Source of the DNA: Anaerobacillus sp. CMMVII
Lineage (GTDB): Bacteria; Bacillota; Bacilli; Bacillales; Anaerobacillaceae
Assembly: GCF_025377685.1 (NCBI RefSeq)
Contig: NZ_JACEHK010000017.1
Span: 372,001-436,000, forward strand
Direction of reading: 5' to 3'
Length of the DNA: 64,000 nucleotides
Positions within the stretch are counted from its first letter, which is position 1, and every line of letters begins with the position of its first letter. The notes under the pieces were generated by a model. The model was given only the letters and a program-made list of their open reading frames with translations. It did not search any database and was not told the origin of the DNA. Both the position numbers and the translations under genes were made by a program. This document shows positions 1-64,000 of the stretch, one piece after another.

Positions 1-2266
1 CAAAGTTGTGAAAGAAGCAGTGCCAATGACACTTGGTGAAAAAGGTGTTTGGACTGTCACACTTGATAAAGCAAATACAGGATTAGATAGCTTAAGAGGT
101 TTCTACTATCACTTCAGTATTACTCATGGTGAAGTGACGAAATTAGCGCTTGATCCTTATGCAAAATCAATGGCAGCTTGGAGTCATGAAGCAGGGTACC
201 CAGTTGGGAAAGCAGCAATTGTTGATCTTTCTAGCATTGGTCCTGAATTAGATTTTGCCGAGATTCCTGGCTATGAAAAGCGTGAGGATGCGATCATTTA
301 CGAAGTTCACGTTCGTGACTTTACATCTGATCCAAACATTGCAGCAGATCTGAAGGCTCAATTTGGAACTTTCGCTGCCTTTGTTGAAAAATTAGATTAC
401 ATCCAATCATTAGGTGTTACTCATATCCAACTCCTACCAGTGATGAGCTACTTTTTTGGCGACGAATTGAAAAATCAAGTAAGAATGCTCGAGTATGCCT
501 CAACACAAACGAACTATAACTGGGGTTATGACCCTCACAGTTACTTCTCTCTTTCAGGAATGTATTCAGAAAATCCGAATGATCCTGAACTACGAGTAAA
601 AGAATTTAAGAATTTAATTGGTGAGATTCATAGACGTGATATGGGTGTTATTCTAGATGTTGTTTACAACCATACTGCAAGAGTTTCCATTTTCGAAGAC
701 CTTGTACCAAACTACTATCATTTTATGGATGCTGATGGTACGCCAAGAACAAGCTTTGGTGGCGGACGTTTAGGTACAACTCATAAAATGGCAAGAAGAG
801 TTCTTGTTGACTCAATTCTTCACTGGGTCAATGAGTACAAAGTCGATGGTTTCCGTTTTGATATGATGGGTGACCATGATGCAGAAAGTATTCAAGAAGC
901 GTTTGATAAAGCGAAAGCCATCAATCCGAACATTGTGATGATCGGTGAAGGCTGGAGAACATTTGCTGGTGATGAAGGCGATCCTGTACAACCAGCTGAC
1001 CAAGACTGGATGCAATACACAGAAGCTGTTGGTAGCTTCTCTGATGAATTCAGAAATGAATTAAAATCAGGATTCGGTAGCGAAGGTCAACCGAGATTTA
1101 TTACAGACGGTGCAAGAAACGTTCAACAAATTTTTGAAAACATTAAGGCTCAACCACGTAATTTCGTGGCAGATCAGCCAGGTGATGTCGTTCCTTATAT
1201 TGAAGCGCATGACAACTTAACACTGTACGATGTGATTGCTCAATCAATTAAGAAAGACCCAGCAATTGCTGCCAATGATTTAGAGATCCATAAGCGAATT
1301 AGAATTGGGAATGCGATGGTACTTACAGCTCAAGGAACAGCCTTTATCCACGCTGGTCAAGAGTTTGGACGTACAAAGCAATGGTTAGCTCCGGCCGAAG
1401 AAGCTCCATACAAGTCTACGTTCATGGTAGACCAAGAGGGTAAGCCGTTCCAAAATCCATACTTCATTCATGACTCTTATGACTCGTCAGATATCATTAA
1501 CAGATTTGATTGGGAAAAAGCAACAAACGCTGAGCTATATCCTGTGAACAACGTCACTCGTGAGTACACACAAGGATTAATCGCGTTACGTAGATCAACA
1601 GACGCCTTCAGATTAGGCTCAAAAGAACTAGTTGACCAAAATGTAACCTTAATCAATGCAGCAGAAGTAAGAACAAATGACAAAGTAATCGCCTACCGCA
1701 ACGAAGCAACAAACGGAGATGCCTACTATGTATTCGTTAATGCTGACAACACCGAAAGAAGCTTTACTATCGGTGAAGACTTAACAACAGGCATCGTCAT
1801 AGTAGACAGTGACGAAGCAGGTATTACTGCAGTTCAAGCAGAAACAGGCTTCACGTTAACAACTGAGAAAATTACCTTAGATGCGTTAACAACTGTTGTC
1901 ATTAAAGTTGCGGTCGAGCAGGAAGAGCCAGGCGACGGCGAACCAGGCGATGGTGAACCGGGAGATGGTGAGCCAGGAGATGGTGAACCAGGAGACGGCG
2001 AACCAGGTAATGGTGAAACACCACAACCACCTTCTAAAGACAAAGATAAAGACAAAGATAAAGACAAAGATAAAGATAAAGATAAAGATAAAGACAAAAA
2101 AGATAAAGAAAAGAAAGATAAAGACAAGAAAGACAAAGATAGTAAAAAAGACGCAAAACTACCTGATACAGCAACAACTAACTACAATTGGTTATTTGTA
2201 GGGATGGGCTTAATGTTCGCTGGAGGGGTCTTCTTCATCATTCGAAGAAGAAGAGGAATGGAATAA
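1..2266 (+). CDS. pulA: Type I pullulanase, cell-surface anchored (5' end outside window)
   Basis: Debranching enzyme that hydrolyses alpha-1,6 links of pullulan and starch outside the cell. The frame is open from base 2; the first internal start (GTG at 8) falls inside the protein, so the signal peptide and N-terminal domains are lost off the edge. The pullulanase signature YNWGYDP lies near residue 170 counted from base 8. GH13 catalytic residues are visible as D285 (DGFRFDMMG), E314 (MIGEGW) and D402 (EAHDN). After the GH13 and C-terminal beta domains come about six PGDGE repeats, a Lys/Asp-rich spacer, then LPDTA, a hydrophobic segment and an Arg-rich tail. This is a sortase sorting signal resembling the LPxTA/LPDTS sites of class D and related Bacillus sortases. 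No sortase gene is in the window. Confidence 0.93.
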   Translation, partial: KVVKEAVPMTLGEKGVWTVTLDKANTGLDSLRGFYYHFSITHGEVTKLALDPYAKSMAAWSHEAGYPVGKAAIVDLSSIGPELDFAEIPGYEKREDAIIYEVHVRDFTSDPNIAADLKAQFGTFAAFVEKLDYIQSLGVTHIQLLPVMSYFFGDELKNQVRMLEYASTQTNYNWGYDPHSYFSLSGMYSENPNDPELRVKEFKNLIGEIHRRDMGVILDVVYNHTARVSIFEDLVPNYYHFMDADGTPRTSFGGGRLGTTHKMARRVLVDSILHWVNEYKVDGFRFDMMGDHDAESIQEAFDKAKAINPNIVMIGEGWRTFAGDEGDPVQPADQDWMQYTEAVGSFSDEFRNELKSGFGSEGQPRFITDGARNVQQIFENIKAQPRNFVADQPGDVVPYIEAHDNLTLYDVIAQSIKKDPAIAANDLEIHKRIRIGNAMVLTAQGTAFIHAGQEFGRTKQWLAPAEEAPYKSTFMVDQEGKPFQNPYFIHDSYDSSDIINRFDWEKATNAELYPVNNVTREYTQGLIALRRSTDAFRLGSKELVDQNVTLINAAEVRTNDKVIAYRNEATNGDAYYVFVNADNTERSFTIGEDLTTGIVIVDSDEAGITAVQAETGFTLTTEKITLDALTTVVIKVAVEQEEPGDGEPGDGEPGDGEPGDGEPGDGEPGNGETPQPPSKDKDKDKDKDKDKDKDKDKDKKDKEKKDKDKKDKDSKKDAKLPDTATTNYNWLFVGMGLMFAGGVFFIIRRRRGME
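1927..2151 (+). repeat. In-gene tandem repeats coding PGDGE and Lys-Asp spacer
   Basis: 15-base units coding PGDGE occur about six times, followed by 6-base units coding Lys-Asp. They form the wall-spanning stalk ahead of the LPDTA motif. Such repeats are prone to length change by slippage. Confidence 0.9.
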
Positions 2267-2276
2267 CAAAAGTGAG

Positions 2277-2314
2277 AGTCTAGTAGCCTAATTGGCTACT
2301 AGACTTTTTTATTT
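2277..2314 (+). terminator. Rho-independent terminator after pullulanase
   Basis: A perfect 12-bp stem (2277-2288 with 2294-2305) has a 5-base loop and a following T run. Confidence 0.93.
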
Positions 2315-2368
2315 ATTTTCGTTTTTTGTCCATGCCGCGTGGAAAATGAATGAAAAATGTCCACGAGC

Positions 2369-2381
2369 GGTGTCAGACACC
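2369..2381. repeat. Isolated GGTGTCAGACACC palindrome
   Basis: A 13-base palindrome in the gap between the pullulanase and the next gene. It resembles the half-sites of the GGGGTCTGACCCC repeat (REP-B) and may be a solitary unit of a related family. Confidence 0.5.
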
Positions 2382-2578
2382 ATGTTTTAATTTTATTCTG
2401 TAAATTAGTGGTAAATTTTGAAACCTTTTTGAAATATAGAACGTCTATTATAGTGAGTTAAGTGATCATGCAGATGTCAATCAGGTGTGACTAAAGATAG
2501 ATTGTAGAAATTTGATTTTTGAGTTATAAATAAGGGGGGATTACCATCAATATTATTACCACAAATTTAGAAGGGGAT

Positions 2579-2809
2579 TTGACGATCGAACGTGATACGA
2601 GTATTAACGGGAAAGTGATCGGATGTATAAATGTATTACCAGGAGCAAGTCTCGATTTAAATGCTGACGTAATTGGAAATATTACTCTACAACAGTACTC
2701 GCGCATCTCCGTCAGAGGCAACGTTCATGGCAATATCATCCGCCATAAGAGTGCTGGTATAGAATTATTATCAAAAATTGATGGTGAAATCATAAATTAT
2801 CGAAAGTAG
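2579..2809 (+). CDS. Bactofilin-like polymer-forming protein (small)
   Basis: 76 residues from the TTG at 2579, made almost wholly of short hydrophobic/Gly alternations (GKVIGCINVLPG, DVIGNITL, GNVHGNII) typical of the right-handed beta-helix of bactofilins (DUF583), which form cytoskeletal filaments. The frame stays open and bactofilin-like upstream to 2540, giving NLEGDLTIERDTSINGK. The strong ribosome site (GGGGGG at 2534-2539) is placed for a non-AUG ATC start at 2546, whereas the TTG has a site only 2 bases away. The true start is therefore uncertain. Family assignment is by pattern only. Confidence 0.6.
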   Translation: MTIERDTSINGKVIGCINVLPGASLDLNADVIGNITLQQYSRISVRGNVHGNIIRHKSAGIELLSKIDGEIINYRK

Positions 2810-2841
2810 ATTTCACACTGATTGAATGAGGTGTATCGATT

Positions 2842-3090
2842 ATGAGAAGACATGGATTAAAAACAGTCATAAGTAATAAGGGGTTTATCTATTTTAATCA
2901 TGCAACTCTAGTCATAGAGTCTGATCAGGATTGGTATATTTCCGTTGCTGACGATCAAGACAATGAATATCAAGGACAGCTTGAGTTAGTCCTAGAAACG
3001 GATGAAGGGCATAGCTACCTCACAAAGGGAAATTATCGTGATCATCGAATTACAGCAGTAGACAGCCTCCATCCTTTAAGAGTAAGTTAA
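2842..3090 (+). CDS. Hypothetical protein, 82 aa
   Basis: Starts with ATG at 2842 after a GAGGTG ribosome site, 32 bases behind the bactofilin-like gene and probably co-transcribed with it. No signal peptide or membrane segment. The sequence is polar and beta-rich with several acidic patches. I do not recognise a family. Confidence 0.65.
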   Translation: MRRHGLKTVISNKGFIYFNHATLVIESDQDWYISVADDQDNEYQGQLELVLETDEGHSYLTKGNYRDHRITAVDSLHPLRVS

Positions 3091-3101
3091 AATAACTTTA
3101 A

Positions 3102-3148
3102 AAACACTAATTGATCCAAAAGATACTGGATTGCTTAGTGTTTATTTG
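3102..3148 (+). terminator. Probable terminator
   Basis: AACACTAA pairs with TTAGTGTT across an inner GATCC/GGAT stem, followed by a T-rich tract. Confidence 0.65.
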
Positions 3149-3437
3149 TTTTATAGCCTCAAAATGTAATGTAGTTACCTGGATATTTATGTTAAAATTA
3201 AGTGTCAGATAAATCAGATTTTTCACCGTGTGAAGATTTATAAAAAGATAGTAAGGTTGCTATTGATCTAGAATTTTTGCCGAAATAGTAAATTATTTTT
3301 TCGCAATCGACCATATTTATCAATTATTTATAATCCCTTTAATGGCAATGATCCTTTTATTAGTTCAAATCTAACGAAGAATAAAGTGATGTGTTAGCAA
3401 GAATTTACTTCGCAAGTCCTGTAGGAGGTTACTAAAG
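3149..3437. other. Intergenic region with extended -10 motif
   Basis: 289 bases without a recognisable gene. It holds an extended -10-like TGTTAAAAT at 3190-3198, a form that recurs ahead of other genes in this window. The remainder is AT-rich with no clear structure. Confidence 0.4.
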
Positions 3438-3635
3438 ATGGAAGGCCCATTATTTCTAATATTACTGCTTGTTTTAATACTGAGTGGTATCTACTGCACC
3501 CATAAGGCCATAAATGGTGTATCTACAGAAGAACAGAATCAACAACTCGAATTAACCAAGCAATTAATAGAGCTGCAGCATGAGGTCCTTAAAACACAAA
3601 AGCAAATCCTAGAGAAATTAGACCGTTTGAAATAG
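3438..3635 (+). CDS. Small membrane-anchored coiled-coil protein, 65 aa
   Basis: A strong GGAGG ribosome site precedes ATG 3438. Residues 4-20 form a membrane helix; residues 30-64 are charged with heptad spacing (LELTKQLIELQHEVL), predicted coiled coil. It resembles small single-pass Bacillus proteins of unknown role. I assign no function. Confidence 0.65.
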   Translation: MEGPLFLILLLVLILSGIYCTHKAINGVSTEEQNQQLELTKQLIELQHEVLKTQKQILEKLDRLK

Positions 3636-3740
3636 CTGGACTGAGTAGATGAAACAAAACGTACTTTCTGTTGATAAATCCTTTTAAAGGTAATGTTTAT
3701 CAACTCGAAGATCATAATGAAGCGTAGGAGTGTGAGCGTT

Positions 3741-3977
3741 GTGAATAAAAATACGAAAAAAGCATTACATATCATGGGTATGTTAATTTTTGGCGGGTGG
3801 TTTATCACCTCGTTTATTGAGGCAGCCAATTCATCCATTAAATATTCGACCTACACAATTTGGGAGTTTCGTTTATTTATTGTTGGTTGTGCAGCTATTT
3901 TCTACTTACAAGTTTTCTTTTTTGATAGAAAAGTGAGTAAGAGTGCGGAAAATCCTTCCCAGTCAAAAGCGTCGTAG
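3741..3977 (+). CDS. Small two-TM membrane protein, 78 aa
   Basis: GTG at 3741 is chosen because TAGGAG lies about ten bases upstream; the frame is open back to 3693. Two hydrophobic helices flank a short polar segment, followed by a basic/Ser-rich tail. The next small membrane gene starts six bases after the stop, so the two are likely translated together. Family unknown. Confidence 0.6.
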   Translation: MNKNTKKALHIMGMLIFGGWFITSFIEAANSSIKYSTYTIWEFRLFIVGCAAIFYLQVFFFDRKVSKSAENPSQSKAS

Positions 3978-3982
3978 AACCA

Positions 3983-4153
3983 ATGACTCTAGGTCTTTTT
4001 ATTAACTTTCTTGTTATTTTTTCGATGTTTTATGGGTTTAGGTATTTTTTTGATCCTAAGTACAAATATGAAGGGTTTAAGAAACTGACAATCGATGTTG
4101 TTGTTATTACTATTTTAGCCTTTATTGTTCAATTGATTTTTACGCTATTTTAA
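3983..4153 (+). CDS. Small membrane protein, 56 aa
   Basis: ATG 3983 to TAA 4151-4153. Two hydrophobic segments surround a polar loop (FDPKYKYEGFKK). It lacks its own clear ribosome site, which suggests coupling to the gene ending at 3977. A strong terminator follows directly. Unknown function. Confidence 0.55.
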   Translation: MTLGLFINFLVIFSMFYGFRYFFDPKYKYEGFKKLTIDVVVITILAFIVQLIFTLF

Positions 4154-4170
4154 TAAGATTTTATAGACCA

Positions 4171-4197
4171 AAGCCAAGCTTATGCTTGGCTTTTTTA
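4171..4197 (+). terminator. Rho-independent terminator
   Basis: Nine-bp stem AAGCCAAGC/GCTTGGCTT with a 4-base loop and a T run. Confidence 0.93.
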
Positions 4198-4339
4198 CGA
4201 TTTTCTTAAAATAGGTCTAAAAAAACGACAATCTACTAAAAATAAGAAATTTCTCCTAATTATTTTGTCAAATAGACTAGACTTGAGTGGAAAAATGTAG
4301 TTTATTTGTATATATAGTGAAAAATTGCGGGGTGATTAT

Positions 4340-6136
4340 TTGAGAAGATTTTTACTAATAGGTTTGGTTATTATCATAGCTTTTGTTACAAATTTTCAGT
4401 TTAATAGTAAAGATTACATAGTTTATAGTGATAATAGTAGAGTTGCAGTTGGTGAGGTAACTGCCTCGCTATTAAATGTTCGCAGTGAGGCGAATGCAAA
4501 TGCGAGGAGAATTGCGCAACTACCTAAAGGTACGAAAGTTTCAATTTTTGAAATTGGAGTCAATAAAGATTGGCTAAAAATAAATGTGAATAACCAATGG
4601 GGCTTTGTTCACAAAGACTTCGTAACGATTACTGAAACGTTTGCTCCTACTAATACACTACAAAAGGTTGCTGAAGGCCAAGTAAATGCTTCGAATTTAA
4701 ATGTTCGTAGTGAACCAAATACATCTTCACAAAGAATTAGCATTCTAGCAAACGGAACAAAGATTGATATTTTTGAAACGGGTGTTAATAAAGATTGGCT
4801 AAAAATTCGCGTAAATGACCGCTGGGGCTTCGTTCATAGTAGCTTTGTAACGATTACGCAGCAAACAAAGCCTACGACTCCTGCAGCAAATCAGGTGATA
4901 AGCAAAGGTCGAGTTACCGTAAACGCGCTAAATGTCCGTAGCGAGCCGCGTACAACCGCTAAACGGATCACCATTCTTGCAGAAGGAACGCAGCTAGACA
5001 TTTATGAAACCGGCGTCAATAAAGACTGGCTAAGAATCAGAGTCAACAACGAATGGGGCTTTGTCCATCGAGATTTTGTTACGATTACTCAAGGAAGCAA
5101 TAATCCCACACCGACAACTCCTACAGCACCTGTGACAGTCGTCGCAAAAGGTCAAGTGACGGTAAATGCCTTAAATGTCCGGGCGGAACCAAACACGACG
5201 GCAAGACGAGTGACGATACTCGCTGAAGGAACGCAGCTAGACATCTACGAAACAGGCGTTAATAAAGATTGGTTAAAAATTCAGGTAAATAACGAGTGGG
5301 GCTTCGTCCACAGTAGCTTTGTTGCAATCGCTCAAGCAACGACCCCAGCACCACCAGCAAACCAAGTCATTGGAAAAGCGGAAGTTACGGCGACAACCTT
5401 AAATGTTCGTAGTGAACCGAATGTGACGTCAAGGATCATCGGAAACCTTGCAGCAAGAACTCAAGTTGATTTTTACGAACAAGGCGTTAACAAAGACTGG
5501 TTAAAAATTAAAGTTGGCAACGAGTGGGGCTTTATTCACGGAAACCATGTAAGAATACTAGGAAATCAACCAACCATTGATACATCAAAGCTCAAAGACA
5601 AAGTCATTGTCATTGATCCAGGACATGGTGGGAGAGACCCGGGTGCTGTTGCCTTTGGTTTAATGGAAAAGGATATCGTCTTATCAACGGCCTTGATTTT
5701 AGAAAAGAAGCTTCAACAAGCTGGGGCAAAAGTTGTTTTGACTAGATCGACAGACGTCTTTTTAGCGCTCAGTGATCGCACGAAGGTCGTGAATAACCAA
5801 AATGCTGATATCTTTTTAAGTATCCATGTTAATTCATCTTCAATCGCGACGGCGCATGGCACGGAAACATTTTGGAATCGTAATTATGAGCTATACAACA
5901 GTCAGTTGCTAGCTTCGAGTTTACAGTCGAAGCTCGTTAATACATTATCAACTAGAGATCGTGGCGTGAAGGAAGCGGGCTTTGAAATCATCAAGTATAC
6001 GAGAGTACCAAGTGTTCTCATCGAGCTCGGCTTTTTAACAAACCAAAACGAAGCCCAACGTTTAGCGAGCCCACAGTTCCAAGATCAGGCAGCACAAGCA
6101 ATTTTAGAGGGCTTAGTAGATTTCTATAATAAATAA
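4340..6136 (+). CDS. N-acetylmuramoyl-L-alanine amidase with five SH3b repeats
   Basis: Zn-dependent amidase_3 enzyme that cuts the bond between N-acetylmuramic acid and L-alanine in peptidoglycan. TTG 4340 is chosen because GGGGTGAT sits just upstream; the frame extends to 4325. The N-terminus is a signal peptide/anchor. Five SH3_3 repeats follow, each with LNVRSEPN and a NKDWLKI..WGFVH core, joined by Pro/Thr linkers. The last ~180 residues are the catalytic domain, with visible zinc/catalytic motifs DPGHGGRDPG, the Glu of GLMEKD, SIHVNS and the final VLIELGF. It sits alone between two terminated units, followed by MITE-C copy 1. Confidence 0.93.
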   Translation: MRRFLLIGLVIIIAFVTNFQFNSKDYIVYSDNSRVAVGEVTASLLNVRSEANANARRIAQLPKGTKVSIFEIGVNKDWLKINVNNQWGFVHKDFVTITETFAPTNTLQKVAEGQVNASNLNVRSEPNTSSQRISILANGTKIDIFETGVNKDWLKIRVNDRWGFVHSSFVTITQQTKPTTPAANQVISKGRVTVNALNVRSEPRTTAKRITILAEGTQLDIYETGVNKDWLRIRVNNEWGFVHRDFVTITQGSNNPTPTTPTAPVTVVAKGQVTVNALNVRAEPNTTARRVTILAEGTQLDIYETGVNKDWLKIQVNNEWGFVHSSFVAIAQATTPAPPANQVIGKAEVTATTLNVRSEPNVTSRIIGNLAARTQVDFYEQGVNKDWLKIKVGNEWGFIHGNHVRILGNQPTIDTSKLKDKVIVIDPGHGGRDPGAVAFGLMEKDIVLSTALILEKKLQQAGAKVVLTRSTDVFLALSDRTKVVNNQNADIFLSIHVNSSSIATAHGTETFWNRNYELYNSQLLASSLQSKLVNTLSTRDRGVKEAGFEIIKYTRVPSVLIELGFLTNQNEAQRLASPQFQDQAAQAILEGLVDFYNK

Positions 6137-6137
6137 T

Positions 6138-6357
6138 GGCTCTTTTCGTAAACATTGCTCCTGCGGTTACTCGTCGCACAAAAAAACTTGTTGCTATTTA
6201 ACCAAAGATAAATAGATAAATCCCTTAGTTGAAGAATTCACCCCGTAGAATAAGTAAGAAAAGAGCAATGCTTACTAAATAAGTAGTGATATCTTAATAT
6301 TCGTGTGTAAAAATCCGGCTTTTGGGATTTTTACGAAAGCAACAAACTTTGCGAAAA
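6138..6357 (+). repeat. MITE-C copy 1 (~220 bp interspersed repeat)
   Basis: Shares long identical stretches with 50784-50976 and, inverted, with 59668-59850. Its ends are imperfect inverted repeats of the type TTTTCGYAAA. The interior holds the conserved TGCTCCTGCGGTTACTCGTC block. This copy has an extra internal hairpin (AAAAATCC/GGGATTTTT). No coding capacity. Confidence 0.85.
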
Positions 6358-6392
6358 TAGTATAAATAATCCACACAACAAGAGGTGCAAAA

Positions 6393-6506
6393 ATGAAGGA
6401 AATAAAATGGGGTTCCCCACTTAGCTTCGCATGTCTTGGTATCTTTTTAGTCGGAGTGTCATTATTACTAGATACCATCTGGAAATATTTTTTGAGTTTT
6501 GGATAA
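6393..6506 (+). CDS. Small membrane protein, 37 aa
   Basis: ATG 6393 has an AGAGGTG ribosome site. The product is one membrane helix (FACLGIFLVGVSLLL) with charged ends. A terminator follows at once. It is very short but has good expression signals. Unknown function. Confidence 0.5.
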   Translation: MKEIKWGSPLSFACLGIFLVGVSLLLDTIWKYFLSFG

Positions 6507-6516
6507 ATAGTTATTT

Positions 6517-6552
6517 GGAGATTAATTCGCTCATGAATTGATCTCCTTTTTT
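6517..6552 (+). terminator. Rho-independent terminator
   Basis: GGAGATTAATTC pairs with GAATTGATCTCC and a T run follows. Confidence 0.9.
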
Positions 6553-6775
6553 ATTGTGCAGGCCCCTCTGGAAATTGGTATTTTATGTTAAAATAAATCT
6601 GGCAATCGTTTTTTTGAAAGTACAGAAACTACGTGAATTTCCTAATAATCTTGTGCTGGGCTTACAGAAATGTACTAGGCGAAAGAAATGTATAATAATT
6701 GTAGCGCTGAACACGAAATATATTTTGTAATGGTCTGCTTTTCTTGTAATAAAACCAATTTTTCAAGGAGGAATT

Positions 6776-7162
6776 ATGCACCCATCAGAGCTGATAGAAA
6801 TCATATTTGTAGGGGTAACTATTGCAGCAATCATAGTGATTTCCTTATTTTTAAAAGGTAGATGGCGTAAGGTTGGATGGTCATTGGCTTTCGGTGTTTT
6901 GGTGGCATTTGCGATTTTTTATACTGCACGACCTTATTGGATTGATGTACAAATTGACCAAAAAGTTGTCCTATTAGAGTCTTATTTAGAACAACAGTTT
7001 CCAGATGAAGTATGGACAATAACAACTGTACCTCACCGCAAGAATGGCTACAAACATCTAAACCCCTATTACATTGGTGTCGTTTTCGAAGATGAGCCAG
7101 ACGTTACTTATCATTATTGGGTAGAAAAGGATAACATTTACCAAATCAGCTATTTAAGGTAG
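6776..7162 (+). CDS. Membrane protein with extracytoplasmic domain, 128 aa
   Basis: An AAGGAGGAATT ribosome site fixes ATG 6776. Two hydrophobic segments (about residues 7-25 and 34-50) are followed by a soluble domain with LEQQFPDEVWTI and YIGVVFEDEPDVTYHYWV, resembling small DUF3139-type Bacillus proteins; this is a pattern match only. The stop codon lies at the first bases of a REP-A copy. Confidence 0.7.
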   Translation: MHPSELIEIIFVGVTIAAIIVISLFLKGRWRKVGWSLAFGVLVAFAIFYTARPYWIDVQIDQKVVLLESYLEQQFPDEVWTITTVPHRKNGYKHLNPYYIGVVFEDEPDVTYHYWVEKDNIYQISYLR

Positions 7163-7234
7163 CACGGGGACGGTTCTGGTGCTTCATCAGGAGCTTTCTA
7201 AATGGGGAAGCACCAGAACCGTCCCCGTGCTTCT
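7161..7234. repeat. REP-A repeat, paired (copy 1)
   Basis: Family consensus: two inverted units, GGAAGCnnGGGGACGGTTCTGC... and ...GCCAGAACCGTCCCCnnGCTTCC, joined by a short or long spacer. Each unit alone can also fold, because its GGAAGC end pairs with its own GCTTCC end. Here the variable dinucleotide is AC on the left and GT on the right, which pair. Confidence 0.95.
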
Positions 7235-7242
7235 CAAAACCT

Positions 7243-7288
7243 AAGAGCCATGAGACAAACGAATTGTTCTCATGGCTCTTTCGTTTTT
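7243..7288 (+). terminator. Rho-independent terminator
   Basis: AGAGCCATGAG pairs with CTCATGGCTCT around an inner ACAA/TTGT stem; TTTCGTTTTTT follows. Confidence 0.9.
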
Positions 7289-7415
7289 TAAAGCGACTAA
7301 TAAAATTACCGTTTTTTGTTAATAATGGGTTGATAGGTTCTTAGCCGAGCTACATATTAGAACTTAGTAGCGAAAATAGGTATACAGTTATCGCCTTTTC
7401 GTAAAGGATGGTTAA

Positions 7416-8615
7416 ATGAGATCAATCGTTCAGGTATTTTCATTTGATTTAACTTCCAAGATTCTCTTAGGGGTCATTGGAATTATCATTATTCGTTATA
7501 TGCCAGAAACAGAATATGCGCTGTATAGCTTCGCGTTAGCGATGATTACAGTTGTCGCGCAAACCTTGGCAGCTACATTTCGAAGAATTTATATCGTTGG
7601 CTTTAGCGAGTTTGATTTGAAACAGCATAGCGACTCGTTTTTAGGATTACAACTATTAATAATCTTGTTTTTGACGATCGTCAGCATCCCATTTCACATC
7701 TATTTTAATGGAGTTTATCTATTAATTCTAATCATGATTGTTGGAACGACGTTGGTTGAATACATCAAAACTGCCTACCAACAGGAACTACAATTTTTAA
7801 AGTTTTCGGTTGTAGAAATTGTTCGCTCAGCTTCGTTTTTTGCACTGACGCTTCTGCTAATCTTTTTATTTAGACATAGTATTAGTGCCTGGCAGGTACT
7901 CTCTATCCAAGCGTCAACGATGTTTTTTATCTTTATTCTCGTATTCCGGAGTAAATTAAATCTGAAACAAATTTTTGCAATAAAAAAAGCGTTGGAAATC
8001 GGAAAATCGATTTTTAAGGGATCATATAAATACTTGTTAGGACTGACATTTTTTACAACGATTTGTGCGCAGTTAGATGTGTTTATGCTGAAGTGGATTT
8101 CCACAGAATTGCAGTTAGCGACGTACGGCTCTGCGTTTCGTTACTACACCTTAGTTTTTTTAGCATTAAATTCAGTCAATGCGGTATTATTACCCATCAT
8201 TCAAAATACCAATAATCGTAGCGAACTTGACGACATATATATGAAACATCGAAAAATGTTAATGTTGTTTGTGCCGATCGTTTTGATAGGGGCGTGGCTT
8301 TCAGGCTGGATCATTCCTTATATCGATATGGGCAAGTATCCTGATGCTGTTGCGACCTTTCGTATTTTAGCAGTTTCAGCGATTTTCTCATTTGCTTTTA
8401 GCCCCCATGTAAATCTAGTCATGAAATTTGGTGGCTTCAAGTATTTGTACTATGTAATTGTCATAGCGGTTGTGATGAATTTAGCTTTGAATAGTATTTT
8501 AATACCTTTGTATGGCGCAATCGGCGCGGCTATTGCAACATTGGTTACGTTTTTGTTTAACAATTACTTAACGTATGTACGTGCGCATAAACTTCGTGCA
8601 GATTTTCATGATTGA
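7416..8615 (+). CDS. Polysaccharide flippase (Wzx/MOP family)
   Basis: 399 residues with about 12 hydrophobic segments, the layout of the polysaccharide biosynthesis/MATE-like (MOP) family that flips lipid-linked sugar repeats across the membrane. Landmarks are the N-terminal GIIIIRYM helix and the LFNNYLTYVRA C-terminus. The start at 7416 has AAGGATG upstream. It heads an operon: the UDP-sugar dehydrogenase begins 12 bases after its stop. TuaB of the teichuronic acid pathway is the closest role by context. Confidence 0.85.
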   Translation: MRSIVQVFSFDLTSKILLGVIGIIIIRYMPETEYALYSFALAMITVVAQTLAATFRRIYIVGFSEFDLKQHSDSFLGLQLLIILFLTIVSIPFHIYFNGVYLLILIMIVGTTLVEYIKTAYQQELQFLKFSVVEIVRSASFFALTLLLIFLFRHSISAWQVLSIQASTMFFIFILVFRSKLNLKQIFAIKKALEIGKSIFKGSYKYLLGLTFFTTICAQLDVFMLKWISTELQLATYGSAFRYYTLVFLALNSVNAVLLPIIQNTNNRSELDDIYMKHRKMLMLFVPIVLIGAWLSGWIIPYIDMGKYPDAVATFRILAVSAIFSFAFSPHVNLVMKFGGFKYLYYVIVIAVVMNLALNSILIPLYGAIGAAIATLVTFLFNNYLTYVRAHKLRADFHD

Positions 8616-8627
8616 ATGGAGGGGATT

Positions 8628-9929
8628 ATGTTGATAAGCAAGACACCAAGGCTGGCTGTGATCGGATTAGGTTTTATCGGGCTGCCACTGTCATTGAGCT
8701 ATGCGATGAAAGGTGCTTCTGTCATCGGGATTGATGTGTTAGAGGATCATGTAAATGATATTAACGCTGCAAAATGCCATTTCCATGAACAATATCAGGG
8801 GAAGTCGCTTGCAGAAATTTTATCCGAACAATTGGCGCAGGGACGGTTTCAGGCAACGACAAGCTACGAACAAGCTGCCAATGAAGTCGACCATTATATC
8901 ATCACTGTCGGTCTGCCTGTTCATAATCAAGACCCTGACCTTCGCTATTTAAACGCAGCCTGTGAAACACTTGCCACTGTCCTAAAAAAAGGTGATACCG
9001 TAGTCGTCCGAAGTACGGTCATTCCTGGTACGACCGAAGACATCGTCTTGCCGCTGTTAGAAAAAAGTGGCCTAAAGGCCGGCGTCGATTTTTATCTCGC
9101 CTATTCATCTGAACGAATAGCGGAAGGACGCGCCTTCGAGGAGTTTATTCATATGCCACTCGCGGTTGGTGGCGTGACGGATGAAAGTGCTCAGCGGGCG
9201 AAGCAGTTGCTTTCTTTTGTAACCGAAGCAGAGATTACCGTTTCAGAGATTAAGATTGTTGAGACGGCCAAGGTCATTGAAAATATCCAGCGTGATGTCA
9301 ATATTGCGATGGTTCAAGAATTTGCTCGTTTTTCGGAAAAATTAGGGATTGATACATTTGAATTGATCCGCATTGCCAATACTCATAAGCGAGTCAATTT
9401 GCTGACGCCTGGACCAGGGGTTGGTGGCTATTGTTTACCAAATGCGCTTTATTATCTGCTAACAAAAGCAAAAGAGTTACAGGTCCCAGTCCCTCTTTTA
9501 GAAACTGCGAGGAAAACGAATGATCAGGTCCCGCAGGTTTTAGTCGAGATGTTACAGGAAAAACTAGAGGAGGTAGGGAAAAGTCTTGCTTCTAGTAAAA
9601 TTGCAGTCTTAGGACTCGCAATGAAGGACTTTTCCAATGATGACCGCATCAGTCCACCTCATCACTTCGTGCAACTGCTCTTAGATAGCGGTGCTGACGT
9701 TAGCGCTTATGACCCCGCTGTCAAAGCGGCCTATCCGTACCGGGTTTCTTCGTTAGAGGAAGCAGTGACCAAAGCGGATGCCCTTGTTTATGTCACCGTT
9801 CAAGAGGAATTCTTAGAAATCGACTGGCTAGCATTATCTGAAAAAATGGCTTCACAGCCTGTCTTCTTAGACGCAAAAAATCGTGTGCCAAAAACGGTCA
9901 ATCAATATGGTAACCTAATAAGAATATAG
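8628..9929 (+). CDS. UDP-sugar 6-dehydrogenase (UDP-ManNAc/UDP-Glc dehydrogenase family)
   Basis: NAD-dependent two-step oxidation of a UDP-sugar to a UDP-uronic acid, a precursor for acidic polysaccharide. ATG 8628 follows GGAGGGG. It has an N-terminal Rossmann motif (GLGFIGLPLS), a central helix region, and the catalytic Cys at residue 269 in GPGVGGYCLPN. The C-terminal NAD/UDP domain includes AVLGLAMKDFSND. The GGYCLP form and overall pattern are closer to WecC/UDP-ManNAc dehydrogenases than to TuaD, but substrate cannot be settled by eye. It is co-transcribed with the flippase and GT4 genes. Confidence 0.9.
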   Translation: MLISKTPRLAVIGLGFIGLPLSLSYAMKGASVIGIDVLEDHVNDINAAKCHFHEQYQGKSLAEILSEQLAQGRFQATTSYEQAANEVDHYIITVGLPVHNQDPDLRYLNAACETLATVLKKGDTVVVRSTVIPGTTEDIVLPLLEKSGLKAGVDFYLAYSSERIAEGRAFEEFIHMPLAVGGVTDESAQRAKQLLSFVTEAEITVSEIKIVETAKVIENIQRDVNIAMVQEFARFSEKLGIDTFELIRIANTHKRVNLLTPGPGVGGYCLPNALYYLLTKAKELQVPVPLLETARKTNDQVPQVLVEMLQEKLEEVGKSLASSKIAVLGLAMKDFSNDDRISPPHHFVQLLLDSGADVSAYDPAVKAAYPYRVSSLEEAVTKADALVYVTVQEEFLEIDWLALSEKMASQPVFLDAKNRVPKTVNQYGNLIRI

Positions 9930-9945
9930 ATTTGGTGTGAAAAAT

Positions 9946-11349
9946 ATGGATCGAACAACAAAACGAGTATTAATCGTAGCATACCTCTTTCCACCGATTG
10001 GTGGCGGGGGCGTACAAAGAGCACTAAAAATGGCAAAATACCTAGGACAGTTTGGCTGGGAACCGCACATCTTAACCGTTGCCCCGTCGCACCATGTAAC
10101 TTTAGATTTAAGTCTACTAGATCAACTTCCGGAGGATGTGAAAATCCACCGGGCGAGTGAAATAAAGATTCGTCGACCAGTAGTCGTTCAAGGTGGGGGG
10201 CGAGTTCAAAGTGCCAGTTCCGAAGGGGTGCGGTCGAAACTAAAAAAGTCGGCAAAAGCGTTTCTAAAGACAATGAAAAATGCCGTCATGATCCCAGATG
10301 ACCAGATTATGTGGTACCCCGCGGCGGTGAAAAAGGGACTTGAGGTGATCAGGGAGCATCATATTGATGTAATTTTTTCAACAGCTGGCCCTTATACAAA
10401 CCATCTCGTTGGTCGCAAATTAAAACAAAAGACAGGGAAGCCATGGATCGCTGACTTCCGCGACCCCTGGACTCAAAATATGCATCGACCACAATTCAAG
10501 TGGCGCCGCCGTATTGAGGAGCGCATGGAAAAAGGCGTCATGGAATCGTCTGATGTGTTATTGACCGTTACTAATTCGTTTGCGAAGAACTTTAATCAAA
10601 AGTATCCTAAGCTGAAACGGGTTGAAGTTATTCATAATGGCTATGATGCCGCGGATTATCAAGATATTTGCGCGGTTGAAAACCCAGGTAAGTTTACTTT
10701 TATTTATGCAGGAATCTTCTATAAGGAGCGCAATCCGCGTTTACTATTAGAGGCGATTAGAGCATTAGTTGATGAAGGAAAGATTAACAAAGACCACATT
10801 CTATTAAAGTTTGCAGGTGTCTTTGATTATCCAGGCTATACCGAGAACAACGATGCAGTGCAGCGCCTAGGGTTAGAGGAGAATGTCGCGATTATGGGCA
10901 ACCTTCCTCACAGCCAGGTGTTAGGAGAAATGAAAGGTGCGAATGTCTTACTTCTAATCAACGACGTCACACCTGATGCAGGAAATTACATCCCTGGTAA
11001 GCTCTTTGAATACATGGCCATTGGCAACCCAATTCTGGCATTGAGTCTACCAGGAGAATCAACTGAGATTATTGAAAAGTATAGGCTTGGCGAAGTCGTC
11101 CAACCCAAGAACCTCCAAGAAATCAAGGCAGGAGTCCTCAAACTCTATGAGGAGTGGAAAGAGAAGGCAAAAGAGGGGTCTGACCCCCGCCAAGGTAAAG
11201 CTTTAAAGCACTGGGGGTCAGACCCCCACCGAGGTAACGCGGTAATACAGCGGGGGTCAGACCCCTCTTCACAAACTACCGATACTAGTATCTATGAAAG
11301 AAAAAATCAAGCAGAACAATTAGCAAGGTTAATGGATGAATTGATTTGA
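9946..11349 (+). CDS. GT4-type glycosyltransferase with repeat-derived C-terminal insert
   Basis: GT-B fold retaining glycosyltransferase (glycosyltransferase family 4-like). The N-terminal VAYLFPPIGGGGVQRA loop binds acceptor/nucleotide, and the C-terminal half has the donor site (YIPGKLFEYMAIGNPILAL). ATG 9946 is preferred to GTG 9937, with GGTGTG upstream. Near the C-terminus, bases 11175-11266 are a REP-B repeat read in frame as GSDPR..GSDPH..GSDPS, adding about 30 residues between the last domain helix and the tail (ERKNQAEQLARLMDELI). The tail still looks native, so the insertion kept the frame. Confidence 0.88.
   Translation: MDRTTKRVLIVAYLFPPIGGGGVQRALKMAKYLGQFGWEPHILTVAPSHHVTLDLSLLDQLPEDVKIHRASEIKIRRPVVVQGGGRVQSASSEGVRSKLKKSAKAFLKTMKNAVMIPDDQIMWYPAAVKKGLEVIREHHIDVIFSTAGPYTNHLVGRKLKQKTGKPWIADFRDPWTQNMHRPQFKWRRRIEERMEKGVMESSDVLLTVTNSFAKNFNQKYPKLKRVEVIHNGYDAADYQDICAVENPGKFTFIYAGIFYKERNPRLLLEAIRALVDEGKINKDHILLKFAGVFDYPGYTENNDAVQRLGLEENVAIMGNLPHSQVLGEMKGANVLLLINDVTPDAGNYIPGKLFEYMAIGNPILALSLPGESTEIIEKYRLGEVVQPKNLQEIKAGVLKLYEEWKEKAKEGSDPRQGKALKHWGSDPHRGNAVIQRGSDPSSQTTDTSIYERKNQAEQLARLMDELI
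11175..11266. repeat. REP-B repeat inside GT4 gene (three units)
   Basis: Units of GGGGTCTGACCCCC and GGGGGTCAGACCCC separated by GCTTTAAAGC-type spacers. Three units lie in the reading frame without a stop. This family also occurs at 11602, 11711, 42060, 42353, 42767, 53534 and 54469. Confidence 0.92.
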
Positions 11350-11353
11350 AATA

Positions 11354-11389
11354 ACGATGGTCACGATCATATATGGTCGTGACCATCAT
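11354..11389. terminator. Hairpin after GT4 gene, possible terminator
   Basis: GATGGTCACGA pairs perfectly with TCGTGACCATC (11356-11366 with 11377-11387). Only a weak T tract follows, so termination strength is uncertain. Confidence 0.6.
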
Positions 11390-11751
11390 TTGGTTCAAGA
11401 TGATTGGATTAGTTGGAGGATAAGATTTAGGAGACTAGTCGTGCCTTCATCGGTAAAAGGGAAAGAAAGGGTAAAGATAATCAAGTCATACCATTGAAGA
11501 TGGGCCAGGTTCGGACAGGTATCCTTCACCTCAGGCTAAACTTGTCTGAAGTTGCCTCAGGTTCGGGCAGCTTTCCTTATCTAATCCTGATCCGTTTAGC
11601 TGGGGCCTGACCCCAATGAAAGTTCACTTTCACCATTAAGAATGTAAATCTATTTTGCGCTACCTGAACTTGATAAGAGAAAGTGAACTTTCGAAGTTTA
11701 ACTATTTACAGGGTAGACCCCCACTAATGTAACGCTTTAAAGCGGCGGGGG
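11390..11751. other. Intergenic palindrome-rich region
   Basis: No gene seen. It contains an imperfect duplication around CAGGTTCGG (11508 and 11552), a REP-B single unit at 11602-11614, and two inverted copies of the quasi-palindrome GAAAGTTCACTTTC (11618-11631 and 11679-11692). It ends in REP-B copy 3. Confidence 0.6.
11602..11614. repeat. REP-B single unit
   Basis: GGGGCCTGACCCC, a solitary palindromic unit. Confidence 0.7.
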
Positions 11752-11760
11752 TCAGACCCC
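11711..11760. repeat. REP-B repeat overlapping heparinase 3' end
   Basis: A GGGTAGACCCCC unit and a GGGGGTCAGACCCC unit are joined by a TTTAAAGC spacer. On the minus strand the second unit supplies the last Gly-Val codons and the TGA stop of the reconstructed heparinase-like gene. Confidence 0.85.
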
Positions 11761-13798
11761 ACTCAAACTGCCATATCCATCTGAGTAAAGGCTAGGTGTT
11801 TGTGGTGCTTCAATCTTCTCGCCATAGTCACAAATCTCTATTCGATCCTGATAGAGTGTAATTTTGCGATGAACGGGAAGCCGAATCCATAGTGGACACC
11901 GATAAATCCTTGCTCGGAGAAATGTAAGCACTTTGCTTGGGCCTCATTCTTTAAGTGAAATAAGCCATTTAATCCTTCCACCCATGAGTTTTGCTCTTTC
12001 CCAGGGCATTGTGGGGTAAAATGTGACTTAGTTGAACGAAACAAATTTCGCTTCTCTGGCAAGGGTGTGTAAAGATAAGTGCCCGGGTCCTTAATGATGT
12101 CTTTACCATTAATCGTTAGCTCAATGCTTAGTTGGTCGTTATGAGCATGGCCGCCGTTTCCGTTTTGGCCATTTGAGCCGCAACGAATCGCTAAATAAAG
12201 CTGAGTGGATTTGTAAATGTATAAGCCAAACTCTGGGTAGCTGAAACCTTCTAACCTGTCTAAGAGATTACCCCCACCACTCAAAAACTCTGTTTTTATG
12301 AAAGGCACCTCTTTTAATTGATCAAAATCAACCTCGAAAATCCAGCGACTTCGAGATTGGTCCACACCAGGCTCCACCTTAAAATCCTTCACCATATGCG
12401 CAATAACCTTACGATCAATCGTGAAACTCTCGGAAAAATCTTTGAAATCCTTTCGATCAAACAACCCACTATATCCTCCAACTAGCGCTCGGTGGTCAAG
12501 GTGATCTTCGAACCAATAAGTATCTCTTTCCGACGAATATCCGTCTAAATTTTGATACCTCTTTTTTACAGTCGCTACATCATAGCACTGCCAATTCGGT
12601 TCTAATTTTAAAAAACGCCCATTATCGTTATCGCCAAACTGCGGAATTTTCTTATTGGGTTTCGTAATATTTACAGTAAATAACGCAATTTTTCAAGGCG
12701 CTCAAACACCCACTTCGGGAGCTGAGTCGTATTTTTTGCCATAATAATCGCTGCCCCATACAGTACAAGTTCCGCGGAAGTCGGTGATAGCTTGTCGATG
12801 CTTCAAAATTAGAGCCTTCCTCATAAAATGAAACTCGACCTCTTGAATAAACTCTTTCACAGAAAAATCGAGCCAATCGTTGTCATGATTAAGGTACGCT
12901 GCAATATAAAGCAGTCCGACGATATTGGCTAGATAATGATTGCTACGATTTTCCCCAAACCATTCTAGATTGTTGATGACGTGGTCGCCATGCTCATAAA
13001 TCGAGCGGGAAAAATTCGGTCAAACTCCTGATCAAATGTTGCGCCAAATGAATGGAATAAATCGTAGGCCACCAGCCAATTAGAGGCGCGGATCGCCACA
13101 TCCATTGAACAAAACCAATTGACTCCAAAACGAGGAGGATTGGCGGCAATAAAATCCAAAACTTGATTTCTAAATTCAATCGCGTATACGTCTGGATCCT
13201 TGAACCCCTGCATTTGCTGCTTGGCCATATAGTAGGCGAAAGCAAGCTGAGTTAAATGGTGCATCCGAGCCAACTCCCAAGGAACTTTGATATCGACACC
13301 AGGTAGGTGACCATAGGAAATGTCCTTGTACCACGTGTCCTCGCGCCACCGAAACCCTGACTTAAAATCTAGCTGCCAATCGATCGGGATATAATTTTCT
13401 GAGACTAATTCCCGGATCGCCTCTGACTCCGCTAGATTTGCCGCATTAATCACAGCCTTCTCACCAGCCTCATAAACATGGCCCTCAACGCCGCGACACT
13501 TCATCCCATGTTTTTGTTGGACCCACCCCGAGCCTAACACCTCAAAATAGTGATTGAGGTAAAGGTTTGTTACTTCACGGATCTCATCAATATTGGAGAA
13601 GTCTTCGAGCTCGAAGGCTGGGGTAAAAAAAGTTAATGGCTTATCTAAAGGGATTGTTTGATGATAAGTGCTTTTATTTAAATCACCATGTCGTTCCTGC
13701 TTCTTTTGGTAACTAGATCGTAACCTCGACATGCCTTTTTTTATTAAAACCTGTGGAGGCGTTGTTACAATTTTTTTTACTAGATATCGTAGCTTCAT
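11752..13798 (-). pseudogene. Heparinase II/III-like lyase, five apparent frameshifts
   Basis: Polysaccharide lyase-type protein commonly found in capsule loci. The N-terminal part (277 aa, from ATG 13798) has the alpha-toroid region (FKSGFRWREDTWYKDI, NPPRFGVNWFCSMDVAIRASNW). The C-terminal part has the beta-sandwich motif GGHAHNDQLSIEL..KDPGTYLYTP. The frame breaks near 13015, 12827, 12778, 12679 and 11884. Each break is repaired by adding one base, in every case to a short T run of the coding strand. With five added bases the length is 2052 nt, a 683-residue protein ending inside a REP-B unit. Listed as broken because the given sequence is, but sequence error is likely. Confidence 0.82.
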
Positions 13799-13923
13799 AA
13801 ACTCCTCCTAGTTTTTTATTTTAAGAAACCTAATTTTGGTACATACTATATAATAGTTGATAAAAAGATTATATTTTATACATCTAATGAATTTCATAAT
13901 TTATTATTTTCGCCGCTAAGTTC

Positions 13924-13961
13924 TAAATGAAGTTGCGTAGAACCATTCGCAACTTCATTTA
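13924..13961. promoter_or_regulatory. Perfect 14-bp inverted repeat between divergent genes
   Basis: TAAATGAAGTTGCG and CGCAACTTCATTTA are separated by 10 bases. The gap lies between the minus-strand heparinase gene and plus-strand tagA, and no T run follows on either strand, so a terminator is unlikely. An operator or regulatory RNA hairpin is possible. Confidence 0.5.
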
Positions 13962-14031
13962 GATTGATATAGCTTAAGTTAAGGTAATTATGAAATTCAC
14001 CCGAAAATTACTGTTAGGAGAATCATAGATT

Positions 14032-14749
14032 ATGCAAAAGCCAGTAGAGATTATGGATATATCTTTTTGCAACTTAGAGGCGTCAGAAGTAGTTGCAGAG
14101 ATAAAAACCCATATAAATGATAACCGAAAAACATTTATCGTCACGGCTAATCCGGAGATTGTCATGTATGCCAAGGATCACCCGTCCTATAAAAAAACAG
14201 TTGCGGAGGCTGACTATGTGTTGGCCGATGGTATTGGTGTTGTCATTGCTTCAAAAATCCTTGGGACTCCGATAAAAGAGCGGGTTGCGGGCTTTGATTT
14301 GATGGGCGAACTGCTAGCACATGCCAATGAAAAGCAGCTAAAGGTATATTTTTTAGGGGCAAACCGGAAGTTATCGCAAAGACTGTAGAAAATATTCAAA
14401 CAACCTACCCGCAAATTAACGTAGTTGGCTATCATCATGGGTATTTTGATCATGCCCACCCAGCGGTTGTAGATGAAATCGTTCAGCAGGCGCCAGACCT
14501 AATTTTGTTGCGTTAGGATATCCTGCACAGGAAAAATGGATAAAAAATAACTTAGCGAAATTTAGCAAGGGCGTTTTTATGGGAGTTGGTGGTAGTTTTG
14601 ATGTTTGGGCAGGAGTAGCGAAACGTGCGCCAATAGTTTGGCAAAAGCTAAATGTCGAATGGCTTTACCGATTACTCAAACAGCCATCAAGGTGGCGAAG
14701 AATGCTGGTTCTTCCTCATTTCTTACTAGAAATTTACACGATAAAATAA
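14032..14749 (+). pseudogene. tagA: WecG/TagA/CpsF glycosyltransferase, two apparent frameshifts
   Basis: N-acetylmannosaminyltransferase that adds ManNAc to GlcNAc-PP-undecaprenol, the first committed step of teichoic acid linkage-unit synthesis. ATG 14032 has TTAGGAGAATC upstream. The family motifs TANPEIVMYAKDHP, LADGIGVV, RVAGFDLMGELL, VYFLGAKPEV, LGYPAQEKWI and GVGGSFDVWAG all read once two single bases are restored (A run at 14361, G at 14507). The repaired length is 720 nt, 239 residues, near the usual ~245. Expected acceptor maker tagO is at 42848. Confidence 0.88.
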
Positions 14750-14823
14750 AGCGAAGAAAATAGTTCATAGCGTATTTCCCCCTTATTTTTGGCAATAATT
14801 GAGAGGGAAAGGGGGGAATACCT

Positions 14824-15979
14824 ATGAAAGTGCTACACCTGATTGGTGGCAAGGAAATGGCGGGCTCGAAAAATCACTTAATATCGTTGCTAAATAGTCT
14901 CAATAAAAAAGAAGTGATCCTCGGCGTTTTCGAAAAAGGAGCGATTTTACAGAGGCAGAACAGTTAGGAATTGATGTACGCTGCTTTGCGCAAAAAACGA
15001 GATATGATTTTTCCGTTTATCGAAAATAAAACGTTTGATTAGAACTGAAGGAATTGCGATCCTTCATACCCATGGACCACGTGCGAACTTATTTGGGTAT
15101 TTTGTAACAAGGTCTGAAAAGCTGATTTGGACAACAACGGTTCATAGTGATCCGAGATACGATTTTATTGGCGGTGGGTTAAAAGGAAAGCTATTTACGA
15201 TGTTAAACCTTTGGGTTCTGAAAAAGGTGAACCATTGCTTTGCGATTTCCAGTCGGTTTTCCAAGTTGTTAGAAGAGCTTCATATAAAATGCCCAATGAC
15301 GACGATTTATAATGGAATTTCCTTTACGGGTGAGCAGCAAGCATTTTTTAGCCCTGAGGATTTTCAATTAAAAAAAGAGGACTTTGTGGTGATCATGGTT
15401 GGACGATTACATCCGATCAAGGGGCATGACGTTGTTTTTGAGGCGATAAAAAAGGTCAAGGACAACATCCCGAATTTAAAGCTACTAATTGTCGGTGATG
15501 GTCCTAGTGAAGCTGACTTGAAACAGAAGGTCGCAAGCCTGAACATCGACCGACATGTTTTGTTTTTAGGGTTCCATCCTGAAGAAAAAATCGACTCGTT
15601 ATTGAAGCTAGCTGATGTTTTCTTACTTTCCTCTTATAGTGAAAGCTTTCCATTGGTCGTGTTAGAGGCTGCGCGGGCAAAAATTCCGGTGATTTCTACA
15701 GATGTAGGTGGAGTAGCGGACTTGATTGATGACGAAACGCTTGGCTGGGTGATCCCACCAAAAAGTGTTGCAAGTCTTGAACAGGCCATTATGAATGCAT
15801 ATGATCGCCATGAGGAGCTGCCTGCAATCGGTGAAAAATTGCATCAGAAGGCGGCTACGAAATATTCGATCAACCAGCTTGTTGAAGCAGTAGCCGATAC
15901 ATACCGCGAGCTGTTGGTTAACAATGAAAATAAACTAATGGAAGTTTCCAAGCCTGCTGTGAACTTTAAAGAAAGATAG
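14824..15979 (+). pseudogene. GT4 glycosyltransferase, two apparent frameshifts
   Basis: Retaining GT-B glycosyltransferase. From ATG 14824 the first ~42 residues (MKVLHLIGGKEMAGSKNHL) are followed by breaks at 14949 and 15024. Adding one A at each yields 385 residues with no stop. The donor domain is clear: MVGRLHPIKGHDVV, LLIVGDGPSE, and SYSESFPLVVLEAARAKIPVISTDVGG with the catalytic E-x7-E. The intact remainder is open from 15035. It sits between tagA and the O-antigen ligase-like gene in the polysaccharide operon. Confidence 0.88.
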
Positions 15980-16009
15980 AGGTGGTAGCAGCTTTTTCAG
16001 GAGGAGTAA

Positions 16010-17388
16010 ATGATCCAGTTTCAAGATAAATTTATCGTTCGATTTTCATGGTTTCTGATGTTTTTTATCGCATTACAGCCTGTTCTTGATGTGCTTACAT
16101 CGATCTCGATCTTATACTACGAGTCGACAGTAACGGTTGGGATCATCGTACGGGTGCTTGTCATGCTGTTTGCTCTTATCTATATTTTCTGTTGGCAGCA
16201 TTCAAAGCTTAAAAAAGTATCTCTGATTTATTTAAGTTCGATCTTACTAATCATCGGCATTGGCTTTGTCACGGCTTGGGTCGTTAAGCCGAACTTCCAG
16301 TTGTTTGCGGAAGGCCAATATTATGCAAAAACATTTATTTTCCTGTCATGTTTATTAGCTACATCATGGCGATGATTGTGCTTAGAGATCATACCCAAAA
16401 AAATATCATCACGATCTTTTTGACACCGATCGTTGTCTCGATGACGCTAATTGGGGTGGTGTACCTAGTCGCAATTTTGACTGGGACTGGACTTGATACA
16501 TACAAATTTGTGAAAGCGGGGACGAAAGCTTGGTTCCACGCTGGAAATGAAATTGGAGCAATCCTCTCAATTTGTTTACCGGTGATTTTATTATATGGAA
16601 TTCGGTCAACGAAAAACGTCGTTCACCTCGTCTATTGGATTCCGGCGTTGCTCGTTATTTTTTCGCTCGTTATGTTAGGGACGAAGGTCGGTTACCTTGC
16701 CATCATCATTTCATTAGGGCTGGCCCTTTTCGCATTAGTCGTTAGCCAACTCCTTACCAAGCAACCAAATCTAAAACCAAGTTTACTGATCATAAGTGTT
16801 CTTTTAGCCGGTGTTCTGTTAAGTACACCATACACCCCGGCTTTTTCAAACACGGAAACGCATATTCGAATTATCGATGAAATAACTGGAGAAGTAGAAG
16901 AGCCAATGCCTGAAGCACCTGAAGTAGTGATAGACGAAGACGCTGGAGTTCTAAAGAGATACAGTAATCGAGTCATTAACATCCTATTAAGCAGCAGACA
17001 AATCTTTCTGAAGAATACGCACGAGATGTTTGTTGAGGCACCACTAATACAAAAACTATTTGGAATGGGATATGCCGGCATTTATCCAGAGCGTCCAAAA
17101 TTGGTTGAAATGGATTTTCTTGATTTGTTTTATTCATACGGGATCATTGGTTCGATCGTTTACATGTTACCGATTTTTTATGCATTCGTGCTGTTGTTTA
17201 AAAATGTAAGGCATCACTTAGAGAAGCTGTTACTTGTTGAATTTTTGTTGGTATTTAGCTCATTATTTCTCGGTTTCGGAATTGCTTTCATTGCAGGACA
17301 CGTCCTCTTTGCCCCAGCAGTCAGCATCTACTTGGCCGTTTTAGGAAGCGTGGGGACGGTTCTCCTGCTTCCTGGGGAAGCACCATAG
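16010..17388 (+). pseudogene. O-antigen ligase/polymerase-like membrane protein, one apparent frameshift, repeat-derived tail
   Basis: Multi-spanning protein of the Wzy/WaaL/TuaE type, which polymerises or transfers lipid-linked polysaccharide. It has about ten hydrophobic segments and a long extracytoplasmic loop (residues ~290-350). ATG 16010 follows AGGAGGAG. The frame breaks near 16334 in a T run; one extra T joins both halves into 459 residues (..YYAKTFYFPVMFISYIM..). The last 14 residues (GSVGTVLLLPGEAP) are a translated REP-A unit, so the native C-terminus has been replaced or extended. Confidence 0.82.
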
Positions 17389-17461
17389 GAAGCGTAGGGA
17401 CGGTTCTCCTGCTTTATCAGGTTACTAGCTTAGGAAGCACCAGAACCGTCCCCGTGCTTGC
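17344..17461. repeat. REP-A repeats, nested (copy 2)
   Basis: A partial pair (GTGGGGACGGTTCTCCTGC, then GGAAGCACC) is followed directly by a complete long-spacer pair. The first lies in the 3' end of the O-antigen ligase-like frame. Confidence 0.9.
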
Positions 17462-17580
17462 ATGTTATGCAAAAATTAATCAAACGTTTGATTAGATTTT
17501 TGCGAAACCCTTGATATAACTGCATTTCTTAATTTAATAATTTCATGCACCGCTAGCACTTTGCTAGCATGATTGAATTA
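17462..17580. repeat. Segment homologous to 37488-37600
   Basis: Contains the palindrome TAATCAAACGTTTGATTA, then TTTTTGCGAAACCCTTG and a GCTAGCA..TGCTAGC hairpin. The same order recurs at 37488-37600. Both copies sit between two REP-A copies. Confidence 0.6.
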
Positions 17581-17654
17581 GGAAGCGTGGGGACGGTTCT
17601 CCTGCTTTATCAGGTTACTAGCTAGGGAAGCACCAGAACCGTCCCCACGCTTCC
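17581..17654. repeat. REP-A repeat, paired long form (copy 3)
   Basis: GT/AC variable dinucleotides pair across arms; long spacer with CATCAGGTTACTAGCT-type sequence. Confidence 0.93.
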
Positions 17655-17677
17655 TTAGAAATGAGGGGTGGTAAGAG

Positions 17678-18207
17678 ATGAGAGTCATAAAATTTATTGT
17701 TGTAACATTCATTATGTGTTTTTCCTTTGTTGCTGGTTTAGAAGCTGTTAGCGGAAAAACTCATGGAGAAATACAGCTTGAAGAATTTATTAAGGGAAAT
17801 AACTATATTTCAGCAGAAAAGGCCATTCATCAATATGAAAAAGAACATGGTAAAAAAGTAAGCCTACCAACAAAGTTACCTTTTGAACCATCACACCGGT
17901 TTGGGACCATTGAGGGCGAAGGACGGCTTAATTTGCATTATATGAAGTATGATGCAACCGGGAGATGTCCCAATCTTGATTTTGTATTTATATAATGCCT
18001 GAAAAAGACCTTGAGAAGTTTATTAACCCCACAAAAGATGAAGTTTATGAACTTAGCAATGGAAGTAAAGCGTATTATAGAAGACATCATGAGGATTTTC
18101 ATACTCTAGTATTTCAGCGAAGTGGATTTGGCTACCTCTTTGGGGGAAGTACAACGGATCATTATGATTTAGATGTTCTAATCGAAACAGCAGAGTCAAT
18201 TAAATAA
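17678..18207 (+). pseudogene. Secreted hypothetical protein, one apparent frameshift
   Basis: ATG 17678 has GAGGGGTGG upstream. The N-terminus is a signal peptide (MRVIKFIVVTFIMCFSFVAG). The frame stops at 17995 with a second frame open from 17995 to 18207. Adding one T at 17987-17989 fuses them into 176 residues (..LDFVFYIMPEKDLEKF..). No family recognised. It is bounded by REP-A upstream and a terminator downstream. Confidence 0.6.
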
Positions 18208-18220
18208 CTATATTAGTGGT

Positions 18221-18252
18221 GAGCGTTCTTTAAAATTAAAGGAACGCTTTTT
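18221..18252 (+). terminator. Rho-independent terminator
   Basis: GAGCGTTCTTT pairs imperfectly with AAAGGAACGCTT; seven T follow. Confidence 0.88.
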
Positions 18253-18349
18253 TTCTATCCAACTAAAGGTAATTAATGGTAAAATTAGTTAACTTAATAC
18301 ATAGCAAGCAGGATAATTCTATTTAAAGAAAGTAACGAGGTGAAAGATA

Positions 18350-18658
18350 GTGATAAGTACATCAACTTGGTTTAACCCATACGTCTTGGAGGTGCTGATA
18401 ATACCAATTGCTATATCATTGGGAACTTTATCAGCATGGTTTACAAAGAAGGTAGTAGTAGGACCTTTAATTCATGTTACATTATTCGTGCTTTTTTATA
18501 TGTGGCTTTGGTTATATTTTTATTCAGCGAACTCATCAGATTTTTTTGCTGTACATTTGAATAGCTTTGAATCTTTTATAATAGAGATAATTTTTGTTGG
18601 TGTGACTTGGTTGTTATCATGGAGTTTATTAAGGTCTAAAGGTAAAAATAAGGTGTAG
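18350..18658 (+). CDS. Membrane protein, 102 aa
   Basis: GTG 18350 follows AACGAGGTGAAAG. Four hydrophobic segments cover most of the chain and the tail is basic (RSKGKNKV). It resembles small DUF2651-like Bacillus membrane proteins, but I cannot confirm this by eye. Confidence 0.62.
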   Translation: MISTSTWFNPYVLEVLIIPIAISLGTLSAWFTKKVVVGPLIHVTLFVLFYMWLWLYFYSANSSDFFAVHLNSFESFIIEIIFVGVTWLLSWSLLRSKGKNKV

Positions 18659-18722
18659 AGACTATTCTCTATATTTCTTTTAATTTGCAAATTAGCAATA
18701 AATCACTAAAAATGGGGTTGCG

Positions 18723-19361
18723 ATGATGGTATTTAGAGAATACCTAAAAACTACTTTTCCTGGACTAGTCTTGAAGCCGAGCCTGTATCATCAATGGGAT
18801 ATTAGGATCCATTTTGAATTTGGGGAAGGTATGTATCAGTATAATAATGATGGAAGCCTTAACCTTGAAATGTTTGAGCGAGTCTATAGTCAAGCATCGT
18901 CAATTTTTAATTATCTTTTTTCTGAAGAGGATGAAATCATTCTCGCTACAAATGTTTATCATCGTAAAAGTTATAAAAATAACCGAAGAAGGGTTAAGGT
19001 CTACGAGCGCTTTCTAAAAAATAAAGATGTAAAATACAAAGTGAAGGTGGAGACTCTACCATTTGCTTTTGACGACGAAGAAGAGGCTGACGAGTATTAC
19101 ACTTCACAGTTTTCCGTAAAGTGCAGAAAACGAGATATAAATTACCAGTTACTACTTAAAGCTAGTTGTCACGAGGACTTCCCCTTGAAACCTAAATTTG
19201 GTGGGAATAACGGATCGTATTATCCAGATGTATTTTTCATAAATGTTTCTAAAAATATTATCTTCTTTATTTATGATGATCGAGGTTGCGAGGTTATTGC
19301 AGATAACAAAGAAGTCATAAGGACATTATATAAGGCTTACAAAGATTGGGTTGCCGAGTAG
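18723..19361 (+). CDS. DUF3885 domain protein, 212 aa
   Basis: Cytoplasmic, no signal. Recognisable DUF3885 features are the N-terminal WDIRIHFEFG with a following FERVYSQASSIFNYLF helix and the C-terminal IFFIYDDRGCEVIA segment. DUF3885 proteins are common single-gene accessory products in Bacillus, often near toxin-immunity genes; their function is not known. ATG 18723 or 18726 may be used. The stop lies just ahead of REP-A copy 4. Confidence 0.75.
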   Translation: MMVFREYLKTTFPGLVLKPSLYHQWDIRIHFEFGEGMYQYNNDGSLNLEMFERVYSQASSIFNYLFSEEDEIILATNVYHRKSYKNNRRRVKVYERFLKNKDVKYKVKVETLPFAFDDEEEADEYYTSQFSVKCRKRDINYQLLLKASCHEDFPLKPKFGGNNGSYYPDVFFINVSKNIIFFIYDDRGCEVIADNKEVIRTLYKAYKDWVAE

Positions 19362-19362
19362 A

Positions 19363-19446
19363 GGAAGCGTGGGGAAGCGCGGGGACGGTTCTGCTGCTTC
19401 CTAAGCTAGTAACCTGATGAAGCAGGAGAACCGTCCCCACGCTTCC
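19363..19446. repeat. REP-A repeat, long form in reverse orientation (copy 4)
   Basis: The spacer reads as the reverse complement of the long spacer seen elsewhere (AAGCTAGTAACCTGATGAAG). It has an extra GTGGGGAAGC at the left. Confidence 0.93.
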
Positions 19447-19473
19447 TAAATTGAATTAAGTGGAGGAATTTCT

Positions 19474-20175
19474 ATGTCCTATATTTATGGTTTGATTTCT
19501 GTGGTTGCTAGTGTAATTTTAGCTTTCATAATAGGGATTCCGGTAATATCAGAATGGGGTCTAACCTATTTTCACGTTGAATATTTTCTGTTAGGTTTTG
19601 TAGCTCCAATCGGCTATTACTATTCCATTTTTCTCAAAGAAGGAGCATTTCATAAACAACATATATTACCTGGTTTATCATTTGGATTAATAGCTTTGTT
19701 TATTATTTTGCTTATTCATTATTTCGTTCTATCACGTCTACTTTTACCTTTTCTCCCTTATATAAATACTGTTAAATTGGAAATTCCAGTTTTCGTATTC
19801 GGAAGTATTATTCTCCCCTTATTTAAGATAATTGGTCAAATCAAATGTAAGAAATGTAATAGTGGATACTTTACTGAAGAGTTGCTTTTTAAAGTAAGCA
19901 AAAGTGACTACCGAAGTGATATAAAAAAGTTTATCCAATTGGTAGCAAATAATAGTGATACTGAACTTCGAAATTTTATAAAAGAACGAAGATTATGTAC
20001 TGGATATTCATCAAAGAACCATGAAATAAAACCTTCAACTTATTCATTTTATTTGATAACGTGTAAAAATTGTAGAGCCCAATATATTGTAAGTCAAAAG
20101 AATAAAGAGAATATTGATGAAATTTCAATAAAGCATTCCTATAAGATAATAGCTAACACTAAGTTTGGGAATTAG
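19474..20175 (+). CDS. Membrane protein with zinc-ribbon-like cysteines, 233 aa
   Basis: ATG 19474 has GTGGAGGAATT upstream. Four hydrophobic segments occupy residues 1-115. A cytoplasmic part follows with two CxxC pairs, KCKKC at ~125 and CKNCRAQY near 200, that could bind one zinc. No family recognised. It lies alone between two REP-A copies. Confidence 0.65.
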   Translation: MSYIYGLISVVASVILAFIIGIPVISEWGLTYFHVEYFLLGFVAPIGYYYSIFLKEGAFHKQHILPGLSFGLIALFIILLIHYFVLSRLLLPFLPYINTVKLEIPVFVFGSIILPLFKIIGQIKCKKCNSGYFTEELLFKVSKSDYRSDIKKFIQLVANNSDTELRNFIKERRLCTGYSSKNHEIKPSTYSFYLITCKNCRAQYIVSQKNKENIDEISIKHSYKIIANTKFGN

Positions 20176-20236
20176 GAAGCACGGGGACGGTTCTATTGCT
20201 TCCTAAGGAAGCAGTAGAACCGTCCCCGTGCTCCTT
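20175..20236. repeat. REP-A repeat, short form (copy 5)
   Basis: AC/GT dinucleotides pair; spacer CCTAAGG. Confidence 0.93.
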
Positions 20237-20258
20237 AAAAAAACAGTGAGGTGCGCTA

Positions 20259-20591
20259 ATGAAAAAGTATTTATTTCGTTCTATCTTTGTATTACTAATT
20301 GTACTAGGAATCTTTTTTCTATTTATAGAGTTAACCAAGGAAGAGATATTTACAATTGTAAGGAAGGAATCAGAAACATCAGTTTGGATTGAAAGTAATA
20401 AATTAATAAATCCAAGCTATAAAAGAGCTACATTAGGCTTGAAGTATGTAGACATAGTAAATGAATTTGGTGAAGTAATAGATTATAGAGAGTTGGGAAT
20501 AGGAGATAAAATTAAAGCTGATTTAAAACCGTTAGCATTCCTTTCTGACCCTCCTGGCTTGAGTGCATGGAAAATAACGCTACTGAAATAA
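20259..20591 (+). CDS. Single-pass exported hypothetical protein, 110 aa
   Basis: GTGAGGTGC precedes ATG 20259. An N-terminal helix (residues 6-25) is followed by an extracellular beta-rich domain (ATLGLKYVDIVNEFGEVIDY). It vaguely resembles DUF3221/YobA-like OB-type domains. It is close to the WapI-like gene downstream. Confidence 0.6.
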   Translation: MKKYLFRSIFVLLIVLGIFFLFIELTKEEIFTIVRKESETSVWIESNKLINPSYKRATLGLKYVDIVNEFGEVIDYRELGIGDKIKADLKPLAFLSDPPGLSAWKITLLK

Positions 20592-20628
20592 TGGGTAGCA
20601 AGAGTATAAATAAGTTGAGGTTGATTTT

Positions 20629-21060
20629 ATGAAATTTTATCTTTTAGGTGAAGAAACAAAAATTGATATTGATGTATTAAGCAGAAATCATCCGAATTGT
20701 ACAGATTTTTGGGATGGAAATTGGGTTCATTCAAAAGTAAATATTGAAATTCCAGGATACCGTGTTCATTTCAATGCAGATTTGAGAACAGATGAAATAA
20801 GAGATTTTCTAAATGAGCTGAAAGAAATGAATAAGCATTTGAAAGGAAAAGCTACACTAAGTAATTTAGACAGCTTTTTACATTTTGAATGTGTGATGAA
20901 CAAGTTAGGTGGAGTATCTTGGTCAATTGAAACTTGCTACCCTGCTGGATATGGTGCTGTTTTGAATTTTGAATTTGAAGCAGACCAATCATATTTGCAA
21001 AATTTAATAACAGAATTGGAAGATATTTTAACTGCTTTTCCTGTTATAGGAAGGCCGTAG
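20629..21060 (+). CDS. WapI-family immunity protein
   Basis: 143 residues without signal. The pattern DFWDGNWVHSKVNIEIPGY, FNADLRTDEIRDFLNELKEM, and FEFEADQSYLQNLITELEDILTAFPVIG in pieces matches proteins named after WapI, the immunity partner of the B. subtilis WapA contact-dependent toxin. No WapA-type toxin is seen here. The TAG stop comes from the base pair leading into REP-A copy 6, so the final residues may have been trimmed by repeat insertion. Confidence 0.75.
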   Translation: MKFYLLGEETKIDIDVLSRNHPNCTDFWDGNWVHSKVNIEIPGYRVHFNADLRTDEIRDFLNELKEMNKHLKGKATLSNLDSFLHFECVMNKLGGVSWSIETCYPAGYGAVLNFEFEADQSYLQNLITELEDILTAFPVIGRP

Positions 21061-21119
21061 AAGCATGGGGACGGTTCTGCTGCTTCCTCCGGAAGCGCCA
21101 GAACCGTCCCCATGCTTCC
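21060..21119. repeat. REP-A repeat, short form (copy 6)
   Basis: AT/AT dinucleotides pair; spacer CCTCCGG. Confidence 0.95.
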
Positions 21120-21146
21120 TGAATTAATAAAGAAATGAGTGATTTG

Positions 21147-22766
21147 ATGAAATCAAAGAGTAAATTAAAGCGAATGTCAAAGGTGCTATCAATGGCATTT
21201 GTCATCTTCATTCAAATCTATTGGTATAAGATTAGAAAAAAACCTGAAGCTGATTGGGAAAAATTGTGGGATATAATAGGGGAAAGGTTTCGAAAAACAT
21301 TATTTGAACTAGAAGGATTACTTATTAAAGTTGGACAATTACTAAGCATTCGCTCGGACTTGCTTCCTAATGGGTTTATCCGTCAAATTCAAGACCTTAC
21401 AGATCAAGTTCCCCCTTCAGAATGGGAGGAGATTGAGGATATTCTTAAAGCAGAATGGGGAGGACCTCTAGATCAATCGTTACTTTCCATCGATAAAAAG
21501 GCAGTAGCTTCTGCCTCTATAGGAGAAGTTTATAAAGGTATCTTAAAAGATGGTCAAATGGTGGCCATTAAAGTACAACGCCCAAATATACAATCAATCA
21601 TTGAAACTGATTTCCGTACATTAAGTATTATTATCTGGTTTGCCCATCATTTTGTTCCCATGCCAAAAGGGTTTATAAATTTAAAGGTTTTATTTAAAGA
21701 ACTCAAGGAAGTTATTGTCCGGGAGCTTGATTTTTCTCAGGAAAAAAATAGCCTACTCTTTTTTCAAGAACGATTTAAGGGTGTAGATGGTGTGAAAATA
21801 CCAGACGTGTATTCCGAACTGAGTACGCCAAAGATATTGGTAATGGAGTGGGTCGAAGGAATAAAGCTGACTGATAAAGTAGGAGTAAGTCAACTAGAAG
21901 TTAACCAACGTGAATTGGCAGCGCGTCTGATTGAAGTTTTTCTTCCACAGTGGCTTGAACCAGGTTTGTTCCATGCTGATCCCCATTCAGGAAACGTACT
22001 CGTATCAAAGGAAGGACAAATTATATTACTAGATTTCGGAATGGTAGGGCAAATTTCTAAGAAGGATGCTACCTATTTTCAAGGATTAATAGAAAGTTTA
22101 CTATCAAAAAATTACCCTAAAGCTGTGGAGTGCTTGACTCATTTAGGTTTCTTGCTCCCTGAGGCAGACCCAAGGACGATGGAAAGGCTATTGGCTGAAT
22201 TATTGTCTTTTCAACCTGCGCAATTGAAAGAAATGGATCTTCTAGCTTTAAAATTGGAAATGAACGATATCATTCAAGCACTCCCAATTCAAGTGCCAAC
22301 GAGATTTGTTTTTTTAGGGCGTTCTTTCATTACGATGGAAGGAATGCTTCGGAACTTGGCATCAGAGGAAGATCTCATTAACGTTTTAAAACCAGTTTTT
22401 ATGGATTGGTTGAGTAAACAAGGGAATACCAAGTGGTCGTTTATTTGGTTTTGGTTGCAGTCACAGCCAATATTTAAAACAGTCCATTCCTTTACAGAAT
22501 TTCTAAAACTACCACAAGTACTTGAGAATATAAAGGAAACCGAGCAGCGAAGACAATTTCAATTTTCTATATTTGAAAATAACAAAAAACAACTATTTCA
22601 ATTAACACTCCTTGGTCTTATCGGAATAGGCACAGGGATATATACTTCCCATCAACTCATTTTACAGCTTTCAGTGGTTGTATCTATCATTTCTGTTACA
22701 GGATACTTTTTTTACAGTTTTAAGTTAAAAAAATGGATGAAATACATGCATGAAAAACGAAGATAG
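21147..22766 (+). CDS. AarF/UbiB/ABC1 kinase-like protein
   Basis: Atypical protein-kinase-like fold linked to isoprenoid lipid (quinone) metabolism. ATG 21147 is likely; ATG 21135 is also in frame. Visible family features: the KxGQ motif (LIKVGQLLSIRSDLLP), the Ala-rich loop ASASIGEVYKG, the nucleotide Lys in VAIKVQRP, HADPHSGNVLV, and the metal-binding DFG in LLDFGMVGQ. Two C-terminal hydrophobic helices anchor it to the membrane. The length (539 aa) is normal. It lies between REP-A copies 6 and 7, and the stop codon touches copy 7. Confidence 0.92.
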   Translation: MKSKSKLKRMSKVLSMAFVIFIQIYWYKIRKKPEADWEKLWDIIGERFRKTLFELEGLLIKVGQLLSIRSDLLPNGFIRQIQDLTDQVPPSEWEEIEDILKAEWGGPLDQSLLSIDKKAVASASIGEVYKGILKDGQMVAIKVQRPNIQSIIETDFRTLSIIIWFAHHFVPMPKGFINLKVLFKELKEVIVRELDFSQEKNSLLFFQERFKGVDGVKIPDVYSELSTPKILVMEWVEGIKLTDKVGVSQLEVNQRELAARLIEVFLPQWLEPGLFHADPHSGNVLVSKEGQIILLDFGMVGQISKKDATYFQGLIESLLSKNYPKAVECLTHLGFLLPEADPRTMERLLAELLSFQPAQLKEMDLLALKLEMNDIIQALPIQVPTRFVFLGRSFITMEGMLRNLASEEDLINVLKPVFMDWLSKQGNTKWSFIWFWLQSQPIFKTVHSFTEFLKLPQVLENIKETEQRRQFQFSIFENNKKQLFQLTLLGLIGIGTGIYTSHQLILQLSVVVSIISVTGYFFYSFKLKKWMKYMHEKRR

Positions 22767-22824
22767 AAGCATGGGGACGGTTCTGCTGCTTCCTACGGAA
22801 GCGCCAGAACCGTCCCCATGCTTC
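22766..22824. repeat. REP-A repeat, short form (copy 7)
   Basis: AT/AT dinucleotides pair; spacer CCTACGG. It separates the UbiB-like stop from the RarD start. Confidence 0.95.
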
Positions 22825-22845
22825 ATCAAGGAAGTAGGTTTAGGA

Positions 22846-23808
22846 TTGAAATTAAATAATGAAAAAGATTGTGTTGTGTTTGCAGTTCTTTCTTTTATGA
22901 TGTGGGGTCTTACTCCGATTTATTGGAAACTTACTCAACATATTTCTTCAGGAGAGATTTTAGCACAGCGAGTTTTTTGGTCTTTTATTTTTATGATTGT
23001 GCTTTTACTCTTTTTAAGGAAATGGAATTTATATGTTGAATTCGTAAAAGAAATCATTAAGAAGCCAAGGTTATTTTGGTCACTTTTTCTTGCTTCTGTT
23101 TTGATTAGTTCAAACTGGGGTATCTTTATGTGGGCTGTAATTGAAGGGAAAATAGTAGAAGCCAGTCTTGGTCAATACATAAATCCTTTAACAAGTATGT
23201 TAATCGGTGTAATCGTATTAAAAGAAAGGTTAAGTATTTCTCAAGTTGTTGCATTTGTTTTAGCAGGAATGGGGGTAGTAACATTAACACTTCATTATGG
23301 TGTAATCCCTTGGATTTCGCTTAGTCTAGCTCTTACTTTTGGATTTTATGGTTTAGCAAAGAAAATGATTAAAGCCGATTCAACCATTGGATTAGCTCTT
23401 GAAACGATGGTGATTACCCCCATTGCGTTAGTATTTTTGGCATACTGGATGTTTCAATCTCAAATCCAATTTTTCGATTCTGTTTCAACAAGTTTACTTT
23501 TAATAGGTAGTGGTGCAGTAACCGTTCTACCACTATTATTTTTTACTATGAGTGCGAAAAAGGTAACACTATCTTTGCTTGGAATTCTTCAGTATATTTC
23601 TCCAACAATAGTACTGGTAACAGGTGTTTTTCTTTATAACGAAACGTTATCACAAGCACATTTAATTGCACTTATCTTCATTTGGTCAGCTATTGCAATT
23701 TATACTTTTTCTTCAATGAGGAAGCATGGGGACGGTTCTGCTGCTTCCTCCGGAAGCGCCAGAACCATCCCCATGCTTTCTACTAAAATAAAAAAGGGAG
23801 AGTTATAG
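22846..23808 (+). CDS. rarD: RarD-type EamA-family transporter with repeat-derived tail
   Basis: Ten-helix drug/metabolite transporter of the RarD (chloramphenicol-sensitive protein) group, with landmarks MMWGLTPIYWKL, GEILAQRVFWS, SNWGIFMWAV and EASLGQYINPL. TTG 22846 is chosen with AAGGAAG upstream; the open frame further upstream is only translated REP-A. The last helix is followed by RKHGDGSAASSGSARTIP, which is REP-A copy 8 read in frame, then a new stop. The transport domain itself appears complete. Confidence 0.88.
   Translation: MKLNNEKDCVVFAVLSFMMWGLTPIYWKLTQHISSGEILAQRVFWSFIFMIVLLLFLRKWNLYVEFVKEIIKKPRLFWSLFLASVLISSNWGIFMWAVIEGKIVEASLGQYINPLTSMLIGVIVLKERLSISQVVAFVLAGMGVVTLTLHYGVIPWISLSLALTFGFYGLAKKMIKADSTIGLALETMVITPIALVFLAYWMFQSQIQFFDSVSTSLLLIGSGAVTVLPLLFFTMSAKKVTLSLLGILQYISPTIVLVTGVFLYNETLSQAHLIALIFIWSAIAIYTFSSMRKHGDGSAASSGSARTIPMLSTKIKKGEL
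23720..23780. repeat. REP-A repeat, short form, inside rarD 3' end (copy 8)
   Basis: AT/AT dinucleotides pair; one unit has ACCATCCCC instead of ACCGTCCCC. It is read through by the rarD frame. Confidence 0.93.
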
Positions 23809-23827
23809 AATAGGGAGGTGAAAATAG

Positions 23828-23944
23828 TTGAAAAAGTTTATTATCGCATTCATATCAGTATCTTTTATCCTTCTATCAGGTTGTTCTTTTGGTGATGATT
23901 GTGCTTGTACTGAACCTGTACCAGAAACTGAAAATGATGGTTAA
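23828..23944 (+). CDS. Tiny lipoprotein, 38 aa
   Basis: TTG 23828 follows AGGGAGGTGAAAATA. A hydrophobic signal ends in the lipobox LLSGC, leaving a mature peptide of about 20 residues with three Cys and an acidic tail (CSFGDDCACTEP..). The expression signals are strong for such a short frame. Function unknown. Confidence 0.6.
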   Translation: MKKFIIAFISVSFILLSGCSFGDDCACTEPVPETENDG

Positions 23945-23995
23945 GAGTGATTTATTTCTTATTAAGTTCCCAAACGAAAAAAATGAGGTGAGATT

Positions 23996-24136
23996 ATGTT
24001 AATTTTCGTTATATCTTCCGCTGGAATATTACCAACAGTTTTTATTTCGAATCTAACTAAACAGATTAAAGAAGATAATAGACGGATTATTCAATTGTTA
24101 GAGGAAAAGAAGGAGATGGAGAGTAGAGGGCAATGA
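23996..24136 (+). CDS. Small protein, 46 aa, coupled to next gene
   Basis: ATG 23996 has TGAGGTGAG upstream. A short hydrophobic N-terminus is followed by a charged helix (NRRIIQLLEEKKEMES). Its TGA overlaps the ATG of the next gene (ATGA at 24133), so translation is coupled. Unknown function. Confidence 0.55.
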   Translation: MLIFVISSAGILPTVFISNLTKQIKEDNRRIIQLLEEKKEMESRGQ

Positions 24137-24642
24137 ACTATAAAAATATCGTAATAATTCTTGGTTTGTCCCTAGTATGTAATGTGGCTTTATTTTATAT
24201 GTATTATCAAAAAAGCTCAGAATCGGAACAACGATTATACGCTCTTCAGACGGCTTACGAAGTAATGTTAAGTTCCAATGTGCATCTTACTAATGCAATG
24301 AATAATTTAGGTAAAGAACATCTTTTAAAAGCCTATGCTAATTTACATAGTGCATCAAATGCATTTAGGGTTTTCAAATCGCAAATAGGAATACGGAGTG
24401 ATGATGATGTTCTATCTTTTTACCGCGACATACTCATGAATTGGATCGTAGAAGATTATGAACCGACGGAAGACGAATTTGTTACTATGATTGGTGATTT
24501 AGCACTTATTTACAATACATTTTCAAAATGGGGAGAAACACCAGGCAAGTTTAAAGAACGAAGCGTTTTTGATTGGGATGAAAGTGAATACGAAGAGAAT
24601 GTAAAACAGCTGAAAGATAAGCTTATTCTATTTAGTGAATAA
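24133..24642 (+). CDS. Membrane-anchored hypothetical protein, 169 aa
   Basis: An N-terminal transmembrane helix (NIVIILGLSLVCNVALFYMY) is followed by an extracellular, mostly helical domain with acidic C-terminal third. It overlaps the upstream gene by four bases. No family recognised. REP-A copy 9 starts directly at its stop codon. Confidence 0.62.
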   Translation: MNYKNIVIILGLSLVCNVALFYMYYQKSSESEQRLYALQTAYEVMLSSNVHLTNAMNNLGKEHLLKAYANLHSASNAFRVFKSQIGIRSDDDVLSFYRDILMNWIVEDYEPTEDEFVTMIGDLALIYNTFSKWGETPGKFKERSVFDWDESEYEENVKQLKDKLILFSE

Positions 24643-24702
24643 GGAAGCATGGGGACGGTTCTGCTGCTTCCTCCGGAAGCACCAGAACCGTCCCCATGCT
24701 TT
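24643..24702. repeat. REP-A repeat, short form (copy 9)
   Basis: AT/AT dinucleotides pair; spacer CCTCCGG. Confidence 0.95.
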
Positions 24703-24726
24703 TTCTAGAACGGAGGTTTGAATTTT

Positions 24727-25806
24727 ATGAAGAAAGCACCATACATTATTTTTATTTTGGTCTTACTTGTATTGCTATCTGCTTGTAATAGGCAAAGCGG
24801 TAATGGAGAACCTCAATCAACAGAAGGAACTTCTGAAATTTACGTGAAGGGCTTGGAAAACGTCGATGTTCTTAATAGTCATGGAAGTATTGAAGGACTG
24901 GAAAGAATGAGTAGTTTCTATGAAAACGTAAAAAATGGAGTTCCCTCTGATTTGCGAATTGTGCACTACACGATTGAAGGTGCTCCTATCGTAACAGATG
25001 TAAGTTATAATGGAGAATTTCTTGAAGTGAAGGATGATACCACTCGTGACACTTATGGAAGTGGGGCAATTACTAGCAAAAATTGTAAGAATTTGATTGA
25101 GGAAGTTAATCCTACCAATACCTCATATATAGCGGTTGATTGTACCGGTGGTCTTCGTGGGATGCAAGAAATCTTGAAAATTAACTACAACATGAGTCAA
25201 CAGGATCTTTTTGAGTTTGTATTGAAATATGGATTAAACCAGGAGAACGAAATAAATTCGCACACATTGAAAAAAGAAAGCAGCACACAGATAATAAAGG
25301 ATGTAAAACAAGAGGTGTATAAAAGATTAGTTTTTGCGAATTACTTAGCAGAAAAAGACTTAATTACAACATGCGATACTAAGGATACAATCAATTATTT
25401 CCTGAAGGTACACATAAATGGTGGCGAGCGTGAATTTCAATGGAGTGCTTGTGATCAGAGCATGGATGGCGTGAAATTTACTAAGCTTGCAAACTACATT
25501 ATAGAACAATCTGAGAAGAAACAACACGTACAACCTATCACCGTTCAAGGCTATGTGTTAGAAAAAAAGGAAAACGAACTGTTAGTTGGCGAAGATTTTA
25601 CTATGCTAGATTACGAATGGATGAAAGATGAAATAAAGCATATCGATTTCAATAACTATATTTATGACTTTGCCATCTTAATAGGAGTTAACACAGAAGA
25701 ATTTAATCCTGGTGATAAAATTCTAGCAACTATAGAAGAAAGAATAAGTGATAACAAACCAGGCAGAGCATTAGTGAAGGAAATTAAGAAATTAGAATTA
25801 AAGTAA
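24727..25806 (+). CDS. Lipoprotein with DUF4362 and DUF3221 domains
   Basis: ATG 24727 has GGAGGTTTG upstream. The signal ends in the lipobox LLSAC, so the protein is anchored outside the membrane. Residues ~35-150 match DUF4362 (VDVLNSHGSIEGLERMSSF, RIVHYTIEGAPIV, DTTRDTYGSG). Residues ~265-360 match DUF3221/YobA (VQGYVLEKKENELLVGED, and a closing basic segment). Both domains are typical of Bacillus surface lipoproteins of unknown role; the fusion of both in one chain is uncommon in my experience. Confidence 0.75.
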   Translation: MKKAPYIIFILVLLVLLSACNRQSGNGEPQSTEGTSEIYVKGLENVDVLNSHGSIEGLERMSSFYENVKNGVPSDLRIVHYTIEGAPIVTDVSYNGEFLEVKDDTTRDTYGSGAITSKNCKNLIEEVNPTNTSYIAVDCTGGLRGMQEILKINYNMSQQDLFEFVLKYGLNQENEINSHTLKKESSTQIIKDVKQEVYKRLVFANYLAEKDLITTCDTKDTINYFLKVHINGGEREFQWSACDQSMDGVKFTKLANYIIEQSEKKQHVQPITVQGYVLEKKENELLVGEDFTMLDYEWMKDEIKHIDFNNYIYDFAILIGVNTEEFNPGDKILATIEERISDNKPGRALVKEIKKLELK

Positions 25807-25808
25807 TT

Positions 25809-25837
25809 GGAAGCACCAGAACCGTCCCCGTGCTTCC
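25809..25837. repeat. REP-A solitary right unit (copy 10)
   Basis: Only the GGAAGCACCAGAACCGTCCCC half with its GCTTCC end is present. Confidence 0.88.
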
Positions 25838-25867
25838 TAAGAAGGAATTCATCAATGGGAGAAAATT

Positions 25868-26082
25868 ATGAATGACAATAAAGAAAGACCAGAGGATAGA
25901 CGAGAAAGACTAAGACAAGAAGAAATCAAAAGAAATCTTGCAAGCAAAATTGGTGGTGGTTTTAATCGTGCTCAAAGTGGTAGTCTTGTTGATTTAGTTG
26001 GTAGGTTTAGGATGAAAAAACAGGGATCTTAATTATTGTAATCATAGTTGCCTATTTAATTGTATCCTTGTTCTTTAACTAA
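25868..26082 (+). pseudogene. DUF6366-like small membrane protein, one apparent frameshift
   Basis: ATG 25868 begins a charged N-terminus (PEDRRERLRQEEIKRN) followed by GGGFNRAQSGSLVDLVG, the pattern of DUF6366 proteins. The frame stops at 26032 right after an A6 run (26015-26020). One extra A restores the expected C-terminal membrane helix (GILIIVIIVAYLIVSLFFN), giving 71 residues. Confidence 0.65.
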
Positions 26083-26164
26083 TGAAGGAATTACTAGAAC
26101 AGCTGCTGTAACGCTTTTGTCGAATCAAGCAACAAGGGTTCGTCGAGCATATGGAGGTGGAAAA

Positions 26165-26341
26165 TTGAAATCAAGCGAAAAAAGAACCACAGTATACTTA
26201 ATTCTCTTGGGAATATTATTTGTGTTTACTATCCTATCAATCGTGTTTTCTTTCGATAGTCTTATAAAAGACATCGTTTACTCTGTAGGGTTTTTAGTTG
26301 CAATTATTTTAAGCATATATTATAGAAAACAAGCAAAATAA
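26165..26341 (+). CDS. Small two-TM membrane protein, 58 aa
   Basis: TTG 26165 is chosen because TGGAGGTGG lies upstream. The longer open frame from 26060 has no ribosome site. Two hydrophobic helices are joined by FSFDSLIKD. Unknown function. Confidence 0.58.
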   Translation: MKSSEKRTTVYLILLGILFVFTILSIVFSFDSLIKDIVYSVGFLVAIILSIYYRKQAK

Positions 26342-26411
26342 GAACGTCAACAAAATATAAAATAGCATTGATATACTCAATTAACGAAGCAGAAAGGGGG
26401 GATTTTTTGAT

Positions 26412-26741
26412 ATGAACACTATTAAAAAATTGTTTGTGAAGAAAGAAATAATTATTTTTATAGCATTAGCGACTATTCTTCTTGTTTTGCATTCAACTCC
26501 AAGTATGGCATTAAGAACACAAGTATTTATTATGGGTTATCCAAAAGCAGCTCTAACATCTGGGATTGTTGATGATGTGTATCACAACAAAGTAGATAAG
26601 GAAAAGTTTGCTGAGATGAATGCCAAAGCATACACCTTAACAAAACCACCTATTGAAAAAGCGACGCAAGGTGAACTTAGTAACTTTCTTGTAAGGAAAA
26701 TTGGATTTTTTTATCTAGCGGAATACTATGGCGACACTTAA
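26412..26741 (+). CDS. Exported hypothetical protein, 109 aa
   Basis: AAAGGGGGG precedes ATG 26412. Residues 12-32 form a signal/anchor helix; the remainder is polar, mixed helix (VDKEKFAEMNAKAYTLTKPPIEKATQGEL). No family recognised. Confidence 0.62.
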   Translation: MNTIKKLFVKKEIIIFIALATILLVLHSTPSMALRTQVFIMGYPKAALTSGIVDDVYHNKVDKEKFAEMNAKAYTLTKPPIEKATQGELSNFLVRKIGFFYLAEYYGDT

Positions 26742-26776
26742 TTATTCTTGTACTAACAGATGTTACTTAAACAACA

Positions 26777-26815
26777 GGAGCAGTCATATATAGTATGGTT
26801 TGCTCCTGTTTCTGG
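26777..26815 (+). terminator. Probable terminator
   Basis: AACAGGAGCA pairs with TGCTCCTGTT across a 19-base loop; a short T tract follows. Confidence 0.7.
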
Positions 26816-26858
26816 GTGTTCTCTTCTATAATTATCTTTGAAAAAGGGGTGTGGTACT

Positions 26859-27260
26859 TTGGTTAATTCATCAGTTGGCAAATCAAAATTTATCAAAAAA
26901 GTGATATTATTTTGCCTTATACTTCTCATTTCATTTGGATTGTTGTTTAGCTATTTGAATCACATACAGTTATTTTCCTATGGAAACCCTTTTTCATTAA
27001 TGACTTCCATAATTAAAATAGAGACATTGAAAGACGATTTGGTGAAATTCTCAGAGGATGAGGATTCACATTACTTTATTTCAAAGGATAGTAATGAAAT
27101 TGAATACTATATAAATAGTTATGGGTGGCAATTGCATCGCCAAAAGGGATACTCTGCTGCTATCTATAAAAGAAACGAAGAAGAAATGATAGTTACACCG
27201 AGCAGCATATGGAATTTCAAATATTTGGTCTATGATATCCCGAAAAATTATAAGGACTAA
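26859..27260 (+). CDS. Single-pass membrane protein, 133 aa
   Basis: TTG 26859 has AAGGGGTG seven bases upstream; the frame also opens at 26838. A basic N-terminus and a helix (KVILFCLILLISFGLLFSYL) are followed by an extracellular polar domain. Unknown function. Confidence 0.6.
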   Translation: MVNSSVGKSKFIKKVILFCLILLISFGLLFSYLNHIQLFSYGNPFSLMTSIIKIETLKDDLVKFSEDEDSHYFISKDSNEIEYYINSYGWQLHRQKGYSAAIYKRNEEEMIVTPSSIWNFKYLVYDIPKNYKD

Positions 27261-27298
27261 CAATTCAGCTAACGAGCTTACTTCAAGGGAGGGAAATA

Positions 27299-27604
27299 AT
27301 GATTAAAACTCTTTATCTATTAATGGATTTGACTTTCGTAGGTTTATTAATATTTGGTTTATTACAATCCAAGAGATATTCTTTTTTTGCAGGGGTTTAT
27401 AGCTTTTTAATCTTAATATTTCTTAAACTTTATTCATTTGTTGCTCCTTATTCTATCAAGCCAATAATTGAAAATATTAGTGAACCACCATTTGGTTCGA
27501 GTACAAGTGAGTTTGTGGCATTCTTAAATCTTATTCCTAAAACGCTTAACTTGATCGCATTTTCAATTTTAATCATCGGTTTATTTCAAAGATTAAAAAA
27601 ATAA
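27299..27604 (+). CDS. Membrane protein, 101 aa
   Basis: AAGGGAGGG precedes ATG 27299. Three hydrophobic helices with a short extracellular loop (IENISEPPFGSSTSEF). It may form a pair with the membrane gene 38 bases upstream. Its stop abuts degenerate REP-A copy 11. Confidence 0.6.
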   Translation: MIKTLYLLMDLTFVGLLIFGLLQSKRYSFFAGVYSFLILIFLKLYSFVAPYSIKPIIENISEPPFGSSTSEFVAFLNLIPKTLNLIAFSILIIGLFQRLKK

Positions 27605-27605
27605 C

Positions 27606-27674
27606 GAAAGCGTGGGGGTCTATTGCTTCATCAGTTTTCTAGCTGAGTAAGCACCAGAAGCGTCCCCGTGCTTC
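27606..27674. repeat. REP-A repeat, degenerate (copy 11)
   Basis: GTGGGGGTCTATTGC on the left and GCACCAGAAGCGTCCCC on the right; several substitutions, long spacer. Confidence 0.82.
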
Positions 27675-27693
27675 AAAAAGAGGAGTGAGTTTG

Positions 27694-28050
27694 ATGGAAC
27701 ATCAATCATTTGAAGAACAAATACTGTATCTTGAAAAACAATTAATGACTTATAGTTATGATGAATTAAACGAGTATCTCGCAGATGACTTTTTTGAGTT
27801 TGGGAGTTCTGGAAACATTTTTGATAAAAAAGCACAGCTTGATGCGGTTAGAGATGATAAAGCCGTAACTAATTCAATACGATATACAGTAACTGATTTT
27901 AATATCAAACTATTAGCTTCAGATGTTGTATTAGCAACGTATCGCTCATTAAGACATAACGATAGTAAACTAGTATTACGCAGTTCTATTTGGAAGAATA
28001 TTGATGGGAAATGGCAAATGATATTCCATCAAGGAACACCTACCAAATAA
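27694..28050 (+). CDS. NTF2-like / DUF4440 family protein
   Basis: ATG 27694 lies eight bases after AGGAG. The 118-residue chain fits the cone-shaped alpha+beta NTF2-like fold: helix QILYLEKQL, YLADDFFEFGSSG, strand VVLATYRSLR and the closing WKNIDGKWQMIFHQGTP. Such proteins bind small ligands or are enzyme-like; the substrate is unknown. Confidence 0.8.
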   Translation: MEHQSFEEQILYLEKQLMTYSYDELNEYLADDFFEFGSSGNIFDKKAQLDAVRDDKAVTNSIRYTVTDFNIKLLASDVVLATYRSLRHNDSKLVLRSSIWKNIDGKWQMIFHQGTPTK

Positions 28051-28115
28051 TGCGTAACTACATAGTAATAAAGTAAGAGTGCAATAGTGGAACTAGTGGT
28101 GACGGTTGTACTGGT

Positions 28116-28196
28116 GGAAGCACGGGGACGGTTCTCCTGCTTCATCAGGTTACTAGCTTTGTCATTGGGGAAGCACCAGAACCGTCCCCGTGCTTC
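28116..28196. repeat. REP-A repeat, long form (copy 12)
   Basis: AC/GT dinucleotides pair; spacer CATCAGGTTACTAGCTTTG and a few more bases. Confidence 0.95.
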
Positions 28197-28213
28197 ATTA
28201 GGAGGATTTATAT

Positions 28214-28525
28214 ATGGGCAATCAAACAGGATTATATACACGTTATGTGATACTATTAACCTTAAATTCTGGTAATAAATTAACAGAAAAACTAATTAAA
28301 GAACATGTAGATTTTTTAAAAAAATTAGAAAGTAAAAATAAGTTAGTGCTATGCGGTCCTTTTTCGGATTACAATGGTGGAATGATAATTATCAAGGCAA
28401 AATCTTATAAAGAGGCTCAAGAAATTGCAGAATCAGATCCATTTATCATTAGCCAAGCAGAATCTTATGAAATTCGAACCTGGGAGCTATCTTGTAAAGA
28501 AAACAACCATATGGGAATGGGTTAA
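28214..28525 (+). CDS. YciI-like protein
   Basis: TAGGAGG lies nine bases ahead of ATG 28214. The 103 residues fit the YciI/ferredoxin-like dimeric fold: YVILLTLNS, EHVDFLKKLESKNKLVLCGPF, GGMIIIKAKSYKEAQEIAESDPF and ESYEIRTWEL. Family members may be small enzymes; substrate unknown. Confidence 0.85.
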   Translation: MGNQTGLYTRYVILLTLNSGNKLTEKLIKEHVDFLKKLESKNKLVLCGPFSDYNGGMIIIKAKSYKEAQEIAESDPFIISQAESYEIRTWELSCKENNHMGMG

Positions 28526-28536
28526 TCATCAACAAA

Positions 28537-28617
28537 GGAAGCGTGGGGACGGTTCTCCTGCTTCATCTGGTTACAAGCTTTGTAATTTAGGAAGCGCCAG
28601 AACCGTCCCCACGCTTC
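28537..28617. repeat. REP-A repeat, long form (copy 13)
   Basis: GT/AC dinucleotides pair; spacer CATCTGGTTACAAGCTTTGTAATTTA. Confidence 0.95.
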
Positions 28618-28639
28618 TATAATCTAAGGAGATGTGATT

Positions 28640-29113
28640 ATGGAAGAGATGTTATTTAAACAACTACAATTTGTAAGGGATCATACCCTGAAAGTGATGG
28701 CAGGTGTAACCGAAGAGATGGCAGATATAACACCTGAAGGATTTAATAATACCATTCGTTGGAATCTAGGACATATATACTTCGTTCTTGAGGTATTTGC
28801 TTTTGAGAAAAATGAATTGCCTACTAAAATGCCAGAAGATTTTTCTAAGCTTTTCGCTCCTGGTACTTCAACAGCTGATTGGGAGGATACCACCTTACCA
28901 ACGATTAATGAATTAACACTTCTTCTTCAGGATCAACAAGGACGTATTAAGGCAACTTTAGAAAACCACCTACATGAGAATTCAAAAAATCCAATAGTAA
29001 CTAAAAGTGGATTGAAACTTGTAACGGTTGCAGAATTTCTTAACTTTAACTTATTCCACGAGGGTGTTCACGTAAGTACAATAAAGCTATATAAAAAATT
29101 ATTAGAAAAATAA
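28640..29113 (+). CDS. DinB-family (putative metal-dependent hydrolase) protein
   Basis: AAGGAGATG precedes ATG 28640. It has the four-helix DinB/YfiT pattern with potential metal-binding His residues in RWNLGHIY and in the C-terminal FHEGVHVSTI. Length (157 aa) fits the family. Members include thiol-dependent S-transferases; the substrate is not predictable. Confidence 0.85.
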   Translation: MEEMLFKQLQFVRDHTLKVMAGVTEEMADITPEGFNNTIRWNLGHIYFVLEVFAFEKNELPTKMPEDFSKLFAPGTSTADWEDTTLPTINELTLLLQDQQGRIKATLENHLHENSKNPIVTKSGLKLVTVAEFLNFNLFHEGVHVSTIKLYKKLLEK

Positions 29114-29186
29114 AGCGGCTCTAACCTTATGTGGAAGGTAAGGAGTAATCTCGTTTTACTATTATAGTTTCAATTTGTATGTGCTA

Positions 29187-29207
29187 GGAGGCATGGGGAC
29201 GGTTCTT
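29187..29207. repeat. REP-A solitary left unit (copy 14)
   Basis: GGAGGCATGGGGACGGTTCTT with no matching right unit nearby. Confidence 0.8.
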
Positions 29208-29226
29208 ATTTGAATTTGACATCTGA

Positions 29227-29463
29227 ATGACTAATACATTGTTCCTCACTTTATCGTTGACACTAATTGCCCCAGGCAGCATATTTAGCACAAATACTAA
29301 AATTAATGCCATAAACAATAATCTTCCAATTAAATATACGCCTTCCAAATTAACAATCCTTCCTAGTTATTACTATAATGAATTATTTGATTCGTCAAAA
29401 TCACTTTTAGCAGGGGGCAAATATTATTTAGAGGAAGGTGAATGGGAAGCATTTTACTTATAA
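29227..29463 (+). CDS. Possible secreted small protein, 78 aa
   Basis: ATG 29227 has no clear ribosome site. The N-terminus could be a signal peptide (LFLTLSLTLIAPGSIFS); the rest is low-complexity Asn/Ser/Tyr-rich with an acidic end. It follows directly on a REP-A half, so it may be a gene remnant. Confidence 0.3.
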   Translation: MTNTLFLTLSLTLIAPGSIFSTNTKINAINNNLPIKYTPSKLTILPSYYYNELFDSSKSLLAGGKYYLEEGEWEAFYL

Positions 29464-29546
29464 ATATATTTACATTTCATGGAATTATGGAGTTGGAGGT
29501 TGTAAATACTAACTACAAAAATTTACATGGTTGGGAGTAATATTAG

Positions 29547-30115
29547 ATGTTTAAACCTCCAAATAAAATAAATGAAATGCTAAATCAACAGTATCACGCA
29601 GTAGATGAGGCCAACAGTAAAGTTGCTGAAATATGGCTCGACCATATGGTGTTCTCAACAGGTTGGTGGGTATCTGTTGCTTTATGTATTTTACCTTGGG
29701 TTATTTGGTTCTATTTCAGAAAAAAGGACAGCTCTAAACGGTTACTAACTGGAGGATTTTGGGTAATGTTTATCGCAACATTCTCAATTACCTGGGTATT
29801 ACAATGGGACTTTGGAGATACAATGTTAAAACAATTCCAGCCATTCCTGATTTTATAGCATGGGATTTCGCTCTGATGCCTGTAACAATTATGTTCTATA
29901 TACAGATAAAACCAGATAAAAATCCAATCATTAAGGGACTTATGTTTGCAGCAATGACTGCATTTCTTGCAGAACCCTTTTTTAAATGGTTAGGATTTTT
30001 TGAATATCCTGTATGGCATTTTTGGGCTTCCTTTCCTTTTTATTTTGTCATTTATTTAATCGCCCACTATTTAGTTAACGGAGATACCTTTCAACCTTTG
30101 ACTCAAAGGAAATAA
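29547..30115 (+). pseudogene. CBO0543-like membrane protein, one apparent frameshift
   Basis: Two overlapping frames (29547-29858 and 29759-30115) match successive parts of one multi-spanning protein. The second contains the WDFALMPVTIMFYIQ and AEPFFKWLGFFEYPVWHF segments typical of CBO0543 proteins. Adding one base near 29785 (AA to AAA) gives a 189-residue protein (..ATFSNYLGITMGLW..). Function of the family is unknown. Confidence 0.68.
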
Positions 30116-30141
30116 CATTGATATAAAGGAAATTATTCAAT

Positions 30142-30178
30142 AAAGCGCGTTAATCAAGAAGGATTAACGCGCTTTTTG
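30142..30178 (+). terminator. Rho-independent terminator
   Basis: AAAGCGCGTTAATC pairs perfectly with GATTAACGCGCTTT; T run follows. Confidence 0.95.
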
Positions 30179-30495
30179 TGGAATTATTTGGAAGGTAAGG
30201 GCGGGTGACGTTTAAATGAAAGATATAAGAGACCTAATCTCTATAAGGAAAATAGGGGTTGATGAAGTCGGTATAAAAGAAGCTGAAGATAAGCTAGGTG
30301 CGGTTTTTCCAGAAGAATTTAAAGAACTTTTCAAATTAGTAAATAACGCAGAAATAGGAGAGTGGATCCTTTATCCCATCAAGGACCATAGAAATCTAAA
30401 GGAAACTTGGAATGATATTGTTAGACAAAACACTGAAGTCAGGGAAGAAGATATGGCCAAAGACCTTATTGCAATTGGTGATGATGGTTCGGGAG

Positions 30496-31867
30496 TTGAA
30501 CTACCCGCCACTTAATTTTCTAACGAAAATTTGAAGTGGGGGCTTCCTAAGTAAAGACACCTAATGGTATCTAGTTGATTAGGCGATCCCTGTCGTCCCG
30601 ACAGTTAATCGTAATGCTTCATTACGAAGATTCATTCCTGCGTTTACATCTCTTTGGTGATAGCTCTTACATGATGGACATTCCCATTCACGCAACGCCA
30701 GATGTTTCACCTCTTTATTCTTGTAGCCACAACACGAACACAGCTGACTACTTGGGAAGTTTTTAGCGACTACTACTACTTGTTTGCCATACCACCTTGC
30801 TTTGTATTCAAGCATTTGACGAAATTGATACCATGAAGCTTCACTAATGGCCTTGGCAAGGTTTTTATTCTTTGCCATGTTTTGAACCGAAAGATCTTCC
30901 ATCCCAATGATGTCGTGGTTTTTGACAAGATTGGTTGAAAGTTTGTGTAGGAAGTCTGTACGAGCGTTCGTAATCTTTTCATGAATTAGAGCGACCTTTT
31001 TTCGTTGTTTGTACCAGTTCGATGAACCGATGCTTCGTCTGGAAAGGATTTGTTGAGCCTTTACTAACTTTTGTTCAAGCGAATGAAACCACCTCGGATT
31101 TTGATAGATAGTACCATCCGAAAGAGTCGCAAAAGCTTTAAGACCGACATCGATACCGACAGATGAATAGGTTTCAGGCAGCTTTTCGACCTTTGTTTCT
31201 ACTAAAATACTAATGAAGTATTTACAACTTGGACTGCGCCGAATCGTCGCATTTATAATTCGACCGTTCACTTCACGACTTTTCGCAAAACGAACGAGTC
31301 CGAGTTTTGGTAACTTGATGTAACGATCCAAAACCATGATGTTCCCATTGGTCTGTTTTGTGGTGTACGACTGAACCTTGTTCTTCTTTGACTTAAACCG
31401 AGGAGCGTTGGCTTGTTTTTTGTAGTAGCGAGTATACGCATTATTTAAGTTTTCTACGGATTTTTGGAGAGATATACTATCAACTTCTTTTAGAAATGGG
31501 TACTGTTTCTTTAACAAACGAACCCCTTTTACCGAGTCGTATTTTTTAAAGAATTTACCTTTCCAAGCATTTGTAGGAAGTTGACCGGATTGTTTCATTT
31601 CTTCCACGATGTACCAGTAGGCATCTTTCTGTTTTTGCTTCGCAAGGAAGAAGTTAAACACGAAACGCGCACATCCAATGGTTTTATTGATGAGATCTAT
31701 TTGTGACTTTGTTGGGTAGATACGAAATTTATAGGCTTTCTTCACAACCATATTTTTCACCTCACTCTCTATCCATATTATACCACAAAATAAGATCATA
31801 CGTTCTGGTTTTTGTGAAAAAATAGCCATTCATCTCCCACTTACTCGTAAACTCCTTGAAGTGGGGG
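30496..31867 (-). mobile_element. IS200/IS605-type element carrying only tnpB (~1.37 kb)
   Basis: Boundaries are set by the split SMI1 frame to within one or two bases. Both ends carry imperfect subterminal hairpins with the same stem: CCCGCCACTT/AAGTGGGGG at 30504-30542 and CTCCCACTT/AAGTGGGGG at 31834-31867. No target duplication is seen, as expected for this family. There is no tnpA, so it would need a Y1 transposase in trans. Confidence 0.85.
30579..31751 (-). CDS. tnpB: TnpB RNA-guided nuclease (IS605 family OrfB)
   Basis: 390 residues from ATG 31751, which has GAGGTG upstream; the longer open frame to 31829 lacks one. TnpB is an RNA-guided DNA nuclease that favours retention of its element. 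The N-terminal helix-turn-helix start ([13 protein letters not shown]), RuvC-I Asp ([15 protein letters not shown]), RuvC-II Glu ([12 protein letters not shown]), zinc ribbon with four Cys ([19 protein letters not shown]) and RuvC-III Asp (DVNAGMNL) are all present, so it looks active. Its guide RNA would overlap the 3' end at ~30496-30700 on the minus strand. Confidence 0.95.
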
Positions 31868-32098
31868 TCTTCTGGCTAAAAAATGATAAATTATGCCTAA
31901 AAGTAAATGACGGAATAATGGGAAATGAAATTTACCTTTGGTACCACGAAGATGGAGAACTTGAAGTGTATGCATCTAATTTGAAAGAATTTATCATGTC
32001 ATATTCAAAGGATCAGAGCGAATAAATTTTTCTTTAACGAAAAAAAAAGTGCGGTTACCTACGTTCGACCTATTTCCTATTTTGAAAGGTTGTTGATT

Positions 32099-32446
32099 AT
32101 GCCTCCTGTTCATGAGTTTGGCATTATCGAAAATTTTGATAGACGTAAAGATTATGGTTGTTATGCGCCCAAAAAATATCATTGTATTTCAGTTGACGAT
32201 TACCTGATTAAAGATTTATCAATATCCTTAAATAATATGAAAACTTATTTTCACTCCTATAATAGACCAGAATTTAATCTAGCATATTGTGGAGTTACTA
32301 TTATTCCCCCTCAATCTCTTTCACTGTTTTATGATGTAGTCGTATCTTCAGTAAACTTCAAAAAATCCGATGAATTAGCAAGTTTAGCAACAAAAATCGC
32401 CCAAGCAAGAGAAGCAAAGAAATACATGATACACTTTGGGATTTAA
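32099..32446 (+). CDS. Hypothetical protein, 115 aa
   Basis: ATG 32099 with AAAGG ~10 bases upstream; a TTG at 32090 is also possible. No signal. The sequence (PPVHEFGIIENFDRRKDYGCYAPKKY, then FHSYNRPEFNLAYCGVTIIPP) resembles conserved Bacillus/Paenibacillus proteins of unknown function found near immunity genes. REP-A copy 15 starts at its stop. Confidence 0.65.
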   Translation: MPPVHEFGIIENFDRRKDYGCYAPKKYHCISVDDYLIKDLSISLNNMKTYFHSYNRPEFNLAYCGVTIIPPQSLSLFYDVVVSSVNFKKSDELASLATKIAQAREAKKYMIHFGI

Positions 32447-32506
32447 GAAGCATGGGGACGGTTCTGTTGCTTCCTAAAGGAAGCGCCAGAACCGTCCCCG
32501 CGCTTC
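32447..32506. repeat. REP-A repeat, short form (copy 15)
   Basis: AT on the left but GC on the right, a mismatched pair; spacer CCTAAAGG. Confidence 0.93.
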
Positions 32507-32526
32507 AAATCCGAATTTTTAAAGGG

Positions 32527-32823
32527 GTGTTCGCTATCTATTATAGTAAAGAAGAATTAGAACGGTTGAGAATTGAAGGTGAAAAAAAGGCTCAAGAAAT
32601 GCTGGATGTAGTGAAAGACGGTCGGGAATATAAATCGAACGATATTGATATTATCTGCGTTCATTGTAAACATACAAAGTTTGACCTTGGTAAAGCCCTC
32701 CTCAATTCACGAGAGTTGACATTTTTTGATTTAGATTGGTTAGATAAATCTGCTGTTACTTTAATCTGTAAGCGTTGTGGCTATATTCATTGGTTCGGTA
32801 GCAATGTAGTTGAAGCTAAATAG
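32527..32823 (+). CDS. Zinc-ribbon-like small protein, start altered
   Basis: The frame is open from 32452 but the first 25 codons are translated REP-A. The likely native N-terminus is the YYSKEELERLRIEGEKKAQEM segment, preceded by an ATC (32536) with AAAGGGG at correct spacing; an original ATG may have been lost. GTG 32527 is the nearest standard start. CVHCKHTKF and CKRCGYIHWF form a probable zinc-binding pair. Unknown function. Confidence 0.6.
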   Translation: MFAIYYSKEELERLRIEGEKKAQEMLDVVKDGREYKSNDIDIICVHCKHTKFDLGKALLNSRELTFFDLDWLDKSAVTLICKRCGYIHWFGSNVVEAK

Positions 32824-32841
32824 GAAGCACGGGGACGGTTC
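32823..32841. repeat. REP-A solitary left unit (copy 16)
   Basis: GGAAGCACGGGGACGGTTC only. A solitary right unit follows the next gene at 33918. Confidence 0.85.
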
Positions 32842-32921
32842 ATTTTTTACCACAAGAAAAGGATTACCCATCTAAGTGTAGAATTCAGTATGATGAAATG
32901 AATATCGAACGAGGTGACCAT

Positions 32922-33917
32922 TTGGCAAAAAGTCTATGGCAAACGGATATTAATGAATATAAGTTAGAACAATTAACAGATGAGATCATAAAAAAGGCAG
33001 AAGAAGTACTCAAAGTAAAGCTGCCTGAAGCATATCTTTCTATTCTTAAAGAACAAAATGGTGGCTACCTACTATATAATGCTCATCCATCTCCTCTTCC
33101 TACTGTTTGGGGAGAAACGTTTGTTACAGTTGAATACATCAGTGGGATTGGAGTAGGAAATGGCATCCTTGAGAATGATTATTTGATCAAGGAATGGGGC
33201 ATGCCAGAAGGTTTAATTTTTTTTAGCGGAGAAGGTCATACTTGGCTTGCTTTTGATTATCGCCAGGTTACTTCTGATCCATCAATTGTTTATGTCGACA
33301 ATGATACCGAACAGATCATCACAATCGCAGCTAACTTTCGTGAGTTTTTAGATCAGTTATATGTAGAAGACTTTGAAGGATCTGGCATGGAGATTGAGGA
33401 ATATAGTAAAGAAGATTTTGAACTACTTTTACAACAGGACAATATTGAAGGGTTAATGAATGCTTTACTGCTCTTATCCCAAAGAGATGTTGATATGAAT
33501 TGGTTTAGTGAGCAACTCGTAAAATTAAGTACTCACCGAGAGGCTTCGCTAAGAGCTGAGGTTGCAAATCATGTTTCAAACTTCCTTACTTACAGAATAG
33601 CCGACCCAACACTTGAAAAATTAGTAGAGAATTTTAAAAACGATGATGATCCAGATGTTCGATTGTATGCCGAGCTCATTGAGGAAAAAATGAACTATTC
33701 ATTTGATCAGTTAAAACAAGACCTCAATTCTGGTGAGATGATTAGTTTTTCTTACCAAGAGAGTATCTATCATCTGAATGAACATTCACATCAATGGCAT
33801 CTATCTGATTACCAAGGTGATTTACAATCGTTTCACTCAACTGATGAGTTATTAGAACAAGCTAGGATAGCGGGTAAGTTGTTAAAAGATCTATGGGTCA
33901 ATGTGAAAAAAGTGTAA
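32922..33917 (+). CDS. SMI1/KNR4-family protein with helical C-terminal domain
   Basis: TTG 32922 is chosen with CGAGGTGACC upstream. Residues ~20-150 form the SMI1/KNR4 domain (AEEVLKVKLPEAYLSILKEQNGG, IFFSGEGHTWLAFDYR, IAANFREFLDQL). The remaining ~180 residues are alpha-helical with HEAT-like spacing (ASLRAEVANHVSNFL, NDDDPDVRLYAELIEEK). It is likely an immunity-type protein; no toxin gene adjoins. It is flanked by a left and a right REP-A half. Confidence 0.82.
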   Translation: MAKSLWQTDINEYKLEQLTDEIIKKAEEVLKVKLPEAYLSILKEQNGGYLLYNAHPSPLPTVWGETFVTVEYISGIGVGNGILENDYLIKEWGMPEGLIFFSGEGHTWLAFDYRQVTSDPSIVYVDNDTEQIITIAANFREFLDQLYVEDFEGSGMEIEEYSKEDFELLLQQDNIEGLMNALLLLSQRDVDMNWFSEQLVKLSTHREASLRAEVANHVSNFLTYRIADPTLEKLVENFKNDDDPDVRLYAELIEEKMNYSFDQLKQDLNSGEMISFSYQESIYHLNEHSHQWHLSDYQGDLQSFHSTDELLEQARIAGKLLKDLWVNVKKV

Positions 33918-33936
33918 GGAACCGTCCCCATGCTTC
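33918..33936. repeat. REP-A solitary right unit (copy 17)
   Basis: GGAACCGTCCCCATGCTTC directly at the SMI1 gene's stop codon. Confidence 0.85.
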
Positions 33937-33944
33937 ATCCAAAG

Positions 33945-34121
33945 TCACTGTTTAAAAAATCCGAGAATTGCTACGAGAAAACCAAACAAAACAAAACTTA
34001 ATTGTATGTAAGTTTGGAAAGATGATTTTAGTAGACTAGGTCAATTAGAAAAATTCCACCTGTCAAAATAAACACGATCCCTAACATCATCACTTCTGTA
34101 CTCTTTTTCTCCTTAATAACC
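33945..34121 (-). pseudogene. Remnant of small two-TM membrane protein
   Basis: On the minus strand KSTEVMMLGIVFILTGGIFLID is followed, after a frame change near 34035, by SSFQTYIQLSFVLFGFLVAI and a stop at 33945. AGGGGG precedes it but no standard start codon is present. It is probably a decayed or mis-sequenced small membrane gene. The rest of the gap to 34265 shows only a possible 16-codon leader on the minus strand. Confidence 0.4.
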
Positions 34122-34265
34122 CCCTCTAGTGTAAAAGCTAAACAATAACTAAAATAAGGATAATCAAAAATAAGAACCAAAATGGCATAACTTCGTCCTC
34201 CTAATCTATTACAATTTAATTCTATTAATAACCGAATTGGTAATTCCTAATGAAAGCAATAAGAG

Positions 34266-34649
34266 CTAATCAACTTTTTTACTTTTAAAATTATGATAAT
34301 CTGTTACATAGTAAGGAACGCCTTCTTTTTCCAAAACAACAAATCCAATAGATAGATTATAGTTATACTTCTTTAAAATTAGATTGCTTTCCTCAGATAC
34401 TTTATAAAACATTGTTAAACCTATTACATCCGGATCTTTAATAAATAGTTCGATATCTCTGTTTAAGCCTTCTAATTCCCAATCATTCTTCTGAAATCCA
34501 ATAATGTAGTATTGATTGAGACTATCTGGTCTTAGTTCTTCAAATTCTTTTGGTATTTCCGAAGCAGTAGAGGAACACCCTGATAAAATGAATATGTAGG
34601 AGCCTAATAAAAGTGTGAAAAGTAATAATGAATTCGATTTTCTGAACAT
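34266..34649 (-). CDS. Lipoprotein, 127 aa
   Basis: ATG at 34649 with AGGGAGGAAC upstream on the minus strand. Signal peptide with lipobox ILSGC at residues 21-25. The mature part is mixed alpha/beta and charged (GFQKNDWELEGLNRDIELFIKD, VVLEKEGVPYYVTDY). No family recognised. Confidence 0.65.
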   Translation of the reverse strand: MFRKSNSLLLFTLLLGSYIFILSGCSSTASEIPKEFEELRPDSLNQYYIIGFQKNDWELEGLNRDIELFIKDPDVIGLTMFYKVSEESNLILKKYNYNLSIGFVVLEKEGVPYYVTDYHNFKSKKVD

Positions 34650-34683
34650 AAAAAGTTCCTCCCTATTTTCAATTATCTTTTTA

Positions 34684-34744
34684 GGAAGCGCGGGGACGTT
34701 TTCTGCCGTCTTTTAAGGAAGCAGCAGAACCGTCGCCGTGCTTC
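34684..34744. repeat. REP-A repeat, degenerate (copy 18)
   Basis: GCGGGGACGTTTTCTGCC on the left and GCAGAACCGTCGCCG on the right carry substitutions. Confidence 0.85.
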
Positions 34745-35186
34745 ATCCAGAAGTTAAATATGATTGGTCACGCACAACTACTGTTTCAGGTTCAAAACAT
34801 ATTAAAACATTACTATTATCTAGACCTTTAAAACGTGGGTCCCATTTTTCGAAGTCAGGTCCTAAATAACGAGATAATAATTGATTTGCTATGAGTTTAT
34901 TAAACGGTATGACCTTAGCTCTCCCTCTAAACCCTGCATGTAAAAATAAACCTGTATCAGGGTTAAAGTCAACAATACCTATCGCACAATTAGGATTATT
35001 TTTTACCCTATCTGGAAAAGTATCTGAGGATGTCCCTATTATCCAAATTTCATTATCCTTCCAATAAAACCAAACAGGAGAATCTCTTGGAAATTCTTCT
35101 ACAAGTGTCGATAAATGTGCAACAAGCGGCTTAGAAAGAAATTGCTCTAAATCAAAACTTCTCCTAGTATCTCTGATAATTTGCAT
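34743..35186 (-). CDS. Pyridoxamine 5'-phosphate oxidase-like protein
   Basis: 147 residues with the split-barrel flavin-binding pattern: LVAHLSTLVEEFPRDSPVWFYWKDNEIWIIG, NPNCAIGIVDF, and GRAKVIPFNKLIANQLLSRYLG. Such proteins bind FMN, F420 or heme; cofactor unknown. The stop codon lies against REP-A copy 18. ATG 35186 has GGAGGGC upstream on the minus strand. Confidence 0.85.
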   Translation of the reverse strand: MQIIRDTRRSFDLEQFLSKPLVAHLSTLVEEFPRDSPVWFYWKDNEIWIIGTSSDTFPDRVKNNPNCAIGIVDFNPDTGLFLHAGFRGRAKVIPFNKLIANQLLSRYLGPDFEKWDPRFKGLDNSNVLICFEPETVVVRDQSYLTSG

Positions 35187-35231
35187 TATTAGCCCTCCGA
35201 ATCTATTACAATTTAATTCTATTAATAACCA

Positions 35232-35298
35232 GGAAGCGTGGGGACGGTTCTAATGCTTCATCATGTTACGGGAAGCACCAGAACCGTCCCCATGCTCC
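35232..35298. repeat. REP-A repeat (copy 19)
   Basis: GT left, AT right; medium spacer CATCATGTTACG. Confidence 0.9.
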
Positions 35299-35382
35299 AA
35301 TTCCTACGTTTCATTTTAACATATATTGTCAAAGTAGCTTGAAAAAGTTGACAAAAGTAGAAGGTTAATTATAAATTATATA

Positions 35383-35402
35383 TAGACCAGTTGTTATAAA
35401 AG
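35383..35402. promoter_or_regulatory. Possible TetR-family operator upstream of tetR gene
   Basis: TATATAGACCAGTTGTTATA resembles the second site at 36134 (ATATAGACTGGTCTA) and the general shape of LmrA/YxaF sites in B. subtilis. The TetR gene starts 100 bases downstream. Confidence 0.45.
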
Positions 35403-35482
35403 GGAGCGCCGGGACGGTTCTATTGCTTCATCTGGTTACTAGCTTTGTAATTTAGGAAGCAGCAGAACCGTCCCCACGCTTC
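35403..35482. repeat. REP-A repeat, long form (copy 20)
   Basis: GGGAGCGCCGGGACGG on the left; long spacer. It lies between the putative operator and the TetR start. Confidence 0.9.
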
Positions 35483-35502
35483 ATAAAATGAGGTGGACAG
35501 TA

Positions 35503-36066
35503 ATGAATAAGTCATCAAAGGATAAAATTGTTGAAACGGCATCTAGGTTATTTCAAACTCAAGGGTATCATGCGACGGGGTTAAATCAAATAACAAAAGA
35601 GAGTGGTGCGCCTAAAGGTTCCTTATACTATTACTTTCCTGATGGGAAAGAACAGTTAGCGAGCATTGCGGTGGAATCTACAGCCAAACTCGTAGCCAGC
35701 CGTATTAAAGAAGGCTTAAAAGAGAAAGAAAGTCCAATAGAGGCGATCCAAACCTTTATAACGAATTTAGCGGATGAATTTGAAAAGCAAGAAGGTAGTA
35801 AACAAGGGCTACCGGTTGCAGCGGTGGTACTCGAAACAGCCCAGACAAGTGAAACATTAAGAATGTCATGTAAGCAGGCGTATGAAACTTGGCACGAAGT
35901 ATTTGCCAAAAAGTTAATAGATGCTGGCTATGAAAAAGAAAAAGCGTATGAGCTAGGGCTGGTGATAAACGCTTTGATTGAAGGGGCCTTTATTATTGCC
36001 CTAACTAGGAAAGATAGTGAACCGCTGCGTCAAGTGGCGCGCTATATTCCAAGCATACTGAAATAA
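35503..36066 (+). CDS. TetR/AcrR-family repressor (LmrA/YxaF-like)
   Basis: ATG 35503 is chosen with GAGGTGG upstream (ATG 35488 also in frame). The N-terminal helix-turn-helix is typical (IVETASRLFQTQGYHATGLNQITKESGAPKGSLYYYF). The C-terminal domain resembles LmrA/YxaF. A paired site in front of the adjacent NmrA-like gene suggests it represses itself and that gene. Confidence 0.88.
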   Translation: MNKSSKDKIVETASRLFQTQGYHATGLNQITKESGAPKGSLYYYFPDGKEQLASIAVESTAKLVASRIKEGLKEKESPIEAIQTFITNLADEFEKQEGSKQGLPVAAVVLETAQTSETLRMSCKQAYETWHEVFAKKLIDAGYEKEKAYELGLVINALIEGAFIIALTRKDSEPLRQVARYIPSILK

Positions 36067-36127
36067 AGCACGGGGACGGTTCTGCTGCTTCCTCATAAGG
36101 AAGCAACAGAACCGTCCCCGCGCTTCC
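36066..36127. repeat. REP-A repeat, short form (copy 21)
   Basis: AC left, GC right; spacer CCTCATAAGG. It separates the TetR gene from its likely target. Confidence 0.93.
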
Positions 36128-36133
36128 GTCATG

Positions 36134-36156
36134 ATTATATAGACTGGTCTACAAAC
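36134..36156. promoter_or_regulatory. Putative TetR operator upstream of nmrA-like gene
   Basis: ATATAGACTGGTCTA contains the palindrome TAGAC-TG-GTCTA, 20 bases before the ribosome site of the NmrA-like gene. It shares TATAGAC with the site at 35383. Confidence 0.6.
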
Positions 36157-36176
36157 TGCAATGAGGGGGAAATATT

Positions 36177-37061
36177 ATGAGTGGTTCTATATTAGTAACA
36201 GGAGCAACTGGAAATATTGGCTATCATGTTGTTTTGGAGTTAGCTGCTAAAAAAGAAAAGATTAGAGTGGCAGTTCGCAATCCAAAAAAGGAAAAAGAGA
36301 CTTTTGCCGGGCTAGAGGTGGATCTGGTTGAATTTGATTTCTTAAATCCTGATACTTATGAAAAGGCTTTAGAAGGAGTAAAGAAGGTATTTTTGATCCG
36401 ACCACCACAACTCGCAAAACCTAAGCAAGAGATGCAACCATTTATTAATTTGCTAATTCAGAAAAAAATAGAGCAAATTGTCTTTGTATCGCTAATGGGC
36501 GTTGAAAAAAACCCGATCGTACCACATCGGAAAATTGAAGACATGATTCGTGAATCGGGTATTGCCTATACATTTTTGAGGCCAGGTTTCTTTATGCAAA
36601 ATTTAAATACAACGCATCGGGAAGATATTGCTGTTCGCAATGAGTTATTCATGCCCGTAGGATTCGCAAAAACGAGTTTCATTGATACGAGAGATATAGC
36701 TTCTGTTGCAGCGGTCTGTTTGACGGAAGACGGACACTTATGGCGAAGTTATACATTAACAGGCAATAAAGCGATTGATTATTATGAGGTTGCTGAAATT
36801 TTATCAAAGACTTTAGAGAGGAAAATAGAGTATAAAAATCCAGGTATCTTTGAATTTCGTAGAACGATTATTAAACGAGGGACAAAAAAAGAATTTGCCA
36901 ATGTAATGACAATGCTGTATGTCTTAACAAGACTTGGGACGGCAGAAAAAGTAACTTCTGAAGTTGAGAAAATCCTGAGACGCCCACCGATTTCATTTGA
37001 ACAGTATGCAAAAGACTATCAAAACGATTGGAGTGAAGAAACATGTTTCTTTCATATGTAA
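36177..37061 (+). CDS. NmrA-like NAD(P)-binding oxidoreductase/regulator
   Basis: Atypical short-chain dehydrogenase with N-terminal Rossmann GATGNIGYHV, then VRNPKKEKETF and the FVSLMGVEKNP..RKIEDMIRESGIAYTFLRPGFFMQN stretch. It lacks the classic YxxxK catalytic pair, as is usual in NmrA/azoreductase-like members. ATG 36177 has GAGGGGG upstream. Its 3' end overlaps the next gene by 19 bases. Confidence 0.87.
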   Translation: MSGSILVTGATGNIGYHVVLELAAKKEKIRVAVRNPKKEKETFAGLEVDLVEFDFLNPDTYEKALEGVKKVFLIRPPQLAKPKQEMQPFINLLIQKKIEQIVFVSLMGVEKNPIVPHRKIEDMIRESGIAYTFLRPGFFMQNLNTTHREDIAVRNELFMPVGFAKTSFIDTRDIASVAAVCLTEDGHLWRSYTLTGNKAIDYYEVAEILSKTLERKIEYKNPGIFEFRRTIIKRGTKKEFANVMTMLYVLTRLGTAEKVTSEVEKILRRPPISFEQYAKDYQNDWSEETCFFHM

Positions 37062-37426
37062 AAGTAGGTTTCATTGCGGGCTTTATTACTACCGTAATAG
37101 CCAATTTGTTATTTTTTACACTTGGGCTTGTGTTTGGTCATGAGGCAAATTTTATCGGTCAAGAACGTGACACGCTTTATATTGTGTTTATAACATTTGC
37201 CACCTTTACGGCTGTCTTTTTGAGTAGTATCATTTTTTACTTCCTACAAAAAATTTCTAAGAAACCTTTGCTGTGGTTTTACATTGTAGTTATCTTCGGA
37301 TTTGTATTCAACACCTACACAGCAGAGGTTGATCTACTAGACGAGTATAAACTGACCGCACATTTTTTACATGCCGCGGTAAGTTTACTCGCAATTTACT
37401 TGGTTCCGATGCTTTCAAGGAAATGA
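37043..37426 (+). CDS. Membrane protein, DUF6069-like, 127 aa
   Basis: Starts within the end of the NmrA-like gene, so translation is coupled. Four hydrophobic helices, with VGFIAGFITTVIANLLFF and LTAHFLHAAVSLLAIYLV. The TetR-NmrA-DUF6069 arrangement is common in Bacillus. Function unknown. Confidence 0.7.
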   Translation: MFLSYVKVGFIAGFITTVIANLLFFTLGLVFGHEANFIGQERDTLYIVFITFATFTAVFLSSIIFYFLQKISKKPLLWFYIVVIFGFVFNTYTAEVDLLDEYKLTAHFLHAAVSLLAIYLVPMLSRK

Positions 37427-37487
37427 AGCACGGGGACGGTTCTGCTGCTTCCTTATTAGGAAGCGCCAGAACCGTCCCCGCGCTTCC
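37425..37487. repeat. REP-A repeat, short form (copy 22)
   Basis: AC left, GC right; spacer CCTTATTAGG; overlaps the stop codon of the preceding gene. Confidence 0.93.
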
Positions 37488-37600
37488 AAAAAGTTAATCA
37501 ATCATTTGATTAACTTTTTAGCAAAACCCTTGGTATTATTGGGTTTCCCAAGAAATTTCTGCTAGCAATTAGCTAGCTTACTACTAGCTGGATCTAGAAT
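37488..37600. repeat. Segment homologous to 17462-17580
   Basis: Palindrome TTAATCAATCATTTGATTAA, then TTTTTAGCAAAACCCTTGGTAT and a GCTAGCAATTAGCTAGC hairpin, in the same order as the other copy. Confidence 0.6.
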
Positions 37601-37601
37601 T

Positions 37602-37738
37602 ACGGAGACCGACCTATTGGTTCATCTGGTTACTTGCTTTCCTACTTAGGAAGCGCCAGAACCGTCCCCGTGCTTCCTCCTATTTAGGAAGCGCCAGAAC
37701 CGTCCCCACGCTTCCTCCCCACGCTTCCCCATGCTTCC
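37602..37738. repeat. REP-A cluster of degraded and solitary right units (copy 23)
   Basis: A decayed left unit (ACGGAGACCGACCTATTGG), then two GGAAGCGCCAGAACCGTCCCC units and truncated CCCCACGCTTCC and CCCCATGCTTCC ends in tandem. Confidence 0.9.
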
Positions 37739-37833
37739 AAACTTTGGTTTTGCTAAGTTGATTTACCATTTACTTAAACTAGCTTCCCGTTTACTATTGG
37801 TAGAGTAATTTAATAGTTTTCGAGGAGGTTTAC

Positions 37834-40155
37834 ATGAAGCAGAAACTCTTTATAAAGTTCATCATCATTGCTCTCGTAGTACTTCTCGTCGTCCCGGCGA
37901 ATGGCATACTAGCTAGTGGCCAAAATGTCTCTGTGAAGCTTAGTAATTTTCTAGGTGATCAAACGGACATCGAAGTGAGAGTCAATGGGACATATATTAT
38001 TAAGGAAGATAATTTTCAACTGACTGAAAACAAAACATATCGTTTTCGAATTGAGGGAACTTCGATTGCCATCTTTGACGGTGGCCAAAGAGTAGCCTCA
38101 TATAATCATAGTTTTACAGCAAATCCGGCTGCGTATAGCCAAACGAATTTTATCACAATCAATAACCGACGCTATCTTGGTGAAATGAGATTTGCGATCG
38201 AGTCGAATGTTATTAGACCAATGAACACCCTGCCTTTAGAGGATTATTTAAAAGGTGTCGTTCCACATGAAATGCTTGCCTCATGGGGCAACAATGGTGG
38301 AATGGAAGCTTTAAAAGCACAAGCAGTCACAGCAAGAACATATGCGTTGAAGCGTGCCAACACAGTGATGACCGACACACAAAATCATCAAGTGTACGGA
38401 GGCTTCCATTGGCAGACAACAACGAGCAATGCAGTTGATGCCACAACTGGTGAAGTAGCAAGACACAATGGTGTTTTAATTGATACGTTCTATTCTTCAA
38501 GTAACGGCGGGAAGATTTTATCGAACCGTAACGTTTGGGGAACAACGAAATTAGCGTATTTAGATACGAAAGACGATCCTTATGATCTAAAAACGGCAAG
38601 CCTTGGCAACCAGCGTATTAACTGGAATTTTGCTATTCAAAAAGAGCAAATCAGCCTAGCTAATCGCGACTTAGAAAATCCAGCCTTATGGTGGAATGAT
38701 GTTCGTGAAGCTGACCAAGCGATTATGGATACGGTAAAAAATTGGTTAGCAGCTCGAGGTCTAGTTGGTTCTCAATTTGAAAGTAAAATTGTCGAGGTTC
38801 CACAAGTACGATTTACAACTGAATATCAAGGTACGAATGTGTTAACAGGTAGTGTAACCTTAAACTATATTTTAAAGTCAAAAACGAGCAATTCTTTCGT
38901 TATGGAAAACAATAGCATTAAGGTTCATACGATTACGATTAACGATCGTCATGATATCATTCGTTCCATGTTTGGAAGCAACAGAATGTGGAGTCCTTAT
39001 GTAAAACAGGTAGAAGAAACAAACACATTGTTTAGAATTCATGGTGGCGGTTGGGGACACAACATTGGAATGAGCCAATATGGTGCGTACCAAATGTCCC
39101 GTGAAGGCTTGAACTACCGCGATATTATTTCATTTTATTATTCAGGCGCACAGGTAGTAGGAACAACTACAACGAGCCCAACACCGACACCTGTACCAAC
39201 ACCGGCTCCTGCACCTGAGCCAGTTGCTCATGTTGAAACGTTCTATGTAACGCAAACAACAGATCTATATAATACGCCAAGTACTCAATCACGAGCGAGC
39301 TCAATTAACCCTCAAAATGTAACAACAATAAGAAGGTTGGGCGATTGGTATGAGATTAACACGTGGTTAGGTCCAAAGTGGATTAACCCAACTGGGATAT
39401 TAACGGGTGGAGCAAGGGCTGTTAATCAAAGCATTCTTTTGACAAAAACAACACAATTATTCCATTCACCACTTGATACAAATCATAGAAGTTCAGTAGG
39501 TCCACAGACGGTTACAGCTACTCACCAATGGAATGATTGGTATCGCATTAACACATGGTTAGGTGCAATGTGGATCAAACCTGAAGGTGCCTTTAATGGC
39601 CAACCAGAAGCGTTTGCAGGAAGAATATATGTTTTAGAAAATACGAATATTTTTAGTTCACCAACAGCTACAACTAGAAGTGGCTCAATTACCCCTCAAA
39701 ACGTAACGACGCTACGTAAATGGGGCGAGTGGTACGAGATTAATACTTGGTTAGGACCACAATGGATCAAACCAAATTCCGCATTAATGGGGGGAATTGA
39801 TCGAGTATCTGAAACAATCCAATTAACAAAGGTCACGCAAATTTTTGACACGCCATTAGCTAACACACACAGAAGCTCATTAGGTGCCCAAACAATCACA
39901 TCGACTCATAAGTGGAACGATTGGTACCTTGTGAACACTTGGTTAGGTCCTAAATGGATCAAACCTACTGGAGTGGTTGAAGTAGCTTCCCTAAACGTCC
40001 GTCGCGGACCAGGAACAAGCCATGCAGCGATCACACAATTATCAAGAGGAACGACTGTAACAGTGTTAGGCCTTGAAAATGGTTGGTACAAGATCAAGCA
40101 TGATAGCTTTAACGGTGAAGGTTATGTAAGTGGAGAGTTTTTGAAAGTGAATTAA
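37834..40155 (+). CDS. Exported SpoIID/LytB-like protein with four wall-binding-type modules and SH3b
   Basis: A signal peptide is followed by a SpoIID/LytB domain, related to lytic transglycosylase SpoIID and amidase enhancer LytB. Its motif PLEDYLKGVVPHEM has the catalytic-type Glu at residue 146, followed by ALKAQAVTARTYAL, YSSSNGGK and HGGGWGHNIGMSQYGAYQM. After a Pro/Thr linker come four ~70-residue modules, each with RSSxxPQxVT and WYxINTWLGxKWIxP, then a C-terminal SH3b (ASLNVRRGPGTSH..GEGYVSGEFL). Start ATG 37834 has CGAGGAGG. The same modules occur in the adjacent subtilase, suggesting a shared wall ligand. Confidence 0.88.
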   Translation: MKQKLFIKFIIIALVVLLVVPANGILASGQNVSVKLSNFLGDQTDIEVRVNGTYIIKEDNFQLTENKTYRFRIEGTSIAIFDGGQRVASYNHSFTANPAAYSQTNFITINNRRYLGEMRFAIESNVIRPMNTLPLEDYLKGVVPHEMLASWGNNGGMEALKAQAVTARTYALKRANTVMTDTQNHQVYGGFHWQTTTSNAVDATTGEVARHNGVLIDTFYSSSNGGKILSNRNVWGTTKLAYLDTKDDPYDLKTASLGNQRINWNFAIQKEQISLANRDLENPALWWNDVREADQAIMDTVKNWLAARGLVGSQFESKIVEVPQVRFTTEYQGTNVLTGSVTLNYILKSKTSNSFVMENNSIKVHTITINDRHDIIRSMFGSNRMWSPYVKQVEETNTLFRIHGGGWGHNIGMSQYGAYQMSREGLNYRDIISFYYSGAQVVGTTTTSPTPTPVPTPAPAPEPVAHVETFYVTQTTDLYNTPSTQSRASSINPQNVTTIRRLGDWYEINTWLGPKWINPTGILTGGARAVNQSILLTKTTQLFHSPLDTNHRSSVGPQTVTATHQWNDWYRINTWLGAMWIKPEGAFNGQPEAFAGRIYVLENTNIFSSPTATTRSGSITPQNVTTLRKWGEWYEINTWLGPQWIKPNSALMGGIDRVSETIQLTKVTQIFDTPLANTHRSSLGAQTITSTHKWNDWYLVNTWLGPKWIKPTGVVEVASLNVRRGPGTSHAAITQLSRGTTVTVLGLENGWYKIKHDSFNGEGYVSGEFLKVN

Positions 40156-40164
40156 TAGAAAGGG

Positions 40165-40195
40165 AAAAGAGCGCTTTTAAAGTGCTCTTTTTCTA
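40165..40195 (+). terminator. Rho-independent terminator
   Basis: AAAGAGCGC/GTGCTCTTT stem with T run. Confidence 0.88.
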
Positions 40196-40213
40196 TACAC
40201 GGAGGGATATAGC

Positions 40214-42052
40214 TTGCATAAATGGTTTAGTTTTTTACTAGTATTCATTCTGTTATTTACTCTGCCATTTCCATATATGGCTGATTCCCATGAAGAAGCT
40301 TATATTGTCTATTTTCACGAGCAGGCTGACTTAGAAATTGTCGAAGGTTTAGATATTCTCCAAGAGTTTGAACATTTTCCAGCGGTAACAGTTAGTGCCA
40401 CAGAACAAGAATTTAAAGAGCTTCAAAATGACTCGACGGTAAAATTTATTGAGAGGGACTTAGAGGTTAAAACGCTAGAGGTAGAACGAACGTGGGCAAC
40501 GTCGAAAATTCAAGCGCCACTCGCTTGGAATTCAGGCTTAACTGGAAAAGGTGTCAAAATTGCCGTCATCGATTCTGGTATTACGCCACACTCAAACTTA
40601 CATGTTGTAGACGGTGTCTCTTTCATATCAGGAATTACTTCTTACTATGATGATAATGGACATGGGACACACGTAGCAGGCATTATAGGTTCAAAACACA
40701 CGACGCATGGAAATCCAGGTGTTGCTCCTGGTGCAAGCCTTTACGCGATAAAATCATTGGATAAGACAGGTACAGGGACAATATCATCGGTTATTGCCGG
40801 TATCGAATGGGCGATTACGAATAACATGGACATCATAAATATGAGCCTTGGCGTATCAACCGCTTCAAAAGTGTTAGAAGAGGTTGTTAACAAAGCTCAT
40901 AATGCAGGGATCTTAGTAGTTGCAGCAGCAGGAAACTCTGGTTTCTCTGCAACAGGCAATGTAATGTATCCGGCCCAATATTCATCAGTCATTGCGGTTT
41001 CATCCATTGATCGCTTCGATAACCGATCTACTTTTTCATCAACTGGAAAAGAAGTTGAGATTACCGCTCCAGGCAGCGATATTGTCAGCACAAGCATTCA
41101 CAATGGTTATCTACAAATGAGCGGTACCTCGATGGCAGCATCATTTGTGACAGGTTCGTTAGCGCTATACAAAGAGAAATTTCCACATTTATCAAATGAG
41201 GAATTAAGAAAGCTGTTGCAAAAAGATGCTCTCGACATAGGGGCAGTAGGAAGAGACTCATTGTTTGGTTTTGGGATTGTACAAGCACCAAGTAAGCAAG
41301 AACCACAGCCTGAAGTTTTTTCAAGCAGACTCTTTGTAACTGAAACGACAGATATTTTTGATACAGTAAATTCAACAACAAGAAGAAGTTCAATTAACCC
41401 ACAAAATGTAACGACATTGAGAAAGTTAGGCGACTGGTACGAAATTAATACATGGTTAGGTCCAAAGTGGATCAAGCCAACTCTGCCACTAGTAGGAGGG
41501 ATTGACCCTGTCTCAAAAACAATCCAACTTACACAAGTAACACCGATGTACACGTCACCGTTAGCGACAACGCAAAGAAGCTCACTCGGTGCACAAAAGG
41601 TTACAGCAACACACAAGTGGAATGACTGGTACCGTATCAACACCTGGTTGGGTCCAAAGTGGATCAAACCTGTTATTACAGTCGTTGATCCTTCAGAAGT
41701 AAATAGAATCTATGTAACTGAAACGACAGATATTTTTGACTCACCGACATCAACGGTAAAAAGAAGCTCAATTAGTCCGCAAAACGTAACGACATTGCGG
41801 AAAGTAGGAGATTGGTACGAGATCAATACATGGCTTGGTCCAAAGTGGATCAAACCTAATGCACCGCTAATCGGTGGAATTGACCGCGTTAATGAGGTCA
41901 TTCAATTAACAAAGGTAACGCAAATTTTTGATACGCCATTAGCCGCTACGCACCGAAGCTCATTAGGTGCCCAAACAGTAACAGCGACCCATAAATGGAA
42001 CGACTGGTACCTAGTTAATACCTGGTTAGGGCAGAAATGGCTGAAATTGTAG
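40214..42052 (+). CDS. Subtilisin-like serine protease with four C-terminal wall modules
   Basis: Secreted S8 protease. TTG 40214 follows GGAGGG. Order: signal peptide, inhibitor-I9 propeptide (AYIVYFHEQADLEIV), and catalytic domain with D120 (IAVIDSGI), H150 (NGHGTHVAG) and S306 (GTSMAASF), all present. Four modules follow with NPQNVTTLRKLGDWYEINTW-type cores, near-identical to those of the upstream SpoIID-like protein. Length is 612 aa. It probably acts at the cell wall, perhaps maturing other wall proteins. Confidence 0.93.
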   Translation: MHKWFSFLLVFILLFTLPFPYMADSHEEAYIVYFHEQADLEIVEGLDILQEFEHFPAVTVSATEQEFKELQNDSTVKFIERDLEVKTLEVERTWATSKIQAPLAWNSGLTGKGVKIAVIDSGITPHSNLHVVDGVSFISGITSYYDDNGHGTHVAGIIGSKHTTHGNPGVAPGASLYAIKSLDKTGTGTISSVIAGIEWAITNNMDIINMSLGVSTASKVLEEVVNKAHNAGILVVAAAGNSGFSATGNVMYPAQYSSVIAVSSIDRFDNRSTFSSTGKEVEITAPGSDIVSTSIHNGYLQMSGTSMAASFVTGSLALYKEKFPHLSNEELRKLLQKDALDIGAVGRDSLFGFGIVQAPSKQEPQPEVFSSRLFVTETTDIFDTVNSTTRRSSINPQNVTTLRKLGDWYEINTWLGPKWIKPTLPLVGGIDPVSKTIQLTQVTPMYTSPLATTQRSSLGAQKVTATHKWNDWYRINTWLGPKWIKPVITVVDPSEVNRIYVTETTDIFDSPTSTVKRSSISPQNVTTLRKVGDWYEINTWLGPKWIKPNAPLIGGIDRVNEVIQLTKVTQIFDTPLAATHRSSLGAQTVTATHKWNDWYLVNTWLGQKWLKL

Positions 42053-42059
42053 TGAAACT

Positions 42060-42090
42060 GGGGGTCTGACCCCCAGTACTTTAAAGTGCT
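42060..42090. repeat. REP-B unit after subtilase
   Basis: GGGGGTCTGACCCCC followed by AGTACTTTAAAGTGCT. Confidence 0.88.
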
Positions 42091-42136
42091 AAATCAATAA
42101 TGTATTCCTTCTGATTTTAGCCAATGAAATTTTGTG

Positions 42137-42168
42137 ACTGCTGAGAAGAAATTCTCAGCAGTTTTTTG
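42137..42168 (+). terminator. Rho-independent terminator
   Basis: ACTGCTGAGAA pairs with TTCTCAGCAGT, then six T. Confidence 0.93.
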
Positions 42169-42273
42169 GTTTTCCAGGTTAATTATTTCAAGAATCTAAT
42201 GAAAACATCGGTTATAGCGGGTGATACTGATGAAAGTTTTAAGATTTTTACTAGATTTTGTTATGTAACGAGG

Positions 42274-42336
42274 GTTATTCGGCAAACTTTTTGAGTTATT
42301 CGGCTAACTTCCGCATTTATTCGGTAAACTCTCCAG
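42274..42336. repeat. 21-bp tandem repeats, three units
   Basis: Units begin GTTATTCGGC or TTTATTCGGT. The surrounding ~140 bases (42245-42384), including the REP-B unit, recur at 42614-42797 with five units. Confidence 0.85.
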
Positions 42337-42352
42337 ATAGCTCCCTTAGTTT

Positions 42353-42384
42353 AGTGCTTTAAAGCGGTGGGGGTCAGACCCCCA
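42353..42384. repeat. REP-B unit
   Basis: GCTTTAAAGC followed by GGTGGGGGTCAGACCCCC. Confidence 0.85.
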
Positions 42385-42417
42385 AAAGCTCCAAAAGCTG
42401 TTTCAGTTATGGTAACT

Positions 42418-42533
42418 AATTTCGAATTGACATTGAGCCTCTACGGGCATGAGAAATAGCCAGGAAGCCAGGGAGAGTCCCCTGGCTTGCCTAACAGGCT
42501 ATCATGCCCGCCTCTCAATGTAAATTCGAAATT
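42418..42533. other. 116-nt near-perfect hairpin, role unknown
   Basis: AATTTCGAATTGACATTGAG pairs with CTCAATGTAAATTCGAAATT; inside, GGGCATGA pairs with TCATGCCC, TAGCC with GGCTA, and AAGCCAGGG with CCCTGGCTT around a tiny loop. Small asymmetric bulges separate the stems. It lies between two copies of a 140-base duplication, and the following T tract is absent, so it is not an ordinary terminator. Confidence 0.85.
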
Positions 42534-42643
42534 GGTGCAGACATTTCAAGCTAAAAGTACTCTTACAGTGTTTGCTCAGATCAGAAATGATGAAATTGTT
42601 AAGAGTATTATGGTTTTTTACTACATTTTGTTATCTAACCTGG

Positions 42644-42748
42644 GTTATTCGGCAAACTTTTTGAGTTATTCGAACAACTTTTGCATTTATTCGAACAACT
42701 TTTTGAGTTATTCGGCTAACTTCCGCATTTATTCGGTAAACTCTCCAG
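42644..42748. repeat. 21-bp tandem repeats, five units
   Basis: Five 21-base units with cores TTATTCGGCAAAC, TTATTCGAACAAC (twice), TTATTCGGCTAAC and TTATTCGGTAAAC. It is an expanded copy of 42274-42336. Confidence 0.88.
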
Positions 42749-42766
42749 ATAGCTCCCTTCAGTTTA

Positions 42767-42797
42767 GTACTTTAAAGCGGTGGGGGTCAGACCCCCA
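42767..42797. repeat. REP-B unit upstream of tagO
   Basis: TACTTTAAAGCGG then GGGGGTCAGACCCCC. Confidence 0.85.
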
Positions 42798-42847
42798 ATG
42801 ACTAAAATCTTTGAAATAGGAGAACGTAATCCCAAAGGGGTGTTTAC

Positions 42848-43900
42848 ATGATTTTATTGACCTTTTTGCTTAGTTTTTTTACGGTTATTCTCTATACGCC
42901 ACTTGTGAAGACGATAGCGGAGAAAATAGGGGCGACAGACAAACCGGATCACCGTAAAGTACATGAGACATTAATGCCGCGTTTGGGCGGTTTAGCGATA
43001 TATGCAGGGTTCCTAGTAGGCTTTTTATTTATTGAGCCATACAGTCCATTTGCCAGGTCGATTATGGTTGGTGGTTTGATTATGATTGTGGTTGGAGTGC
43101 TTGATGATTTATATGAGTTGTCGGCAAGGTGGAAGCTCAGTGCGCAAATCCTTGCAGCTACGATTGTTATTCTCGGTGGGGTGCATGTTGATTTTATTAA
43201 TTTACCGTTCGATGGCAGGTTAGAGCTAGGCTGGTTTGGGATTCCGCTTACGATGCTCTGGATCGTGGGCGTGACAAATGCAATCAACTTGATCGATGGA
43301 TTGGATGGATTAGCTGCAGGGGTATCGGCAATCGTTCTCTTGACGTTATCAGGGATCGCTTTTATGATGGGGAATTTCTTCGTTGTCGCAGTGGGGATGA
43401 TCCTGTTAGGAAGCACGCTTGGCTTTCTAGTGTATAATTTTCATCCTGCAAAAATTTTTATGGGTGACACTGGAGCACTTTTCCTTGGGTTTATGATTGC
43501 CATTATTTCGCTCTTAGGGTTTAAAAATGTGACGTTATTTTCATTACTCATTCCAGTCATCATCCTTGGCGTGCCGATTTCTGATACGTTTTATGCGATT
43601 ATCCGGCGGATCGTCAATAACAATCCGTTATCAGAACCAGATAAGTCGCATTTACATCATTGTCTTTTACGACTAGGTTTTTCTCACCGCCAAACGGTGC
43701 TTATTATTTACGCAATGAGTGCAGTCTTTTGTTTAGGAGCGGTCGTTTTGACGCAATCGACGCTCTGGGGAACTTTAATTATTGTGACGATCTTCTTAGT
43801 CGGAGTGCAACTTGTCGTTGAAACGATTGGACTTGTCAATTCCTCCTATAAACCTGTTCTAAGATTTTTGCAACGGATTGGCGCGGTAAAAAAGGTATAG
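42848..43900 (+). CDS. tagO: Undecaprenyl-phosphate GlcNAc-1-phosphate transferase (TagO/WecA)
   Basis: Integral membrane enzyme that makes GlcNAc-PP-undecaprenol, the first lipid intermediate of wall teichoic acid. AGGGGTG precedes ATG 42848. About ten helices; motifs GVLDDLYELSARWKL (Asp-Asp, Mg/UDP site), NAINLIDGLDGLAAG, FMGDTGALFLGF and the HLHHCLLRLGFSHRQ cytoplasmic loop are all intact. Product is the substrate of TagA (14032). The length of 350 is typical. Confidence 0.94.
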   Translation: MILLTFLLSFFTVILYTPLVKTIAEKIGATDKPDHRKVHETLMPRLGGLAIYAGFLVGFLFIEPYSPFARSIMVGGLIMIVVGVLDDLYELSARWKLSAQILAATIVILGGVHVDFINLPFDGRLELGWFGIPLTMLWIVGVTNAINLIDGLDGLAAGVSAIVLLTLSGIAFMMGNFFVVAVGMILLGSTLGFLVYNFHPAKIFMGDTGALFLGFMIAIISLLGFKNVTLFSLLIPVIILGVPISDTFYAIIRRIVNNNPLSEPDKSHLHHCLLRLGFSHRQTVLIIYAMSAVFCLGAVVLTQSTLWGTLIIVTIFLVGVQLVVETIGLVNSSYKPVLRFLQRIGAVKKV

Positions 43901-43901
43901 A

Positions 43902-43934
43902 AAAAAGTCATATCGAGGATGATATGACTTTTAC
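43902..43934. terminator. Bidirectional terminator between convergent genes
   Basis: AAAAGTCATATC pairs with GATATGACTTTT, T runs on both strands. Confidence 0.92.
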
Positions 43935-44284
43935 AACCAACCACTTAGGTGGATGGCGGCACCTAGAAACATTAAAAAGAGACCAAGTGAGATAAAGATA
44001 AATTTAAAGAAAATGAGTAGCCTAGTCTGACCTTTATTCGATAAAGACTTCGGAGTAAATGGTTTAAAATAGGTGACCGTATAGCCAGACGGATGAACTG
44101 TTTCAAAGAACGTCAGTAGTCCTAAAAAGAAGATAAAATAGGTTGGGGCAAAGAGTGTCGGTTCTACGAAAAATCCAACACATAACAGGATTGTGACCAA
44201 GTATAACGGCACCCGTAAACGCGACTTTTCTACTACCGACTCAAGTTTATGAAAGCGATTTTCAATCAGTTTTTGTATGGACAT
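43931..44284 (-). CDS. Small membrane protein, 117 aa
   Basis: ATG 44284 on the minus strand is chosen with GAGGGGGACC upstream; the longer frame to 44458 runs into the tagB gene. Two to three hydrophobic segments (LYLVTILLCVGFFVEP, YFIFFLGLLTFF, FIFISLGLFLMFLGAAIH). Last gene of the minus-strand cluster with tagB and tagD. Unknown function. Confidence 0.68.
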   Translation of the reverse strand: MSIQKLIENRFHKLESVVEKSRLRVPLYLVTILLCVGFFVEPTLFAPTYFIFFLGLLTFFETVHPSGYTVTYFKPFTPKSLSNKGQTRLLIFFKFIFISLGLFLMFLGAAIHLSGWL

Positions 44285-44349
44285 TTTGGTCCCCCTCAAT
44301 GGACTTTTTCTTTTCTTTACTATAGAAAGTAAATTTCTTCCTGTCAATA

Positions 44350-44376
44350 AAAAAAAGAGACTCACATTGAGTCCCT
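44350..44376 (-). terminator. Terminator overlapping tagB stop
   Basis: On the minus strand GGGACTCA/TGAGTCTC forms a stem with a 2-base loop and eight T follow; the TGA stop lies in the stem. Confidence 0.8.
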
Positions 44377-45552
44377 TAGCTTGCCATAATCGCCACTTGG
44401 CTGGTAAATTTCCATGATTAAGTTTTTGCTGGAATTGCCATATGAATACTGATTCCAAAGCTTTGCATAGTTTCGAATTTTTTCGTAGTTGAAGTTATTT
44501 GCTTTCACCGCTTCAATAACCTCATCGGTAGTTTTCGTCACTACTCCTGGGATGTTGCTTTTGTAATCTTCCCAAAAGCCGCGTGAAAACGAATAAGGCT
44601 CTAAGTCGTAGGCGTGAAAAATCATTGGTTTTTCAAGTAACGAGTATTCAAATGGAATCGACGAGTAATCGGAAATTAATAAATCTGCAATCAGTAAAAG
44701 ATGATTGATGTCCTGATGCTTTGAAACGTCATAGACAAAGCCGTCAAAGTCACCTAGTTCGACATTCACTTTTACCGCAGGATGTAAGCGTAAAAATAAG
44801 ACGTATTCATCCTTTAGTTCTTCATACATTTTTTTTATATCAACAGCAATCTCTGGTGAACTTAATTGCCCATCACGAAACGTTGGGGCGTAGAGAATGA
44901 CTTTTTTCGTAGTAATCACAGGGTAGGTTGCTTTTAACTCGGCAACGACTGCTTCTTTCGCTGCCTTATCAAAAAAGAAATCAGTCCGTGGAATTCCTGT
45001 TCGTAAAATCGTTTCATCTGTCACTTCAAAGCTTGCTTTAAAGATTTTTGCCATTTTTTCTGAGCCGACGGCAACATAGTGAAAACGTTTATACACTTCT
45101 TTGAAGCGTTTCTTTGATTTCTCGCTGCGATTAGCAACGGAAGGATCAAGTAAGCCAAATTTCTTGATCGCACCAGCGGCATGCCATAACTGAACACAGA
45201 CCACATTTTCTTTAAAGTTCATTACAGACAAACATCCAAAGTAATTGTCAACAAACACTACTTTGGATGTGGCTAAATGATAGATGGATTTGATCGTTGC
45301 AAAGAAATTAATGGTTTCGAAGTCAACGATTTTTACGTCTTCAAAGGCTGTAAAATCTGTTTTACAGTTGGCTGTTTTCAAAATTATGACCTGTCCGTGA
45401 TAGCTTTCAAGGAGCTCTTTGGTTACATGAAATGTATTATCCCCAAATGAAGTAATGAACGTCGTTTTTTCCTTTTGTGGAAATAGCTTCGCGACATTGA
45501 AGAGCATCCTGAAAATCAAGAGGTAGACAGAGATCACAATTTCTCTAGCCAT
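44362..45552 (-). CDS. tagB: TagB-like CDP-glycerol glycerophosphotransferase
   Basis: Adds the first glycerol phosphate from CDP-glycerol to the ManNAc-GlcNAc linkage unit. ATG 45552 overlaps the tagD stop by eight bases, so the two are coupled. 396 residues, the size of TagB (~380) rather than TagF. Motifs: CVQLWHAAGAIKKFGL with catalytic-type His, VILYAPTFRDGQ, FLRLHPAV, and DLLISDYSSIPFEYSLLEKPMIFHAYDLEPY. The QLWHAAGAIK form favours TagB over TagF. Confidence 0.82.
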   Translation of the reverse strand: MAREIVISVYLLIFRMLFNVAKLFPQKEKTTFITSFGDNTFHVTKELLESYHGQVIILKTANCKTDFTAFEDVKIVDFETINFFATIKSIYHLATSKVVFVDNYFGCLSVMNFKENVVCVQLWHAAGAIKKFGLLDPSVANRSEKSKKRFKEVYKRFHYVAVGSEKMAKIFKASFEVTDETILRTGIPRTDFFFDKAAKEAVVAELKATYPVITTKKVILYAPTFRDGQLSSPEIAVDIKKMYEELKDEYVLFLRLHPAVKVNVELGDFDGFVYDVSKHQDINHLLLIADLLISDYSSIPFEYSLLEKPMIFHAYDLEPYSFSRGFWEDYKSNIPGVVTKTTDEVIEAVKANNFNYEKIRNYAKLWNQYSYGNSSKNLIMEIYQPSGDYGKLRDSM

Positions 45553-45943
45553 TTTGTACCTTTTGAAGTTCTTTCTTGATTTTTGTTGTTGAAATTCCGA
45601 CTGTACGTGGTAAGTAAACAACTTCACAGTAATCCTTTAGGAAATCGAATTTACCTTCCCAGTCGTCACCCATGACAAAAATATCAATTTCGTTTTCAAC
45701 AACATCGCGGATTTTTTGCTCCCACTCATTTTCAGGAATGACTGCATCTACATAGCGAATCGCTTCTAAAATAAGTTTTCGAGTTTCATAGTTATGGTAA
45801 GCTTTCTTACCTTTAAGTTCGTTAAATTCATCAGATGAAATGGCAACAGTTAAATGATCACCTAAGTCTTTAGCACGCTTTAAAATGTTGATATGTCCGT
45901 TGTGAAGTAAATCAAACGTTCCATATGTTAGTACTTTTTTCAT
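45545..45943 (-). CDS. tagD: Glycerol-3-phosphate cytidylyltransferase
   Basis: Makes CDP-glycerol from CTP and glycerol-3-phosphate. 132 residues, the usual length. HxGH nucleotide motif at residues 14-17 (LLHNGH) and the RTVGISTTKIK signature are present. Start ATG 45943 has AGGAGG upstream on the minus strand. First gene of the tagD-tagB unit. Confidence 0.96.
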   Translation of the reverse strand: MKKVLTYGTFDLLHNGHINILKRAKDLGDHLTVAISSDEFNELKGKKAYHNYETRKLILEAIRYVDAVIPENEWEQKIRDVVENEIDIFVMGDDWEGKFDFLKDYCEVVYLPRTVGISTTKIKKELQKVQNG

Positions 45944-46163
45944 GATTATTCCTCCTTGCCACAGTATAAAATCCTCTATATATGACTGATTTGTAATAAA
46001 ATTTACTAGTAATCAACTAAATGTTTACAAGAACACAATACTATTAACAGTCTATACACTCTTAGTCTGAAATTCAAGTATTTCTTATGGAAAGCTTGGA
46101 TGTTTGTGGCAGATTTATGTTTTCTAAGTTAGTAGTCGCTATTTCCACGGTTTTGTTACATTT

Positions 46164-48206
46164 TTATTTCAATAACTTAAATATTTCACCATATACCTGT
46201 TCATTAACCGCTAAATGCCCACCTAAAACCTTTACTTTTCCATATTGAGTGTTTAAAAAATTTTCTTTTGTGACGGCATGAAGAGTACTGCCAACAAAAA
46301 TGACACCAACGTTTTCTCTAGCTGCGAGCGCTCCGGCTGAAAGTCCGTCTGGAAATCTGTTAGCTGTGGCTACATAAACCTTATGAGTGTTTGGTTGAAA
46401 ATAGCGAAAGGCTTCGATATTCGTATGGTACAAGGTTCTACCTGAAATTCGCGTTGGATTGGGTAATTGCTTCTCAACGGTGCCTGACACCGCAAGTTCG
46501 CCACCGATCACTAGGGTTTCTTTTACGCCGAGTTCTTGTAATGCTCGTTTCGTCGCAGTTGATAATCTGTCTGTATTCGTTAATAAAATTGGGATGCCAC
46601 GAACGCCTGCATAGGAAGCAACGGAAAGGGCATCTTGAAAGCGCGAGTCGGTAACAACCATGGCGATGTCTGAGCCGTTCGGTGCTACTTGTTTGGCAAT
46701 TAGCTCAGCTGTAGCGTGCATATTACTTCCTGCAAGTCGCTCGACTTTTATTCCTAGGTCGCGAATTTCGGTTTCAACTCGCGGTTCAATTGCGAGGGTA
46801 CCACCAAGGATGATGACTCGCTTCGCTTGAAGTCGCTCCAATTCATTTTTTGTATGGGTATCTAAGCGATTGCTTCTTGATAATAGAAGCGGAGCGTCAT
46901 ATTTGGCTGCTAAAGGGACACCAGTTAACGCGTCTGAGAACCGATCACCTCTCGCTAAAATAACAACTTCTGATGTTTCCCAGCCTTCTTTACTAATCAA
47001 GGCCGAAGTCTCATAAAGGTTTGCTCCAGAAATTCTAGAGAGGTTTGGTGTATCGGCGAACTTTGCAAAGCCAAAGCCGTACCAAGGATCTCTACCAGGT
47101 GCGCCTAGATCGACGACAAGCTGTTGAAGCTCAGTCCGAAGCTGACTATTTGTTTTTCCTGGATGCATTTCTTTTAAAACGGCAAGCATCCCGGCAATGT
47201 GGGGTGCTGCAAATGATGTTCCTGTTGCTACAGCATATTGCTGGTGTAGGCTTGTACTGATGATGTTGACTCCTGGAGCGGCAAATTCAACTTGGTTACC
47301 AGTTGATGAAAATGGTGCTCGTACTAAATTTTGATCAACTGCGCCAACGGCTATGACGTTTTGATATTTGGCAGGAAACTGTACGCTGTCACCTGTGCCA
47401 TTAGAATTCCCTGAGTTTCCACTAGCAGCAACAAGCAGGATTCCGTTTTTGTAAGCGACATCGATCATTTCTCTTAATGATTGAATGTCTGAATCTGTCC
47501 CAAGACTAAAATTAATAATATCCATCCCGTTCTTGATCGACCAATCAAGTGCAGAGAGGACACTTTGCAAGGTACCTTCGCCGTCACGATCCAATGCTTT
47601 CACTGCATATAATTCAACGTTTGGAGCGACTCCAGAAATACCGTTGCCATTGGCTGCGATTGTCCCAGCAACAAGTGTTCCGTGACCATTGTCATCAGTC
47701 CAAGATTTTGTATAGGGAATGGTTGATACTCCACCGACGATATGTAAGTCAGGGTGTGGGGCGATACCGCTATCAACAACAGCGACTTTCACTTTGCTGC
47801 CGGTAAAGCCATTGGCCCAGGCAGCTTGTGCATTTACTTGATCGATATTCCAGAGATCGTGTGCGTCCCTCACCTTGATTTGCGCTGAGTGTATGCTTCT
47901 TGAGGTGATTGGAAGGATCGTGAATGTTTCCTCAGTAGTGACGTTGAATTTCTGATTTTTTTCAATATGTACGTCGTAATCTTCTAATCTTTCAATCTGC
48001 GAATCTGTTAAAGTCGCAACTAACGCTGGTATTGATTCAAACTGGTGTTCAATTTCAGTTGCAAGTTTTTCTATTGCTTTTTTTCCACTTTCATTTTGGT
48101 AGAGAATAATGACTGTTTCTTTTTCTTCCTCTATATAGGCACTTGTTCCGAGTGAATATACCCCCAAAAGGAATAGTAATAGGAATAGGTAGCGTTTCAT
48201 CTTCAT
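46164..48206 (-). CDS. Subtilisin-like protease with three CWB2 repeats
   Basis: Secreted S8 protease anchored by cell wall binding repeat 2. ATG 48206 (or 48200) with AAAGGAGAGC upstream on the minus strand. Order: signal peptide, I9-like propeptide (ETVIILYQNESGKKAIEKL), catalytic D145 (VAVVDSGIAP), H175 (NGHGTLVAG) and S331 (TGTSFAAPH), then three CWB2 repeats (ISGANLYETSALIS.., RLAGSNMHATAELI.., ISGRTLYHTNIEA..). The LLLS/ILLT motif of CWB2, known to contact anionic polymer in C. difficile, is present in two repeats and altered (VIFVG) in the third. Confidence 0.93.
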   Translation of the reverse strand: MKMKRYLFLLLFLLGVYSLGTSAYIEEEKETVIILYQNESGKKAIEKLATEIEHQFESIPALVATLTDSQIERLEDYDVHIEKNQKFNVTTEETFTILPITSRSIHSAQIKVRDAHDLWNIDQVNAQAAWANGFTGSKVKVAVVDSGIAPHPDLHIVGGVSTIPYTKSWTDDNGHGTLVAGTIAANGNGISGVAPNVELYAVKALDRDGEGTLQSVLSALDWSIKNGMDIINFSLGTDSDIQSLREMIDVAYKNGILLVAASGNSGNSNGTGDSVQFPAKYQNVIAVGAVDQNLVRAPFSSTGNQVEFAAPGVNIISTSLHQQYAVATGTSFAAPHIAGMLAVLKEMHPGKTNSQLRTELQQLVVDLGAPGRDPWYGFGFAKFADTPNLSRISGANLYETSALISKEGWETSEVVILARGDRFSDALTGVPLAAKYDAPLLLSRSNRLDTHTKNELERLQAKRVIILGGTLAIEPRVETEIRDLGIKVERLAGSNMHATAELIAKQVAPNGSDIAMVVTDSRFQDALSVASYAGVRGIPILLTNTDRLSTATKRALQELGVKETLVIGGELAVSGTVEKQLPNPTRISGRTLYHTNIEAFRYFQPNTHKVYVATANRFPDGLSAGALAARENVGVIFVGSTLHAVTKENFLNTQYGKVKVLGGHLAVNEQVYGEIFKLLK

Positions 48207-48403
48207 AACATGCTCTCCTTTTGTAGTACATCGCTGTTTTATTTTAGTGATCTCTCTCTCTTCTGTTAAAAATAGGTTAATACCCTAAGAAATCTCATTG
48301 ATTTATGATATGATAGATTACGTGGCAATTTCATCTATTATACTATCAAGACAAACACTTTGGGACATCTCTATTAAAAAATAGTACAGGAGGAATTTGG
48401 CAG

Positions 48404-50737
48404 ATGACGAAAACATTAAAGTTCGTTGGTTTTACAGTAATTCTTGCCTTTTTACTGAATTTTTTGCCTTCAGGGCTGTTTAAGGAAGAAGTACATGCGA
48501 TTGATTCTGAGGAAACTGAACCTATAGAACTTGTAGAAGAGTATCTATTCCACACTAGTAATCTAGTTCAGACTGAGAGACTCGTACATGTTCGGTTAAG
48601 CAATTATTTAGGTAACAAAAAAACTGTACCTATTACTGTGAATGGGAATTATAAAGTTGCTGAGGATACAAAGATCACCTTACAACCGAATCAAAACTAC
48701 CATATCACGATGAATAGTAGTGGAGCTTTACAACTATTTCATAACACTACGCTTTTGAAAAGCTTCACAACGTTAACACTAGTGCCAGATACATATGATG
48801 AAGCTCATTATCTCTTTGTTGAAAACAGAGCTTATCTAGGAAATATGTTTTTTGAGGTTCGAGATCAATTTATCCGACCAATTAATACGCTACCCCTTGA
48901 GGACTATTTAAAAGGTGTTGTTCCAAGAGAGATGCCAGCTTCTTGGAGTTTGGAGGCTTTGAAGGCGCAAGCACTTGCTGCTAGAAGTTATGCGGTACGC
49001 CGAGGCACCAATATCATTCTTGATACTCAAGCGAACCAGGTATATGGTGGCTATAAATTGAGAAATGGGAACAATGTTGAAAACCTGTGGAATTCGCGTT
49101 CAACGCAAGCCGTGAATGATACTAGAGGTGAGGTCGTGTTGACCTCAACGAATGCGATCGCTGAAACTGTCTATTCCTCAAGTAACGGTGGTTTCGTAGA
49201 ATCAAATAGTGGTGCGTGGGGAACTGCACAATTAAACTATTTGCAAGCGAAAGCTGATCCATTTGACCCGAAAAATAAGAGTATACTCTCGATCAATCAA
49301 CAACAGCTGCAACCTGGAGACTTGCGCACACCTTGGGCATGGTGGTCAACAACCACTGAGGCAAACACATCAATAGCGAACCGAATCAAAACGAATTTAC
49401 TGGCTACCCAACAAGCCGCTGATGTAAAAATTAGTGCGATTAATGCGATCACGTTGTCGAACAAGACCACTGGCGAGCGCTATCGTAATGCAAGTTTTAA
49501 TGTTTCATTCTATCAAAAGGATAAACCTCTTTTTGATGTTGTTGAGTTGCAAGGCCGAACCCGCTGGATCACCAATCAAGAAATTACTCAATACGGCTGG
49601 AAAGAGAAGCAACAGGTAGTGATTATTGGACGAGGTGACCAATCAGCAGATGCTTTAACTGGAAACGTCCTAGCTGCAAAGTACAACGCACCAATTTTAT
49701 TAACGCAAAATCAAAAGTTTCCTGATCAAATGGTCGAGGAGTTAACAAGGCTACAACCGAGTAAGATTTATCTGCTTGGTGGGCAGCTGGCAATTTCAGA
49801 TACAGTAGAAAAGAAAATCAAAGAGCTTGCACCAAAAGCGGAAATTATCCGAATTGCCGGTTCAAATCGCTACATTACCTCTATTGATATAGCGAAAGAA
49901 GTAAACTCTGCAAGTAAAAGCATCATTTTAGCTCCTGCCTATGATGGTAGTGGGGATAAGGAATCTCCAGATGCGTTAACAGTCGGACCTTATGCAGGAA
50001 TAAATCAAGTTCCAATTATTTTAACCGAAAAAAATCGTCTGCGTAAGGAGATTAAAAACTATATTGTTGAAAATGGAATTACTCAAGTGTATTTACTTGG
50101 TGGTAGTTTAGTAGTTTCAGAGGAAGTAGAAAAAGAGTTAGAAAAGCTTGTCGCTGTTGAAAGAATTTCTGGGGGAACTCGTTATGAAACAGCTACGAAA
50201 ATTAGCGAGCGTTTCCCGTTAAATAATACGAACGTCTTCTTCGCTAGAGGAGACGACCATACAGATGCGCTAGCGGCGGCGCCTTTAGCAACAAAAATGC
50301 AAGCGCCAATCTTGTTAACAAGAACGACAGCAGTTCCTGATGTTGTAAGCACTTGGTTGATTGAAAAGAAACCAACTATAAGTAAGGTGTTTTTCCTTGG
50401 TGGCCAATTGGCTATTGAAGATAAGACACGTAATGTAATTAAAGATACCTTGGTGTATCGTCTAGATACGACCGGAGCATTGCAGTTATTCAATCAAGAA
50501 GTGACGATTACTTCGACCACGAGTGAAGGGCTCCGTACACTCTTTGGAATGAGAAGTTCACTAACTAGCTCAGATAAGGCCAAGCTAGTGGATGGGACAT
50601 TAACATTTGAAGTGCTTGGTTTTGGACATGGTGTCGGAATGAGCCAATTCGGGGCAAACGAAAGGGCCAAAGCAGGACACACATATAAAGATATTCTTAA
50701 ATTCTATTATCCTAATACGACCATTGGGATCAGATAA
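48404..50737 (+). CDS. SpoIID/LytB-like protein with CWB2 repeats inserted in the domain
   Basis: Divergent from the S8 gene. ATG 48404 has AGGAGGAAT. Signal peptide, then SpoIID domain up to ~residue 370 (PLEDYLKGVVPREM with E176; ALKAQALAARSYAVRR; YSSSNGGFVES). Three CWB2 repeats follow (VVELQGRTRWITNQEI.., IRIAGSNRYITSIDI.., ERISGGTRYETATKIS..). After them the end of the SpoIID fold resumes: TGALQLFNQ, LRTLFGMRSS, and GFGHGVGMSQFGANERAKAGHTYKDILKFYYP. So the binding repeats interrupt the catalytic-type domain. This implies the wall-binding module is a surface insertion. Confidence 0.9.
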   Translation: MTKTLKFVGFTVILAFLLNFLPSGLFKEEVHAIDSEETEPIELVEEYLFHTSNLVQTERLVHVRLSNYLGNKKTVPITVNGNYKVAEDTKITLQPNQNYHITMNSSGALQLFHNTTLLKSFTTLTLVPDTYDEAHYLFVENRAYLGNMFFEVRDQFIRPINTLPLEDYLKGVVPREMPASWSLEALKAQALAARSYAVRRGTNIILDTQANQVYGGYKLRNGNNVENLWNSRSTQAVNDTRGEVVLTSTNAIAETVYSSSNGGFVESNSGAWGTAQLNYLQAKADPFDPKNKSILSINQQQLQPGDLRTPWAWWSTTTEANTSIANRIKTNLLATQQAADVKISAINAITLSNKTTGERYRNASFNVSFYQKDKPLFDVVELQGRTRWITNQEITQYGWKEKQQVVIIGRGDQSADALTGNVLAAKYNAPILLTQNQKFPDQMVEELTRLQPSKIYLLGGQLAISDTVEKKIKELAPKAEIIRIAGSNRYITSIDIAKEVNSASKSIILAPAYDGSGDKESPDALTVGPYAGINQVPIILTEKNRLRKEIKNYIVENGITQVYLLGGSLVVSEEVEKELEKLVAVERISGGTRYETATKISERFPLNNTNVFFARGDDHTDALAAAPLATKMQAPILLTRTTAVPDVVSTWLIEKKPTISKVFFLGGQLAIEDKTRNVIKDTLVYRLDTTGALQLFNQEVTITSTTSEGLRTLFGMRSSLTSSDKAKLVDGTLTFEVLGFGHGVGMSQFGANERAKAGHTYKDILKFYYPNTTIGIR

Positions 50738-50745
50738 TAGTATGA

Positions 50746-50781
50746 CGAAGGCTGTTGAGGACATCTCAACAGTCTTTTTTT
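50746..50781 (+). terminator. Rho-independent terminator
   Basis: GGCTGTTGAG pairs with CTCAACAGTC, then seven T. Confidence 0.9.
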
Positions 50782-50783
50782 AA

Positions 50784-50976
50784 GGCTCTTTTCTAAAACA
50801 TTGCTCCTGCGGTTACTCGTCGCACAAAAAAACTTGTTGCTTTGTAACCTAAAATAATTGGGAAAATACCGTAGATGAAGATATTACCCAATAAATTAAG
50901 CGAGAAAAGAGCAATACTTACTAAATTAGTGGTGAATTCTTAGTGTTTCTTAGAAAGCAACAAACTTTGCGAAAAC
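50784..50976 (+). repeat. MITE-C copy 2 (~193 bp)
   Basis: Direct orientation relative to copy 1. Identical over TGCTCCTGCGGTTACTCGTC and the AAGCAACAAACTTTGCGAAAA end. It follows directly after the terminator. Confidence 0.88.
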
Positions 50977-51146
50977 AGACTTTTATAATTTTTTTTGCGA
51001 CCTAGAACTAGTTACTTCATATTTATAGTACCATTTCGAGATACGAAAATTAGGCAGAATCCCCTACTGAATTACGCTGAATATTGTGGTATTATAGCGA
51101 AAGAATAAAGAACATGTCATAGCATGGTTTACTAAAGGAGGAAGAG

Positions 51147-53456
51147 ATGGAACAAAAGATTTCTAGTTATTTTGTAGTCGTAATATTATTTTTTGCTAGT
51201 TTTTTAGTTTTTAATCAAGACACTTTAGCAGACCAAGTTTCAGAATTAACTGTGAGTGAAACATTCATATTTAAGGGTGAAGAAACAACAAATGTTACAG
51301 TTGGTGGGCTAGAGATCTTCGTTGAAAACAGTGAAGAGCATAGCCGTGTACTTCTTAATAATGACTTACTTAAGGAAATTGAATTCGGCTTTGTTGAGCG
51401 AATGACGAACTTTACGAAAGGGGAAGATACATACCTTTTGTTTGAGTATCGTTATCACGGAAGTGGGAGTATTTTATTTTTTAACATTGTAAAAATTTCT
51501 GAAGATCGTGGACAAGTAATCTATCAATCTAAAGAATTCCCTAGAGGTATATTAAAAGTTTTAAATACCGAGCTAGAATTAGCAGTGCCAAATTATGCTG
51601 CTGATGATAGTCTTGCGGCACCAAGTCTAGTTTCCGTTACACACTTAGAAATCAATGGTGAAAACGTTAAGGCAAAGGCTCCAACTTTGATGTCTATGCA
51701 AGAATATGAAGGACCGAAGTTTCAACTTTTTTCAACACAAACTTACCAAAACCCAACGGCGGCAGAAATTAACCGCTTGTTAACTGAAAAAGCGTTAGCG
51801 AATAATATTCCACCGGAGCTTTTAAAAGCGATTGCTTGGCAGGAAAGTCGCTGGAGACAATTTAATAGTTGGGGTGAGCCACTCATCGGCTTTGATGGTC
51901 GTGGAATTGGGATTTTGCAGGTGACTCCAGGAGTAACGGGGATCGCCGAAATTGACTTGAATTTAAACGATGCTGTAGAGCGATTAAAAACGGATATCAA
52001 CTACAACATCGATATGGGTATTCGAATTCTTTTACAGAAGTGGAATTGGACGGGCCGAATTCTTCCAAGAATTAATGACGGTTCGTGGGACGTGATTGAT
52101 CATTGGTATTTTGCGATGATTGCCTATAACGGCGTCTCAGCGATCAATGACCCGAATTTTAACACGAATCCTGGTTATCCACCTTTTCAACAGCATCTTC
52201 TTGGACATTTAAGTAGAAACGGATTGCTTAATATTCCAGGGGTTCCTAAAAATGAACTAGATATTTTCTACAATGACACTGAAGTTAGAAACTCAAGCGT
52301 GATGCGTTTTACTAATAAAATGCAATATGATTTGTTTGGACCGATGACGAAAACGAAGCATCTGTTTAAACAAGGAGATCTTCTAAGAACAACGATGAAT
52401 GTTAATTTAAGAACAAGCCCTGGTGGAAGCATTATCACGACGGTTCAAAAAGGTCAAATGGTTACAATTACAGGGAACTTTGAATATCAAAACAATAATA
52501 ATAACCATTATGTTTGGTATCCTGTCAGATATCAAGATGGCTCAGTGACAAGAACTGGTTACGTGGCATCTAGCTTTCTAGTAAATGTGCATGAAAGATT
52601 ATCTGGGCAAACAAGGCATGAAACAGCGGTGTTAATTTCCCAGCAAGGTTGGGAAAAGGCAGATACAGTTGTTCTGGCTAGAGGAGACGATTTCCCAGAT
52701 GCACTAGCAGGAGCTCCACTTGCTTATATGTTAAATGCTCCGATGTTATTAACAAGAACAGATCGCCTTTCGCCGATCACAAAACGAGAGATCGAACGTT
52801 TAGAGGCGAAAAGAGTGGTGATTTTAGGTGGCCATTTAGCGGTGAGTCAACGTGCCGAAGATGAGCTACGGGAGATGGGCTTACAAATCGAACGTATTTC
52901 TGGCCCAACAAGGTTTGCAACAGCGCAACTGATTGCTGATCGCTTAGGGCAACAGCATAAGGAAGTCATCGTAATTAATGTAGACGCTTTTGCTGATGCA
53001 ATGGCGATTGCGCCTTATGCAGCGAGAAACCGCGTGCCGATTCTATTAACAAATAGAACAAGCATTCCAAATGTGACAAAAACTGTTTTAGATCAAGCAG
53101 AAAGAACAATTGTCATCGGTGGTGACCTAGTAATCGCCGACTCACTTGTGGCCAAAATGCCGAATGTTACAAAGCAATTTAATGGTCGAAATCGATTTGA
53201 GACGGCGGCGCAAATTGTGAGAGACTTACATCCGCGGAAAAATAATGCCTTTGTTGTAAGCGGAAATGATTTCCCTGATGGATTAACCGGCGCTGTCTTA
53301 GCAGCCTCGCATTTAGGGGATTCGATTATCTTAACAAACAGGGACACCTTGCCTGCTGCAACAAGAGAGCTAATTACTGAGTTCACAAATGTGACAGTAA
53401 TCGGAGGCACACTTGCGATTTCAGACGGTGTATTACTTGAAATTAGAAATCGCTAG
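51147..53456 (+). CDS. SLT-like lytic transglycosylase with SH3b and three CWB2 repeats
   Basis: AAGGAGGAAG precedes ATG 51147. Signal peptide; an N-terminal beta-rich region (~residues 30-190) of unknown kind; then an SLT-like domain with catalytic-type E233 in IAWQESRWRQF, GIGILQVTPG and YFAMIAYNG. Next an SH3-like region (MNVNLRTSPGGSIITTV..GYVASSFL) and three CWB2 repeats (RLSGQTRHETAVLIS.., RISGPTRFATAQLIA.., QFNGRNRFETAAQIV..). It probably cleaves glycan strands while held on anionic wall polymer. Confidence 0.9.
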   Translation: MEQKISSYFVVVILFFASFLVFNQDTLADQVSELTVSETFIFKGEETTNVTVGGLEIFVENSEEHSRVLLNNDLLKEIEFGFVERMTNFTKGEDTYLLFEYRYHGSGSILFFNIVKISEDRGQVIYQSKEFPRGILKVLNTELELAVPNYAADDSLAAPSLVSVTHLEINGENVKAKAPTLMSMQEYEGPKFQLFSTQTYQNPTAAEINRLLTEKALANNIPPELLKAIAWQESRWRQFNSWGEPLIGFDGRGIGILQVTPGVTGIAEIDLNLNDAVERLKTDINYNIDMGIRILLQKWNWTGRILPRINDGSWDVIDHWYFAMIAYNGVSAINDPNFNTNPGYPPFQQHLLGHLSRNGLLNIPGVPKNELDIFYNDTEVRNSSVMRFTNKMQYDLFGPMTKTKHLFKQGDLLRTTMNVNLRTSPGGSIITTVQKGQMVTITGNFEYQNNNNNHYVWYPVRYQDGSVTRTGYVASSFLVNVHERLSGQTRHETAVLISQQGWEKADTVVLARGDDFPDALAGAPLAYMLNAPMLLTRTDRLSPITKREIERLEAKRVVILGGHLAVSQRAEDELREMGLQIERISGPTRFATAQLIADRLGQQHKEVIVINVDAFADAMAIAPYAARNRVPILLTNRTSIPNVTKTVLDQAERTIVIGGDLVIADSLVAKMPNVTKQFNGRNRFETAAQIVRDLHPRKNNAFVVSGNDFPDGLTGAVLAASHLGDSIILTNRDTLPAATRELITEFTNVTVIGGTLAISDGVLLEIRNR

Positions 53457-53496
53457 AAGAGAAGACCTTAGAAGATCATTTAAAAGAGAAGACCAT

Positions 53497-53530
53497 TGGG
53501 ATGCTTATATCTCAATGGTCTTATTCTATT
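53497..53530 (+). terminator. Probable terminator
   Basis: AAGACCATTG pairs with CAATGGTCTT; the loop is 14 bases and the T tract weak. Confidence 0.65.
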
Positions 53531-53533
53531 CTT

Positions 53534-53594
53534 CATTGGGGTCTGACCCCCGCCGCTTTAAAGCTTTCCCGCGGCGGGGGTCAGACCCCAATGA
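53534..53594. repeat. REP-B paired repeat with mirrored flanks
   Basis: GGGGTCTGACCCCCGCCGCTTTAAAG and its near inverted partner. The palindrome extends into TTCATT on the left and AATGAA on the right. Confidence 0.92.
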
Positions 53595-53597
53595 ACG

Positions 53598-54350
53598 TTA
53601 AAACCCTGTGCTTTCAACTTCAACTGGTACGGCATTCATGTACTCTTCTAAGGATACTCCCAATGTCGCTATTTCTTTTGCCATCTCTATTCCGACATAA
53701 CGTAAATGCCAAGGCTCATAGATATAGCCGGTGATCTGCTCTTTTCCCTCTAAGTAACGAATAATAAAACCATAATTAGCTGCGTTCTCCTTAAGCCATT
53801 TTGCTTCTTCTGTATATGCGAAGCAAGGAGCTACCACACAAGTCCTATCACCTCCGGTAACATCAATGGCAAGTCCTGTTTGATGCTCACTATGACCTGG
53901 AACGGCACTGTAGGTACGAGCCTTTTCCTCTCCGTGCCTCTCTACATAATGTTCAAACAATGATTTTTGAGTATCGTATGAACGATATCCTGATACTCCA
54001 AGTAGGGATAGTCCGTCCCTCTTTGCTGCCGAAAACAACTTTTCCAACGAATCGGCAGCTTCTTTACGCATCTTATGCCATTCCACATTTTCTCCCGAGT
54101 AAAACGGTACATTTGGGTAAACCAGGTCTTCTGGAGTATGTTCATCTGGAAGCTTGTAATGCTTATTTACAAGGACCGTCACACTTTCTGGATTAGTATC
54201 GACCTGTATTAGTCTCTCCGCTTGAACCAAGGTTGTTTCATTTATTATATGGTCACCTTCATTGCTTTGAAACGAATTAGGTTGAATTTCATACCCGATT
54301 AAGCTCAGAAGTAATATCCCAATCAATACACTAGCAATGCTTACTTTCAT
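53598..54350 (-). CDS. VanY-family D-Ala-D-Ala carboxypeptidase
   Basis: Exported M15B-type metallopeptidase that trims the terminal D-Ala of peptidoglycan stems. ATG 54350 with AAGGATT upstream on the minus strand. N-terminal signal/anchor helix, then SGYRSYDTQKSLFEHYV, the zinc motif SEHQTGLAIDV and EPWHLRYVG, all present. Length 250 aa is usual. Convergent with the transglycosylase gene; a REP-B lies between. Confidence 0.93.
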   Translation of the reverse strand: MKVSIASVLIGILLLSLIGYEIQPNSFQSNEGDHIINETTLVQAERLIQVDTNPESVTVLVNKHYKLPDEHTPEDLVYPNVPFYSGENVEWHKMRKEAADSLEKLFSAAKRDGLSLLGVSGYRSYDTQKSLFEHYVERHGEEKARTYSAVPGHSEHQTGLAIDVTGGDRTCVVAPCFAYTEEAKWLKENAANYGFIIRYLEGKEQITGYIYEPWHLRYVGIEMAKEIATLGVSLEEYMNAVPVEVESTGF

Positions 54351-54788
54351 AACAATCCTTCTTCCTACCAATTTAAAGGTGATATGTATAAGTTTGTTAT
54401 CTAACCTTATTTCTAGTTTGGGAACTTACATAGAATTCTATTCTCGGTAAATATGAAAAGAAACATACATAGGGGTCTGACCCCCACCGCTTTAAAGCTT
54501 TCCCGCAGCGGGGGTCAGACCCCCTATGTGAGACCCCTATGTATTCTATGTATTTTTATCTAAATATCCTTAAATATTCCATACATTTATTGTCTGTTGT
54601 ATGTTAAAATTATTGTCGAGATTTGATGTAAATAACATAATTATGTTTAAGGTTGGATGTTAAATACTTAGAAGTTGTATTTGCAAGCGCTTTGTAGTGT
54701 TAATCTTCAGCATGAAATTCATAAATATACGTTTTGTTGTCAGGATACCTTTTCTAGGAAAGGTCCAAAAATTAAAGGAGAGGTCTAT
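54351..54788. other. Intergenic region with REP-B and extended -10
   Basis: No gene seen in 438 bases. It holds REP-B (54469-54530), a duplicated CCCCTATGT segment after it and an extended -10-like TGTTAAAAT at 54603-54610 that may drive the acyltransferase gene. Confidence 0.5.
54469..54530. repeat. REP-B paired repeat with mirrored flanks
   Basis: Same internal sequence as 53534-53594; here the mirrored flank is ACATA/TATGT. Confidence 0.92.
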
Positions 54789-55871
54789 GTGAGTATTAAA
54801 AAGGAACGAGACCCATTTTTTGATAATGCTAGATTTATATTAGTTGTTTTGGTTGTATTTGGTCATTTTATCAGTCCAGTACGTACAGATCATCCAGTCA
54901 TCTATGAAATAAATAACTTCCTTTCTTTATTTCGAATGCCTGCGCTAATTATTCTTACCGGATTTTTATCAAAAGGTTTTCTAAGAGACGGTTATATTGA
55001 AAAAATCACGAAGCGTATCTTAATTCCATTCTTTATTTTCCAAGTGGCTTACGCTTATTATTATCACTATTTATATGAGCGAACTTCCACGCTAAATTAT
55101 GACTTATTGTCGCCTCAATATACGTTATGGTTTTTACTAGCTCTATTTGTGTGGAATTTACTATTGTTTGTGTTTACGAGAATTAAATATCCGCTATTAT
55201 ATGCTGTGATAATCGGGGTGTTTATCGGATACAGTGATGGTGCTGGACATTACTTTGCGATTCACCGGATCTTTACTTTCTTCCCATTTTTCTTGCTAGG
55301 CTTTTACATGAAGAAGGAGCATTTTGAGTGGGTGAAACGTCCGATGGCAAAAGTGGTCGGGGCTGTTTTGTTAGTCGGTGTTTGGATCGCTATCGAACAA
55401 TTATTTACGTTGCAAGAAGCACGTGCTTGGGTGCTCGGAAATGCAAATTATACGAAAATGGGTTATATCCGTTGGGATATAGGTCTTGGTCGCCTCATGA
55501 TGTATGCCTTGTCGCTTAGTGTGGCGTTTGCCTTTTTGGCATTTGTACCGAAAAAGAAAACGTTCTTTACTCATCTAGGAACGAGGACTGCTTACATTTA
55601 TATTCTTCATGGTGGTATCGTGAGGACAGTTTATGAAAAGTATCTACCAGATCAGTTCACTACGGTTGATTACTGGATGTTACCTTTGTACGCTTTAGCG
55701 TTAGCGCTGATCTTAGGTTCAAAACCAGTAAATGTGGTGATGAAACCATTTATTGAAGGAAAGATTGTTGACTATATTTTCTATCCGTTTAGAAAAATTG
55801 GAGCGTATTTACAAGAACCAATTGCTAGACAGAAAACAAAATTAAAAGAAAAAATGAACAAAGCTGCTTAA
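54789..55871 (+). CDS. Acyltransferase family 3 membrane protein
   Basis: GTG 54789 is chosen because AAAGGAGAGG lies upstream; the frame is open back to 54675. About ten hydrophobic helices. Family motifs: FDNARFILVVLVVFGHF with the likely catalytic His, FRMPALIILTGF, and YIYILHGGIVRTVYEKY. It resembles fucose 4-O-acetylase/acyltransferase_3 proteins that O-acylate wall polysaccharides. A C-terminal charged helix follows. Neighbouring polymerases suggest the teichoic acid or a glycan as acceptor. Confidence 0.87.
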   Translation: MSIKKERDPFFDNARFILVVLVVFGHFISPVRTDHPVIYEINNFLSLFRMPALIILTGFLSKGFLRDGYIEKITKRILIPFFIFQVAYAYYYHYLYERTSTLNYDLLSPQYTLWFLLALFVWNLLLFVFTRIKYPLLYAVIIGVFIGYSDGAGHYFAIHRIFTFFPFFLLGFYMKKEHFEWVKRPMAKVVGAVLLVGVWIAIEQLFTLQEARAWVLGNANYTKMGYIRWDIGLGRLMMYALSLSVAFAFLAFVPKKKTFFTHLGTRTAYIYILHGGIVRTVYEKYLPDQFTTVDYWMLPLYALALALILGSKPVNVVMKPFIEGKIVDYIFYPFRKIGAYLQEPIARQKTKLKEKMNKAA

Positions 55872-55877
55872 GTGAAA

Positions 55878-55907
55878 AATAGACGTTTCTACGTCTGTTT
55901 TTTTACT
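55878..55907 (+). terminator. Rho-independent terminator
   Basis: AGACG/CGTCT short stem with seven T. Confidence 0.75.
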
Positions 55908-55936
55908 TTGTGTCGACTTATGTAGTATGTTAAAAT
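55908..55936 (+). promoter_or_regulatory. Sigma-A-type promoter
   Basis: TTGTGT (55908-55913), a 17-base spacer and TAAAAT (55931-55936) with a TG extension, about 86 bases upstream of the glycerophosphotransferase start. Confidence 0.6.
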
Positions 55937-56021
55937 TACTTGTTAAGTATGGCTTTTGAGTTGCTTTCGCATGTGACTCAATCGCAAGGGTAGCGATTAT
56001 ATTTTTGGAAAGGGTGTTTTT

Positions 56022-58199
56022 GTGAGTAAAATAAGTATCCTAACACCAGTGAAACAAGAGGATATTCACTTTTTATCAGATTTATATAAAGTATTGACCG
56101 AACAGCTTTATCAAGATTTTGAGTGGATTATAATTAAGGATGGCGATTTTGAAGTCCCGGTTAACTTCGAAGGAAATTCTGAGTTTCAGTTGAAAATCGT
56201 TACGAATCAGTTTGATAATGGTGTTGCTGGTGCTAGAAATACTGGGATAACCTACTCATCAGGAGACTACCTTTACTTTCTAGATTGTGATGATCGGATT
56301 CCAGAACAGACGTTATTTTGCCTAGCAGAAAATCTGAAAGAAGAGCAAGTTGATATCGTCATAGGGAATACAAAATCGGTGTCAAAGTTTCCAGTTGCCC
56401 CAAGTACTTATGTAACGATGTTCAATCGATTACTGAAGGATCGTCATGTCAAAAATACTGAAGCTAAGCCGAAACATCTGACAATTATGTCTTTGAATAT
56501 TTTATTTAAAAAGTCATTAATCAACGACCATGAAATTAGATTTGATTCCAATTTAAAAATTTATTCGGAGATGCCGTTTAATTTCCATGCCTTTGATAAG
56601 GCTACGAAAATTTTATATGATCAAGATGCGATTTACCTTAAAAAAACGAGGATTGATCCAGCACTTCCTCCTTCATTAATTCAAATCCATAAGGAAGAAG
56701 TCATTTCGCAATATCCTCAAGCGTATGCAAAAGCAAAGGCTCTTATAAGCCAAGAGCATTTGAAGATTACGTTAGATAATCGGGTAATCAAAGCTTATTA
56801 TTATACCTATTTACGAGATATTTATCAGGGAAGCAAACAGAAGGTAGCAACCGTATTACCTCATTGGGCAAATGCCTTAAAACAGGTCGAGCCTGCTGCT
56901 TTAAGAAATGGGAAGGTCTATGCATCCCTTGAAACAAAGGCCTTGGCATCTGGTAAGTTTTCACTGGCAAAATTGCTCGCTTCTACAAGGATTGCGGTAA
57001 ATTCACTGAAAACATTCTTAGGTCAAAATGCTCTTCAAAAGAAAGTAACAATAGGTCAAAAGGCATTTGCTAAGCTGAAAATGAAAGATGATATCATTTT
57101 GTATGAAAGCTTTTTAGGACGAAATTATTCAGATAGTCCGAAATACATTTATGAATATATTAATAAAAACCATCAGGGTAAGTACAAGCATATTTGGAGC
57201 TTTGATGGCGAGAGAAAAGATTTGCCTGAGCTGAAACATAAGGTGAAGCAATATAGTTTAGCTTACTTTTATTATTTAGCTCGCTCAAAGTATATTGTTA
57301 ACAATATGCGCATGCCTACGTGGTTTGCAAAAAGAGATGGCCAAGTATTTCTGCAAACCTGGCATGGAACGCCGTTAAAGAAGCTAGGGATGGATATAGA
57401 AGAAGTTCATATGCCTGGCACGACGACGGAACGGTATAAAAAGAACTTTACAGATGAAGCTCATCGCTGGGATTATTTAGTGTCAGCCAATGCGTATTCA
57501 AGTGAAATTTTCAAGCGTGCGTTTTTATTTGAAAATGAAATGCTAGAATATGGCTATCCAAGAAATGATATTCTTAACTCTCCCGACCGTGATGTCATTG
57601 CTGAAACAATCAAGAAGCGTCTTGGAATTCCATTAGACAAAAAGGTTGTACTATATGCCCCGACCTGGCGTGATGATGAATTTTACGGTAAAGGACAATA
57701 TAAATTCACGTTAAAATTAGATTTGAAACGTTTAAAAGAGGAATTAGGCGATGACTATTTCTTTGTACTAAGAACACACTATCTAATCGCCGACCAGCTT
57801 GACATTGAAGGCGTAGAGGATGCCGTTTATAACGGTTCGCATTACGATGATATTGCTGAGCTATATCTGATCTCGGACATCCTGATTACTGATTACTCAT
57901 CCGTGTTCTTTGACTATGCGAATTTAAAACGTCCAATCTTGTTCTACGCCTACGACCTAGACAAGTACAAAGACACGCTCCGCGGCTTTTATTTAAATCA
58001 TGAAACAGAATGGCCAGGGCCGATTTTGCAAACAAATGATGAGGTCATTAAAACACTGAAGAATATTGATCAAGAATACGGGCCATATCAAGAACGTCTT
58101 GAACAGTTTCATGCGGAGTTTTGTCGATGGGATGATGGTAACGCATCTAAGAATGTCGCTGAAGAGGTCATTGTCTATAACAAATCGAAATTAAAATAA
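56022..58199 (+). CDS. Fusion of GT2 glycosyltransferase and CDP-glycerol glycerophosphotransferase
   Basis: GTG 56022 follows AAAGGGTG. Residues ~1-230 form a GT-A family 2 domain (ISILTPVKQEDIHF, VAGARNTGITYSSGDYLYFLDCDD). Residues ~345-720 form a Glyphos_transf (TagF-like) domain with FLQTWHGTPLKKLG (catalytic-type His), APTWRDDEF, LRTHY and DILITDYSSVFFDYANLKRPILFYAYDLDKYK. It probably makes or decorates a glycerol-phosphate polymer that also carries sugar. The C-terminal half is close to the convergent gene at 58373. Confidence 0.88.
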   Translation: MSKISILTPVKQEDIHFLSDLYKVLTEQLYQDFEWIIIKDGDFEVPVNFEGNSEFQLKIVTNQFDNGVAGARNTGITYSSGDYLYFLDCDDRIPEQTLFCLAENLKEEQVDIVIGNTKSVSKFPVAPSTYVTMFNRLLKDRHVKNTEAKPKHLTIMSLNILFKKSLINDHEIRFDSNLKIYSEMPFNFHAFDKATKILYDQDAIYLKKTRIDPALPPSLIQIHKEEVISQYPQAYAKAKALISQEHLKITLDNRVIKAYYYTYLRDIYQGSKQKVATVLPHWANALKQVEPAALRNGKVYASLETKALASGKFSLAKLLASTRIAVNSLKTFLGQNALQKKVTIGQKAFAKLKMKDDIILYESFLGRNYSDSPKYIYEYINKNHQGKYKHIWSFDGERKDLPELKHKVKQYSLAYFYYLARSKYIVNNMRMPTWFAKRDGQVFLQTWHGTPLKKLGMDIEEVHMPGTTTERYKKNFTDEAHRWDYLVSANAYSSEIFKRAFLFENEMLEYGYPRNDILNSPDRDVIAETIKKRLGIPLDKKVVLYAPTWRDDEFYGKGQYKFTLKLDLKRLKEELGDDYFFVLRTHYLIADQLDIEGVEDAVYNGSHYDDIAELYLISDILITDYSSVFFDYANLKRPILFYAYDLDKYKDTLRGFYLNHETEWPGPILQTNDEVIKTLKNIDQEYGPYQERLEQFHAEFCRWDDGNASKNVAEEVIVYNKSKLK

Positions 58200-58209
58200 G
58201 CTTTACACC

Positions 58210-58247
58210 AAAAAACGCCTGTGAATTTTCATCACAGGCGTTTTAAT
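58210..58247. terminator. Bidirectional terminator
   Basis: AAAACGCCTGTGA pairs with TCACAGGCGTTTT between convergent genes; A and T runs flank it. Confidence 0.93.
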
Positions 58248-58372
58248 GTTTTGCGGACACCAGTTGTACTGTTTTCGATCAACTATCTGTCCGTATCACA
58301 CTTAGTTATGGACCACCAGATCCCTTATTTCATCCAAAAGAGCTTCGCGGTATCGAAATCCGCCAACCACCC

Positions 58373-59554
58373 TTACTTCCCCTCCAACAACGCTTCAACC
58401 GCCCGTTTCGCAGCCGCCCCATCTTCTAAGTAGGTAAACTGCCTAGTAAAGTGATCTGGCAACGAAAAGCTACTCCCTGTCAGTTTCCTAATCTCAGCAA
58501 TCACTGCTTCTGTATCCTTAACCAACGGCCCTGGGGCTTCGCGTTCAAAATCGAAGTAAAAGCCGCGTAGTTGATCGCGATACGTATCGATATCGTAGAC
58601 AAAGAAGATCATCGGCCGGTTTAAATTCGCATAATCGAAAAAGACCGAAGAATAATCGGTAATCAACAAATCGGCGATCACGTATAGATCGCGAATATCA
58701 GAGTAGGTTGAGGCGTTAATGGCGAAGCCTTCAAACTCTGAGAGATCGAGATTGTCAGAGATTAAGTAATGTAGGCGTAAAACAATCACATAGTCGTCGC
58801 CTACTTCTTGTTGCAGCTTTTTTAGATCTAGCTTCAAAGAGAACTTATACTTACCTTTGGCGTGGTAGTCGTTATCTCGCCAGGTAGGTGCGTAAAGAAT
58901 GACTTTCTTCCCAACAGGAATGTTTAATTTATTACGAATCGAACTAAGATCCATTAACGAATGGTTGTACAAATAATCATTCCGTGGGTAGCCACTTTCG
59001 ATCATTTCTTTCTCAAAGTGAAACGCTCGTTTGAAAATCGCCGATGAATAAGCGTTTGGCGAAAGTAACATGTCCCAACGGCTTGCCTCACTCGTAAAGT
59101 TCTGTTTATAGGCTGCAGTTGTCGTTCCAGGCATGTGAACTTCCTCAATATCCACTCCCAGTTTCTTCAATGGCGTTCCGTGCCACGTCTGTAAATAAAT
59201 CGTCTTCGGTGGTTTTGGGATCCACAGCGGCAAGCGGCTATTTGAGACCCAATACTTGGCGCGAGACAGCGTCAGTAGCCATGAAACCGAAAACCGCCTA
59301 ATCAGCTTCAGATCATAGCCTTGAAACTGCTTAACATACACCGGATCGTAGCTCCAGTAACAATCATAGTCGGGATAATGCTCTATCACGTATTCATACA
59401 TCGCTCTTGGATTACAGCTATATTGTTTGCCCAAGAAGCTTTCGAAAACGATTGTCTTTTTTTTCCTTGGCATCAAGCTTAAGAACATAAAAATCAGTTT
59501 ATAAATCTTCTTAATAAAATCGGCATGCTTTATTTTTTTTAGTAGAGAGTTCAT
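58373..59554 (-). CDS. TagF-like CDP-glycerol glycerophosphotransferase
   Basis: 393 residues, minus strand, ATG 59554 with AAGGAAAGG upstream. Glyphos_transf domain throughout: VFESFLGKQYSCNPRAMYEY, YLQTWHGTPLKKLGVDIEEVHMPGTT, LYAPTWRDNDYHAKGKYKF, VLRLHY and LLITDYSSVFFDYANLNRPMIFFVYD. Highly similar in pattern to the C-terminal half of the adjacent fusion protein, so one probably arose by duplication of the other. Confidence 0.9.
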   Translation of the reverse strand: MNSLLKKIKHADFIKKIYKLIFMFLSLMPRKKKTIVFESFLGKQYSCNPRAMYEYVIEHYPDYDCYWSYDPVYVKQFQGYDLKLIRRFSVSWLLTLSRAKYWVSNSRLPLWIPKPPKTIYLQTWHGTPLKKLGVDIEEVHMPGTTTAAYKQNFTSEASRWDMLLSPNAYSSAIFKRAFHFEKEMIESGYPRNDYLYNHSLMDLSSIRNKLNIPVGKKVILYAPTWRDNDYHAKGKYKFSLKLDLKKLQQEVGDDYVIVLRLHYLISDNLDLSEFEGFAINASTYSDIRDLYVIADLLITDYSSVFFDYANLNRPMIFFVYDIDTYRDQLRGFYFDFEREAPGPLVKDTEAVIAEIRKLTGSSFSLPDHFTRQFTYLEDGAAAKRAVEALLEGK

Positions 59555-59617
59555 AGTATGTCCTTTCCTTACAGTTCTTTAGCTATTATAATCCAAATTG
59601 AGTCATAAATGAATTCC

Positions 59618-59647
59618 TTTCAACTCAAACTATTGTTTGTGTATAAT
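59618..59647 (+). promoter_or_regulatory. Possible sigma-A promoter
   Basis: TTTCAA, an 18-base spacer and TATAAT (59642-59647); reads through MITE-C copy 3 toward 59884. The -35 match is weak. Confidence 0.4.
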
Positions 59648-59667
59648 CGTATTATCTTAATTAAAAG

Positions 59668-59850
59668 CTGTTTTCGCAAAGTTTGTTACTTTCTAAGAAA
59701 CACTAAGAATTCACCTCTTATTTAGTAAGTAGCGCTCTTTTCTTACTCAATTTATAGGGTGATATCTTTATCTAAGGTATTTTTTGTTAAAAAGCAACAA
59801 GTTTTTTTGTGCGACGAGTAACCGCAGGAGCAATGTTTACGAAAAGAGCC
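59668..59850 (-). repeat. MITE-C copy 3 (~183 bp, inverted)
   Basis: Reverse orientation to copies 1 and 2. It begins TTTTCGCAAAGTTTGTT and ends in the conserved GACGAGTAACCGCAGGAGCA block and GAAAAGAGCC. It would lie in the 5' leader of the downstream gene. Confidence 0.88.
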
Positions 59851-59883
59851 TAAGTAAAATAACGAGCAGTGGGTGAGGATTTG

Positions 59884-61902
59884 ATGAATCATACAAGTTT
59901 TGAAGGTTTGACCGAGAATTATCGTAGCATCAAAAAAGAGCTACTCCTAAAGCAAGACCATGAAACGCTTTTCATTTCAGGTAGCTTAGATAAACAATGG
60001 ATGGTAAAAAGGCTCGTTCTTGTTTCACGAGCTTCGAAAACAGAACTCGAGTTTTCTTCAGCAACAAACTCTAGTGACTTCTCCTATCAGCTGCATTTAC
60101 CAACGATCTTGAAGGAGCACCCGGCCGACTACATCGATCTTTATATAGAAGCAGACATTAGCCAAACCGATTTTGAAAGAGTCGCCAAAGAAATGCTGCC
60201 AAGTGATCTTGAGTTTTCAGAAACGATCCGTCTTAGACTAGGAGAGTTTGAAAAAACAAGAACGGAAGGACTAGAAAATTTAATTTATTTAACGAAAAAC
60301 AACAATTTTTCAATTGCTGTTAATAAAAAATTTATTCAAAAACCGATCATCGATGTGAAGACAATTGAACTAACAAACCAAGCAATGAGTTTCACCGGCG
60401 CAGTATACGTAAGAAACTCAAAGCCACAGGCTGCCGAGCTACTTTGGATTGGGCGAGATTCCAATCAACGCTGCGTATTTCCATTAGATGAATTTCAGGA
60501 AGCGGCAAATCATGAAAGTTATTTCGGATTACTTCGTTATAACTTCTCGGTTCAATTGGATACAACGACATGGCAAGAGCGTTTAACCGATGATATTTAT
60601 GATATCTATGTATCGCTCACCTTAACAGATGGTAATACTGTCGTAGCGAGGTTAACCGCTCCAGAGATAAAAACTGCCGGTGAAAGTGTTTGTAAACAAG
60701 ACCAATCTCGATTTGTGATTACACCGCGTGTCACTCATGGAAAAGGAAATCTCTCATTGATTGTCACTGAATTCACAACAGCGAGCTATTACTTTTTGCA
60801 GTTCATGCAGCGCTTTGCTGGGTGGTTCCGACCATTTTTTACGCGCAAAGAGATTTGGCTTGTCGGTGAGATCCCGTACAAAGCGCAAGATACAGGCTAT
60901 CAGTTTTTTAAGTATATGCGAGAAAAACACTCGAAACAGAAGGTTTATTACGTGATTGATGAGAACTCGCCGGAAATGAGAAATCTGAAACAACTAGGCA
61001 ACATCGTTCTCTTTAAATCAATGAAACATATTTTTTACACGTTGATGGCGACGAAAATTGTAGGCTCACATCATCCAGATTATCTTTATCCGATTCGTTC
61101 AAACCGCTTTAAGTCATTGGTAAAGGCGAAAAAAGTCTTTTTACAGCACGGCGTTATGGGGACGAGAAATAGCACTCATTATTATGGCGTGGAGTCGGAG
61201 CACTTTGAAACAGACCTCTTTATTGTCAGCTCTGAATTTGAGAAAAAGATGATCGTGGGTGATTTTGGTTATCGACCAGAGAAAGTGAAAGTAACCGGTT
61301 TGTCTCGCTTTGATTCGTTATTTGCGAATGATGTTCCTGTAAAAAAACAGTTGTTAATCATTCCGACTTGGCGTGAGTGGCTAACGAAAGAAGAAGGTTT
61401 TCTAAAAAGTGAATACTTTGATCGTTACCGAGCACTCATCAACCATCCGAAATTACATGAGCTAGCCGAAAAATATAAGTTTGAAATCGTCTTTTGTTTG
61501 CATCCGAATATGCAAAAATATAGCAAACACTTTCAACAGGAAAACGTGAAGATCGTCAATCAAGGTGAGATTGATGTGCAGCAGCTCTTAAAGGAAAGCA
61601 TGATCATGATTACAGACTACTCGAGTGTGGCGTTTGACTTTAGTTTCTTGGACAAGCCGGTCTTATATTACCAGTTTGATAAAACGAAATTTTTAGGGGA
61701 AAAAGGCTCCCATTTGAACTTGAAAAAGGATTTGCCTGGACCAATTGTCGCGGATGAAGCAAAACTAATTGAGACGCTCGAGGGCTATGCAACAAATGAC
61801 TTTCAAATGGATGAAACATATCAAAAGCGAACGAAGAAGTTTTTGAAATATAAGGATCAAAAGGCCAATAAACGAATTTTTGAGGCAATACGAAAGCTCT
61901 AA
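59884..61902 (+). CDS. TagF-like CDP-glycerol glycerophosphotransferase with N-terminal extension
   Basis: ATG 59884 has GGTGAGGAT upstream. Residues 1-290 are beta-rich, Ig-like domains seen on large TagF/TarL-like proteins (LEFSSATNSSDFSYQLHLP, SFTGAVYVRNSKPQAAELLWIGR). Residues ~310-670 are the Glyphos_transf domain: VFLQHGVMGTRN with catalytic-type His, LLIIPTWREWL, VFCLHPNMQKY and MIMITDYSSVAFDFSFLDKPVLYY. It directly precedes tagGH and may act in polymer extension or modification. Confidence 0.87.
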   Translation: MNHTSFEGLTENYRSIKKELLLKQDHETLFISGSLDKQWMVKRLVLVSRASKTELEFSSATNSSDFSYQLHLPTILKEHPADYIDLYIEADISQTDFERVAKEMLPSDLEFSETIRLRLGEFEKTRTEGLENLIYLTKNNNFSIAVNKKFIQKPIIDVKTIELTNQAMSFTGAVYVRNSKPQAAELLWIGRDSNQRCVFPLDEFQEAANHESYFGLLRYNFSVQLDTTTWQERLTDDIYDIYVSLTLTDGNTVVARLTAPEIKTAGESVCKQDQSRFVITPRVTHGKGNLSLIVTEFTTASYYFLQFMQRFAGWFRPFFTRKEIWLVGEIPYKAQDTGYQFFKYMREKHSKQKVYYVIDENSPEMRNLKQLGNIVLFKSMKHIFYTLMATKIVGSHHPDYLYPIRSNRFKSLVKAKKVFLQHGVMGTRNSTHYYGVESEHFETDLFIVSSEFEKKMIVGDFGYRPEKVKVTGLSRFDSLFANDVPVKKQLLIIPTWREWLTKEEGFLKSEYFDRYRALINHPKLHELAEKYKFEIVFCLHPNMQKYSKHFQQENVKIVNQGEIDVQQLLKESMIMITDYSSVAFDFSFLDKPVLYYQFDKTKFLGEKGSHLNLKKDLPGPIVADEAKLIETLEGYATNDFQMDETYQKRTKKFLKYKDQKANKRIFEAIRKL

Positions 61903-61911
61903 TTCGAGTTA

Positions 61912-61939
61912 TTGTATTTTTAAGAGGTTGTTGTATAAT
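61912..61939 (+). promoter_or_regulatory. Sigma-A-type promoter for tagGH
   Basis: TTGTAT (61912-61917), a 16-base spacer and a perfect TATAAT (61934-61939), 38 bases before tagG. Confidence 0.65.
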
Positions 61940-61976
61940 ATGAAAGATTAGATACTGTACAAGGAAGGACCTATTT

Positions 61977-62798
61977 ATGAAATCCACCATTTCTGTTATT
62001 CAAGAACAGATTAAATATTTTTATTTAGTACGAAGACTATCGCTGTATGAACTGATCAGCTCAAATAAGAACAACTACCTCGGCATCGCCTGGGAGATTA
62101 TTAATCCATTAATCCAAATTATGATTTATTGGTTTGTGTTTGGGTATGGGATCCGTCAGCGCGAACCGATTTTGGTCGGCAATGGCTTAGAGGTTCCATT
62201 TTTACAATGGATGCTACCGGGGATTATTATCTGGTTCTTTTTCTATCAGTCGACGATCGAGGCTTCGAAATCGATTTATACGAGATTAAAGATGCTCTCG
62301 AAGATGAAGTTTCCGATGAGTATCATTCCAAACTTTGTGATCTTTTCGAAGTTCTATATTCATCTTGTGATGTTGATCGTTACGATGCTCGTGATGCAAA
62401 TTTCAGGCTACTACATCTCGATTTATTATTTACAGATTTTCTATTTTACGTTTGCGACATTTATGTTTGTCTATGCACTCGCGTTAATTACATCGACGTT
62501 GTCGACGTTTGTTCGAGACGTCCAGATGTTTTTACAAGCAACGCTGCGAATGGTGCTTTATTTATCGCCAATTCTATGGACCATTACGACTTTACCGGAA
62601 TCATTACAAATCATTATGAAAATCAACCCGTTATTTTATGTGATTGAGGGTTACCGAGCAGGGTTTCTAGGGTTGGGCTGGTACTTTATTGATCAATGGC
62701 AATATACGTTATACTTTTGGATTGTGACAGCCGTGCTTCTATTGATTGGTTCAATCCTGCATATGAAATTCAGAAGACATTTCATTGACTTTATCTAA
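61977..62798 (+). CDS. tagG: Teichoic acid ABC exporter, permease subunit
   Basis: ABC-2 type permease, 273 residues with six helices (NYLGIAWEIINPLIQIMIYW at the start; LYLSPILWTI and KINPLFYVIEGYRAGFLG near the end). It exports lipid-linked teichoic acid with TagH. ATG 61977 has AAGGAAGG upstream. Its stop is 15 bases before tagH. The overlapping 172-codon frame at 62129 is a shadow. Confidence 0.93.
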   Translation: MKSTISVIQEQIKYFYLVRRLSLYELISSNKNNYLGIAWEIINPLIQIMIYWFVFGYGIRQREPILVGNGLEVPFLQWMLPGIIIWFFFYQSTIEASKSIYTRLKMLSKMKFPMSIIPNFVIFSKFYIHLVMLIVTMLVMQISGYYISIYYLQIFYFTFATFMFVYALALITSTLSTFVRDVQMFLQATLRMVLYLSPILWTITTLPESLQIIMKINPLFYVIEGYRAGFLGLGWYFIDQWQYTLYFWIVTAVLLLIGSILHMKFRRHFIDFI

Positions 62799-62812
62799 TG
62801 GAAGGGACGTCT

Positions 62813-63592
62813 ATGGAGAAAGCTATTGTAGTAAAAAACTTAGTAAAAAAATATAAATTATATAAAAAGAGATCAGAACGAATCTTGGATATTCTTCTTC
62901 CGAAGGATTATGGTGAAGATTTTTACGCCTTGAAAAATATCAGCTTTGAGGTAGAAAAAGGGGATGTTGTCGGCTTTCTCGGAGTTAACGGTTCTGGGAA
63001 ATCGACCTTATCCAATATAATCGCCGGGATTGTTCCTGAGACAAGTGGTTCTGTTACGGTCAATGGTGAAACGGCTTTGATTGCTGTGGCAGCTGGACTT
63101 AAGGGAGACTTGACGGGTCGGGAAAATATTGAGTTAAAGTGCTTGATGCTTGGGTTTTCAAAGCAGGAAATCAAGGCGATGGAGCAGGATATTATTGAGT
63201 TTGCTGAGCTAGAGCGGTTTATTGATCAGCCGGTGAAGTCATACTCGAGTGGGATGAAGTCGAGGTTAGGTTTTTCGATTTCTGTGAATATTGACCCGGA
63301 CATTCTGTTAATTGATGAGGCTTTATCTGTTGGTGACAAGGCTTTTGCTGAGAAGAGCTTGGATAAGATGAGGGAGTTTAAGACGAAGGGCAAGACGATG
63401 ATTTTTGTTAGTCATTCGATAGGTCAAATGAAGCAGTTTTGCGACAAAATTCTCTGGTTGGAATTTGGCCAAATCAAGGAATATGGTCAGGCTGAGGGGA
63501 TCATTCCTAGGTACGAAGAGTTTATCAAGATGTACAAAAAGATGTCTAAGAAAGAAAAGGATAAGTATCGGAAGGCAGCGCTGAAGGCTTAG
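62813..63592 (+). CDS. tagH: Teichoic acid ABC exporter, ATPase subunit
   Basis: ATG 62813 is chosen with GGAAGGGA upstream. 259 residues: Walker A GVNGSGKST, signature YSSGMKSRLGF, Walker B ILLIDEAL and the H-loop FVSHS are intact. The N-terminal KKYKLYKKRSERILDILLP is typical of polysaccharide/teichoic acid exporters. It lacks the long C-terminal extension of B. subtilis TagH (~530 aa), matching shorter TarH-type proteins. Confidence 0.93.
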   Translation: MEKAIVVKNLVKKYKLYKKRSERILDILLPKDYGEDFYALKNISFEVEKGDVVGFLGVNGSGKSTLSNIIAGIVPETSGSVTVNGETALIAVAAGLKGDLTGRENIELKCLMLGFSKQEIKAMEQDIIEFAELERFIDQPVKSYSSGMKSRLGFSISVNIDPDILLIDEALSVGDKAFAEKSLDKMREFKTKGKTMIFVSHSIGQMKQFCDKILWLEFGQIKEYGQAEGIIPRYEEFIKMYKKMSKKEKDKYRKAALKA

Positions 63593-64000
63593 AGTAACGG
63601 GAGTTACTCGCATTATAGACCAATCGGAGATTGGTTCGTACTAAAAAGCTACTACCAAAAGCACATGTTTCTTCTCGAAGATGGTGTGGTAATCGCTTTT
63701 TAGACCGTCTTACGAAAATAAAATGAGCCCTTAAGACAAATGAATTTGTCTCGGGGCTCATTTTATTATCGTAAGTTTCACGCTTCGCGCGAAAAGCCAA
63801 GCTTGGGCTTGGCTAAGGTCTAAAAAGCTGGATTTACTACTTTTGGATATGGTTATGTTTATAATTTTTTAGTTTAATAAATTATAGGGATTGGGCTTAT
63901 TTATTTATATTGTAAAAATTATTTAGTATTGGAAGGTTCAGCCTTCGGCTGAAAACTAAGTGGGGCTTGGTACGGACTAAAAAGCTACTACCAAAAGCTC
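63593..64000. other. Gene-free end of window with short repeats
   Basis: Besides the terminator, it holds two copies of ACTAAAAAGCTACTACCAAAAGC (at about 63640 and 63974; second part TACTACCAAAAGC identical), a degenerate third near 63820, and hairpins (AGCCAAGC/GCTTGGCT at 63794; TCAGCCTTCGGCTGA at 63938). No gene seen. Confidence 0.6.
63720..63770 (+). terminator. Rho-independent terminator after tagGH
   Basis: AAAATGAGCCC..AGACAA pairs with TTTGTCT..GGGGCTCATTTT. Confidence 0.9.

Follow-up and report, generated by a model that had tools for sequence, protein, structure and literature searches.

The window, that is, the whole 64,000-nt stretch of Anaerobacillus sp. CMMVII DNA that was analysed, contains a subtilase gene (40214-42052) and a tagO-like gene (42848-43900), both named from the original prediction and their translations and not from a family search. 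The 795-nt gap between them holds a 116-nt imperfect multi-stem hairpin at 42418-42533, which extends to 42415-42536 with three further outer pairs. The features of this region are as follows.

42415-42536, minus strand (the fold under apparent selection): complete hairpin, from folding, with the strand taken from relatives
42426-42524, no strand assigned: core common to the relatives (models R1 and R2), from covariance models
42418-42437, no strand assigned: left outer arm, from the repeat search and the exact scan
42514-42533, no strand assigned: right outer arm, from the repeat search and comparison with relatives
42245-42385, plus strand: duplication copy 1 with ATTCGG repeats and the GGGGGTCAGACCCCC palindrome, context outside the hairpin element
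42615-42798, plus strand: duplication copy 2, split by an internal repeat, context
42059-42797, no strand assigned: stretch bounded by inverted REP-type arms (42059-42093 and 42763-42797)

The predicted multi-stem hairpin with matching arms was borne out by folding of both strands, as RNA and as DNA. For 42418-42533, the RNA fold reached -62.3 kcal/mol (z -10.2) on the plus strand and -66.3 kcal/mol (z -9.5) on the minus strand, and the DNA fold gave z values of -10.8 and -10.5 for the two strands, with 0 of 200 shuffles as good in each case. The plus-strand fold consists of an outer stem of 11 + 8 bp with one mismatch, followed by stems of 9, 5, 3 and 9 bp, separated by small asymmetric bulges, and a 6-nt loop. 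This is close to the stem list given originally, whose "20-bp outer stem" corresponds to 19 pairs plus a mismatch. The outer arms (42415-42437 and 42514-42536) are 23 nt long and 91% complementary, and the core, in the orientation modelled, reads TTGACAT(T/G)GAGCCTC...CTC(A/C)ATGTAAA. As had been noted, no terminator-type T tail was found at the hairpin, which lacks the G+C-rich stem plus T run of an intrinsic terminator; the single terminator-like site in 42000-42900 lies at 42136-42163, 3' of the subtilase gene.

The hairpin indeed lies between two copies of a duplication of approximately 140 bases (42245-42385 and 42615-42798). The GGGGGTCAGACCCCC palindrome is a high-copy repeat: when the own genome was searched with a query containing duplication copy 1, 72 matches were obtained, the majority at this palindrome, which can be hit in both orientations. 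Palindromes of the form GGGTC(A/T)GACCC are clustered, with 11 in the window (42062, 42371, 42784, 11176-11749 and 53539-54512), and are REP-like and high-copy genome-wide. Seven Y1-type transposase genes are present in the genome, one with the palindrome on both flanks (L270) and another with it on one flank (L267). The 3' half of the subtilase gene (41327-42049) is an array of related repeats of a 181-nt and a 48-nt family, which are SH3-like as judged from the translation. Within 330 nt, the best inverted pair around the hairpin was the REP palindrome, in place of terminal inverted repeats, and no IS256-type ends were found in the window at up to three mismatches. The window copy is solitary, has no transposon ends and lies in a REP-rich insertion between the subtilase and tagO-like genes.

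The closest tagO gene in a relative (G006; 76% identical) also follows an SH3-repeat gene of this kind, at a distance of 125 nt compared to 795 nt here, and its 125-nt spacer contains neither the hairpin arms nor the REP palindromes. The stretch between the inverted REP-type arms (42059-42797) accounts for most of this difference in spacer length, and the simplest reading is that the hairpin arrived with the REP-rich insertion into the subtilase-tagO gap. Relatives of the tagO-like protein were found at E ≤ 1e-20 in all seven genus genomes searched, the own genome included. The covariance model detected the hairpin in none of seven tagO or tagO-like loci (L100-L103 and L106-L108), of which six are in relatives and L106 is a paralogue in the own genome. 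Because G006 and these seven loci lack the hairpin, it does not belong to a conserved tagO leader. The suggestion in the original prediction of a structured RNA in the tagO leader is thus unsupported, since G006 has the same gene order without the hairpin.

A blastn search of the own genome returned no second copy, only the hairpin itself, its own reverse strand and 14- to 20-nt matches at E 1.9 or worse, and a search of six genus mates returned no copy. When 84,980 species genomes were scanned for exact matches to the first 18 nt of the left outer arm (AATTTCGAATTGACATTG), 17 loci were obtained. Two of these, in Flavobacterium and an archaeon, were set aside as chance, the agreement being limited to the 18-mer. 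The other 15 carried the same hairpin or a truncated copy and came from Cytobacillus, Neobacillus, Robertmurraya and Bacillus timonensis, so that AATTTCGAATTGACATTG recurs exactly in the same hairpin of IS256-type elements from other Bacillaceae. A transposase frame preceded the hairpin in all five scan loci with reading frames listed, and seven scan-type loci passed comparison with IS256 representatives, which match PF00872.

A covariance model (R1) built from 13 sequences, the window hairpin and 12 relatives, had matches at E ≤ 0.01 in 138 of the 397 genomes searched from the order, with a best value of 3e-32; its per-genome match counts were left unused, as the palindrome also matches on the other strand and scoring was limited to 10 candidates per genome. 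The search for other copies in the genome, which had been proposed as a check, was negative by blastn but yielded one divergent relative by covariance model (G000:C9:42490-42587, E 7.7e-8, and 2.1e-12 with the refined model). At E ≤ 0.001, the refined model (R2), built from 83 sequences, had matches in 26 of the 398 phylum genomes searched, 24 of which do not belong to the order. R2 also confirmed plasmid copies in Aliarcobacter (E 1.2e-19) and Aeromonas (E 5.2e-26), and the element has therefore reached other phyla. Two blastn queries gave no match in phage records, and three IMG/VR contigs matched a narrow exact pattern and were all confirmed by the model.

Several further observations concern individual copies. 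On an Aliarcobacter butzleri plasmid, one copy (L235:2512-2614) is flanked by aph(3')-IIIa and erm(B), and blastn at ≥99% identity found this version in that single plasmid record. An Alkalihalophilus pseudofirmus OF4 plasmid carries two same-direction hairpins 322 nt apart (L237:2502-2608 and 2931-3028). In copies from outside the order (L208, L209, L217, L219, L220, L223, L224, L225 and L227), shared pieces of the GTGAACGGGC, GCGGCATAAACGC and CGCTTCGCTTCGGTGAAC types extend, by eye, the hairpin base, which suggests subtypes with a larger predicted structure.

Rfam 15 gave no match on the hairpin in window positions 42000-43000 at E ≤ 5, and at E ≤ 0.1 it gave none for the hairpins at 16 further loci. 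No description of the family was found in the open full-text literature searched, with ISfinder and subscription papers outside the scope of this search, and the portions consulted of PMC2267715, PMC5703833, PMC7780238, PMC8632094, PMC8040213 and PMC8266576 contain no account of it. The window hairpin is a lone copy of a widespread and apparently undescribed family of folded elements, with the OTH-22-1 motif compared by description only; the family itself is well supported.

To describe the genomic context, 88 matches were reduced to 84 distinct copies by removing overlapping reverse matches; these are mostly the best-scoring copies, usually one or two per genome, and not a random sample. Thirty-two of the 84 copies adjoin IS256, IS3 or IS30 transposase genes, as assigned by phmmer to representatives. 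Pfam supports the IS256 and IS3 representatives, and IS30 was identified by an HTH_38 domain and a weak rve match (L138). In 9 IS256, 15 IS3 and 5 IS30 copies, the hairpin lies 7 to 99 nt behind the transposase stop codon, pointing in the direction of the gene in the IS256 and IS30 copies and in the opposite direction in the 15 IS3 copies. In three further IS3 copies, it lies 341 to 352 nt before the orfB frame, i.e., ahead of orfA. Another 26 copies lie between inverted repeats that were matched by at most 2 of 200 shuffles, and most of these are MITE-like, with unrelated ends. The 110-nt limit used places two insertion sequence copies outside the transposase classes, namely an IS3-borne copy counted among the 26 (L073) and an IS256 copy (L043). 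The remainder comprises the window copy, one copy with too short a flank, and 24 copies without a clear inverted repeat in the automatic test; several of these 24 share ends with the clear types by eye, and L043 is among them. The ends around the hairpin fall into several unrelated types, in a comparison from which the 33 transposase-assigned loci were excluded beforehand. Hence the proposal that the window hairpin is a MITE holds for its relatives, which do occur in MITEs and insertion sequences, but not for the window copy, which shows no transposon ends.

IS66 was considered as a carrier and dropped, as the copy concerned (L063) is of the MITE type and lies 239 nt from the IS66 gene. Three hairpin-bearing IS256 copies (L034, L038 and L057) lie within tandem-repeat arrays with units of roughly 50 to 60 nt, as if such arrays were their preferred targets. 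Near one MITE-type copy, a c-di-GMP-I riboswitch was detected (L079:1789-1874, E 1.1e-12).

Outside the order, the hairpin was found 35 nt behind an IS21 istB gene (L220), 88 nt behind an ISL3 transposase gene (L212), 90 nt from an IS200 transposase gene (L226) and 326 nt before an IS110 transposase gene (L208). In three IS3 copies (L214, L217 and L229), hairpin and gene point the same way, unlike in the 15 IS3 copies described above, and in a fourth (L216) they point in opposite directions. Some copies have no visible transposon, for example one between genes read as hisA and hisF (L225). The hairpin of L222 lies 136 nt from a gene for a rolling-circle-type replication initiator (REP_ORF2-G2P, PF23343). 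Plasmid records revealed a second context, in which short gene-free stretches with the ends TGTTTTCTGCAAAG... and ...TTTTGCAATAAACA contain the core. One such TGTTTTCTGCAAAG/TTTTGCAATAAACA element interrupts, by eye, a Geobacillus frame that resembles an ISL3-type transposase and may be flanked by an 8-bp target duplication (GCAAAAAG, also by eye).

We compared transposons with and without the hairpin. Among 30 transposase relatives of one IS3 type, the hairpin was present in 3 and absent from 27. In most of the hairpin-free relatives, the stop codon almost directly abuts the right end; the hairpin-bearing ones have an insert of ~220 nt at this place, with a flank that by eye resembles that of the free MITE L079. 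The hairpin-bearing elements gave one match each in three genomes, and the hairpin-free ones at least eight in two genomes. A MITE type (MITE-A) shares its left end with a complete hairpin-free IS21-type element (L262), typed as IS21 from a sister record that names its second gene istB, and contains the hairpin where the IS21-type transposition genes would be. For IS256, 15 of 24 loci were scanned with the model and the 3' flanks of all 24 were inspected. Seven of nine distinct hairpin-free elements, not counting L113, whose contig ends there, carry other large, unrelated palindromes between stop codon and right end by eye. The gap between stop codon and right end in IS256 is a slot for folded DNA that is variously filled. 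The palindromes in these hairpin-free relatives often have a GGGGTACCCC-like centre (L115, L118-L122 and copies).

Compensatory changes in relatives, which had been proposed as a check, were found as strong covariation. In 51 aligned copies (49 distinct), 93.8% of the cells were paired and 16 of 31 pairs showed double changes. None of 500 shuffles reached any of the five measures, although relatedness of the sequences inflates such shuffle statistics, and shifting the pairing partners by 1 to 3 columns reduced the pairing to 29-40%. The outermost feet, which differ in sequence, paired at 4.54 of 6 positions in 59 distinct copies, compared to 3.32 of 6 when the right feet were re-dealt (sd 0.12, maximum 3.64 of 500). 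With relatives, covariation and a divergent second copy all present, the original prediction stands unrefuted as far as sequence allows.

The types of mismatch differed between the two strands. Over all pairs of 68 representatives, plus-strand mismatches comprised 104 A.C and 39 G.U, and the bias was concentrated in the two base helices (62 A.C versus 4 G.U) and absent from the terminal helices (42 versus 35). The A.C:G.U ratios in the base helices were 5:1 for IS256, 4:0 for IS30, 14:1 for IS3 and 51:3 for the remaining copies; over all pairs, IS30 was even at 5:5. A plus-strand A.C is a G.U wobble on the minus strand, and selection therefore seems to maintain the minus-strand fold, regardless of the direction of the transposase gene. 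The restriction of the bias to the base helices speaks against a mutational bias of one strand, and the mismatch test reads folding of DNA and of RNA alike. Among 63 copies with both flanking genes called, both genes were on the hairpin plus strand in 30 cases and both on the minus strand in 12, a count from which the 33 transposase-assigned loci were excluded beforehand and which includes several copies of the same MITE in one genome. Simple consensus scores revealed no promoter enrichment toward the hairpin on either side of 82 copies. A tally of hairpin direction against replication (45:24 in 13 genomes, excluding the 33 transposase-assigned and 4 plasmid loci) was dropped, as it depends on the contigs beginning at the replication origin, an assumption that the local GC skew contradicts in G351. 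Directions based on GC skew gave 38 versus 20 of 68 loci, a weak bias.

The hairpin is far more widespread than the window suggests, and it is a passenger of transposons. From the computed family, distribution, covariation, mismatch bias and promoter null, we infer a mode of action in which this passenger would act as a folded single DNA strand, most likely as a start or loading signal for replication, with the window copy being a solitary one. We hold this reading tentatively, with a probability of about 0.42. The folded elements, of ~95 to 140 nt, travel as passengers inside transposable elements. They either occupy the non-coding gap next to the transposase gene in IS256, IS3 and IS30, with single copies beside IS21 and ISL3 genes, or make up the filling of MITEs. 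Copying or movement of the transposon would expose the hairpin as a folded single strand, which may then be read by a host or transposon factor; the likeliest job of the hairpin would be to start or load the copying of a strand of the transposition intermediate. IS21 and ISL3 are also placed among the copy-out/paste-in families. IS3, IS256 and IS30 are families of this kind, in which the figure-eight intermediate is turned into a double-stranded circle by host replication (PMC7780238). A replication-starting hairpin on the circularised strand would serve all the carrier families and their MITEs.

The absence of promoter enrichment, together with neighbours lying mostly on the plus strand, makes a folded single DNA strand the likeliest form. 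In addition, the same fold strand seems to be kept with opposite transposase directions. This makes it doubtful that the hairpin acts within the transposase message, unless its use differs between the families. On the other hand, the 24 of 84 copies without a clear inverted repeat count against this reading, and the IS200 and IS110 neighbours and the three IS3 copies ahead of orfA indicate that the place of the hairpin is not strict. Furthermore, in the IS3 type compared, elements with the hairpin are no more numerous than those without it, which speaks against a replication signal, and no candidate was found for a protein recognising it.

It is conceivable, though unlikely, that the active form is a minus-strand transcript, that is, a structured RNA carried by transposons that would control, in trans, either transposition or some process of the host. 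The strong covariation, the tolerance of G.U on the minus strand and the rod-like fold of usual RNA size are consistent with such an RNA. However, neither side of the 82 copies shows promoter-like enrichment, read-through from the flanking genes (30 plus versus 12 minus) would mostly give the other strand, the minus strand in IS256 and IS30 is antisense to the transposase message, and the hairpins tested have no Rfam match.

We regard as rather improbable a second explanation, in which the hairpin is a small mobile element in its own right and of a new class, its minus-strand fold being moved in trans by a putative enzyme. Insertion sequence and MITE families would then capture and multiply landed copies and spread them between genera and occasionally phyla, and the window copy would be free-standing. 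The occurrence of the same hairpin between unrelated transposon ends, the copies without a visible transposon (in the window and in the hisA/hisF gap of L225), the shared sequence that by eye stops near the hairpin foot across carriers, and the apparent selection of one strand's fold all point in this direction. However, the single clean empty site reveals a ~220-nt insert with a MITE-like flank instead of a bare hairpin, the foot sequence covaries instead of being constant, and no candidate enzyme was seen beside the hairpin.

A third explanation, which appears very improbable, holds that any stable hairpin beside the transposase gene suffices, as a transcription block or a protector of the message end. 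The other large palindromes at the same spot in seven of nine hairpin-free IS256 relatives would fit this, as opposed to the conservation of the sequence over genera, the preference for one strand in the base helices, the persistence of the hairpin in gene-free MITEs and the lack of a T tail. Finally, a cis-acting leader RNA of tagO can be dismissed: the hairpin ends 315 nt upstream of tagO and both neighbouring genes are on the plus strand, but it is missing before tagO in relatives, one of them with the same neighbours, most examined hairpin relatives adjoin transposase genes or sit between inverted repeats, and no Rfam match was obtained, so that, from these comparisons, the window copy probably has no role in tagO expression.

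The passenger hairpin places one folded module in at least three, and probably five, unrelated transposon families as well as in MITEs with unrelated ends. Such a shared module suggests that transposition includes a common step, or that transposons have a common parasite, which has so far escaped notice. As a replication signal, it would make the conversion of copy-out/paste-in intermediates to double-stranded circles testable through a defined cis signal. The claim of novelty is based on its absence from Rfam 15 at the hairpins tested and on the lack of a description in the literature searched, and the covariance model can annotate many places that have so far been without annotation.

Among known systems, attC sites have one active folded strand and consist of a base stem, an unpaired stretch, a second stem and a variable tip. 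The hairpin shares this layout and a similar length, and selection on the fold of one strand is indicated for it in the base helices, indirectly, by the mismatch types. The attC-like folded-strand site named in the original prediction was therefore apt as a comparison of shape, but the R-box pair (RYYYAAC ... GTTRRRY) was absent: both boxes occurred in 0 of 82 copies on either strand, and one box in 2 of 82. Furthermore, the hairpin differs from attC in its conserved internal sequence and in its association with transposons, with no gene-cassette array in the loci examined. RYYYAAC is a mark of attC, and the OTH-22-1 motif, a likely variant of attC-type structured DNA with 1887 representatives in several phyla, carries it at its 5' end, unlike the hairpin copies, as compared by description only (PMC8632094).

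REP/BIME elements moved by TnpA-REP are repeated palindromes recognised as a single strand, and a REP is defined as a 20- to 50-nt palindrome preceded by GTAG (PMC8266576). In contrast, the hairpins of this family are ~95 to 140 nt long and lie inside insertion sequences and MITEs; the window hairpin, at 116 nt, has no GTAG within 20 nt outside either foot. The REP-like item in the window is the separate GGGGGTCAGACCCCC repeat, not the hairpin. MITEs, with bcr1 as an example, are similar in that many hairpins fill MITE-like elements with inverted ends and, by eye, target duplications, but the hairpin is distinct from the ends and common to elements with unrelated ends. bcr1 is named, and stem-loop families of B. 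halodurans are listed, in PMC2267715.

The single-strand origins (ssoA, U, T, W and L) and ssiA are large secondary structures read as one DNA strand (PMC5703833), and the hairpin would resemble them in both respects. On pAMbeta1, which carries the primosome assembly site ssiA, the best R2 match on the whole plasmid had an E value of 0.18. The blastn plasmid matches that covered the core were confined to records of at least 65 kb, with no known plasmid single-strand origin among them; 12 of 22 plasmid records matched just the transposon ends, six of these also with ~11 nt of the hairpin foot. By the tests run on its sequence, the hairpin is placed outside attC, REP, ssiA, the curated Rfam families and intrinsic terminators. 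Its mode of working would, by analogy, be most like that of attC or of a single-strand origin, with one folded strand as the active form.
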